Source: Spirogloea muscicola
Taxonomy: Eukaryota > Streptophyta > Zygnematophyceae > Spirogloeales > Spirogloeaceae
Assembly: GCA_009602725.1 (NCBI GenBank)
Contig: WELB01000090.1
Location: forward strand, 162,239-218,772
DNA length: 56,534 nucleotides
Direction of reading: 5' to 3'
Both the position numbers and the translations under genes were made by a program. Under the pieces are notes generated by a model. It was not told where the DNA came from, did no database searches, and saw nothing but the letters and a program-made list of their open reading frames with translations. Each line of letters starts with the position of its first letter. Position 1 is the stretch's first letter. Below, piece after piece: positions 1 to 56,534 of the stretch.

Positions 1-3000
1 GCCGCCGTCGCCCCGGCCGCGAGCGCCGCCGCCGCGTGGACGGCGCTGCTGCTCCGGCTCCTGGCGGTGGCCACGCAGGAGGGCCGTTTCCAGGTGGGCA
101 CTTGCCTTAACTACCGCTGCATTAAGCCATGACCTTTAATCAGTATGAATTTGGTGCGCAAACCCCATATAATGCGTGCTGTGCACTTCTGAGCTCATTG
201 CAAATCCCTAAGTCCGTATCCTGAACCCCGAAGCCACACTTGAGGTAATCGTCAAGTACTCTGAACCCTGAGTCATCACCCCCTAACCTACATTGTTAAG
301 CCCATCAATCCCTGATGCCAAGTGCTGACCCTGAGCTCCTCACCTGGTTACTCGTGTCTACGCTCTAGCACTGAACGCTTGATAGTTGGACGCTAGCCCT
401 CATTGCTGAGCCATACACTTCAACAAAATCTCAAGTCTTGCTGCCACCAACAGCCAGTGTCGCTGCTGTTAGGATACTGCGCCTTCTTGAGGGCCCGACA
501 GCCTGCAGCTGCAGTCATGGCATCTGGCGCTGCTGGAACAATCTCCTTGCCATTCTCCTTGCGCAGCCAAAGGTGGTGCTGGACGGTGTGGATACCCTGC
601 GCCGCGCACCGGCAGCCATGGCAGCACACTCGGTCCTCGATGGCCATGCCTTCCATGACAGCTTGGTCGAGGCAGCAGTGGAGCTCTGCCGCCAGGGATT
701 GTGCCCGCCGCTCGTCCTCGTGGCAAGTGACAGGTGAGAGGACGGCGGCAACACTGCGGTTAGTGGATGGTTTTGTCGCTTAAAGTGCCGGGGGCTCGAG
801 AAGGCTCACTGCAGATGTGGACCTCCAGTCACCCTGCGGCCTCAAGAAAGGGCCTTGTGATTCTGTGGATCTGAGATGAAAGAAAGTAGCTATCTCAGAT
901 GTTAGTGCCAGATATAAGCGGCTGTTGCTGGGATCCAAGTAATTAGGGGTCAGGTTATACACAATCTGGGTCAGGAACATGTGAAGTTCTACTTGGCTTC
1001 AAGCGGCTCCCGTCTTGAGGTCTGTCATTCTTTGAGTACGCGTTGCAGCTATTGCTCAGCCCAGTTCGATGCCGACTTCGGCCCCGGCGACCACATGGAG
1101 GCCCTTGAGGTGTGCGCCGCTACTAGGCATTACCATTGCACTTCTGCTGCCTCTGCCATTGGTATTTGGGACCATGCTAGTTACAAAAACTCGACCAGCA
1201 CAAAGAAGACGCAGGCGGTTTCTCCTTCTCAAGCACGTCAGTTGTCATGTTTGTGTCGCACTCAGAAAGCTCATTGCAAGCTCTGCGCTTACACTGGCAA
1301 CCCCATGTACTGCGTGGCGAGCTGCGGCAGCTCCTGAACTGGACGCCTGAGGAGGCAGCGATTCACTTCGTTCCAGTACGATTCTCTCCTGCCCAGGTCC
1401 GCTCGTATATTACTTCCTCTATACAATGCCTTCACCTTCTCCTCCCGTCCCTCGTCCCTCTCTCCTCCTCACACACTGAAGCGGCATGTCCAGAGCTTGT
1501 TGAGATTCTTCTCCTGCGACGCGCATGGCCCGGGGGACGGCAGTGGCAGGTGGTGACAGCGGTGCTGGGCACGACGCCACGCCACCTTGTGGAGCTGCAC
1601 GCTGTCATGGATCACCACCCTCGTGGCAGCAGGTCCGCGCCTCTAGCGCCCAAGGCCTTTTCGCCATCTTCCACTTCAGCTGGAGTCAGTGCAACAACTT
1701 GACCAAAATGACCATCTGTCTGGAGTCCTACCAGCTCCCTGAGCGGCGACCTCATGTCCCACAGGGGTGGTGGTGACGAGGTCTCGCAGATCGATTCGTA
1801 CCTGGACGTGTACCTCGCTTTCCTCCAGGTGCAGGCTGCTACGTCTCCTTCACTACTTTTGCTGTCACCCATGCATAAATGACATGTTTATGGGCGACTG
1901 TGCAACTTGATATGAGCAGGCTCGCAGACAGCACATATTGTGCTCGCCACTCTCATTCCATATGCGCTCTGCACCGTGGCTCTCTGTGGCTCAAGTTTGC
2001 AGGTCAGTGCGGTGGAACCGGCGCTGGAGGAAGCCCTGCAGCACCTAGCCGACTTTGGCCGGCAGGCGGGCTGCGGGGAGCTTGGCCCGGCAGACCTGAA
2101 GCAGGGGACAGCTTGGCGGCACCCGCCAAGGCGGCGTGCTAGCATTGACAGCGCACTCCAATGGTGGGCCCGCCTGCAACTCACAGACTTCCTCGAGAGC
2201 CTGGCAGGCGCCGAGTTCGGGGTGAGGACACACTCTTGTTGGCTTGCTTTGATGAATTGGAATAGAGCGCCTCACACTGAAGCCTCTGGGTTGCGTGTCA
2301 CATTCAGAGAAGAAAGCAATATATTCGCTGCTTGTGTTGTGGACTTCAAGTACGAGATGCCTTATGCAGGAGAGATGCTTGAGCAACCAAGCTCAGTAGA
2401 ACCCACAGACTTGCCAGCATGTGACGTTGATCTGGCTGCTCTGTCGAGCTTGTGCGCAGATGCGGTGGGAGGGCGGCGGAGGGGACGAGCTCCTTGAGGA
2501 CCCTGCTGCGCAGGCGCTCCTTCGGGTAAGCTGCCGGTTGTGAAAGTAGAGCCCCAGGTGGCTGACATACATTCGTTGATACGGTCATGTGTCCTGGAAA
2601 TGACTAGGGACTTCATGTATTGCAGTCTGGACCTCTGAACCAGAAACCCCAATGGTCTGCATGCTCCCCCAGGCACTTGGTCATGCAATGGCTTGTCTGA
2701 ATACATTGTCAGGTCACGGTGTTGCTGCTCTTGGCCAAGAGCTCTGCAACTTTCCTTGTTGAATATCGAAGGGGCAGACGAATTCACCTACAGAAGTTTC
2801 TGTTTTTACAGACACACAACTCTAAGGAGGTCAAAGAATACCTTACTGACCTACGCATACTGTTTGATGTATGGATGCTGACTGCCTTGTCTGCTCACAT
2901 GCTCACGTCCAGGTGGGGCTCCTCTACCAGCAGCGCAGCCCTCCATACATACGCCCAACCTCCCGTGCCTTCATACGGTGCCTAGTGCGCTGGTGCGTTA

Positions 3001-3291
3001 CTTGCTCTACACGAGCACCCGTTCTATTAAACCATACAGCTCGCATTTGGGCGTTGTGAGAGTGAAGACAAGCTAAGGCATCTGCTGGTGGCACATGAAC
3101 AGCTTGTGATGGCAATGCAGGGCTTGACTTGGAGATTGCTGCTGCACTAGTGTTAACATATGCACAAGTTGCTTGCATCCACTGACAGGCTGGTGGCAGA
3201 GAAGCTACAATGGAGCTGGCAAACCCGGCTGGCCTACTGGTATCACCGCCTCATGCGGGGACGCAGCTATCGGCATCTCATGCGAGACTGA
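1..3291 (+). CDS. Unrecognised multi-exon protein with ATPase-like (Walker B/sensor-like) motifs, 5' partial
   Basis: This is the 3' part of a gene that begins before the window. The first exon ends near base 93 before GTGGGC. A later exon carries KVVLDGVD (about 561-591) and, at its end, PLVLVASDR (about 708-732). Hydrophobic strands ending in acidic residues and then in SD resemble a Walker B and sensor-1 pair of a P-loop/AAA-like ATPase. Further exons read DADFGPGDHMEALEV (~1070-1110), LRGELRQLLNWTPEEAAIH (~1311-1370), ELVEILLLRRAWPGG and VTAVLGTTPRHLVELHAVM (~1495-1615), a long exon at ~2002-2220, VEYRRGRRIHLQKFLFLQTH (~2757-2816), and the last exon, which ends SYRHLMRD and stops at 3289-3291. 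Several introns end in CAG. No Walker A is visible; it would lie upstream of the window. Family not recognised; the ATPase idea is inference from two short motifs. The 3' neighbour is convergent. Confidence 0.55.
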
Positions 3292-4271
3292 TACTGCACA
3301 TCCATAAACCAATCCGAAGCTATTTCTAGCAGGGAGTACAACCTGCCAATGGGCCCAAGTGTATTAGCCAATTGTCAATGTCACTTGATCCGGGGGATGT
3401 TGGCACTCATGTACGAGTGGACTATCTACTCTATTAGTCAAAAGCACATAGTCATTGTCTGGCAAAGGCTGCAGATACCAAAGAATGATACCTATTCCTT
3501 TGATGCTGGGCAGCAGCATGGCCACACTGCATGCGGGCATACGTGTGCAGCAATAGTGCAGCAATCAATGACACCCTGGAATTGCCACTGTCTGTCTGGT
3601 CTTTTACCATACTGCTCTGAAGAGCATTTATGTCCCAGCATGCCAAATGACTCTACATCCAATGCTTAGAAGATGCTTTGGAGGCACCACTCGGTGCAAG
3701 ACCAATTTCCGATCTCCTCCGGCTGCTCCTGTCCAGCGCAGACTGGCTCCTTGTCCAAGGCTGGGGTGGAAGATCTGGCCGCAACTGTCGCCCAGTTCTC
3801 TTGCCTGAGTCTCGCTCATCTTGCTCATTCCTCTTTGGAAATGGGAGGTCGTCTGCATTGCAATTTACGACTTAAGCCAACTGCTTACTGGACACTCAGG
3901 CACCGGTATCCTACATTGACAGAGCATGCAGGGCAGCAATACATAGGTACCAGAAGATCCTGCACAGATCAGCTGCGCCATAATCAGCATACCAGTTGAG
4001 TGGCGAAGTGGTGAGGCCAGGGACTGGCGACGGAAAGAATTTGGCTGTGGGATCGCAGACGGGCCTGCCTCTGGCAGATTGGTAATACCCACAGTGGTGT
4101 TCCTCCATTGGGACCTTCCTTGTGAGGGCTTTGGGAGCTGCGACATCTTGCGACTGCTTGCTCTGCACACAGACAATGCACAAGCAGGCAGTGAACACAG
4201 CACTGAAGACCTCATTACAATTCCATGGCAGCACACAGCACCTGCAATCTGCTAATGTAAAGTCGAAGACC
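3292..4271. other. Convergent intergenic region
   Basis: This interval separates two gene 3' ends. I see no conserved coding exon, RNA gene or copy of the dispersed repeats here. The open frames are short and lack splice context. Confidence 0.5.
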
Positions 4272-7200
4272 TCAACTTCTAGGATTTCCAAAGCTGTCAT
4301 ACCTTGCTATGATGTCGCTCTGCAGCAGGTCGGCATCGAGCAAGCAGCTCTCACTGCCAGACACTCCAGTGAAATGAGTGTCCTTGCCGTCCTGCATGCC
4401 TTTCTCAACAGACATCTCCTGCCCCACTCTACTTTGACGGGCTACCACTGAGTCCCCCAGATCTCTGCTCAGGTCACTGGACTGCACGTTCACTCCTACG
4501 GTCCAAGATTCTCTATTTCTTAGCTCCTGCGATTGAGTAAGCATGTTCAGCTCAGCCTGCACAGTCATCACCTCAACCTCCAGAGCCTTCCGAACATCAG
4601 CCTGGCTCACCCAACATTCCTTGCCCTCGTCCAACATGACACCTGGTTGTGTGCCGTCCAATATGTTGGCATCGTTCTCCCCCAATGCATTGCCAGATCC
4701 TGAGCTTCTCCCCCTCCTTGGAGTCGGCAGCTTTGGCGAATTGGAGTCAGGACATGGCCAAAGTTTCTCTTCGCCACCGTCGCAGGTTGTAGACGGACTG
4801 TCATTTTCATCTGAGCGCCTGGTGTCTGTATACCTATGCTTGGAGGTCCTTAATTGTAGTCTCTTGCTGTAAGACTGCACAGGCTTTCTGCTATAGTCCT
4901 TGTGCTGTACGGCCTGCTTAAGGACATCTTCATCTTGATTTCCTGTTGCAGGCCAAGGGCATGCAGGTTGCTCCACATGGGCTTCGATGTTGTTTCTAGT
5001 ACACACAATGGACTGGCACTCCTTTGCACCTGTTTGTTGAGGTTCTTGCAGCTCTTGAAGGTCCTCAGTCATGATGGACAGGTGCATCTCTGCTGGCCTC
5101 GCATGTGGGCTACAAACATCTCTTGAGAAGTCATGGAGAGCTGCTCCTGCCCGCTCCTTCAATCACCACAACCATAAGTCTGTGTTATCGAACTTTCGTC
5201 CCAGTAATGTACGAAGAGCCAAGAGCATGTAGCCTGCCTAGCTTGCATAAAGAGCATCACAATGAAAAGGCAGGTGAGCTATGCAACTATTTTGCGGGGC
5301 AAGGACTATAACACCACATGGGGTCGGGACCAATACTGTCACAGGGCATGTCATAAGCAAGCACATTGATGAGCCTTTGTCCTCAATCAACAAGATGTTA
5401 GCTACCATGGTCCTCATCTGTGCCTTGACATTCTGTATGTGGACCTGTTTCTCAAGGTTTCGTCAGTGCATACCACTTTGTTCCTAGGTGAGAGCGTATG
5501 GCTTGCAGCACCCTGTGGTCGTCTATGCACACGGTTCACGCTCAAGTCTGGAACTAGTCTTGGGCTGGTCGCTCTCCAACTACTTTTCCCATCATCTACT
5601 ATGTGAGCAGCTTCTTTCAAACGAGCGACCTGGTCATAAGCACACAAATTGAGTCGGCAGCTGCTTTCCTGGTCAAACGATGTTATCAATGTAATACTGT
5701 AAACCACCTACAGAAGCTGTTCTGCTTTTGCTGGCTCCGCTCCATAGCACTACAATGACGCTAGGCTAACAAAGGCTCTGATTGTCTGAATGGCTGAGAA
5801 GTGCACACTTACCTGCTGGCGAAGCTTCTGCAGCTCTTGTTGAGCTTGGTTGCTCTTAGCACTGCCCAGTTCAACACTTGCAACGCGCTCAGCAAACAGT
5901 AGAGTGCTGATGCTTTCATCATAAGCATTTACGTCAGGACTGACATGCACCAGCATGAGAGTCTTTGCTCCACCACCTGCTCACATGCAGAGTGCCTGAC
6001 GTGTTAGCTACTACAAGTACTCGTGGAATGTTGACATCAACAGAGCCTTCCTCAAACTGCAGCAGGAAGCCCTCAGAGGCTTTGGCAGAAGCTTCAGTGC
6101 AAGCGCTCTTCTTTCATAGCAAGACTGTTAATGCAAGGGGGCTTGTGACGAATTTAAGAGTAAGACGGGAAATATGTTGGAGCACCAAGGGTCTTACCTA
6201 GAGATGGATAGAGAATCTGGGTAAGCTTACTGTTACGATAAGGTATATGAGCACTTTTCTGAGCAAGACTTGAGATGACATCTCCTAATGCTGAAAGGGA
6301 CCGGTTGATGTTCTGAGCTTCTTTCAACCTCTCTCCTGTAGCTTCAGACTTTGCCACGCGCTCGCTGCCAGCTAGATCTACCAGCTGCAAGGCTCCTCTG
6401 AAGTCGAGATTGGTCCTTTCTTCACGGCCAAGAACTTGCACAGTCACAATGCTGTTTACAAAGGTTGACAAGGCATCAGACTGCATGATATATCATCCCT
6501 GTACTGTAGATAAGCATCACATCTAAACCTCAATGTTCTGGTTCAGCATAGGCTTCAACACAATTCACAAGCAGAGATACTGCTGGAGACAAGCTGCTGG
6601 ATGCTTGACCTGTGGGAACGGCTGCTGCGGATGTTGAGGGCTGTAGCCCCACTTGCTCTTTGCTTGGAGCCAAGTTCCATTAGTTGCAAAATCTGCTCAG
6701 GATTGCTGACAGCGACAGTCGTCGCATCACATACAGCTCCTGCATCAGCAGTTGCTCGAGGTTCCAGCTTGAATTGCTCAGTCAAGGATCTGACATCAAA
6801 ATTGTCGTTCAGCTTCATTCTCAATTTCGTACGATGCATGTCAGGTGATCCCAGTACGGGGGTGGAACTGTTTTGGGGAGGATATTTTTTCACAGCTGCT
6901 CCTTGAGCAAGCAGATCACGAACTTGCTCATTGTAAACCTCTAGCATTTGCACTTGGAAAGAGAACTTGATGTTCTTGACACGCTCTTCCGATAGTTGAA
7001 ATAAGTCCGCAAGTGCCCTGAAGATGAGACCTCTGTCCTTTGGCTCTGCTGCATCTGGTCCTGTCTGCAAAACCCTGCCAATTGTGCTATGGATCCGACA
7101 ACATGAATGTTATGATTTGTAGCTACAGATATATATGCAGCTGTAGTTCGTATACGCAAAGAGTGTGTGCAGCTAAAGTACAGCACAGCAAGAACCTATA

Positions 7201-10200
7201 CGTGGGCTCCCACTAGGTGCAGGAAGGCTGGCAGTCCAACATACCATGGTGTGTGTTTTACCAGATCCTGTTTGCCCATATGCTATTACACAGACATTGT
7301 AGCCATCAAGAACAGAACGCAGTAAGGGCTTGACCTTGATGTAGACATCATCTGCAGTGCGATCAGAGGAAAATGGACAAGTGTCAAATTCTCGCCTATG
7401 TTCTCAGTATACGCCCCTTTGAATGCTGCATGCTGTGTTTGCAGCACAGGTATGTGCTGTATTGCAGCGTTCACAGCTATTACATGCAAATCATCATATC
7501 TGCATGTAATGCAGATCTCAGATCAGATGCATATCTCATGGTGCTGACCTTGACAAGATGAAGGGCCAAGAATGCCGTCAAAGTGAAACTCCTTAGAAGT
7601 AGGGCGCGCTTCCAAAGTTGGGTTCCTGACTGATACTGTCTCATTGTCTTCCATGATATGGATGACTTGCGTGCTTGATAATTGAGGCGGTCGAATACGG
7701 CAGTACACCCTTATGCTGCCTGGACAGGAATGACATGCAAGGGGGGGGGTCTTCCTCAATGCAAGAAATAGCAACGTGCTCTCCTGCAACTCATACATCA
7801 GCACTTTGGAGACTTCAATCCAGCTCAGTCTTGTCGTCCACCTAAAGAATGTCGTGTTTAATCAGTGTACAACCTTTTAGATCTTGAATCTGGTTATACA
7901 GAAGTCTATTCTGAGCATGCGCCTCGCAGAGATTCTCCTCTGCCATCTGCTTATCCTTCCTGTGTTGTTCTGTAGATGGAAAAAAGCTTACATATCAGGC
8001 AACGGACTTGCAGCACATCTACTTAGCCGCTTGCTTGACAGAGCAAAACAAGTTCTTCAATGACTATCATTCTCAGTGAAGGCGGTAAATGACCAAGTAC
8101 GTACCGCTGCACTCCTTTGCGTCTTCACATGCCTTTTGAAATTGCTTCTCCGCAGCTTTACCTTTCAGAGTTCGAGCCTGACAAGTCTGCAGACAGGTAA
8201 GCAAGTCAAAAGCTAAGTTACCATATTGCTCTATGTGTATCAATCAAAAGTTTGGAAGGCTTCCCGTGTGAATGTCTGCACAAGCACCATACACTGCTGT
8301 ACTGCACTTGCTGACATGCATACCTGTAGTGCAGAGAAGAGAGTGGCTATGGCGACACCCTGCACACGCGTGACCTCCTGTTGTTTGATAAGAGCAGCTG
8401 TGTCTTCCAGTGAAGATGCTGATGCAGTTCCTCTTGTTGACACCTCATCCAAACAAAGATGTTGCTCATCATTAACCCTGCCTTCACAAGTGCAACCTGC
8501 TTGTCCTTGGTTTCCCCTATTCACAAACGCCTTCAAACAGCCATCACATCCTTCACACTGTGACAAGTGCTTCTCATCATCTGCTGCCTGCTCATGCATG
8601 TGCTGCTCGTTTGCCCTCCCTTCATCCTGGATCAAGTCTCCATCCTTGCGAGGCCTGCAATGTTGGTCGTTCTCTCTGTGCATACTGACAGCACCTCGAA
8701 GAGCAACACCGACTTCAAACAGTCTTTCCTCCTCCTGTGTACCAGGCGGCAAACAGGTCACAGACATTAAGCAGATCCCTGCAGATGGTAGACATTGTTC
8801 AAGCAGGCAGCTCTACGACTTGATTGAGTACTGTATGGATGTATAGGGAATGCATGTAGCAATGCGTCCATTCATATGTGGGTAGTATCAGCTAGGAAAC
8901 TCTTGAATCCCACAAAAAACAGGCAAATAAAGCACAGGGCACCCTCCCAAGACGATGCCAGGCATATAACAAGAGGTTGGAGCACTACTAGATTTGCCTT
9001 CCCATACCTTATCCTTCAACAATTCAGCGGCAGTGATAGTCTGCTGGAGTTCCTCCATCTTAGCATCAACCCTCACTATACCCTGCCGTATATCACCTCT
9101 CATGGAGCCTTGCCTTCATAAATATGCACAAACGCATGTGAATCAACCGGATTGGCAAACTTCATAATATGAAGAACAGCTGCAACTTTGTATCAAGAAA
9201 CTTTGTATCAGCATCCGTACCACGACTCTGAGGTGCTGGCCTCTCGCCTCTGCTTTAGCTGCATTTCCAGGAACGCCAAGTCATCCAACTCCCTCATGCA
9301 TCTGCTGGCCCGGTCATTCTCGTGTTCCACGTCATGGTACAGCTGGTGTAGAACACTCTCTGCCTGAAGTATGTCTGAAGCAAGACTTGCATCCTCTTTG
9401 CTGCAGTGCTTATCCTGCAGAATAGCAGGACCTGCCTGAGGTCATGTATGTCCTGGTCTTATGAATGAAATACATGATTTGCTACTGAATCTAACATGCA
9501 ATTTCCAATGATTGAAATACCTTTGAAAGAGAGCGACTAGCAGCACAATATGCTGCCTCCAATCGTTGCTTATGCTGGGTGTGTTTGAGGATATCCGTCT
9601 GTAGCTGCAGATACACAAACTAGCTGTCAAGACCTCTGGATGCTAAATTTATCCTACCTCATCAATAACAACTTCTAGGTGGCCTAGAGCTATTGAAAGA
9701 CCATGGGAGCAGGTAAGCAACACTCGACACAGCTGCCCAAGGGTATACAGCCACAAGTGAAGACATGTAAAGCTTCTCACAGATTTGGCATGTTTTGTCA
9801 GTGTAGCAATGCGCCTTCCAAATTCCTCCTTGAGCATGCCCAAGAAAACGTCAACTACCTGCAAGCAGTGAAGCATTTCTGGCAGGTGGATTGTCACCCT
9901 ACACTCTCCTGTCAAAGGACATGAAGCAGCACTTTAACATCATAGCACTCGACCTAGCACGATAATGTTCCACATTAAGGCCAAACACTCAGACACAAGC
10001 ATCTGCTGGCTGGTCATACCGACAGTGTAGGGGCAGAGTTGAGGAAGTCATCCACCGCCGGCTGCATCATTGTCTGTAAAGATTCATACAGTCAAGTACA
10101 GACCTCCAATACATTTGCTGTCTCATTGCAAATTTCTGCATCCTCTTTACACCCAACTCACAGCTAGGCAAAGACTCACTTCTGAAGCAGTACATGAGCT

Positions 10201-12380
10201 TCTCCATGATACGTCTCCATTTCCCTTCAACGTGGAACCACCGGGGATGGAAGCACGTGACGGCAGCAACTGCTTACGAAGAGTGGATGCAAGCTTATTT
10301 ATAATTGATGCCGCAGATATTTCTGAAACATACGCCATATAAACACGAGCGTCAGAGAGAAGGAGGTGGTCAGGGCTTCTGCACGCCTTGCTACTTGCTT
10401 GCTTGCATGCATAAAGTATCAACAACACATACCTCCGGTGTGCATGCTTGGAGTCTTCTGTTCCTCCATAGACACTCTATCTCGCAAGCACTTCACTTGT
10501 TCTTCAGATGCAAGGCGCTGGCTTGAAGATAGAGTCAGGTCTGAGCTCTGTGCTAGGCTTCGCAAACGAACACCTCTTGACATGCCATCAGCAGATTGTC
10601 CTGCCCTGCTCTTAGCTGGTAGAGCTACTTTAGCAAGACCGCGAGGTGTCAAAAGAACATCAGGCAGGCAGTCCATAGAGCCATGGTCTCCTGGTTTATC
10701 ATCTGAAACGTCGACACTCAATTGCAAAGTGTTGCTTGCCGCGTGCTCTTCAATCTGCAACTGACTTGTTTTTTCAGCCGATGTTCCGCCTGATTGAGAA
10801 GCTTTGGATGGTGATGGAGGGCTGTCCATGCTCAGCACTCGTGGAACATCTGCCTCAAAAATTTGCATATTGTGACTTGATGCTTTTTGTTGTAGCTGTT
10901 GCTTGCCTGCACCAGTATCTGTTGAAGAGGAACCAGCTACAAAGCTCCTCTCAAGCTTCCGCTTGAGACTATGGAACCTTGGTTCCTAAACTCGGGCACC
11001 ACAGGCTCATGTTCTGGCGTACCTCCTGTAGTCTCGCCTTGTATAGGTGGAGCGTCGTTGTCTGGTAATTCACTCGGCCCTTTCAAAGCCCTGCTACATG
11101 AGAATTTTGGAGAGTAAACCCCAGTGCCTGTCTGGCGTTGGATGCTATTTCCAGCTGGCGTCCAGCGAGGTACCTCCTTTGGTGACTTAAGTGAGGGCAC
11201 ATGAGTCCAGATCCCTGTGTGACCAGCTCTCTGCCAGGTGTAGTACGACTTAAGAGCAAGAACAGAGTCAACCACGCGTGCAGTTGCGCCTTGAGAGGTG
11301 TGCTCCTGACACGGTAATATATCACAATTGTCATCAACACACCGCTGATGCACTCTCTACACATTCCGGTGCTTCTGTAAGCATGTCAAGCAAACAAAGT
11401 ACAGGCTACCAAACGGCAGCCTACCTTTTCAATATCCGCGATCTGAAAGGCTGGAGCCCCAATGCTGCGCAGCACTTTGATGACTTGCTCAAGATTCTCC
11501 AGAGTGTGATATATGTTTCTCCGAGGAGAGAAAGGACCAGAAGGGCAAACCGACTGATCCAGCTGCCCTTCCGCTACCTGCACATGAACCACCCTAGTGA
11601 GCATGCTGTGCAGCTTAGCGCATGCCGAGTTGCAATGGCTTGCCCCTTGCTCGTTGTACAGGTCTGCTTTGGCCGATATCTGTGCATGTAGAGGACATTG
11701 GTATATCCTTGACAGGGGAGCAGTGGGGCACACCTTGCACTTGGAACCTGGCAGAGCAACATTCACAAGTCTGCAAAGTACAGTCCCATTCCTAAGATAT
11801 CTGCGAAACTCTTCTTCGGACGGCTTGCTTGGAGTGATGTCTCCCAGCAGGTTTGCTATGAACGCCGCGGCCTCATGCCTGCGTGCCTCTGTGATCGAAC
11901 AGCTACGTTTACTGGTTACTTGAAAGAGATCTCTCTGTTGGATGGATTAGGATTGTCTTTTGATCTCGAAACTGATGCAATTCGGTCAGACATCTTTGGC
12001 CTGCAAATGGCTTGAGTGCCGCTAATATGATTGTACAGAGATGCCAATAGAGGAGGCATGATACGAACACAAACTCCAACAGTGCAGGGACTCTTACATC
12101 ACCAACCTATCAGCTCTGCCCGTCTCATTTGGAGGAGGATGTCGTTGACGACTCTGACGCCGCTCTGGCTTACTCGGTGTGGGGAAGGACCGTTGCCGTC
12201 CTCGTCAGGGAAGCTGCTGGATGACTGGGAGCTCGTACCTCCAGCTGTCATACCATAGGATCTCCTCCCAGCTACTCTCTGCAATAACTGTTGCTTCCGC
12301 AGGGGAACTCCGAAAATGGGTGCTGCCTGCAGCAATCCTTCAGCCGGAGCTTCACCAGCGTCGCTTTGGCTACCCGACAT
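4272..12380 (-). CDS. Kinesin-14 with N-terminal calponin-homology domain (KCH type)
   Basis: Minus-end-directed type microtubule motor with an actin-binding-type CH domain. Reading on the minus strand: N-terminal exon (~12380-12107, from MSGSQSDAG; another in-frame Met lies at 12428). The CH domain follows in exons at ~11930-11763 ([33 protein letters not shown]), ~11530-11400 ([22 protein letters not shown]) and ~11290-10960 ([16 protein letters not shown]). After a Ser-rich linker and coiled-coil-rich exons (10.9-8.2 kb) comes the motor: [12 protein letters not shown] (~7715), P-loop [13 protein letters not shown] (~7283-7245), switch I SSRSH (~6600), switch II DLAGSER (~6385-6365) and [10 protein letters not shown] (~6230). 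Switch I joins in phase to the next exon only if the acceptor is AACAG before CATTGTG near 6460. A hydrophilic tail ends GNPRS at 4272. The motor is internal, with CH before and tail after, as in plant KCH proteins. Possible role: linking actin and microtubules (inferred from family). Exon limits are approximate. Confidence 0.88.
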
Positions 12381-12479
12381 GACATGACCAAGAGCGCTGT
12401 TGGCCTGTTCCTGCTGCTTCAATGGCACCGCCTGGGAAATTCAGAGCAGGAACGCGTCGCCAAGTGGAAAACATCGCAG

Positions 12480-12720
12480 GCAGCAGGAGCTTCCGAGCTG
12501 GACGGCGCGGCGGCGGCTGGTCGCGCGGGCGAGGGCGGCGGACGGGGCGCCGCGAGCGGCGGGGCGGCCTTGCCGGCTTGGCTCTGCGGCCTCGATCTGC
12601 AGGTTCAGGCGGCCGCGCCACAGCGGTGTGCGACAGGCGACCCGCCGACGACCGGCTGCGACTGGCCGACGACACGCCTGCGACGGTCCCAGGCGAGGTG
12701 CGACCTCGCTGCCGGAGTCG
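12480..12720. other. GC-rich island upstream of the kinesin gene
   Basis: A very GC-rich stretch directly 5' of the kinesin-14 start on the minus strand. Open frames here are Arg/Pro/Ala-rich on both strands, as expected from composition alone. I read it as promoter or 5' UTR DNA rather than a separate gene. Confidence 0.45.
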
Positions 12721-12842
12721 TTGCAGATTCAAAATTTAGCCAAAGGAAAGTGCACATGTCATGGTTAGCATAGGCAATCGCTTGGCCGTCATATCGCGGT
12801 GGATGAATCTAGAATTCCGTGGCGGGTTGACGGCAGCTAAGC

Positions 12843-13040
12843 TTGTCGCGCACATGGGCAAGTGGCCGTATTGGCTTCCTGGTGGCAGTAGAGCTCAACA
12901 ATCTCGCGCAGGTCTTTCGGATGAGGCTGGCGGTCTCGCTAAAGCGCTCTTTGGCTCATGCGGTCCACGAGCGCGCTGGCCGTGCTATGGCTGCTGCTTC
13001 CGGGTCTCGGCAAAGTGCCGCTTGTCCTGCTCCGAGTTAC
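12843..13040 (+). repeat. Retroelement-like coding fragment A
   Basis: An open frame reads FRMRLAVSLKRSLAHAVHER followed by AGRAMAAA. This has the same spacing as segments at about 13970-14040 (+), 15600-15540 (-) and 21700-21630 (-), the shared pattern being R-V/L-S-x-x-L-Q/K-R-x-x-A-x-A-x-H-x-R/K-A-G-R-A. Four diverged copies of one peptide in intergenic DNA point to decayed ends of a transposable element. No complete domain is present. Confidence 0.5.
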
Positions 13041-13520
13041 TCTGATTTTGCTGTTGCTCACACGTGGATACTGAGCATCGATCTGCATCTTCCTCTGCAC
13101 CGTCTTGCACTTTGTTGTGTAGTCCTTTTTCTTTTTCTTTTCGGCACCTCTTTCTTTGGCTTTGAACATTGTACATTCTTTTTCGGTTGGCTTTGCCAGC
13201 TCCTCTTCTTTATGGGCGGGCACTTTCTCAACAATGGATGAAACGGCTCTTTCGAACTGACAGCAGTGGCTGTGAGAGGCCAGCCCAAAGGAATGGACAA
13301 GGTCTGAAAGAACAAAGTGCCCGCCCATAGAGAAGAGGGGCTGGCAAAGCCAACCCAAAAAGAATGGACAATGTTCAAAGCCAAAGAAAGAAGTGCCGAA
13401 AAAGAACTACACTACAAAGTGCAAGACGGTCCAGAGGAAGATGCAGGTGGATGCTCAGTATCCACGTGTGAGCAACAGCAGATCAGAGTAACTCGGAGCA
13501 GGAAAAGCGGCACTCTGCTG
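13022..13520. repeat. Inverted repeat, two ~195-base arms around ~100 bases
   Basis: The left arm (about 13022-13215) is nearly the reverse complement of the right arm (about 13317-13520). Matching landmarks are CACGTGGATACTGAGCATC against GATGCTCAGTATCCACGTG, and TTTGGCTTTGAACATTGT against ACAATGTTCAAAGCCAAA, in mirrored order over the whole arm. The spacer holds another hairpin unit (GGCTG-TGAGAGGC-CAGCC near 13268). A third copy in the right-arm direction lies at about 14300-14475. The arms differ by a few substitutions and a small indel in the A/T-rich run. Confidence 0.8.
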
Positions 13521-13625
13521 AAAGGGCCGGATGACGTAAAGAGCAAGAGAAGGGCATAGAAGAAGCTCTTCTGAAGTAAAGAGGAACTCTTGACAGCACC
13601 TGGCGCCTCGCCTTCATCAGAAGAA

Positions 13626-13860
13626 AGTGCTCGCCCATTGAGAAGAGGGGCTGGAACAACCAGCCCGAAAAAGAATGAACAGAGTACGAGAAGGGGGCCA
13701 GGGGAAGCGCTAAGAAACAGAAACATAGCAGCTAGGAGACACTCAGTAACCCCTGCTAAGCAGCCGCAGGTCAGAGATGCTGGGCTCCTGGAAGTGGGTC
13801 CCCTGGCCAGAGCCAGAGGCAGCAGCGAGGGCTCTGCCGGCACGAAGGTGCAGCAGTGCA
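13626..13860 (+). repeat. Composite hairpin repeat copy
   Basis: Begins with the hairpin-unit motif (GTGCTCGCCCATTGAGAAG, then a GGCTGG...CCAGCC stem, then AAAAGAATGAAC). It continues into a module containing GCAGCCGCAGGTCAGAG and CAGCAG that is related to 14480-14660 and 20820-20930. It is therefore longer than the hairpin unit alone. Confidence 0.55.
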
Positions 13861-13879
13861 ACCTTCATCGCCTGGCACA

Positions 13880-14108
13880 GCATGTTGATGCCCGCCGACG
13901 TAGTCGGGCGGGTAGCTTAGGGCATTCTAGCGTCCCGCGAGCCATTGTTGCCTGCTATAGGATGCGGCTATCTTTGAGTCTGCAGCGCTCCCAAGCACTT
14001 GCGACACACCAGCGTGCTGGGCGTGCACTAGGCCAGGCTAACGGTTTCCATGGGGGTAGTCTGGCTCCTCAGCTTAGCTTGTCAGACGTGCTCACTCGAG
14101 GATTTTAG
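13880..14108 (+). repeat. Retroelement-like coding fragment B
   Basis: An open frame contains CYRMRLSLSLQRSQALATHQ followed by RAGRALGQ and ends VLTRGF before TAG. It is a second plus-strand copy of the peptide found at 12900-13000 and, diverged, in the minus-strand fragments at 15.6 and 21.7 kb. The fragment is isolated and has no start or upstream domain, so it is treated as a decayed mobile-element remnant. Confidence 0.5.
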
Positions 14109-14244
14109 CGTCCCCCTTAGCCAGCTCATTGCCCTGTTACCAGGACTTTTATAAGGCTCAAATTGGCCTCCCTCTCATTTTCATGCGCACCGCTCACCTT
14201 CCCCCTCTTGACAAAAGAGGAGATTACATAGGGCCAATGCCTGT

Positions 14245-14660
14245 GAAAGGCCAGCCCCAAAGAATAGAAAGTGCTCGCCCACAGAGGGTAGGGGCTAGGA
14301 AAGAAGAAGGTGCTCGCCCATTGAGAAGAGGGGCTGGCAAAGCCAACCCAAAAAGAATGGACAATGTTCAAAGCCAAAGAAAGAGGTGCTGAAAAAGGAC
14401 TACACTACAAAGTGCAAGATGGTGCAGAGGGAGATGCAGATGGCTGCTCAGTATCCACGTGTGAGCAACACGGCCAGGAAAGGCCAGCCCCAAAGGAGTG
14501 GACAGGTGCCAAAAGAGCCAGAAGGTGCCGAAATGAAAAGCTCAGCTGGAGACGAGACGACCGCAGATGGAAGCTTAGTACCCACGAGTGAGCAGCAGCA
14601 AGTCGGAGTAACTCGCAGCTGGGAAAGAGGCACTCCGTCTAGACCCAGATGCAGCAGCCA
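14245..14660 (+). repeat. Tandem hairpin units plus composite module
   Basis: Contains the hairpin unit at ~14245-14290 (CTGTGAAAGGCCAGCCCC), again at ~14300-14370 (direct copy of the right arm of the 13 kb inverted repeat), and again at ~14475-14510. The last is followed by the module ACCCACGAGTGAGCAGCAG found in diverged form at 13750 and 20850. Confidence 0.7.
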
Positions 14661-15029
14661 GCGTGGCCTGCTTGGTGCGCAGGCTGTAGTTATTGTCAAG
14701 CTCTTGGGACAGAAGAATCTCAAATTGTTTTCTTTTCATTCCGCAACCTGAAGAACCGTCTCCCCTTCACGGTGTGAAGACAGAAAGCGCGGTGTGCGGA
14801 GGCAGTAGAGTGGATGCCGACCTAAGCAGTACACTGTTTAGGCAAAAAGCTAGAGCAAAGTTGAGACTACTTAAAACGAGGCCTATGCAAAGTAGTTTCT
14901 ATGAGACTCGAGGCTGCTCTCAGGGATTACTGAGCACCCAGTGGCACTTGAGTCGCCATGCGCTTCAACGCTTTCCTTGCCTCTCCCAGCCACCGCGCTT
15001 TCTATTGTCCTGGCCCTTTGTTCGTTCAA

Positions 15030-15085
15030 CCGTCTGGGCTGGCCAATCACAGCCATCGCCCTCTACTGGAGGAGGTTTGCTCACT
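15030..15085 (-). repeat. Hairpin repeat unit
   Basis: GGGCTGGCCAATCACAGCC is followed by ATCGCCCTCTACTG. The stem is GGCTG/CAGCC, and the orientation is opposite to the 13.3 kb copies. Confidence 0.6.
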
Positions 15086-15185
15086 ATGGAAAAGATTGCG
15101 GCTGCTGATATTAGAAGAGCGGCTGTAAAAGCCAGTCAGGTGCATACAGGGGGTGGTGTTCATGAAGAGGAAGGTTCGTGTAATT

Positions 15186-15318
15186 GAAACAAATTAAGGC
15201 CAAAATGGCCAAGTACAATGGCAAGCACATATACTGACGTACATCACCCAGAACAGATTGACCCGCTCAGTAAGCACGGGTCAATACATAAAGGTCACTA
15301 ATTGATGCCTGAAGACTA
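15186..15318 (-). repeat. Solo 3' end of retroelement-like repeat
   Basis: On the minus strand this carries the ~125-base tail shared with 15374-15490, 15786-15918, 18295-18425 and 21480-21600. The tail has a short stem (GACCCG...CGGGTC around CTCAGTAAGCA) and a terminal block reading ATGTGCTTGCC-x-TTGTAC-TTGGCC. No coding part precedes it, as expected of a 5'-truncated insertion. Confidence 0.65.
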
Positions 15319-15373
15319 GATGGCAAAAAAGTAAGTGCTCGCCCATAGAGAAGGCGGACGTGTGTATAAAGAG

Positions 15374-15690
15374 ATGGGGAGGCCATGTGTGGCCAAGTAC
15401 AAAGGCAAGCACATTGACAAATGCACGTCACCTGCTGCTAAGGCGACCCGCTCAGTACGAGTCGGCACGTAGAGGTCGCTAACTGATGCTCGAATACCGG
15501 ATGGCAATCGACAAGCTCTCGAACTACCAGCCAAGGCTCGACCAGCTTTCTGATGCAACGCATGAGCCTGAGCTCGCTGCAGACAAGCTGACACTCGACG
15601 TCGCAAAAATGACAGATAGGCAGCCGGCATACCCATCTGGACTGGAAACATATCCTCGCGTAGTGCAGAGAGAAGGGGGGCTGACAAAGC
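15374..15690 (-). repeat. Retroelement-like remnant: C-terminal peptide plus 3' tail
   Basis: The minus-strand frame reads LREDMFPVQMGMPAAY, then FLRRRVSACLQRAQAHALHQ and KAGRALAGSS, and runs into the conserved 3' tail at ~15490-15374. The same arrangement, more diverged and frameshifted, is at 21480-21960. Shared peptide plus shared tail ties the solo tails to this element. Element class is not certain; 5'-truncated copies with a constant 3' end suggest a non-LTR retrotransposon. Confidence 0.65.
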
Positions 15691-15724
15691 CAGCCAGGGG
15701 AAGGTAATTTCGGAGAAACAAACG

Positions 15725-15785
15725 AAGAAAGTGCTCGCCCATTGAGGATAGTGGCAGGAAATGCCAGCTCAAAAAAAATGAACAA
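15725..15785 (+). repeat. Hairpin repeat unit
   Basis: GTGCTCGCCCATTGAGGATA is followed by GTGGCAGGAAATGCCAGC and an A-run ending in AATGAACAA. It is a diverged copy of the hairpin unit. Confidence 0.6.
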
Positions 15786-15918
15786 CGTACGAGAACGAAG
15801 GCCAAATGTCCAAGTACAGAGGCAAGCACATCTAATGACCTTTACATAACCTATAGCAGATTGACTCGCTCAGTAACCACGGGTCAACACATAAAGGTCG
15901 CTAATCGATGCCTGAGGG
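15786..15918 (-). repeat. Solo 3' end of retroelement-like repeat
   Basis: Another copy of the ~125-base tail, without the coding part. It contains GACTCG-CTCAGTAACCA-CGGGTC and GTACAGAGGCAAGCACAT in plus-strand reading. Confidence 0.65.
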
Positions 15919-15959
15919 GGGCGAAGCATGGCGGTGCAAGCGAGCTATATGAAGCTCTT

Positions 15960-16025
15960 TGGATTTTGTCCATTCTTTTTTGGCTGGCTTCTGCCAGCCC
16001 CTCTCTTCTATGGGCGAGCTGATTC
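15960..16025 (-). repeat. Hairpin repeat unit just upstream of the NAP gene
   Basis: CCATTCTTTTTTGGCTGG is followed by CTTCTGCCAGCCCCTC and TATGGGCGAGC, a complete reverse-oriented copy. It ends about 90 bases before the NAP start codon, so it may form part of that promoter. Confidence 0.65.
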
Positions 16026-16117
16026 TTCTTCTTATACGAAGCAGGAAGCTCTACGAGTCTCCCAAAGAAGAAGAAAGTGCCCAAAAGCCGCTGCTCAGGT
16101 GCGCGGCCGTCACGACC

Positions 16118-19100
16118 ATGGCGCCGGCGCCTGACCAGGCCGCCCTGGCCGCGCTCAAGGCCCTGCAGGTCGACCGCCGGGCCGCCCGGCCGCGCCGCCT
16201 GCAGGCCGATCGCGGCCGAGCCGGATGCTGGCCTGCACCGCTCCCTGACGCGTTGCAGTCTCTGCGGGCTGCAGGATTCGATAGACAAGCTCGCGGCGCA
16301 GCAGGCGGCCGAGAAGCTGAAGATCGGGCGGAACTTCCTCGAGCAGTGCAAGCCCCTCTACGAGGTCCGGTCACTCGCCCCTGCCTCGGCAATCGACAGT
16401 GGGCAGGCCATTTGCTCTGATTGCATGATTGTGCACAATTCTTCACCTTTGATTCTTACGTATCAGTCCAAATTGATTGTGGACAGCGGAGGCGAAAGAT
16501 CATCAATGGCGAGGTCGAGCCCGCAGATGAGGAGGTGGGAGAGGTGCCCGAAATGGGGGACGCTCTACTTCCAACGCAGAAACAGCACAAGGGCATTCCA
16601 TACTTTTGGCTTAGTGTACTGAAGAATCAGGTAGATGCTGCCTACTCGACTCTTACGAGAATCTGGCAATCTAGAGATATCAGCTCAAAGTATTCCATCT
16701 CCACTAGGGTAAAGTGATTTAGAAGTGGAGATACTTAAGTACTTCGATTGACTTGTAGCAGACAAGTGCATCAGCTTTGCAAAATTACTGCGTAAATCCA
16801 ATGTAATCTAGGAGAGTATCAGGCTGGTGCTCATGTATTGTGCCTGTGTTGTCAGGACACTATCTCCGAGTACGTGAAGAGGCGAGATGAAGCTGCCCTC
16901 GTTTACCTTCAGGACATACAGCTCATTGTGCCGAGAGAAGCTCCTGGGTAATGTGCGCTCACATGCCTGACTTCTTGAATTCACAGACGGGTCTTGCTTC
17001 GTCTTAGGCGCCTGAAAGCATAAGGGCAAGCATACCATGAAATATTGGCTACGTTCGTTCTCTTTTACATTGCACCAATAGACAAGCACAGTACACATGT
17101 CTACTGCAAATAGCTTGCAGTAAGCTGTTTGTTGCTGGAGAGCACACTATCTTTCTAAGATTGTGAAATGCATGGATGCTCATTGCAGGTATCATGTAGA
17201 GTTTATTTTTCGACAGAATCCATATTTCCACGATAAAGTGCTCATTAAAGAAGTTCATTTCGTGGCTGCTGGACAGCCTTTGCAAGAAGCCATTGTGCAA
17301 GGATCCATACCAATCAGGTGGAAAAATCAGGAGAATAATCTCACAGTACGTCAGGTCGTCAAACAAGCGAAGAAGGGGAAGGTCTGCCACCATTGACCTA
17401 AGCTCATTAAGATAAGCAGTAGAAAGAAAATTGAGGCAGCTTGGACGAGATCTACCCACACGTCTTGTGAGAGCAGCTGTAGACATGTGTGGGATCTGTT
17501 GACAATGGTTTACAATGTGTTGCTTATTCAGGCAGGCAAGGGAAAACGGGGGGGTGACGCGCCGCTCACCACGAAATTGAAACCATGTCAATCCTTCTTC
17601 AACTTCTTCTCAGAAGAAGACCCTTTTTCGAGAAAGGAAAAGAGAAAAGGTCAAGCTGATGCAGAGATTGATGATGTGGATGATGAAGGGCCAATTCTAG
17701 ATGATCTGGAGGGACTAGAACTAGAAGATGCTGGACCTCCACGCCTATCTGAAAGCCATCAAGAGATCCTCGTGACTTTGTGGCAAGAGGTGTGATATCT
17801 GCAGTAGAGTCAGCTTTTTTGGTATTACATCCTGGTAGAAAGGTGTTGGAGCCAAAAAAAGTGGGTACTTATTTCAGCCTCAGTCTTCGTCCTTATGCAA
17901 CTGGCCAGCTTTCTTGTGTATCTACGAGTGCATGCTGCTCATTTAGGCAGTATCTACTCTTTCTGCCACTTTTCTGATATGTTGACGCTTTACTTACTGA
18001 TTTCTCGTTGTGCTGCTCGATGACAAGCACCCTAGGTGGTACCCAGTGCAGTGGACCTGTTCACAGCCGACGAGTTTCTCGCTCAGGAAGGAAAACTAGG
18101 GAGTACTTCTGATGATTATGAGCAAGTTGGGGCTGCTGGTGATCAGCTTGGGGCTCTGCCGCCAACCATTGCACGTCGTGTCCAGTAAGCCATACCCCAG
18201 TGCTGTACATGGCTGACTCCAGCTGCTGGATCAGGAGTTGCCTTCCAGAAAGCTGGGCGAGCTCTAGTAGGTGGCAGAAGGGCTCCGTTCCTGGCATCTA
18301 GTATTCATGCATCGAGTAGTGACCTTTATGTTTTGACCCGTGGTTATTGAGCGGGTCAATCTGCTGTAGGTTATGTAGATTTTTAGATGTGCTTGCCTTT
18401 GTACCTGGCCATTTGGCCTACATTTCTTTCTAATACACGATCTCTTCCAGAGGAAAAATTTGCTTGCCCATTGCCAGTATGTGCCAAAATGTCCAAGTGT
18501 TGGAGGGCAAGGATACACCTTCTGGTGCACGATGGATTAGTGGTCTTGCACATCTTGCATGTTGTTGGCCGCTACTCATGATTCTTTTGTCTCTCAGGGC
18601 ACTGCGAACAATGCAATTGGAGCTGAGGAACTTGAAAGACGAGCAAGCAATGGAAGTCGATATCCTACAAAAGAAATTCGAGTCGTTGTGCGTGGATATT
18701 TTCCAGCAACGGAATACAGTTGTCTTGGGCAAGACAGAGTGAGTGCAGACTTCATCCTTGCAGTCCAAACCGAATCGGTCACATTAAAGATTGATACTTA
18801 TCTGTTGCTTGTGACCTGAAGCAGTGTCAATCTGATGTGGCAGGGGACAAATGGCTGTTCCTCGGTTCTGGCTATTGGCTCTCAAGGCCTGCCCCTCCAC
18901 TGTGGAGCTTATCCGCCGCCGAGATGAACCTGTGCTTGCCAGCCTGATGGACATCTCTGTCAGGTTGCAGGTCATTTTTCGTTTGCCAATCGCGTTCTCA
19001 TGGCCACTTCTCTCTGATTGGAATTGAAGGAGCTTCCATGCTATCTCCCTGCTCTTTGCACTTAAGGTCCTACTCTTTTGGTAAGTTACTTGTTCCTGGT

Positions 19101-20165
19101 TTTCATATTATTCCTTGGATGCTGGCAGACGGCAATCAGGAGCAAGCTTCTCCATTGACTTTCACTTCACTAAGAATGAATACTTCACAAACGATGTGTT
19201 AAGTAAAGCATTCCACATGGGCGGGGAGGGTGAGGGCTTGCTGAGCACAACAAGCACCTCCATACAGTGGCTGCCCGGTAAAAATATCACAGTCAAGGAT
19301 TCTCAGGCAGCCCATCCTAGAGCTTGTGCCAGGTTCGATTCTTGACCATGCTTTCTGTATCTGGGACTCAGTGGTCACAGTTACGCTCTTTGGAGGAGCT
19401 CTTTCTGTATTTAGACATGTTGTCTTAATTACAAGTGCCACATGTCAGCCTGTTGGTAGGAGGACAAAAGTAGTCATGACATTAGCCTGAGGTGGAAGAA
19501 CCTTCTATGGTGGCATTGTGGAGCTTCTTGACTGATTTGTCTTATACATGCTCTTTGCAGTTTCTTCCATCTTTTCAACGAAAGAGGCAGTCAGCTTCTG
19601 TTTGCAGGGGATGAGCGTGTCTCACTATCAGCAGTTGTGATCAAGGATCAGATGGAGGCGCTAGCAGTGGCCTTGAGGGACAGCATTGTCTTGCAGACAT
19701 TCACTCTATACAAGGAGGCTGCACAATGGGACCTTGGAGGAGGTTATGACAGCCACTCTGAGGACGAAGATGTGGAGGATGATGAGGTGGGTTGTGTTCC
19801 TTCTTGGTGAAGACTGCCACAGTGATCAGATCCAATGAAATTTTCTACACAATTTGCTTTTTTGCTTACATGTATCAGAAGTCCTTGCATATCAGGTACA
19901 TATTTGCACTATTGATGCTTGAAGCAGGTTATCTGTCTGTAACCTCTCAGGATAATCTGTGCAGGATGAAGAGGATGATCCATCAGTTGACAACATCAGT
20001 GGTCGGAAGAGACCAATTGGCAAGAGCAAGAAAAAGCGGAAAGAAGACGGTAGTGCAGCGGTTTGTTGTGGCATGTCTCAGAGCACAGGCCTTATATTGA
20101 TTGCCATTCTCGTTTTAGCGCCTCAGGTGTTCCTCCTCTGGGACATGTTCGCCAATCAAGGTTGA
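16118..20165 (+). CDS. Protein with two tandem nucleosome assembly protein (NAP) domains
   Basis: NAP-family histone chaperones bind H2A-H2B and act in nucleosome assembly. Exons placed by splice consensus and phase: 16118-16168, 16275-16364, 16487-16630, 16856-16947, 17189-17345, 17532-17789, 18036-18184, 18598-18738, 18844-18963, 19129-19332, 19561-19786, 19965-20165 (610 aa). First domain: KPLYE/RRRKIINGE, GIPYFWLSVLKNQ, FIFRQNPYFHDKVL, IPIRWKNQENNLT, SFFNFFSEEDPF. Second domain: LPPTIARRVQALRTMQLEL, AVPRFWLLALKACPSTVELI, IDFHFTKNEYFTNDVLSKAF, IQWLPGKNITVK, SFFHLFNERG. An acidic stretch (SEDEDVEDDE/DEEDD) and a basic NLS-like GRKRPIGKSKKKRK follow. No in-frame ATG opens the exon at 18036, and exon 6 joins it in phase 0, which favours one fused protein. 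If exon 6 is not spliced, TGA at 17793-17795 ends a single-domain protein. The last ~20 residues are hydrophobic and could be 3' UTR read in frame if there is another intron. Confidence 0.85.
18295..18425 (+). repeat. Retroelement-like 3' tail inside a NAP-gene intron
   Basis: A sense-oriented copy of the same tail (GACCCGTGGTTATTGAGCGG, TAGATGTGCTTGCCTTTGTA, ending CCATTTGGCC), wholly within the intron at 18185-18597. It is a solo 3' fragment, consistent with 5'-truncated insertion. Confidence 0.7.
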
Positions 20166-20295
20166 CGGCAGTCCAATGCTTGATATGTCGGTGGCCCTCA
20201 ATCATATTTTCTCTTCTTGCACATATTTGCCAACCGAGGTTGACCCAAAATTTCCGTGCTACATAAGGGTGTCAGTGGCCCTCAACAGGCAAGCG
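20148..20295 (+). repeat. Two imperfect direct repeats, period ~78 bases
   Basis: GCCAATCAAGGTTGAC...GTCGGTGGCCCTCAATC is followed by GCCAACCGAGGTTGACC...GTCAGTGGCCCTCAACA. The pair straddles the NAP stop codon, so the last codons of that gene lie in repeat-like DNA. Confidence 0.5.
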
Positions 20296-20751
20296 CATCC
20301 TGCGTGGAGGGGTATGGATAGGGGCCAATAGGGCATGCATTCTTGGAGTACCGTGGACAAGGGCAAAGATGTTTCAAAGAGTCTGTTGTAAATTCATATT
20401 GTCATTGGCTTGGGATGAACGTAACAATGTTGTCACAGTACAGGTTTGCATTGCGCAAGCGTGTATCTGGAGAGTGGAAACAGCGAGTATTTTGTTCTAC
20501 TTTTCCAAATCTTAGCTGTCAGATTGTGTACCCTTGTCAAGGCTGCCCTTACATGGCTTTCTAGTGTAGTGCAGAATTGCATGTGCGGCAGTCTGCCATA
20601 CTCCCTATCAGTCTAATAACAATTTGGACTGTGCTGCTGAGGACGTAGACAGGATGCCATGGCACTGTGCACATAGAGCCAGGCAGCATTTCTTGCCCAC
20701 TTGAGTAGAATTGTCCTATTACTACAGTGTGCTTGATGTAATTACAACGTA

Positions 20752-20935
20752 CACAGCCAGCCCAGGAAAAATGGACAAGGCCCAAAGGGTCAAGATGCAA
20801 TAATACCACACAGCTACGCAAGAGAAGACAGCGGATGGGAGCTTACTAACCCCGAGCCAGCAGCCGCAAGCTGGAGAAATGTGCAGCTGGAAAAGAGTCA
20901 CCCCCACGAAAACTCAAAGTTCAGCAGCCTGCGGA
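20752..20935 (+). repeat. Composite hairpin repeat copy
   Basis: CACAGCCAGCCCAGG then AAAATGGACAAGGCCCAAAG, followed by the module with GGGAGCTTACTAACCCCGAG and CAGCAGCCGCAAGCTGGAG. It is colinear with 14480-14660 and 13690-13860. Confidence 0.55.
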
Positions 20936-21164
20936 GAGCTATTTGTTGCTGCAGCCTCTCGCTTGCACAGCGGGCTTCCTCTCCATCAGCTCATCTGACT
21001 TCCTATGCCTGACACAAGGGCACTAAGAGGAATAGCTGTTTCCTTCAGCAAGTCTTTCTGACTTGCGGGCCAACTTGAGATTACCAAGTAATCACCCAAC
21101 AAGGTGCTTGCTTACTCGTGTGTTTCAGCGCTTTCAAGGGCCCTGCGGAAATTCACTTACTTTT

Positions 21165-21370
21165 GGTCTGGCTGTTTACAGCCCTCGGCCCCTTCGACTG
21201 TTTCAACTACACGAATTTTTTTCTTTCTTTGAATGAGCCTACATCTGTCATGAAAGATGCTCATTCAATGGAAGGCATTGAGAGGCCAGCCCAGAGCAGT
21301 GACCAAGGGGGATTTTTTTCAGTAGAGGGCGATGGCTGTGATTGGCCAGCCCATGAAAATTGATGAACAA
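21165..21370. repeat. Pair of oppositely oriented hairpin units
   Basis: At ~21165-21205 GTCTGGCTGTTTACAGCCC (reverse). At ~21275-21290 GGCCAGCCCAGAGCAGTGAC and at ~21325-21360 GGGCGATGGCTGTGATTGGC followed by CAGCCCATG (forward). Each keeps the GGCTG/CAGCC pairing or half of it. Confidence 0.55.
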
Positions 21371-21479
21371 AGGTTGAAGGGGGCAGAAAAGCAAGGTCTT
21401 GACTTGACTGCTGCAGTGACATCAGAGGACGCATGCGGTAGTATAGGGTAGCAGGTGGAAGAGTGTGTGTTAAGTGATG

Positions 21480-21960
21480 GGGGGCCTGAGTAGCCAAGTA
21501 CAAAGGCAAGCACATCGACAGGTGCACATCACCTGCTGCTAAGCTGACCCGCTCAGTAACAACGAGTCAGCACGTAGAGGTTGCTAACTGATGCCCGAAT
21601 ACTGGACGGCAGATTGACAAAACTTGTGCAACCAGCTAAAGCTCGACCACCTTTTTGGTGCAAAGCATGAGCCTGAGCTCGCTGCAAACAGGCTGACACA
21701 GACGTCGCTAACACGACAACAGGCTGCCGGCATGCCCATCTCGGCTGGAAGCATATTGTGGAGCATATCCTCACGTCGTGCATATCCGAGACTTGCGATG
21801 TTCTCAAGTAGGGTAGGTACACGAGGACCCATGCAGCCAAAGGTGTCAATCGCGGCTGGTAGGAGGTCGATCACGACGGGGGTAATCAGACTCGTACTGC
21901 AGCTTTCTCTGCTCACAATTTCCACTGCGTGTCCAGCAATGTGGGTGAAGCAGGGAGACT
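21480..21960 (-). repeat. Longest retroelement-like remnant (coding end plus 3' tail)
   Basis: The minus-strand frame contains SLITPVVIDLLPAAIDTFG, MGPRVPTLLENIASLGYARR and EDMLHNMLPAEMGMPAA, resembling the region near the C-terminus of retrotransposon polyproteins (general resemblance only). A frameshift near 21720 moves the continuation VSACLQRAQAHALHQKGGRA into another frame, so it is broken. The conserved 3' tail follows at about 21600-21480. Confidence 0.6.
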
Positions 21961-22139
21961 AAGGAAGCGGCTGCTCATGTTCCAAAAGCGGCTATACAGC
22001 CGGCCGGGTGCATTCAGAGCCAGAAGTGGCAAAAAATCTCCAAATGGGGGCAAGTACTCATTTATCGAGGGGAAGGAAGGGCGTTTCCTGGCGCTTTCCA
22101 GGCACTGACTTCTCCCAAGGCGACCCGGCGACCTGACAG

Positions 22140-22142
22140 CAC

Positions 22143-22174
<32 letters not shown>

Positions 22175-22260
22175 CGCGGAGGCAGCGACTGCGGCTTTGA
22201 GAGGACAAGCGCGGCTTCAAGTCGTCGCGGCGGCGGCGGCGTAGCAGCTGCGAGCCTCCG
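22140..22260. repeat. GCG/CGG simple repeat in the IST1 5' region
   Basis: A run of about ten GCG units at 22143-22175 lies in a GC-rich island ending at the IST1-like start codon (22295). It is probably 5' UTR or promoter DNA. Confidence 0.6.
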
Positions 22261-22294
22261 GCGTCCCTTCCGGCGTCCGCCGCCGCCGGTCGCC

Positions 22295-25200
22295 ATGTTC
22301 GGCCCCAGGTTCCAGGCGTCCAAGTGGTGAGGGCCACTCAGAATATTACCAACACAGCAGCCCGTGATTTCTAACGCCAAGCCAAACATCGACTCACAAG
22401 CAATGGCAGCATCGTTAGCTCGAAGACTTCCGCACCGCGCGGCAGCCTTGCACGGCCTGGAGTTGAGGCTGCGGCGGCGTCTTCCGCCAAAGTGGCAGTC
22501 TCCGGTTCAATTCTCTTCGGTCTGGCTGTTCACAGCCCTCGCCCCCTCTGGAAGAGCCACTTTGCTGTGCTCACCGCCTCTGGCTGCCCACCTTGGGCCG
22601 CCTCTGCGCCTGGCAGCAAGACGCTGATGAAGGTTTCGGAGTCGCGCATCAAGCTCATGCGCAACAAGCTAGACGTGCAGCTGCGCCAGATGCGGCGCGA
22701 CATCGCCACCCTCCTCCGCGCGGGCCAGGAGGCCAGCGCGCAGATCAGGGTGAGGCTACCGGCGCTGCGCCGCATTGCTGGGTCCTCCTTTCTTTTCTCA
22801 GCTCGCCCAATTGTGAGGTCTTCTACTTGGTCGCTGTTGATCGTTCACCGTTTGCAACGTTACCCGATCCGTTCACAGTGCTTGACTAGTGCATGTTGGG
22901 CTGCTCCAGTCTCGCGTCTCTGTCCTACAAGTGGGCCTCCTTGAGTTCCACTTGCTCCACTTTTAGCAGAGAGGACTAACTTCCTTCCAGTCAGGCTGTT
23001 AATCTGCTAGTGACAGTGTGTCTTTGGCCCATTGGCCCGTTTGACAACAGGTGGAGCACATCATGCGCGACCAGAATATTATGGCTGCGTATGAAGTACT
23101 GGAACTTTTCTGCGAGCTCATCGTTGTCCGCCTGCCTATGATCGAGTCTAAGAAGTAAGTGGTGCACCCACTGCCTGTCATTATGTTGCTAGACAACCTC
23201 CGCAGCGCTGTTCTGATTCAAGCCAGGCAGCGGAGGGCCCTATCTGAAGCTTCCTTTCGCGCTGGTGGTGGTTGCGGCAGGGAGTGCCCGCAAGACCTTC
23301 TGGAAGCCATCTCGAGCATCATCTACGCGGCACCCCGTGTGGCGGACATTCCTGAGCTCCTCGATGCGCGGGGCCTGTTCCAGGCCAAGTACGGCAAGGA
23401 GTTTGTTGCCTCCGCCTCTTAGCTCCGCCCCGGCTGCGGCGTTAGCAGGCTGGTAGGCTGCAGCTGAGCCGGATGACTACTGTCATACAGCACCCTCTGA
23501 GACTTTTAGTAATCTACGGGAGGATCATGGACATATTGCAGACATGTTAGAAGGCTTTCAATCTGTGCCTGCTACTTGTCTTGCGGTGCTACTCTTTTTC
23601 TTATGGAAGTTTGCTAGGCTCATTCTTCTGCAGCTCTTCGGCAAAATTGTCAGTTCATATATGTCCTGCAGATAATTGAGAAGCTCTCTGTGAGGGCGCC
23701 GCCAGGCGAGCTCAAGTTGCAGCTGCTGGAGCAAATTGCGAAGGACAACAATGTGGAGTGGGACTCCAGCCGCACTGCCGAGCAGCTGTTTGAGATGCCA
23801 GAGGACCTCCTGGTAATCATTCCCGCCTGGGCCGACTCCTTCGCAAGGCACTGCAGTACGAAGATGCAGAAGAATGACAAAACGAGAAGAAGAGTAATGG
23901 TGCAAGGGAGGACATCAATGGAGGTACAGGTTTTGCATGATGTGCTCTGTCAGGTCTAGGAGTGGCGCTAATCTAATCTGGCCAGCAATTGCCACCCTGC
24001 TTGCGTGACAGAATGCAAGTTCAGCTGTCCTGGGGCCCAACTTTGCACAGACGGCTGCGGAGTTCCACGCTGCTGAAGCTCCCGTGCTTGGGCAGCAGGC
24101 TCCAGCACGGCTACCAGCAGCACAATACAACCCCACATATGTGAAACCAGCTCAAGTTGCCAATGCGGCTGTTGCTGCCGCTGCTCGTCCTCACCACAAC
24201 AACGAAGAGCCTTCTACAGAGGACCACCAGTTCATACCCTTCGTGATCCCGGCCCCCCAAGAGGCACCAACGACGGCGTACAGCCAGCAGCCGTATCACG
24301 CCACACCTCTCCTTCCGGCTGGCATGAAGTACAGCCCGCTTCTGGGCAAGCCGCCAACATCCAGCATGGACGTGGATGAGAGCCTGCCAGTGGTTGACCT
24401 GGTGCCTCCACCGCTACCACATCAGCCGCGGACGACACCTGGTGCAGTGAAGGATGAGCCCAGGGACGAAGACTTCGAGGTTTTCTCCCGGCGCTCGCAG
24501 GGCCTGGCCCACTTTGCGGACGTTGAAGCGGCGGCAGCGGCCGCTGCAGAGTCCGCTCAGCGGGCCATAGACGCTGCGAATGCGGCCGCTGGCTTCGTGA
24601 GGTCGGGGTCAGCTGCCAACAGCCTGAGCAATAGCCTTGCCTCAGGCAGCATTTCACCCTCCTCACCAGCAACGAAGCTAGAGTGGCGGGCACGCACCTC
24701 CGGCACAGACAGTGGGCCGTCACCGAAGCCCACTAGGAATCCGCCATTGTCAGCAAGGACAAAGATGTATGGTGGGGCCGAGGCAAGTCCAAAGGTGGCG
24801 CCGCAGCTGCTGAGGCCATCACGTTATGACGGCGTTAGCGACTCTGATGGCAGCGCCCCAGAGGCTTCGGAGGCAGGCAGCATTGAGAAGGACGGTAGTG
24901 ACATCAAGCGGTACAGCCCGAAGCTTGATGATGTTGAGGTGCAGTCTAGCTCTCGAAGTAGACCTTATGACAGACGCGGCAGTGGGTCCCCCATGGACCC
25001 TGTACCTTACCGTTCTGGACGTCCAGGCCAGCAGATTGAGGATGGTGATGACGAAAGCAGGTTACTGCCGCCAGTGATCAGCATTACGCCCACGTTGACG
25101 GAGGAGCAAGGCGCAGGAGGCTCCTTCAAATTCAGGGTGCCAACGCCAGAGCCGCTTTATCGGAGCGCAGCAGCCTTTGACGACTTTGTGGACTCGCCGC

Positions 25201-25997
25201 CAGCCAGGCTAGAGCGAGAGCCCTCCAGTGGTAAGTGGAAGATTGACGTATGCTTGTGGTGCAACTTCTATTATTTTCTCAGCACCATCATCATTTTACT
25301 GCTTGCAAGTCTGTGCAACATGTCGTGCATTTCTTGGGCAAACGGGGCAACTGACTGCAAGTTGCATTCATTCAATTGCATCATTGCAGTTGACAGCGAG
25401 GATATTGCACAAGCTGTTTACAATTACAGGTCCAGCCCTAGTGGTGGCTCGCGTGTTGAGAGTGGCAGATTAGGCCCCTCAGCCGATGCAGGGGTAGACA
25501 CGGGCACCAACAGGGCATGGGCGACGCAGGACAGGGATGAGCCGTACAGTCTATCGGGTGCTGGCCGTGCTGCACCTTCTAGGTCCCCCCCTCCTATCAG
25601 ACAACAGGCCTCCGAAGAACCGGGAGCTCGACATGAGATCAACACACCAGGCAACGAACATCGAGACACAAAGTATACCTGCAATGAAGGCATGTCACAA
25701 GCAAGCGGCAGGTCTGTCACCCATTACAGCAACCAAAGTGGTAGGAAAGCTCCTCTTGATGGCAGGGGCACTCGTGGCAGCAGCTTTGATGACCAGTTCG
25801 AGTGGGCTCCTGGGACTGAGAGCTCCGGCAGCCAGGGGCAGCAGGGCTCGCAGGGCAGCCGCAAAGGAGGCCACAGTGAGGCAATTCCACCACGCTCTCC
25901 CAGCAGAACATATGACGATAGTGGTGACCCGTCCATGGAACTTGGCTTTGACGACCTTACCAGTCGATTCGAAGCCCTGAAGGCTAAGATGAGGTAG
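22295..25997 (+). CDS. IST1-like protein (ESCRT-III regulator), with an in-frame TAG
   Basis: IST1 proteins bind ESCRT-III and Vps4 in multivesicular-body sorting and abscission (family knowledge). Phase-consistent exons: 22295-22326, 22617-22749, 23051-23154, 23281-23452, 23672-23812, 24012-25230, 25390-25997. The start is MFGPRFQASKCKTLMKV. The IST1 domain reads RIKLMRNKLDVQLRQMRRDI, HIMRDQNIMAAYEVLELFCE, RVADIPELLDARGLF, YGKEFVASAS, then TAG (23420-23422, codon 137), then LRPGCGVSRL and IEKLSVRAPPGELKLQLLEQ. The TAG lies where homologues usually have Glu, and conserved sequence resumes at once in the same frame and into the next exons. A long Pro/Ser/Gly-rich region follows, ending DDLTSRFEALKAKMR, typical of plant IST1-like C-termini. 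Explanations: base error, recoded/readthrough stop, or early inactivation. Total ~802 codons. Confidence 0.85.
22508..22565 (-). repeat. Hairpin repeat unit in intron 1 of the IST1-like gene
   Basis: TTCGGTCTGGCTGTTCACAG followed by CCCTCGCCCCCTCTGGAAGA, within the intron 22327-22616. Confidence 0.6.
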
Positions 25998-26540
25998 ATG
26001 CAATAAGGCCATTGATACTGTGCCCCCACTTGAAGCTGCCAGGAGGATGCTGGCTTTGATGCGGTTGTGACTTCCAAGCCTTGTAGCCAAGGGAGTAAAA
26101 CCTCGGCTACTGAGCACAACCTTCGAGGCTGTGCATTTATGAAGAGGGTCAAAGGCTGCAGTGTCCAATACAAGTGAAACTGGTGAAAGCACATCAAACT
26201 TTCTCAGATGGACTGATGGTGATGATTGAAAGCATTGTCAATGGAGGTTGCAACGCCTTTGCAGTCAAAGAAGTGATGCGTGAAGCAATCAAGCTGCAAT
26301 GGTCCTCATAATGTCAGCTCACTTGCTTACAGCACACTTCCTGAGCCATGACTTTTGAAAGCTCTGAGGGCAACCAAGCACCAACACTCTTGGGCGTCCT
26401 GATCATGGCTTTCCAAAGAGCAAACCTTGGAAGTAGACCTTCCGTCAGTGTGTCGAAGACAAGGGGAGGTCAATCACCACGGACGGCGAGTGGCTCGTGC
26501 ACAAAGACATCTGGAGTCTCTTTGTTCAAAGGGGTACCTG
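25998..26540. other. 3' flank of the IST1-like gene
   Basis: Downstream DNA with AATAAGG shortly after the stop. No conserved coding exon is recognisable. Confidence 0.4.
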
Positions 26541-26544
26541 TGCA

Positions 26545-26970
26545 GTCGTTTTAGGGCTGGCCCTCCAGCTAAACCATCACGCCCGCATTGGAGGAGCCCA
26601 ACAGCTGTCTTTGATGCGTACTTCGTCCTCGTCAATGACATCATCCGATCTTTGGGCTGGCCTTCCACAGCCCCAACCCCTCTGTGGAAGAGCCTTTCCA
26701 TAGACAACAAGTCAGGAAGTCCTTCGGAAGAGCCTCCGTTGGCCACCCGCCTATGAAGTGGTGCTCCAGCTCCCCAAGTCTGCTAGTCCGACTCGTACAT
26801 GCTCACTTACGAGTATCGAGGCCCCCCTCCAGCTGTGCTGTCGCTCAACTTTCATAGTGTCCACATGATCTGCTGCGTGCTTCAGCGCTTTTCTGGCCCC
26901 TTAGGACATTGTTCGTCTTTTCTGGGCTGGCCACTCACAGCCATCGCCCTCTACTGCAAGAGTGCTCCTC
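26545..26970 (-). repeat. Cluster of three reverse-oriented hairpin units
   Basis: At ~26550 TTTTAGGGCTGGCCCTCCAG; at ~26653 TTTGGGCTGGCCTTCCACAG then CCCC; at ~26917 TTTTCTGGGCTGGCCACTCA then CAGCCATCGCCCTCTACTG. The first has lost the right stem half. The other two keep GGGCTG/CAGCCC or GGCTG/CAGCC with an 8-base loop. Confidence 0.65.
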
Positions 26971-27263
26971 TCTGAGCCTCCTCCTACCCCAGGGCTTCGC
27001 TTTGTGATGCCCCGTGCTTTGCACTTGCTTTGCCTTTCGCATGGCCAGTGGAATGCCTCAGCTTTGGCCTCGCCTTCCACTTCCCGAGCGCAGCCTCCTC
27101 CTAATGACGGCCTGCCTCCTGACGGCCTGAATGGAGCCGGGGTACCCCCTTGCTGACGCACGTCACCATGACGGTCGACGTGGCCGTCAGCGCTGGGCAG
27201 GACGACTCTCATTGGGCGTTGGCCCGGTCTGTCGACTTGGCAATTTCTGATCAAAGTGACGAC

Positions 27264-27335
27264 GTGGTCGCCGCGTCCAGCGCCGCCGCCGCCGCCGCCA
27301 CCGCTGCCGCCGCAGCCGCTGCCGCCGCCGCGATA
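27264..27335 (+). repeat. GCC simple repeat upstream of the SMP gene
   Basis: A near-continuous run of GCC triplets within a GC island just 5' of the ATG at 27409. Read as protein it would be poly-Ala, but the frame lacks conserved sequence and is better read as 5' UTR. Confidence 0.55.
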
Positions 27336-27408
27336 TCCGGCGAGGAGCGCGCCAACAAGCGACGCTTAGCGGCGGACGAGCGCTCCGCCTCGGCAGGGGG
27401 CCGGCGCG

Positions 27409-28430
27409 ATGGCGGAGGCGCAGCTCGGCAAGTTCGAGGGCGAGACGCAGGAGCTGCACGGGCACCCGATCACCAAGGAGGAGGCGGCGGCCATCCAGGT
27501 GTGCTCTCGGCTCGCGCCGCGCCCGCTGCGCCGCCTGCTGCGCCGCAACGCCCGGCGGCGACGGGGCCTAAGNCGCCCGCTGCGCCGCAACGCCCGGCGG
27601 CGACGGGCCTTGGAGCGGCGCCGCCAGCGCCGGGCTGTTGCAAGGCCGCTGACGAGTGAGCCTGTGTCGTCAGGCTGAGGAGGCGGCGGCGGGCCACGAC
27701 ACGGGCAAGGGCAGCTACGCGGCGCGCGCACGGTCCGCGGCGTCCGTCAACGTGAGGGAGGAGCGCGTGCCGCAGAGCGCGCTCGGCGGCGTCGCGCCGT
27801 TCCACGAGGAGCCATACACGACGGAGCTCCGTGAGCACGGGCATGTGAGCATATATGCTCTGCTCGTGACGGCCTGCGTCCGTAGTCTCTCGCGGTCTCT
27901 TCCAGGGACAGTCGTTCGAGTCTCAACTGCAAGCTCTGACTTGGCCGTCTTCTACATATGTCCCTTACATTTATCTCCTCTCAACACATTCGCAAGTAAA
28001 GCATCACAATGACAGCAGCACCCATCATTGCAGAAGCCGTGGATTAGCTAGAGTTCGCTTTGTCAAAGTCAGCTGCTTTTTGGCAACAGCAGGACAATGA
28101 TCCCCGTCTGGCTTGTTTTGTCAGGAGATTGGTGGGAAGCAAGACGAGAAGAGGGAAATACTGGGCAAATTGATCACGCATGAGGATGCCAGCAAGATCC
28201 ACAAGATGGAGACGCGCCTGGGCAATGATACGGGCACAGGGACCCTGGCTTCGCGCGTGGCATCAGCAGCATCCGCGAACGTGAAAGAGGGGCGTGTAGC
28301 CTCTGAGGATTCTCCTGCAGGATCGGCAAATGCTGGTGAGAAGCACCTCCCAGCACAAGCCTTGTTCTTGAGGATGTACATGTATACATTGTCTGCACTC
28401 TTGCTGATGCTTCCTGGGCTGATTATATGA
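27409..28430 (+). CDS. SMP-family (seed maturation protein type) LEA-like protein
   Basis: LEA proteins of the SMP family are hydrophilic proteins linked to desiccation and cold tolerance. Exon 1 (27409-27498) encodes 30 residues from MAEAQLGKFEG, with HGHPITKEEAAAIQ. Exon 2 (27674-27844) continues AEEAAAGHDTGKGSYAARAR and SAASVN. Exon 3 starts at 28125 (EIGGKQDEK) and carries a second copy of the motif: LITHEDASKIHKMETRLG, GTGTLASRVASAASAN. The pattern (acidic residue, AAxIQ/SKIH, G-rich turn, A/S-rich helix ending SAAS-x-N) fits two SMP repeats. The phases agree. The frame in exon 3 remains open to TGA at 28428-28430 with a hydrophobic end, but a donor-like GGTGAGAAG near 28333 may end the exon earlier, so the C-terminus is uncertain. 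Confidence 0.75.
27520..27615. other. Ambiguous base flanked by a direct duplication
   Basis: A single N at 27573 sits between two nearly identical blocks of about 35 bases beginning CGCCCGCTGCGCCGC and containing CGCCCGGCGGCGACGGG. It lies inside intron 1 of the SMP gene. It looks like an assembly join over GC-rich DNA rather than a biological repeat. Confidence 0.6.
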
Positions 28431-29430
28431 TGCGAAGCTCCTAGTCAATATATTAGACATTCATACCTTATTTAAGTGAGGTGCATAGAGATGAGACAGC
28501 TAGCTTTGTTGACATCCTTCACTTTCCTGCTGCTGCAACTTGCAGCTGCCATGATCAAGTCCTTGGATACTGGTGCATGAGGGCAACACCTTGGGAGCAT
28601 TGGCACACATAATAGACAAGCAGATACATTGCTACCCTCTGAAAATTTGTGTGAATAATGAAGCCTTGCAGGTGTTTTCTTCTGCATTGCGCCACACTCA
28701 GCTGTAGCTTCCCTTCGCTAGGGCTATGCATTGGTGGTCATCAGTCCAATACGCGCTCTTGATTCAAGAGTGTCAACATCCGTTGTTGACTTACGTTGTG
28801 TAACACCCTAATCGACACGTTCTAGTGGAAAATTTCTAGTCCATCCAGGCTATGTGATGGCTACTGTCATGCTCCTGTTTTGTTTTCAACGTCGCCGGGC
28901 GCTGACCTGCATGCCTTTGGTAGTGCTTCCCTGCTGTGGGGACATTCACCATTGATGTCAAGTTGCTTTGCCTTAACTGACAAGGATTAAGTCTGGAATA
29001 AACTGTCCTTGTAGATTGAGGAAGCTTGTCCAAGCTGTACAGATCCTTGTAGTTGTCTAATTTTTATGACCTGTGTGGAAGGCATGAGATAAATTATGCA
29101 GAAATGAGCAGTCTCGAGTTGAGTTCATGATCACATGTTGTCCCTAAGTTCATGTAAAAACTTCACATTTCAAGCTGGGCTCACAGTGGTTCAAAGTGAA
29201 AGTAACAGTCCTATTCCTTGAACATTGAAGTTGAACATTGAAGTTGTGTAGGCAGTCTGCTCCGTCCACTTGCGGGCAGGCTACGCCTTGGCCGCTGCAT
29301 CCGGATCTCCTCAGGGCGATGCCTTTCCGCCCTTATTTAATCTAATCTGCACTTGCTGATATAAGCTTATTGAGCGTCCACTCGCAGAAGTCACGGAGAG
29401 TAAGTTCGTGCTTCTTCCTCATCCTGGCGC
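28431..29430. other. Intergenic or 3' flank, nothing conserved
   Basis: Moderately AT-rich DNA. The only local feature seen is a short tandem duplication at about 29216-29246 (TTGAACATTGAAG twice). Candidate 3' exons of the SMP gene cannot be excluded. Confidence 0.4.
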
Positions 29431-29434
29431 CTTT

Positions 29435-29520
29435 CAGCCCTTCCTTTGGATGGCCTCTCATAGTCATTGCCTTACATGGGAGAAGTAATTCCTTTCATTC
29501 TTTTCCACAGCCCTCGCCAC
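29435..29520 (-). repeat. Degenerate hairpin repeat units
   Basis: TTGGATGGCCTCTCATAGTC followed by ATTGCCTTACATGG, and CACAGCCCTCGCCACCTTCG. These are diverged copies of the unit, recognisable by order and spacing only. Confidence 0.4.
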
Positions 29521-30052
29521 CTTCGATGTAGCCACTTCCTGTCTTAGAAGCTGTTGGCCAAGACCGGGCTTGGGAGTTGGGTGCAGTGACGCCAGGAGAG
29601 AGACGCAGCTCAGCTGCTGCCTGCTGCTGCAGCCCGTCGCTGTTGCTCGCTGCCGGCAAGCTCTGGAAGTTGCCCGTGGCTACACCCTTCGTGAGGACAG
29701 TTGCTGACTTGTGCCCCAGAGGTAGAGTCGCTCCCTGCTAGCAATGCCTTAGGGCAAGATTCCTGCTGCGCTGTGTGCTTTGTGTGGCGCGTTGACACTA
29801 AATCCTAATCGTGAAGGCAAAGGTAAAAGTGAGTGCTTCTCCGTACCTCCTTCATGGCATCCTCAGCTGCATGGTGTGATTGCACTGTTTTGGCTAAGTC
29901 GGACGTCTTGTCTCCAGTCCAGTAGGACGCTCCCTGCAAAAGCTACTGCAAGCTCGTGGTATGCTGCAGGCTCGTTGGCTCAGGTCAACTGCATGCGCCT
30001 AGTCGTTCTGCTGTAGCAGACCTAGGCAGTCGCTTGCACTGGCAAGCTGGCC

Positions 30053-30163
30053 ATGCCGTCGCTGCCGCCTCCGATCACCAAGACACAGCCGGAGGGCAAT
30101 GTTGCACCTCCAAGTGAGTACATACCAACCCAACAGAGAGGGCCAGAGAGCCCGCGGTGCTGA
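30053..30163 (+). CDS. Small open frame of unknown significance (36 codons)
   Basis: Starts MPSLPPPITKTQPEGNVAPP and ends with TGA at 30161-30163. It contains a good splice donor (CCAA then GTGAGT) at codon 20, so it might instead be a first exon. No downstream partner exon is evident and the sequence is not recognised. Could be chance. Confidence 0.2.
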   Translation: MPSLPPPITKTQPEGNVAPPSEYIPTQQRGPESPRC

Positions 30164-30439
30164 TCTTGTCCCGGCCATCCCGAATGGAAATGGCTCAGGA
30201 CACCACTAGTCGTCAGTCCTTGGGATAGCCACCCACGTACAGGTGGGCGTCTGGACATAGCTCTTGCTCATATGTGAGCACCTAGCTGTCTCAGACTTCT
30301 CGTATAGTACTTTTAGATGATAGAAAGGTACAGTTCCTGCAAGGTAAGGCAACGGCCTATCTGAAGGAACATCCAGAAAAAGTATTTGGCTGCTGCCCCT
30401 CCCTCTGTCGGGGGCACCCTCCGGCCCTTTCAGCCCTTG

Positions 30440-30875
30440 TTCACTACTACTGTGGACTCTTTGGACTGGCCTCACAGCCAGCAGCGCCACTTCTTCTCAC
30501 AGCCAGTGTGCCTTACATTGGGAGAGCTGTTTCATTACGCGAGCCGCTGGAGTGGTGTAGTGTCCACCCGTGTTGTGGTGTGGCCCGTGGCCCGTTCTCT
30601 CCAGTCCTCCACTTCGGGCAGGCAGGCCATTCTATTTTCATGAGAAAGTAAGCTAGCTCATCCAAAGGTGGGGCGAGGGTTGCGAAAGCCAGCCCGAAGG
30701 GGATGACAAGGTTCACATGCCCACCGACGCTTTCTTCAACGGCCCCTTAGGACCTTTTTTCTTTCTGGGCTGGCCATTCACAGCCCCCGCCCCGTTGGAA
30801 TAGAAGGAAGTGGCTTGCCCAAAAGGGGGCAGGGGCTGTAAAAGCTAGAAGAGCCCCCGCCCCGATGGAAGAGCT
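30440..30875. repeat. Cluster of hairpin repeat units, both orientations
   Basis: At ~30460 TTTGGACTGGCCTCACAGCC (reverse). At ~30670 GGGGCGAGGGTTGCGAAAGC, CAGCCCGAAGGGGATGACAA (forward). At ~30765 CTTTCTGGGCTGGCCATTCA, CAGCCCCCGCCCCGTTGG (reverse). At ~30825 GGGGGCAGGGGCTGTAAAAG (forward, partly decayed). This is the densest mixed-orientation cluster in the window. Confidence 0.6.
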
Positions 30876-30889
30876 CACTTCATTTTCCT

Positions 30890-31346
30890 CAACGGCTAGG
30901 AGACGGCTAGGAGACGGCAGCCGAGCCGGCGGCAAGAAGGAAAGAAGAAGGAAAGAACCGGCCCCCCGGACGCCGCGACGAAGGGGCCCGCCCCCGTCCC
31001 ATCCAAGAGAGCCGCTCCGATTGGGGCGCCGGCGACGTTACCCCGGCCTTCTCGCCGCCTCCGCGCCGGCGGCGCGGGAGTGCTCGCCCGCCCGTCCCCC
31101 AGATTCACCCAATTCACGTGATTGGGTGAACCTGGCTGGATTCCACGGCCGCTCTTTTACCATCGGCAGCCGCATCCTTTTTCCCTTTTCTTTTCACTCG
31201 ACTCTGCCTGAACAATGTATTGGCTTGAATTGGCCTCCCTTTCAATTCATGCGCCCCGCGCGCCTTCTCTCTTTTCCCTTTCTTCTTTCCCCTTTCTGAT
31301 CCACCCCCCTTCCCCCGCTGATCCAAGTCCCCGCCGGCGCCGCCAA

Positions 31347-31379
<33 letters not shown>

Positions 31380-31620
31380 TGCCGTCTTTTCTCCGCGGTC
31401 AGGATTGCCCGCGCTCTCTCTGCCGGCGCCGAGGCCGGTCTCGCGGTCGCCGGAGCGCCTACGGACCAGCGGCCCTCGCGGCCCCTGCTGCAGACCAGGC
31501 GTGGCCCTGCTAAGCTGCGACGCGAGGGCTGTGGCTCGCCCGCTCTCCGCCTGCGTCGTGGTGGTGGCCGTCGACGTCTGCGGCGGGCTCGGCGTTATAG
31601 CGCTCTTGGAGACGTGATCT
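30890..31620. other. GC-rich island with GCC repeats upstream of the membrane-protein gene
   Basis: A strongly GC-rich stretch, with a CCG/GCC run at about 31340-31385, between the repeat cluster and the start codon at 31674. Open frames here are Arg/Pro/Ala composition artefacts. Likely promoter or 5' UTR. Confidence 0.45.
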
Positions 31621-31673
31621 AGCTGCACGAGTCGTGGAGCAGCGGCCGTGCAGCTGGCCATTTGCTGACAGTG

Positions 31674-34600
31674 ATGCGCCGGCAGGCGTCCGCGGTCTCG
31701 CTCGTCATGGCGCGGCCGCGCAATGCAGCTCCTTCGGCTGCCTTGAGCTTCATCCTGGCCGCGGCTGTTCTACTACCTTGCGCCCTTACTGGCGTCTCCG
31801 CCAGCACTGGCGTCTCCGCACTGAGACAGCCCCTTGACGCCGGCCTACTCTCTGAACAGCAACTTCGAGGTTTGTAGACGAGCGAATGCATGTTAGCTGC
31901 GCATGCTCACGATAGCCCATTACGCTGGGCGGGTCAGAGGCGCTGTAAGGCCGACTTTGGACGAGGTTCCACTTTTCCAACTTCAAATGCCAGCAGCAGC
32001 GTAGATGCTGTGTGGCAATGCTCGTAGCTGCAGGCTCATGGTCAGCTGGACGCGGTAGTCGATAGTCAAAATCAAGTTACAGAGACAATGTGCAGTCAAG
32101 GGAGGTCTGCAAGCATGCCAATGCACCCTGCCCCAGTGAGGTCACAACAACACCAGCGACCTGCCACCCTCTTGTGGCAGTATGGGCCCCACTACGAAGT
32201 GGCTTCAGTGAACTTCCTGCAAATATTCGCAAAGGCTTGGCGAGGCTGTTCGAGCATGCAGCCGAGGACAGAGGAGAGGCCACATTGCTAATGCAGAGTC
32301 TCCTTATTGTGCAGTTGATGTCCATGCCAGACGCCACTTGCTACAGACACCCGCGCTGCCTGCGGGCCCCCCTCCTCCTCTGGTTATCCTCGCTGCACAC
32401 CAAACAAGGAGGACAGATCCTCTTGGGAGCTTCGAGACGTACAATGGAGGGTGGGATGTAACCAACAAGCACTACTGGGGTGTAAGTCCTCACGGACCTG
32501 CACTTATTTAGATGGTAGATTGTGCCTGTGATATTGGCTCCAGCTGTATCCGAGCAACGGCTTCAAGTGTCTCCCGATTCTGATCTGCACAACATTCATT
32601 AGTGTTACCAAGCCTCCATAGCGTAGACTTCATTGCTTGAATTGCTGTCAGGAGCATCTCTCCTCCCTCCTAAACAGTGCCTGGCACCACACTCATGAGT
32701 TACTGCTGTACCTTGCTGATATAGATTTCTGCATATGTGCTTGCAGTCTGTGGCCTGGACTGGACTTCCCCTATACTGCGTGGCTATTGGTTGGGTGCTA
32801 CTTGGCGTTCTCTTTGTGTGTATACCTCTGTTCATGTGCTGTTTCTGTAGGAGAAGGGAGCCCTCCCTGAAGACCTACAGTGAGAGCCAAGTCTGCGTCT
32901 TCAAATGGCTTGCTGTATTTGGTATCCTCATCGCAGCGTAAGCATGTCCCTCTCTGACCTACCTCCAGCTGCATTGTGGATTTGCAAGTCAAAGGGGCAT
33001 AACGTGAGATATGTAATGCGATTCACAATGAAGGAAAGAGTTTGCTAGCACTGAGCTGCCATGTCAAGGTCGGATAGTCCAGTAGGATTCATTCCCAGAC
33101 CGTGCTGACAGTGTGCAGATTCCATAGCTACTGAGTCATGATGATTCAGTTGTTCTCTTGTCAGACCTATCTGATAGATATCTTTGGAGCTGAAAGGATG
33201 ATGAACAGTCATGAAAGCCTTCTCTTCAATATGGAACTGCAGGGGTGGTCTCGGTTATATGGCATATGGAGATGTCAGGTTCCATGATGCATTGAACAAG
33301 TCAGTGGACGTGATCATCAAGGAGGCCGACTTTGCACTCAATGTCGTACAGAATGCCACCTTCCTGCTGTGGCAGGCTGGCAATGCTGATGTTGCTGGCA
33401 GTGTCCTCTCATGTAAGTATGCATATTCTGCATCTCAGGTCTGTTTAGCTGATGCACAGCTTCACATCTTTGATGGGCCGGTATCAGTACTCTGGCTTTT
33501 CTTTCCTTGGCAACTGAGTGTATGGTATGGTTACTGTGTATAAGATACTCATGACTCGCAGTGGTCCTGTCAGTGTCATGCTCTTCTTCGGATTTTGTAT
33601 AAGAGCATTCATTAATTACACGAAATGGGTCCACCTTTGTGTCTGTCAGCTGCAGAGGCAGACAAGATTGCTACTGTGTCAGCAGAAGTGAACCAGGCTG
33701 CAGTCGACGTGCAGCGTCAAGTGCATCATCGCAAACATCAGATAGATGACCTTCTTGATGCAATGTATGTTTGGTGCATTGTATCAACTCCATGTGGCAT
33801 TGTTATCCTTTGTGCACAAATTTACAAGGACCAATGTTCGCGGACTTGTTGCTTGTATTCATTGCAGACATCAACAGAGCCAGAGTTTCTGTCTTTGTTA
33901 TTATATGTCCACATTCTTCAGGAATGCAGGTAGCACAGCAGACTTCAAGCTGAATTGGCATGTCGCTTTGGCAGATGGTGGACTTTGTTAGCTGTTGGTG
34001 TATTTCTTCTCATTATACTCTTACTTTGCCTAGGTAAGCAACAAACATCCGACTTATTTGATTTGATTTCAAAATGTTCATACTGCTTATGGCTTGTGCA
34101 AAGGGATGTAAATTGATTCTCCAAATTCACAGCAGTAATGGATGAACCCCACAGATTGTGTCCCATCTGACAGCAGCCCAATGATTCTTGTCACAGTATT
34201 TATTTTTCGTCGTCATACGCGATTTGGTTGCATGTAAGCTCCAATGTACCACAAGTGTGTAGCATGGCTTTGCAGCTGCATGATCTTGGCACCAAGTTGA
34301 TGTCCATGCATGCTGGCCTGCTTCACTGACGAGTCTCAACCTTCACTGGTCTTTTCTGACATCCAACCCTCAATGGTCCTGTTTGCTCTTACTACAGCGC
34401 TCTTGTGGTTGTGTACCTCATCATCATCGTCACAATTCTGTTGACGGGGATCTTCTTGATGGCCCAGAAGTGAGTTGCTCCTAGCCGTCACTGGGCTGCT
34501 CAACGGTAGTGCTTCTCGTCAGCTGCTTTGATGGGGTTGCCTAAGCTTGTACTACAAGTATCTGGAGTACGAGAATTATCATGGTTGCCTGCTTGCTTTG

Positions 34601-35907
34601 GGATCCCTTCATCAGGTGGCTCGCTCATGAACACTGGCCTGTCTTACCTTGTCAGCCTAGCAAAGGACACATGTGAAGCGTTAGGAGAATATATTGGGGA
34701 GCCAACCGCCAACACCCGGTTTGCGAAGATTCTTCCTTGTGTCGATCTCCAAGCAGTCAACTCAACCGCCACCGTGGAGCAGGCGACAGCCAACCGTCTT
34801 GCCGCTCTTGTCACTAGTGCTGTTCGCAACAGCACGTCTGTGAAGGCTGCCATCAATGGCACAATCCAGGGCATATGCAGCCCCTACGGGCCTGCCCCGG
34901 ACTATGTTTTCATGCGAACATGTCCACCTGGCTATGTCAGTCCTGCTGCGGCAGCCCTGGTGAGAGCACCTGTAAAGGCGGCAAGGATGTCCGGAGAAAG
35001 GCAGAACTCTATGTTAGGCACTGCATTGGCTCTCTGCATACGTGAAGTGTCGGAGCCTGCGAGTATCTGTCACATCTGAACGGAAGACATAACTGCATTT
35101 GCTGCATTCTCTGTGCAGACACTCGTACCGTACAACTGCACGACAAACTCAGCGGACCAGTGCGGCAAGCAGCATTTGATACCCACGACCCTCTTCCAGC
35201 AACTGCAAAATGCCCTCGCTCTTACGCAGCAGCTAGTCACAAGTGTAGATCAAGTGAAAGATCTGCTTGTATGTGGGTTTGTTGTGCACGCTGTTAATAA
35301 AATCCGAAGTGACTACTGCGGCAAGGCAAAGAGCAGCGCTGTGGAGATATGGATTGGTAGGCCTTTGACTGCTTTCTCAGTGCAGGCTGTCCAAGCTTGA
35401 TGTATTACTGTGAAGTGATTCATTTCCGCATTTCTGTGGCAAGTAATGCCTGATCTGTCATTGCTTCTTAGTTGATTGTGGCTTTTACTGGAGCACACAG
35501 TTGCATGATGCGCTGCACACTGACATATTAGCAGTGATCTTTGCACAGGCTTTGCCGTGGCCAGCGGAGGCGCGATCATTCTTGCCGTGTCCATGCTCTT
35601 CTACCTCAGGAGAGTGAAGCGCATGCAGGGCTTTGACGACTTTGAGATGGAGGGCGCCGCTGCAGAGTACGATCTCAAGCCGCCGCCTGAGGCTGCATAT
35701 GCCTCCAAGCGCAGAGGTGCGGTGCCGCCACCGGCGGCCTATCAGGATCCTCCGCTTCGGAAGGCCCCGTCCACCAGGAGCCCTTCCTCCAGTGCCAACT
35801 CTAGGGAAGCGCTGCCCGCTTATGCAAAGGCACATGCCAACCGGCCTACTGGCTCATCATCGTGGGCTTCCAAGAAGCGCGGAGAGTTCCCTGTGCAGTA
35901 TGCATAG
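31674..35907 (+). CDS. Multi-pass membrane protein of the plant At2g12400 type
   Basis: A plant/algal membrane protein family of unclear function, resembling tweety/prominin-like proteins in layout. Exon 1 from 31674 encodes a signal-peptide-like start (SFILAAAVLLPCALTGVSAS). Exon 2 (32347-32481): TDPLGSFETYNGGWDVTNKH then YWG, the family's most conserved block. Exon 3 (32747-32937): membrane segment VAIGWVLLGVLFVCIPLF followed by CCFCRRRE, then WLAVFGILIA. Exon 4 (33243-33412): lumenal helices. Exon 5 (33650-33764): heptad-like QAAVDVQRQVHHRKHQIDD. Then come membrane segments at ~33990-34030 and ~34400-34465. A Cys-containing extracellular part follows: KDTCEALGEYIGEPTANTRF and KILPCVD at ~34655-34760, then ~35119-35355 with IRSDYC. 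The last exon (~35549-35907) has the final membrane segment AIILAVSMLFYLRRVK and a Pro/Ser-rich cytosolic tail. The link between exons 1 and 2 is not in phase with the simplest splice, so an exon may be missing. Confidence 0.75.
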
Positions 35908-36558
35908 GTCCCCACCCAATTCTTACGGGCATTGACGGTGTAGTGCTGGACATGCTAAGTCAATGTTACTTAGGATCAGATGTGTATAATGATCTCTCCC
36001 CCCTGATGGACCTGAATAATTTAGACACTTTTGCAGGTAGAGCTTTGCAACACCTCCAGACGCCATAGATCTATTAAAAAGACAATGCAGACACGCCTTT
36101 GCTTGCGTGCTGCGCACCTCATCTGCCTCCTAAGTGAAAGCAGAGCAAGACTTCAGCTATTCTTGTGTTAGGACCTAGTGTACCAAAGTGTTGTCTGAGA
36201 GTGCGTGCGCCTCTTGCACGCTGTCAACCTCCTTACGGATCTTCAAAAAGTTATTGCAGCCTGATGGCCCTGACCTAAACTCTACGATAGCCATGACCCC
36301 ACCCGAAACCCACCCAATAGACTACTGACAAACCAATTGGTAGATCACTGTGCCACCCGCTTAAGCTTACCTTTTACCTTGGCAAGTGCGCTGCCAGTGC
36401 TAGAGCATCTCAGCGTTGGCAGCCTCATGGGTTGTACATGGCATGGTCAACAAAATTCGCGACGCATTGCACAATTTGACTTTCTGGTCCAGGCTAAGTT
36501 GATATTCTGTACACGTGCTGCATGAGCAGCCAGCCATACTAGGTCAACAAACAGAGCG
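35908..36558. other. Convergent intergenic region
   Basis: Lies between the 3' ends of the membrane-protein gene and the PRP22 helicase gene. I see no coding exon and no copies of the dispersed repeats. Confidence 0.5.
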
Positions 36559-42447
<5,889 letters not shown>

Positions 42448-43074
42448 GCGCCGCCGTTGGCGTCGCGGGCCGGCGCGGCGCGCGGTTGGCCGGGAGGCGG
42501 CCAGCCCCCGCGTCGAGGCCCTCGCCCCGGCCGCTTGAGCCCGCTCCCTTGCCTGCGCCGTCGCCAGCGTCGCGAGTCAGGTTGCCGCAGCTGCCGTTGC
42601 CAAGGAGGTGCAGCCTCTTGATCAGTCGGCCATGCTGCAATGCTACTGCAGCTGCGTGGGATCGAAGCTGCATGGCTTCCCAAAGCGCAGCCCTTTCAAA
42701 GCGGTCGGGGCAGGCACCTGACTAAGGCATCGCTGTTGACTCTTGCAGGCCAGTGCCAGCCAATCGTCCTGCTTCGTATACAGCGGCAGACCCACTGCTC
42801 TTTGTCAGGTCAGCATTATGTCTGCGGGCCGCTCTACAGTCAGATGCTTTAAATGACCTCCTTGCCTTCAAGACATTTCTCATTCAACAAGCACGGTGCT
42901 TCTATCTCTTCATTGTCGCTTGGACCACTTTCAGGCCTAGGCGATGCGGTCCTTCCTCTCCTGAAGCGCTCGACAGAGGCCACTTACGCTGCGTGAGCCC
43001 CCTTCCTGAGCAATGCTTACATCTGTACAGTGCCAGTAGTACACCACGCAGTGCGAGTTGATCCCTCTGAGTCT
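42448..43074. other. Divergent intergenic region (PRP22 / E2)
   Basis: GC-rich up to about 42560, then ordinary composition to the E2 start codon. It may hold the rest of the PRP22 5' end and a shared bidirectional promoter. No repeat units were recognised, and no exon could be tied to PRP22. Confidence 0.4.
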
Positions 43075-46000
43075 ATGCTGTTTGCCTCCATCTACCAGAT
43101 TGCTGGTGGAGTGCGGTGCTTCTCTTCCGATGGTAAGCTTATACTTGACATGGACGGTAGAACGTCTGCATTCGGCCTAACATGCCACCCTGTCACTCTC
43201 ATTCTTAGTTGGTAGCCAACCTAGATTGGAATTGCTTGACCTACATTGTGGCAGAATTGCCGGCGCATACTATGTTGGAGATGCCGAAGCTCTCGCCCAC
43301 AGAGGACGTGGTAATGACTAGCCTACTAACTAGCCCTCAATATGGCAAGATCATAGTCTACATGCAATTTCTTGGAAGTGCGGATACGTAGATATGTATT
43401 ATTAGCAAGACCAGCTTCAGGATGTATTCCAGTGCTAGTGTCGCAGCGTGACAGCTAGCTGAGCACCCATTCCACTAACATAGGTGCTCTTGCGGATGTC
43501 AGACAGGGGCAAACCTTTTGGAGTGGAAGAAAAAGGAAGGAGAAGCGGTAGGTGTCCTTGCTTCTCATCTTAAGTACTAAGATTACTGGCTTGTCACAAA
43601 GTATGTCTAGGATCTCATAAGCAATGCATCTCGATTGTGCAACTTCAATTGGATACGGTATCCAGCAGATTTGGCAATTCTCCTTGCTGTATTTATACAC
43701 GAGAAAGTACAGGTGGCTGCTGGAGATGTACTGTTTCTTGTTGAGACTGATAAGGCAACTGTGGAGGAGGTCTCCCAGGAGGATGGGTGAGTAGAATATT
43801 CGAGTGATGTTTCCCTGCACCTATTCTTCTCAGCATGTCACGGTTGGCCAAGCTTTCTGGCTAGCATCCTACCTCGCCTGGAGCCTTCCTAGCTTGATGT
43901 CCAAGATATACGCAATGCAGGTTCCTGGCAAAAATCCTTGTTCCTGGTGGAAGCAACGACGTCAAGTTCCAGTCGCCAGTGGGGATCCTGGTAAGCGTTA
44001 GTCCTCTGCATCAGCTGAATTGTTTGCTTCCAAGGTGGTCGGCGCGTGGGGGCCATTGCCCAATTTGCCAGGAGTACGAAACTGTTGTTGGCAGAGATGG
44101 GTCCGAGTTTAAGACCAGACCAACTTATATTGCTTGACGCAGAGAGAGCCGCGGATTTGTTGAAGCTGATCTGCTACCTGCTGTGGTTGCTCACAAGTTC
44201 TTGTATGAACAAGTCCGTTGTAGGTCGAAGAGGAAGGAGACATGGCTGCATTTGGTAACTTTGACTCTGGACAGGATAGGACAGAAGAAAGCACCTCATC
44301 ATCCAAGAAAGAGGACTCAGCTGCAGAGAGCTCCTCATCACCTGAGAAAGAGGACTCAGTCTCTGCTCCTTCTAGTCCTCCTTCTACTAAGAAGGAGGAG
44401 TATAAATTGCCAGAAAAGCTGTGGCCTTCTGCCAGACGCCTTCTAGTTGAAAGTGGTATTGATCCAGCTACTATTACCGCTACTGGACCTCACGGTTTAT
44501 ACACGAAGTGGGACGTCCAAGTTGCCATAGATGGTGGAAGATCCCAAAAGAAATCAGACAGAGGACCAGAAGAAGCACAGGAATCACAAAAGGAGGCTTC
44601 CCCTACCCCCTCCCCCTCTCCATCTAAGTCCGAAAAGGCAGCCAAGTCCGAGAAGCAAGCCCAGAAGCAGGCCCCCTCACAGACAGGCATGGCTTCCCCA
44701 GGGCAGGGCGAGTTTACTGACATTCCAATGTCACAGATACGAAAGGTTGTATTGCAGACCCATCAATCTTGACATGGTGTTGCCCTGCAAGTAGGACCAG
44801 TGTCTCAAGGGCTGTAGCAGTCACACTGAGGTCAATCTGGACAGCTTTGCGGCAATGTAGCTCTTGGAACCTTCATAAATGTCCTCATGATTGTCAGCAG
44901 TCTTGGCAGCCTGACATGCTTTCAACCATCATGACAGGTGATCGCAAAGCGATTGCTTGAGTCAAAGCAAACAACTCCGCATCTCTATATTGGAGCTGGT
45001 AGATGCACTTCCCTTCGTTCTTGAGCTTTGCGACCTGGCCATCACTGGCATTGACAAACATGCCAAGAGGGATGCTTAGCAATGAGGATCGGCATTTAGC
45101 TGCATTGATTGCTTGTGTTGTCTTGCATTGGTCAGCTCTTCTCTTCTTCTGATTTGACATCTAAAATGCCGTTGACAGTATAACACTTTTCATGTTAGAG
45201 ATATTGTTTTTGTGGTCGGCCTTGTGGGCTGTACTTGTGTCAGCCACTACTCTACTCTTGATGAACAGCCTTCCACGCCTTCTGTGCTCTTGGCAGAGGC
45301 AAATCTTGATGGCACATTGAAGTTGCGGAAGGAGCTAAAGGGTACACATTACTCGACACCTCTGTAAAGATTGATATTGGTGAATGAAGTGATTTGACGT
45401 CTTAGCTGTGTTCTTATATTCGTGGCTTTGGCTCCTGCAATCATGCTGTTGCAGAAAAGCATTCCGTCACGATCTCCGTGAATGACTTCGTCATCAAGGC
45501 AGTTGCTATGGCTCTAAAGCAGGTTCCAGAGGCCAATGGTGCGTTTCTTCTTAGTGGATTGCTTCTCTTTTGAGTTGTATCTATTTCTGTCTCTTACTTT
45601 CAGCATTCTCATGATCTTGTGAAGCATGGAATCAACACACTATGTCACAGTAAATTTGCCTGGACTTGAAATACCACTCGCCTTGGTCAATCGCGTCCCT
45701 TAGATGTTCGCTTAGAATGGACTGGCAGCCTGCTTACATGAAGACGTTGCTGTGATCAGTTCACTGGGATACCAAGTTGGAGGAAGTCGTTACGAACAAG
45801 AGCATCGACATTTGTGTCGCAGTTGCAACTGATAAAGTACGTAGGGATGTCAGAGAAGAGATATCATCCTAGTATCACAAGACTCTTTTAAGAAGCTCAC
45901 AGGGGCAGTGCTAAGCAGTGTGCTTGCGAGAAGAATGCTTATTGCCTGGATCTATGCATATATTCTTGGCATTTTCATAGGCATGTCCAAGAATTTTCGG

Positions 46001-47636
46001 GACATGACATGAGAAATGTGACTGATTGTCACCTTGTCATCGTCTTCATCTATCTTGTAGCCTTGACTCAGTGATTCTCATCTTTCTTCTCAGGGGCTTT
46101 TGACGCCCATTGTGAAGGATGCAGACAAGAAGAGCCTCTCAATGATATCTGCAGAGGTTGTCCACTATTCCTGTCCTGCTTTTGAATAGCTACATGAGTT
46201 GCCAGCAAGATGGTTTGTTGCTCTTCTCTTGTTTCATCTTGTGCTTTGACACAATAAAATTTCAGATGTAAATTCTGCTGTCACAAGAAGTCTTGTTATG
46301 CAGTTGATCACATCCTCTTTAACAAAGTTGGCTTCCAAGATGATGTGAAAGCTTGTCATACATTGCGGGTGCATACTTGTCACTCAGAGGAGTGGTTCTA
46401 GTGTCAAGATCTGATCTTTGGGAGTAAGAGAATGTTATAGGCTCGTGGTGTTGACAATGATGACCTTGCCAAACCTTTTGCAGGTCAAATCTTTGGCGGA
46501 GAAGGCAAGGACAGGAAAGTTAAAACCAGAAGAATTTACAGGGGGCAGCTTCACGTAAGACACAATTTATTCCGCAAGGTGCTATTTAAGGTGCTATCTA
46601 GTTGCAGGTGCTTGCTGCATGGTGTGCACTCAACGAATTTGATTTATACTGAATGCTCTAAGTTTGGCATTGCTTCTCCCGCCTTTTGCAGGATATCCAA
46701 CCTGGGCATGTACTCTGTAGATCGCTTCACAGCTATCATCAACCCTCCACAGGTCTGTGCTGGTAATGCCTTGGCTGTTCGGTTGCTTTGTACCGGAAGG
46801 TCCTGTTGATGAGGGTAGAAGCTGCCTTGAAAGCATGGCATGGTGTTATGCTGCTACTGTTACTCTGTCAGCCTCTGTCTGCCTGCGTGTTGTAGTTGCA
46901 CAGGAGCCTTTGTTTTCTGACTCCATCATGCCACCTGCATCCAATGACCAGGCTGGCATACTAGCAATCGGGAGGGGCGACAAGGTGGCCAAGTGGCAGG
47001 AGGACCCTGACGGTCAGAAGACCACATGACCCTTTTGTGCAAATTCTCCAGAAGCTTCGAGAAGCTATGACTACATCTTCTCTAAATTTCCTCAATGCAG
47101 GATGAGCTGGAGAATATGCCGCGCTACTGCAACCCCTTGCTTGAAGTCAATCCGAAGACCCTCCTCTTTGCTTTTCACCAAATCAAGCACTGTAGGATGG
47201 CAAGCACTTATCATTGCTGAAGGCTGTAGAGACATTGTCACTGCTTCAGGTACTGGAGGCAGACCAGTAACAATTACCAAGATGGAGGTTGCCCTATCAG
47301 CTGATCACCGTGCTTTGGAGGGTGAGGCTGCAGGTAATTGTGGATTTCCCCTACTTGCAAGCTTCCAGGTGTTAACGTTGGATGTTGGACAATGCATCTG
47401 CAATTGAATACCGAGCCAATTGGTGCGGTGCATGTTATGAACTGTGATGAGGGTGTGCATTGCAATAGCACAAGATAGATGTCAGTGCTCGGGTTCTCCG
47501 ACCATTATCAAGCTTGCAAGCCGATGCGTTCACAAGATGATGAAAGGACCACCTATAAGTGTGTTGCAAATGTGCAGGCAACTTCCTTGCAGCAGTGACA
47601 GCCAACCTGGAGGAGCCTGCAAGGCTGTTGCTTTGA
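43075..47636 (+). CDS. Pyruvate dehydrogenase E2, dihydrolipoamide acetyltransferase (mitochondrial type)
   Basis: Transfers acetyl groups to CoA in the PDH complex. Exon 1 (43075-43132) encodes MLFASIYQIAGGVRCFSSD, a mitochondrial-presequence-like start. Exons 43255-43310, 43507-43547, 43713-43786 and 43921-43990 make one lipoyl domain: LEMPKLSPTE, NLLEWKKKEGEA, then VETDKATVEEV with the lipoyl-Lys. Exon 44224-44745 holds a Ser/Glu-rich linker, the E3-binding domain (KLPEKLWPSARRLLVESGID, GLYTKWDV), another linker and FTDIPMSQIRK. The catalytic domain follows: IAKRLLESKQTTPHLYIG (44938-44998), 45297-45341, SVNDFVIKAVAMALKQVPEA (~45455-45539), ~45770-45837, LLTPIVKDADKKSLSMIS (~46094-46158), VKSLAEKARTGKLKPEEF, ISNLGMYSVDRFTAIINPPQ (~46692), AGILAIGRG, then SADHRALEGEAAG, ending EPARLLL at 47634-47636. 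The active-site block reads DHRALEG, Glu where DHRxxDG is usual. Most phases were checked and agree. There is one lipoyl domain only. Confidence 0.93.
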
Positions 47637-47904
47637 CAGGACCTAGTGAGTGTCTGCAAAGAGCTTCTGTCCTGCAATCCGCAGCTCACCAATGAGCTTA
47701 AGCACAAGGCGGCCTATTCTTACAAACTGGCCTTCTCGTAAAGCCTTGAATTGACCTGTGTTAGGCAAGGTCTGGCAAAAAAGGTGTCCAGCTAACAGCA
47801 AAGCTATTGCAACCACCAAGCTGTCGAAGTGGCCGGCAGCCAGCTATTTTACAATATTTTGTAGTTGGCAGGTCACTGGAGGTTTTCAAGCACGTACTAT
47901 CTTG

Positions 47905-48653
47905 CTATCTTTTCCCTTTCTTCTTGGCTCCATCAACCTTTTCACTGCGCTGCTCAGCCTCCATCTCGTCTCGCCGCTGGGCTGCTCGCATGGAAATCTC
48001 CTTGGAGATAGCGCGAGCCTGTCAGCCACGCGAAGTCCTATATAATCAGAGCCGCTTCAAGCAAGTGGAGCTGCACCAGTATCCTTACAGCAGAAGTGGC
48101 CAGACACTGCTCACTCGTACTCCATAGTCCTGCTCAGGTGCCTGGCTGTTCATGCACCAGAAAATGTGCATCCTGCAAAAGTATGCGAGCAGTAATTGCA
48201 CACAGGCTTTGGCCACGGCAGCACACCTTGTCCTGCGCCACTGCACCTTTGACAACCGAGCTGGGAGCCTTCTGCACATGCACACAAACAGACCAATGAC
48301 TATCATCAGTAGAAGCTGGCGAGGGTCTCTGCCCTTGAGAGTGGCTTTGCCATGCCCCCAAGTCGACTAGCTGTTGGCAGGCCCAGCGCTGCCTGAGAGC
48401 AGGGCACCAGGGCAGCCAGCTGCCAAGGGTGGGGGGGACAGCGCACCCAGAAGCCATACTCCATGGCCTTCTCCTTGACACGCTTCACATTGTGGCTTGG
48501 CGCCTCCTTGGGTGCGCCGCGAATTGCCCAGCCCTTGATTTTGGCCAGCACTCCTGCGCGGCTTTCCTTGACCTTGGACGCAGTGACCACCGCCGTCGAC
48601 GCCGCCCTCATCTTCTCATCGGGCCCCATGTCGGGGTTTGCCGAGCCCGCCAT
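47905..48653 (-). CDS. Small basic protein, unknown function
   Basis: Two exons join in phase 0: 48653-48447 and 48018-47905, giving 106 residues. Exon 1 starts MAGSANPDMGPDEKMRAAST and contains KVKESRAGVLAKIKGWAIRG and NVKRVKEKAMEYGFW. Exon 2 reads ARAISKEISMRAAQRRDEME, AEQRSEKVDGAKKKGKR, stop. It is Lys/Arg/Glu-rich, probably helical, with a very basic C-terminus. The frame stays open upstream of this Met to about 48923, so a longer N-terminus (possibly a presequence rich in Arg, Ala and Ser) is possible. A middle exon may also exist in the 428-base intron. It is convergent with the E2 gene, 268 bases away. Family not recognised. Confidence 0.5.
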
Positions 48654-50027
48654 TGAGGCAGGCGCCGTGCAGCTTGAGCGCCCCTGCTTCTCGTGCCTCG
48701 CTTCCTCCTCAGCCTCCTCCCGGTCAGTGAAGCCGTTGGGTAAGAGATTTGCACGACCGAGCGGCAATAGGGGCGCCGCCCGATGCAAGCATCGGCATGG
48801 CTGGGCTACCGAGACTCCGTACCGCCCATGACTGCATCGCCCGCGCCGCAAGCTCGCCGCGGTCGCGTGCAGAGTGCGCTGGAAGAGACGAGCGGCTGCT
48901 GGTGCTGACAAGGAAGCGGCCACCGAGTAAATGAGCTCTACATGTAAGGCAATGGCAGTGAGAGGCCAGCCCTACGGAACGTGCAAGGAAAGCAGTCCCC
49001 TTGACGACAGCCAGAGGCTGCAGCTGGAGCCACAGCGGCAGCCGCAGCGCCGGCGGAGCCACACCATGCGCAAGGTGGGCTGTTGGGAAGGCGCAGCACG
49101 ACCAGCTGGGCGCTTTCCCGCGCGGGAAGACGAAACTTCGCCAAGCTTCGGGGTGGTATGGGAAAAACGTGCCTTCCGGAAAGGGAGGGGTCATCAAGTA
49201 GCTGTGAGGGGGCCTAGGGGAGGGAGGTGGAGCCCCAAAGAGGGCGGAGGAGAGGGAGAGGCCGGGCTAGGCTCGCTCGGTCCAGGTGACCGCGGTTAGC
49301 CGACTCGGCCTGCGCCACGGGAAGCGCCCGGGACCCACGGCGACTGCGGTTATCCCGCCTCAGCTGGGTCCGGGCGGGCCCAACCGCCCCGCGGGCGATC
49401 AAGATGAACAGAAAGGGGCTCTTCCACGTTAAGGCCCAGTGGCTGTGAGAGGCCGGCCCAAGGTCCAAAGGGCTCGATCGGATCCGTGAACTAATGCCGG
49501 GCCCCGAGCGGGCGGGCCCCGGATCAGGGCCGCCGACGTACCGCCCCGCCCCCTGGCGGGGCCGCCACAACCGTCGTCCCCGATCAGCCCGAGGCCGCCG
49601 CCGCACCGCCGCCGCTGNGCCCGGGCGCGCGGCGGCCGCGTCGCTTGAGCTCGTTAAGCAGGCGTTCGGCCTGTGGCGCTGGCGCGGCTCGCCCGGCTGG
49701 CCGTCGATCAACTGCCCTTTGGGGGAAGTCCGGCCGGAGGAGGGCCTGACGACGATGACCGTCTGATGCGGGGCTCGTGAAGTCCGATCAAGGCCTGGCG
49801 CTTGCAGCGGTGATCTAAGCTAGCAGTCAGGCCTTGTCTGTTATATGCATACCAGGTGTAATGAGACTTCGTGCAGAATCACATCTTCGGCGTGTTCTCT
49901 TACTGAGCGTCATCTACTGAGCGTCAACCAGTATAGCCTAGAAGGCTACGTTGACACCATCTATACACCACTTATCAAGGGTGTTGGTGCTACACATGCT
50001 GCTACAGGTTAGAGGAGATAGGTGTCC
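48654..50027. other. GC-rich divergent region with hairpin repeats
   Basis: Lies between the small minus-strand gene and the MIOX gene. It contains forward hairpin units at ~48950 (GGCAGTGAGAGGCCAGCCC) and ~49440 (GGCTGTGAGAGGCCGGCCC). It also contains a GC-rich stretch at 49200-49740 with a single N at 49618, and ordinary-composition DNA from 49760. Open frames in the GC-rich part look compositional. Confidence 0.5.
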
Positions 50028-52848
50028 ATGGGGAAGCTGGTCGAGTCAACATCCTCAGAGACGACGCTTGTGCAGAAGGACTGCTACACAGCTACGCATG
50101 CAGACGCAATTCCACGTGAGGATGGTTGGCCCGACCTGTCATTACCACTTGTCGAGAATGTACGGGCGGTAATTCCTCCACCAGACTTGAACACTTTTGG
50201 GCGTGCATTCAGGTGGGCAGGCCACTCCCCGATAAGCTTGCGACAAGCTTGCGACCCTGCACACTCTGAACACTGTCCTCTCCTGCAAGCAAGCAAACGC
50301 TGTCATCAAATTGACGTATGTCTCATCTTGTCAGGCAGGCTCTTCTACTCTCAGTCTAGTGTGGCCTGTTTGCAGACAGTATGAAGAGACCCATGACCGG
50401 CAGAGTAATATCGAGGAGTTCTACTTTTCAAATCACGTCAATCAAACCTTTGACTTCGTAAGTAACGAGAAAGGCCATCAACTGATCTTAAACTGCGCAT
50501 GTACCTGGACATTTGCTTGCTGCTATCAAATGACTGAAGGCTAATCTAGCTGTCTGCTTTTAGTGTGGGGATAAGTTGACTCGGCTTGGTGAATCCAGCC
50601 CCTTCACTGGTGCTCAGCCTTTTCAATGTGGCACCTGAAAAATTGTTCTTCGGCAAACGCTCTGCAAGCAGGTTCAAAGAATGCACAGGGAGCACTTGCA
50701 ATTTGATAAGGCTGTGATGACTATCTGGGAAGCTGCTGAGCTTCTCAACCAATTTGTGGACGAGAGTGACCCGGATCTGGACGAGCCGCAGATTGAGCAC
50801 CTCCTGCAAACAGCAGAAGCAATCCGGAAAGGTCATCCTGAGGATGACTGGTTTCACTTGACAGGCTTTATCCATGGTATGCTGCAAGTCCCCTTCGCTT
50901 GCAGCACTCAGCACCAAGTATAGTGCAGTCGCAGCAGGGTTGCATTGTTCTTTCACGTGATCAGTGAGGCCCACGAGGAATAGGCGATGCACTTTGGCTT
51001 CAAAGTGCATCGCCTGGCAGCTTGAGACACTACCTGAAGAGCTTGTTTATTATCAAGCTTTTATATCACATTGCAGCTGAAGCTTACACTTCTAACCATC
51101 AGCCTCTTCGAAGGAGCTCAAACTCATTCACTCTTTAGATCTGCTTACATCTGTGCAGGACACTGAACTTGCAAATTCTATCACGATGTGCAGATCTGGG
51201 GAAGGTTTTGTTGCACCCCAAGTGGGGGAACCAACAACAGTGGGCAGTTGTGGGTGAGTCCTCCGTCTTTCTCAGTCACAGAGATCAACTGCTATAGCTC
51301 GAGAATGGTTGTGCATTTATCCGTGTTGGTGACGGTGAAGGCTGACCATGACTTCTTGCTGGTCGTAGATCACATAAGCGGGTTGTGCTAAAGGGAGGGA
51401 GTAAAGAACTCCACTGAGGCAGTGTTAGCCATCCCCAGTCTATCGCCACAAGTCCGTATTCCCATGGCCTGTTTTGTCTGCGTGCAGGTGACACATTTCC
51501 AGTAGGCTGCAGGTTTGATGATAGAATAGTACACTACAAGGTGCGTCGTGCTGACACAGTTCAGAATAAGACACATAGACACAGAATAAGACACAGAATG
51601 CCCACATAAGGAGCATGTGAGCAGGAGCTCAGTGCCTCTGCCCAGGCTTGAGCTGATGGTGAAGACATATTTGAGAACAATATTCAGCAGCCTCAACGTA
51701 GAGAATGTTATTTTTGTCTTGCTCTACAGTACTTTGCTTACAATGAGGACAACAAAGACGAAAGATACTGCACAAGCAATGGTGTGTACAGCCCTGGTTG
51801 TGGTCTTGACAATGTCACTATGTCATGGGGACATGATGAGTACATGTATCAGGTTTGCCCCAGACTTTACACCTACCTGATGTTGTGGAACTACCGAGTC
51901 AAATACGTTGCAAGGTACTATAGATGTGTCGGCTTGCAGCACTTCAATTGTTGCAGCAAGGACTGGTCAGCCTAGGCATGTCTACCAAGTGTGCATTTGA
52001 AGTGCTTAGTACCAGTACAGGAAGGAACAATCTATTGTTCTTTCCTGTGAAAGTATATCCTGCTTTTCTGTGTGGGTGACACTGAATCCACTGTGAGTAC
52101 TAATTGACAGACCCAAGCCATCACAAGTAGGAGCCTAAGCGAAGTCTTTGGCTGTTGGCATCAGGTCATGGTGAGAAACGGCACGACGCTCCCTCCTCAG
52201 GCCCTGTTTATTGTCCGTTATCATTCCTTCTATGGTGAGAAGCTCGATCTGCAGCCCCACATGTTGCTTGCTTACGTAATCCTTTGGTCCACCTTCTTAT
52301 CCAAAATGGCCTATGACAGTCATTTGCTGGCCCTCTGCAGCACTGCATAAAGAAGGTGCCTATCAACATCTGCTCAGTGACTCTGACAGACAAATGCTAC
52401 CTTGGCTGCACGAGTTCAAGTGTGTATTTGTGACATGCTGACCAATTGTGACATATTTCCTGTAACATGGGTTGGCTATATCAAGACAAGAGAGACTGAG
52501 ACGTATTGCAGTCTTATCTTTTTGGGCTTGCTAAGTGCTTGAGAATCAGACTGAACAAGGTCACTCTTGTTGGTGTGACTGGGCAGCAAGCACGACCTTT
52601 ACAGCAAGAGCAAAGTCCGCTGTTCAGTACGTGAGTTAAGACCGTATTATCAGTCTCTTATTGACAAGGTGAGAAGACCTGCCATTTCCAGCCGAGTGCT
52701 TAAGCACACAACACTGAGTTGCTCAATTGCAGCAGTAAATTTTTTGTCCGCATCTGTATTGTAACTACTACTTGTGTGGCTATGTCAACTTCCATGCCTT
52801 AAAATTCATCTGGTGCTGCAGTACTTCCCTTCCACACTTCGCTGGTGA
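50028..52848 (+). CDS. MIOX: Myo-inositol oxygenase (MIOX)
   Basis: Oxidises myo-inositol to D-glucuronate at a di-iron centre, feeding UDP-glucuronate or ascorbate synthesis in plants. Ten exons, all in phase: 50028-50212, 50376-50457, 50672-50876, 51194-51253, 51488-51540, 51730-51852, 52165-52234, 52341-52419, 52587-52668, 52822-52848, giving 321 residues, close to plant MIOX. Family blocks in order: [50 protein letters not shown] region (GFIH then [12 protein letters not shown]), [62 protein letters not shown], and the end YFPSTLRW. The metal ligands expected of the family are all visible: His in IEHLLQ, the His-Asp pair split by the intron at 50877 (IH/DLGK), His in WGHDEY, His in RYHSFY and Asp in NKHDLY. 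The start Met at 50028 is chosen as the first with good context; another lies two codons upstream. Confidence 0.96.
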
Positions 52849-54863
52849 GGGAAGGCATAATCTATATCACCCATAGAATATTTTCCCTGCCTGTGCGAGG
52901 GGCTTTTTGCCCACCATTGCTTTTGTTGAGCCCCTGCTTCTTTTCTGGAGACATAAAACAAGTAAACACGTCAACAGACGGAGGAGTGCTTTTACTAGCT
53001 CTTCTGCAATTGCCGAGGTCCTGCTTCTAGCAAGCTCCTATCGTAATTTTTTTGCCCTCTTGACTTACATTGTTTCTAGCCTTGTCGACAATGTCTGAAG
53101 TGGATAAGGATCTCCTGTGACAATCTGTATTTCATTCATTCTTTGTTGATGTACACAAGCTTCAATTTCTTCAGTACCACCTGAGCTCCTGTGAGCTAGG
53201 CGGCAACTAATACGAGTGTAGTGCAGTGTCTGCAGTCTTGATGCCTTGACTCATCGAGACTCCTCTCCCAACCACACAGCCAGGCAGTCACCAGTGCTGC
53301 CGCCTTAATTAAGTACAAGTCTAGCTGAACGATAGGTTTACCGATTCAATGTTTTTGACCCACTCCCTCCTAAGCTGGGCACTCTCACACTGATGAGTCA
53401 TCATGTTCTTGGAGAACCATTATGCAACTGAAAGTGTTGCGCGCTGATTTAGCACGAGAAGGACAGCTCTAGCGCCTTATGCTTTCCTGCATAGGGGGCA
53501 TTTGAAGCAGTCTTCACTCAAGGACTGCGTGCCATGCCGACAATCAACCTAAGACCTTAAAGGACAAGTGGTACAGCTTAGGCAGCAACTTAGGGTCTTA
53601 TTTAAAAGCCAGATAGGAGGAGAAGAGCTGAACCTGCAAGCAAGACAGGACTGAACAGAGGGGGAGATTAGCTACTGCGAGTCAATCTGAAGCTTCAGAA
53701 AGTTGGGTGATCCTTCGGAGCACGTGCTTTGACTGCTATATGAGCACATCCTCATCACACACCCATAATAGTACCAATCCCCAAGAATGTCAGAAATGGT
53801 ACAATTTGGTAGTCATTGCAACCATAGCGAGAGGTCCTACAGAAAGGTCTTACCGTGCTACCTTACTGGCTCTCCTTTGTCTAAGGCGTGGTGCACTAGC
53901 TGCAGTGTCGCAGGCCCTTGCCTTGCACATGGTGGACTCTCACAGAAGAATGTGTAGCTGCTGATGATAAAGAAGTGGCTGTAAAAGGCAGAGACACTAC
54001 ACTTCTGTTTATCACATATAGATAGTGGACTTTTGACCCCGCCAACACGAAGAACCAACAAGCTATCTGACGGCAACTTTGTGACTCCCAGGAGAGCTCT
54101 AGGCAGAGCCCAGCAGAGCAGGTGTCAGTGTTGGAGCTGTAACCATTGCCTGCCTCGATAAGGTAGACTGGCTCTTCCAATCTTTGATTGCGGACATCGG
54201 CCACCCAAATGACAACTCAGTATTTATAACATAACGCGGACACGAGCTTGAGGTCAAGTGGATGCTGGCTTACTTGATCCTCAAGATTGCGGCAAGCTGC
54301 AAGTTCACTGGCAAGGCTCCACAAAGCTTTGTGAAATTGATGTCGAGCTCTTCAGAGCTCGTTATGAGACGCTTAGACATGACCTCGCTGTTTGAGCATC
54401 GTACACTTCTGCTTTCGTAGCACACTGAATCTCACTCTGTCACATTTGCAATCGCCAGTAAGCTCCAATGGCAGCTAAAGTTCAGCCACCCTTAGTAATT
54501 CAGGTATTGTTCGCTGTCAGTCTGTCATGCATGGTCAGCATGGAGGTAGCCGCAATGTTAGCGAGGGTGGCTTGGCTAGAAGCTGCAAAAGATGAATATG
54601 TGCAGAAGATAGAAGTACAGGCCTTACAGGGCAGCGGCTTTCACAAAGCTTCGCCTAGAGGTGACGGGTAACACAGTGCTGCTATAGCAGCATAAGCTTG
54701 TCACATGACTCTAATTGCCAAGCAGCCTTTGCTCGCAGCTGGGCCGCAGCATTTGCACGCGCTAAGCATGCCCAGATCAGCAAGGCAGAAAGGGCTGCAA
54801 TGTGCAGCCAATCTGCTACCTACAATGAGCGGGAGGAGACTGGCAGCCCCCGTCCCTCCCTCC
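52849..54863. other. Long convergent intergenic region
   Basis: About 2 kb between the 3' ends of MIOX and the peptidase gene. Open frames are short and lack splice context or recognisable motifs. A 67-codon frame at 54468-54671 has a hydrophobic stretch but no other support. None of the dispersed repeats was found. Confidence 0.45.
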
Positions 54864-56433
54864 CTACACCTCCATGAGCCGGGCCTTGTCCTTGTCTGAC
54901 TGCGCCGGCGCAGGGGGGGGCCCGTGCCACAGCTCTGCCAGCTCACGATGCCGCCAGGCGACTGCCGCCACAGGGCCCAGCGTTGACGGCACCTGAGACA
55001 TTGGCCAGCAGCCGCCGAGCGAGAGGTGTCAAAGTGCGCCAACCAACAATATCCCCGACATGTTAGAAGTCAACACAGAACATTCATCAACTGTGATAAT
55101 CTCATAATTCGGCAGTGGCAGTGGCAGCATGGGGGAGTAGCATAGAAGCGGCGACGTACGAGGTAGAGGAGCGCGGGTTGGGGGAGCCGCGTGAGCACGC
55201 CGGCGGCCAGCGCGGCCACGAGCCCAACAGCGTAACCAGCCACAGCATACCACACATACTGGCCACGACGAGCAGCAGGCGGCCGCGGCGCCGCCAGCGA
55301 GCTCAGGCCGTCCTTGTCCCCCTCTGCCTCCCGGCTCTTGTGGTAGTCGAAGCAGACGACAAGCGCCAGTAGCATGCCAGGGATGGCCTGCGACCGACAG
55401 GAGGCATCAGTCGCCGAGCTCCTAGCCGGTTGAATGCCACTGTGCACGAACGGCCTGGCACTGGGAAGCTTGCCGGCACTCACCATGTCACCGAGGCCGA
55501 GCATCATGTAGTCGGCACCAGGGCCGCCGGCGCTGAGGAGGTCGCGGGGGAAGAGCAGCTTGATGGGCAGGTCGAGCTTCTTGGTGACGGCGTGCGGCAC
55601 GGGGACGTGCAGCGAGTGCGCGACCGTGTGGATGGGGTTGCGCGCCTGCTGCGTTGCCACCGACACCATCACGTTGGCGCCGAACAGCGCCTCGGAGAAG
55701 AACACCCAGAAGACGTCGTACACGAAGAGGCAGCCCAGCAGCAGCACGCACGTCTTGGCGTTGGGCAGGCGCACATGCGCGACGAACGCCACACAGATGG
55801 CGGCGCCCAGCAGGTTGTTGAGCAGCCAGTGGCCGGTGAGCAGCCACGCGGTGACCGCGCCGCCGCTCGTCAGCGCCAGCAGGCACTGCGTGTGTGTGGG
55901 GCATCACCGAGGACGGCGCGGGGGGGCGGCCGCCGCAGCGACGGTCATGAGCTCCCGCAATGCCAGCAGCTCATGGTGGCGCAAGCAGGGGCCGTCGGGA
56001 GATGGGTCTGAGGCCGAGGCTGGGAGGCGTTCGTGGGCACCTGGGTGCTCGTGAAGGAGCCGCAGCAGAGGCGCGCAGCGACGGAGTCGACGACGCCGAG
56101 GCGCTGCGTGGCGGCGGCGGCGTGGGGCGCCAGGCAGAAGGCGAGGGAGGACGCGGAGGCGGCGGCGGCGAAGGCGGTGACGAGGTGGGAGAGGGCGGCG
56201 AAGAGGTAGAACATGAGGAGGAGGGAGGCAGAGGAAGCGAGCGGGACGAGCAGCGCCTGCGGGCCGTCCAGCACAATGGCGGCGCCGCCGTTGCCGGTGT
56301 CGCGGTGCCGCGCGCCGTCGCGCTCGTGCGCCAGCGTGCGCGCCGCGGCGGCCAGCACCACGCCCACCGCCGTCGCCACCAGCGCCAGCGACGCCGGCTC
56401 CAGCAGGTACACCAAGTGGCTCAGCGGCTCCAT
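54864..56433 (-). CDS. Signal peptide peptidase-like intramembrane aspartyl protease (SPP/SPPL)
   Basis: A GxGD-type protease that cleaves type II membrane segments in the ER/endomembrane system. Four phase-0 exons on the minus strand: 56433-56041, 55885-55484, 55387-55160, 54992-54864, giving 383 residues, near SPP/SPPL1 length. Several hydrophobic segments are visible from the N-terminus (EPASLALVATAVGVVLAAA; LASSASLLLMFYLFAALS). Exon 2 has TGHWLLNNLLGAAICVAFVA and the catalytic FVYDVFWVFFSEALFGANVM (YD), and ends with the second motif LGLGDM at its very last codons. Exon 3 holds IPGMLLALVVCFDYHKSREA, YAVAGYAVGLVAALAAGVLT and the start of the PAL motif (QPALLYL). Exon 4 completes VPSTLGPVAAVAWRHRELAE and ends KARLMEV. 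Both catalytic aspartates and PAL are present, so it should be active. There is no long lumenal N-terminal domain as in SPPL2. Confidence 0.94.
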
Positions 56434-56464
56434 GGCGGCCGCCGCGAGGGGCTGGGCCGGGAGA

Positions 56465-56534
56465 GCTACCTCCCCGCCGCCGCCGCCGCCGCCGCCGGGA
56501 GGGCTACCTCTCCGCCGCCGCCGCCGCCGCCGCC
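56465..56534. repeat. CCG/GCC simple repeats upstream of the SPP-like gene
   Basis: Two runs of GCC triplets separated by a ~20-base near-duplicate (GGAGGGCTACCTC / GGAGAGCTACCTC) in the 5' flank of the minus-strand peptidase gene, running off the window end. Confidence 0.6.

Follow-up and report, generated by a model that had tools for sequence, protein, structure and literature searches.

NAP proteins usually carry one NAP domain and work in pairs. As described in PMC9128123, the homodimers pair via a long helix and bear acidic C-terminal tails, and in the yeast complex with H2A-H2B the histones are touched by helices 4-6 of one subunit and by helix 8 of the other. In plants (Arabidopsis, rice, Chlamydomonas and others), the family falls into NAP1-type and SET-type groups, and the rice and Arabidopsis proteins are described as possessing 'a NAP domain' (PMC4357127); in the passages of that survey that were covered, no mention of a tandem NAP form was found. 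Both groups are also present in the genome of Spirogloea muscicola studied here, together with a locus whose predicted product contains two NAP domains in one chain.

The two domains of this product match NAP1 proteins of solved structure by sequence (yeast Nap1, 2z2r/5g2e; human NAP1L1, 7un3; C. elegans NAP1, 6k00). A short insert, a candidate for the NAP1 accessory insert between the long helix and FWL, precedes KGIPxFWL in domain 1, which by eye also shares one exact intron position with the NAP1 gene of the same genome on contig C201, whereas domain 2 lacks the insert. The latter feature and its short beta loops resemble the SET/NRP proteins (human SET, 2e50; Arabidopsis NRP1/2, 5day and 6jqv), but in the best tree domain 2 falls outside the SET/NRP group. 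In contrast to NAP1, there are two domains per chain, the C-terminus is hydrophobic and the acidic residues before a conserved Asp are replaced by KRRDE or RRRDE. The predicted architecture is unusual within a well-known family, with the hydrophobic tail as a second oddity. No description of a two-, tandem- or double-NAP-domain protein was found in the open-access literature among the titles and opening lines of abstracts of the matches listed. In viral contigs, a single-protein query suited to close relatives matched a pattern in 461 stretches, none of which encodes a relative.

The window, i.e., the whole stretch of 56,534 nucleotides that was analysed (G000:C90:162239-218772), belongs to a 153-Mb genome in 471 contigs. 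The locus occupies positions 16118-20165 of the window. The reading that best explains it as a whole, to which a probability of about 0.75 is assigned, is one gene encoding tandem NAP domains that would pair internally and be followed by a membrane tail anchor. The gene model was rebuilt from the exons of the original prediction, and its 12 exons with consistent phases were borne out: all borders are GT-AG and the spliced coding sequence of 1869 nt contains a single stop codon, the terminal one. The product has 622 amino acids, where about 610 residues had been estimated. The features of the gene are as follows.

16118..16168, plus strand: exon 1, start ATG and first portion of the long helix of NAP domain 1 (MAPAPDQAALAALKALQ)
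16275..16364, plus strand: exon 2, remainder of the long helix of NAP domain 1
16487..16630, plus strand: exon 3, NAP domain 1, IING..KGIPYFWLSVLKNQ
16856..16947, plus strand: exon 4, NAP domain 1
17189..17381, plus strand: exon 5, beta part of NAP domain 1
17532..17789, plus strand: exon 6, SFFNFF plus the initial half of the helix that closes NAP domain 1 (HQEILVTLWQE)
17793..17795, plus strand: in-frame TGA inside intron 6, right after the exon 6 donor, missing in one of three copies
18036..18184, plus strand: exon 7 (the bridging exon), VVPSAVDLFTADEF closing NAP domain 1, linker, LGALPPTIARRVQ opening NAP domain 2
18250..18451, no strand assigned: insertion of 202 bases in intron 7, in this copy only of three, with flanking CTTCCAGA repeats (by eye)
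18598..18738, plus strand: exon 8, long helix of NAP domain 2
18844..18963, plus strand: exon 9, NAP domain 2, VPRFWLLALK..IRRRDEPVLASLMDISV
19129..19332, plus strand: exon 10, beta part of NAP domain 2
19561..19786, plus strand: exon 11, SFFHLF, helix that closes NAP domain 2 (seen in the alignment only), beginning of the acidic tail
19965..20165, plus strand: exon 12, acidic and then basic stretch (the latter RKRPIGKSKKKRK), hydrophobic C-terminus (STGLILIAILVLAPQVFLLW), stop codon

Intron length in the window gene ranges over 105-413 bases (11 introns). A point against the model is its need for donors of the GTC form at introns 1 and 2 in all copies and at intron 5 in the window copy. The glycine codon split across the exon 5 junction reads GGG, GGT and GGA in the three copies, and the exon 6 donor reads GTGTGA, GTGTGA and GTGAGA. 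Sequence resembling the intron 7 insertion recurs at other places in the window and at both of the remaining loci.

The whole protein matches the Pfam NAP profile (PF00956) with 298.7 bits over two stretches (cut-off 28.6), covering residues 10-287 (domain 1) and from residue 323 on (domain 2), with about 35 residues between them. Instead of the usual one NAP domain per polypeptide, two lie in one frame and are joined by exon 7. The first 14 residues of this exon, VVPSAVDLFTADEF, form the closing helix of domain 1, where the genome's own NAP1 has KIIPHAVKWFTGEALEEY. When the first residues of exon 7 are included, domain 1 covers profile positions 3-265 of 266 with 185.9 bits; when it is ended at the 17795 stop, the match shrinks to 3-238 and 175.8 bits. 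Six of six versions in which the 14 residues were shuffled by hand likewise reached only 3-238 (175.5 bits). The other end of the exon, LPPTIARRVQ / LGALPPTIARRVQ, opens domain 2 (compare lprvvkrrvnalknlq in human NAP1L1), and arginine 323, the first profile position of domain 2, lies within exon 7. Domain 2 alone matches positions 1-219 of 266 with 118.5 bits and, since the match stops there, its closing helix is placed by the MAFFT alignment only.

In the alignment, all four elements of the fold (long helix, FWL motif, beta part and closing helix) are retained in both halves, and the putative long dimerisation helix is aligned at the start of each. Judged by eye, the middle of the long helix of domain 1 deviates from the usual hydrophobic pattern, and KRRDE or RRRDE occurs in both halves at a place where, in the other aligned NAP sequences, one or more acidic residues precede the Asp. 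Because of these two departures histone binding is possibly changed, and the histone surface at KRRDE/RRRDE may be altered.

Double-NAP loci are found on three contigs, C90 (the window), C155 and C58, with about 85-89% DNA identity over the gene. The identical 12-exon model with intact frames applies to all three copies, which encode 622, 623 and 624 amino acids. Exon identity is 85-98%, with indels limited to 0 or 3 bases; intron identity is 75-92%, and in 10 of the 11 introns at least one pair of copies differs by an indel whose length is not divisible by three. By the Nei-Gojobori method, the dN/dS of the whole coding sequence is 0.26, 0.22 and 0.24 in the three pairs, with 0.21-0.29 for domain 1 and 0.27-0.28 for domain 2. 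The values for exon 7 range from 0.07 to 0.40 across the pairs. High single-exon values were obtained between the window and C58 copies for exon 2 (1.03), exon 10 (0.84) and exon 8 (0.70), where synonymous changes are few. By dN/dS, both halves and the tail (values below) are under purifying selection.

The neighbouring open reading frames match on C90, C58 and C155 in the same relative order, so the three loci are related collinear blocks. The flanking frames of the window are the following.

11389-11946: flanking ORF on one side, with stops and overlapping frames in C155 and a single TGA in C58
37899-38513 and 44224-44769: flanking ORFs on the other side, matching in all three loci

A genome triplication is reported for Spirogloea muscicola in two sources (PMC7994812, PMC11712027), and the three collinear copies fit it.

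A Pfam NAP profile search of the whole genome returned 17 exon-level matches, 12 of which belong to the double-NAP loci (four each), three to contigs C63 and C201, and two to contigs C10 and C64. An ordinary NAP1 gene is located on C63 and C201; the model for C201, assembled by eye, scores 192.9 bits against human NAP1L1. A SET/NRP-like gene is located on C10 and C64; for C64, a partial model (134 residues) scores 194.1 bits against Arabidopsis NRP2. In a tree of 14 rows, including both halves, NAP1 and SET/NRP sequences, the two halves sit on branches of 1.19 and 1.44 changes per column and are weakly placed. The best tree groups domain 2 with NAP1 at only 73/73 and separates SET/NRP from all others at 99/97. 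The AU tests rejected neither domain 1 with domain 2 (p-AU 0.207), nor domain 1 with NAP1 (0.237), nor domain 2 with SET/NRP (0.232). The origin may therefore lie in a fusion of two genes or in an old duplication, both compatible with the AU tests, which do not narrow the choice since none of the three groupings is rejected. A recent tandem duplication of NAP domains was discarded in view of the very long, weakly placed branches of the halves.

In the preferred reading, the two long helices would pair within one chain, like both subunits of an ordinary NAP homodimer, and the halves would form a fixed, asymmetric NAP pair able to bind H2A-H2B or H3-H4. The idea of a covalent dimer is plausible; that within-chain pairing yields such a fixed, histone-binding pair is a proposal whose chances we put as even. 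On the other hand, each domain might pair with the like domain of another chain, which would lead to higher oligomers. NAP-fold proteins can form tetramers, according to PMC4027167 and PMC5291247, and the strong divergence of the halves (the branch lengths given above) would also suit pairing of like with like. Nothing direct speaks against pairing between chains, but the approximately 35 residues between the Pfam matches would allow the within-chain arrangement, and we regard the between-chain alternative as rather unlikely.

The roles of the subunits are hard to separate in an ordinary NAP1, since NAP proteins are described as homodimers; in a natural fusion of two diverged domains each half could be mutated alone. 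Such a fusion would test whether the asymmetric histone binding of yeast Nap1, as presented in PMC9128123, is a real division of labour.

Domain 2 is followed by an acidic C-terminal tail (DSHSEDEDVEDDEDEEDDPSVDN), as in the NAP family, and after the acidic stretch come RKRPIGKSKKKRK and STGLILIAILVLAPQVFLLWDMFANQG-stop. The basic stretch looks NLS-like. Neither the acidic, basic and hydrophobic C-terminal stretches nor the double role of exon 7 had been part of the original prediction. Tail-anchored proteins are marked by a single segment of strong hydrophobicity that lies no more than about 30 residues from the C-terminus. In all three copies the 19-residue hydropathy maximum lies at the C-terminus (2.32, 2.56 and 2.56), the next best non-overlapping values being 1.25-1.52, and in the window copy the peak of 2.32 corresponds to residues 596-614 of 622. 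With basic residues preceding the hydrophobic segment, the protein resembles a tail-anchored membrane protein in its build. The hydrophobic end is probably a membrane tail, and such an anchor would hold the chaperone on the ER or the nuclear envelope.

Histone chaperones do not usually have a membrane tail, and the known members of the NAP family are soluble. A soluble two-NAP protein would agree with this; its hydrophobic end would then be either a buried C-terminal segment or a short intron (GTTTGT..CCTCAG), and an in-phase GT..AG stretch of 66 bases can indeed be read within exon 12. However, 66 bases is less than the length of every one of the gene's 11 introns in the window, the last 35 codons show dN/dS of 0.16, 0.11 and 0.15 in the three pairs, and exon 12 is free of indels in all of them. 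A soluble product is therefore considered unlikely, and a membrane tail remains preferred. Placing that tail in the inner nuclear membrane is a guess. A rather unlikely extension would be a fixed NAP heterodimer, membrane-tethered by the C-terminal anchor, perhaps at the inner nuclear envelope, where histones would be received or stored with one subunit for each task. A membrane-anchored NAP, if true, would be an unexpected location for a histone chaperone.

Less favoured than the soluble and between-chain alternatives is a single locus with alternative products, in which the full-length two-NAP protein would be accompanied by a domain-1-only protein upon retention of intron 7. The frame of exon 7 runs into a TAA formed by the donor at 18184/18185 (ORF 18036-18188), and the donor sequence of intron 7 is identical in all three copies. 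Donors of the GTAAG type, however, easily create such stops, and the LPPTIARRVQ end of the exon makes sense as the start of domain 2; this alternative is judged improbable.

The original prediction had proposed one gene with two NAP domains on one strand, to which exon 7 and the three copies lend support, and it is highly probable, from the gene models, that a single 12-exon gene encodes both domains. The exon at 18036 had been described as the opener of domain 2, which it is, but it also closes domain 1 through VVPSAVDLFTADEF. Its lack of an in-frame ATG was confirmed, with an in-frame TAG directly before the exon and no in-frame ATG inside it. The alternative named there was a pair of adjacent genes, of which the first would stop at 17795; each would carry a single NAP domain, and the second would need a 5' exon that is not seen. 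Two separate genes are very unlikely because exon 7 serves both domains in one frame, and this arrangement is nearly excluded. It draws on the presence of two domain-sized units on the same strand and on the TGA at 17793-17795, found in the window and C155 copies. In C58 the codon reads AGA and the frame closes only at the eighth codon beyond the exon 6 donor, yet the GT donor is kept in all three copies. The first of the two proteins would, moreover, be left without its closing helix and the second would start with that helix. As to a separate ATG, the DNA of intron 6, which was the part scanned, allows in-phase ATG mini-exons in every copy and one ATG is common to the window and C155, but the donors differ there and none of the mini-exons combines an ATG and a donor that all three copies have in common. 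The divergence of intron 6 is that of an ordinary intron of this gene (identity of 81-86%, with indels of 1, 15 and 16). TGTAA, a candidate polyadenylation signal, occurs in intron 6 of one of the three copies and is uninformative.

Within the one-gene model, the N-terminus is the least certain part, because intron 1 is as conserved as the exons (89-92% identity between copies). The GC-rich stretch between exons 1 and 2 has 106, 112 and 111 bases in the three copies. A continuous exon 1 without intron 1 was considered and rejected: the stretch is open in frame from the ATG through exon 2 in the C58 copy only, and the changes do not favour synonymous sites, as the three pairs show 5-8 codon changes that are non-synonymous and 2-4 that are synonymous (three gapped codons were set aside in two pairs). 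The intron follows ALKALQ| in phase 0, by eye the same position as in the NAP1 gene on C201 (ALQDLQ|HKHDEL). Given the codon-change pattern and this same-place intron, the stretch was taken as an intron.

Apart from the NAP genes, the genome has 68 light-harvesting family matches, and this content suits an alga of the green lineage, perhaps a streptophyte. One light-harvesting exon, compared with solved structures, gave as top match the 620-residue chain LHCI-2 (9vfj, in two stretches). Below it follow many LHCII chains of land plants and green algae, with moss and spruce among the best.

The double-NAP gene, which encodes two successive NAP domains in 12 exons (window 16118-20165), exists in three copies, placed on the window's own contig and on contigs C58 and C155. 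Between the window and C58 copies, the synonymous distance is 0.25 for domain 1 (16118-17789) and 0.10 for domain 2 (18036-20165). The lower value in domain 2 looks as if the 3' half of the gene had been touched by gene conversion between two of the copies.

The donor of intron 7, the intron that separates exon 7 (ending at 18184) from exon 8 (starting at 18598), creates an in-frame TAA at 18184-18188, with identical sequence in all three copies. Consequently, a transcript retaining this intron would code for a protein containing domain 1 only. In the window copy, intron 7 carries 202 extra bases (18250-18451) that are absent from the C58 and C155 copies and are flanked, as judged by eye, by CTTCCAGA at either edge. 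Sequence resembling this insertion is also found in the window at about 15206-15309 and 15807-15916.

Both NAP halves contain an Arg-rich KRRDE/RRRDE motif, encoded in exon 4 (16856-16947) and exon 9 (18844-18963). At this position, the remaining aligned NAP sequences have at least one acidic residue ahead of the Asp. The ordinary NAP1 gene on contig C201 holds telomere-like units (CCCTAAAACC/CCCTAACC) inside one of its introns, at about 4060-4120 of the stretch containing the gene (L012).

The copies of the neighboring ORF 11389-11946 may be in decay, since the one on C155 (118961-119519) is broken by stops into two frames that overlap, and the one on C58 (466749-467300) has a single TGA. Further along, window 31331-34000 is 100% identical to C145 (296449-299119) over at least 2.67 kb, the match reaching the query end. 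Part of the window ORF 37899-38513, helicase-like by eye, is likewise present on C145 at 99% identity. Such identity would reflect either redundancy in the assembly or a recent duplication. At 31195-31282 lies a sequence of about 80 bases that recurs, at 94-100% identity, in at least 37 places of the genome, a lower bound with 37 of the 3919 candidates scored.
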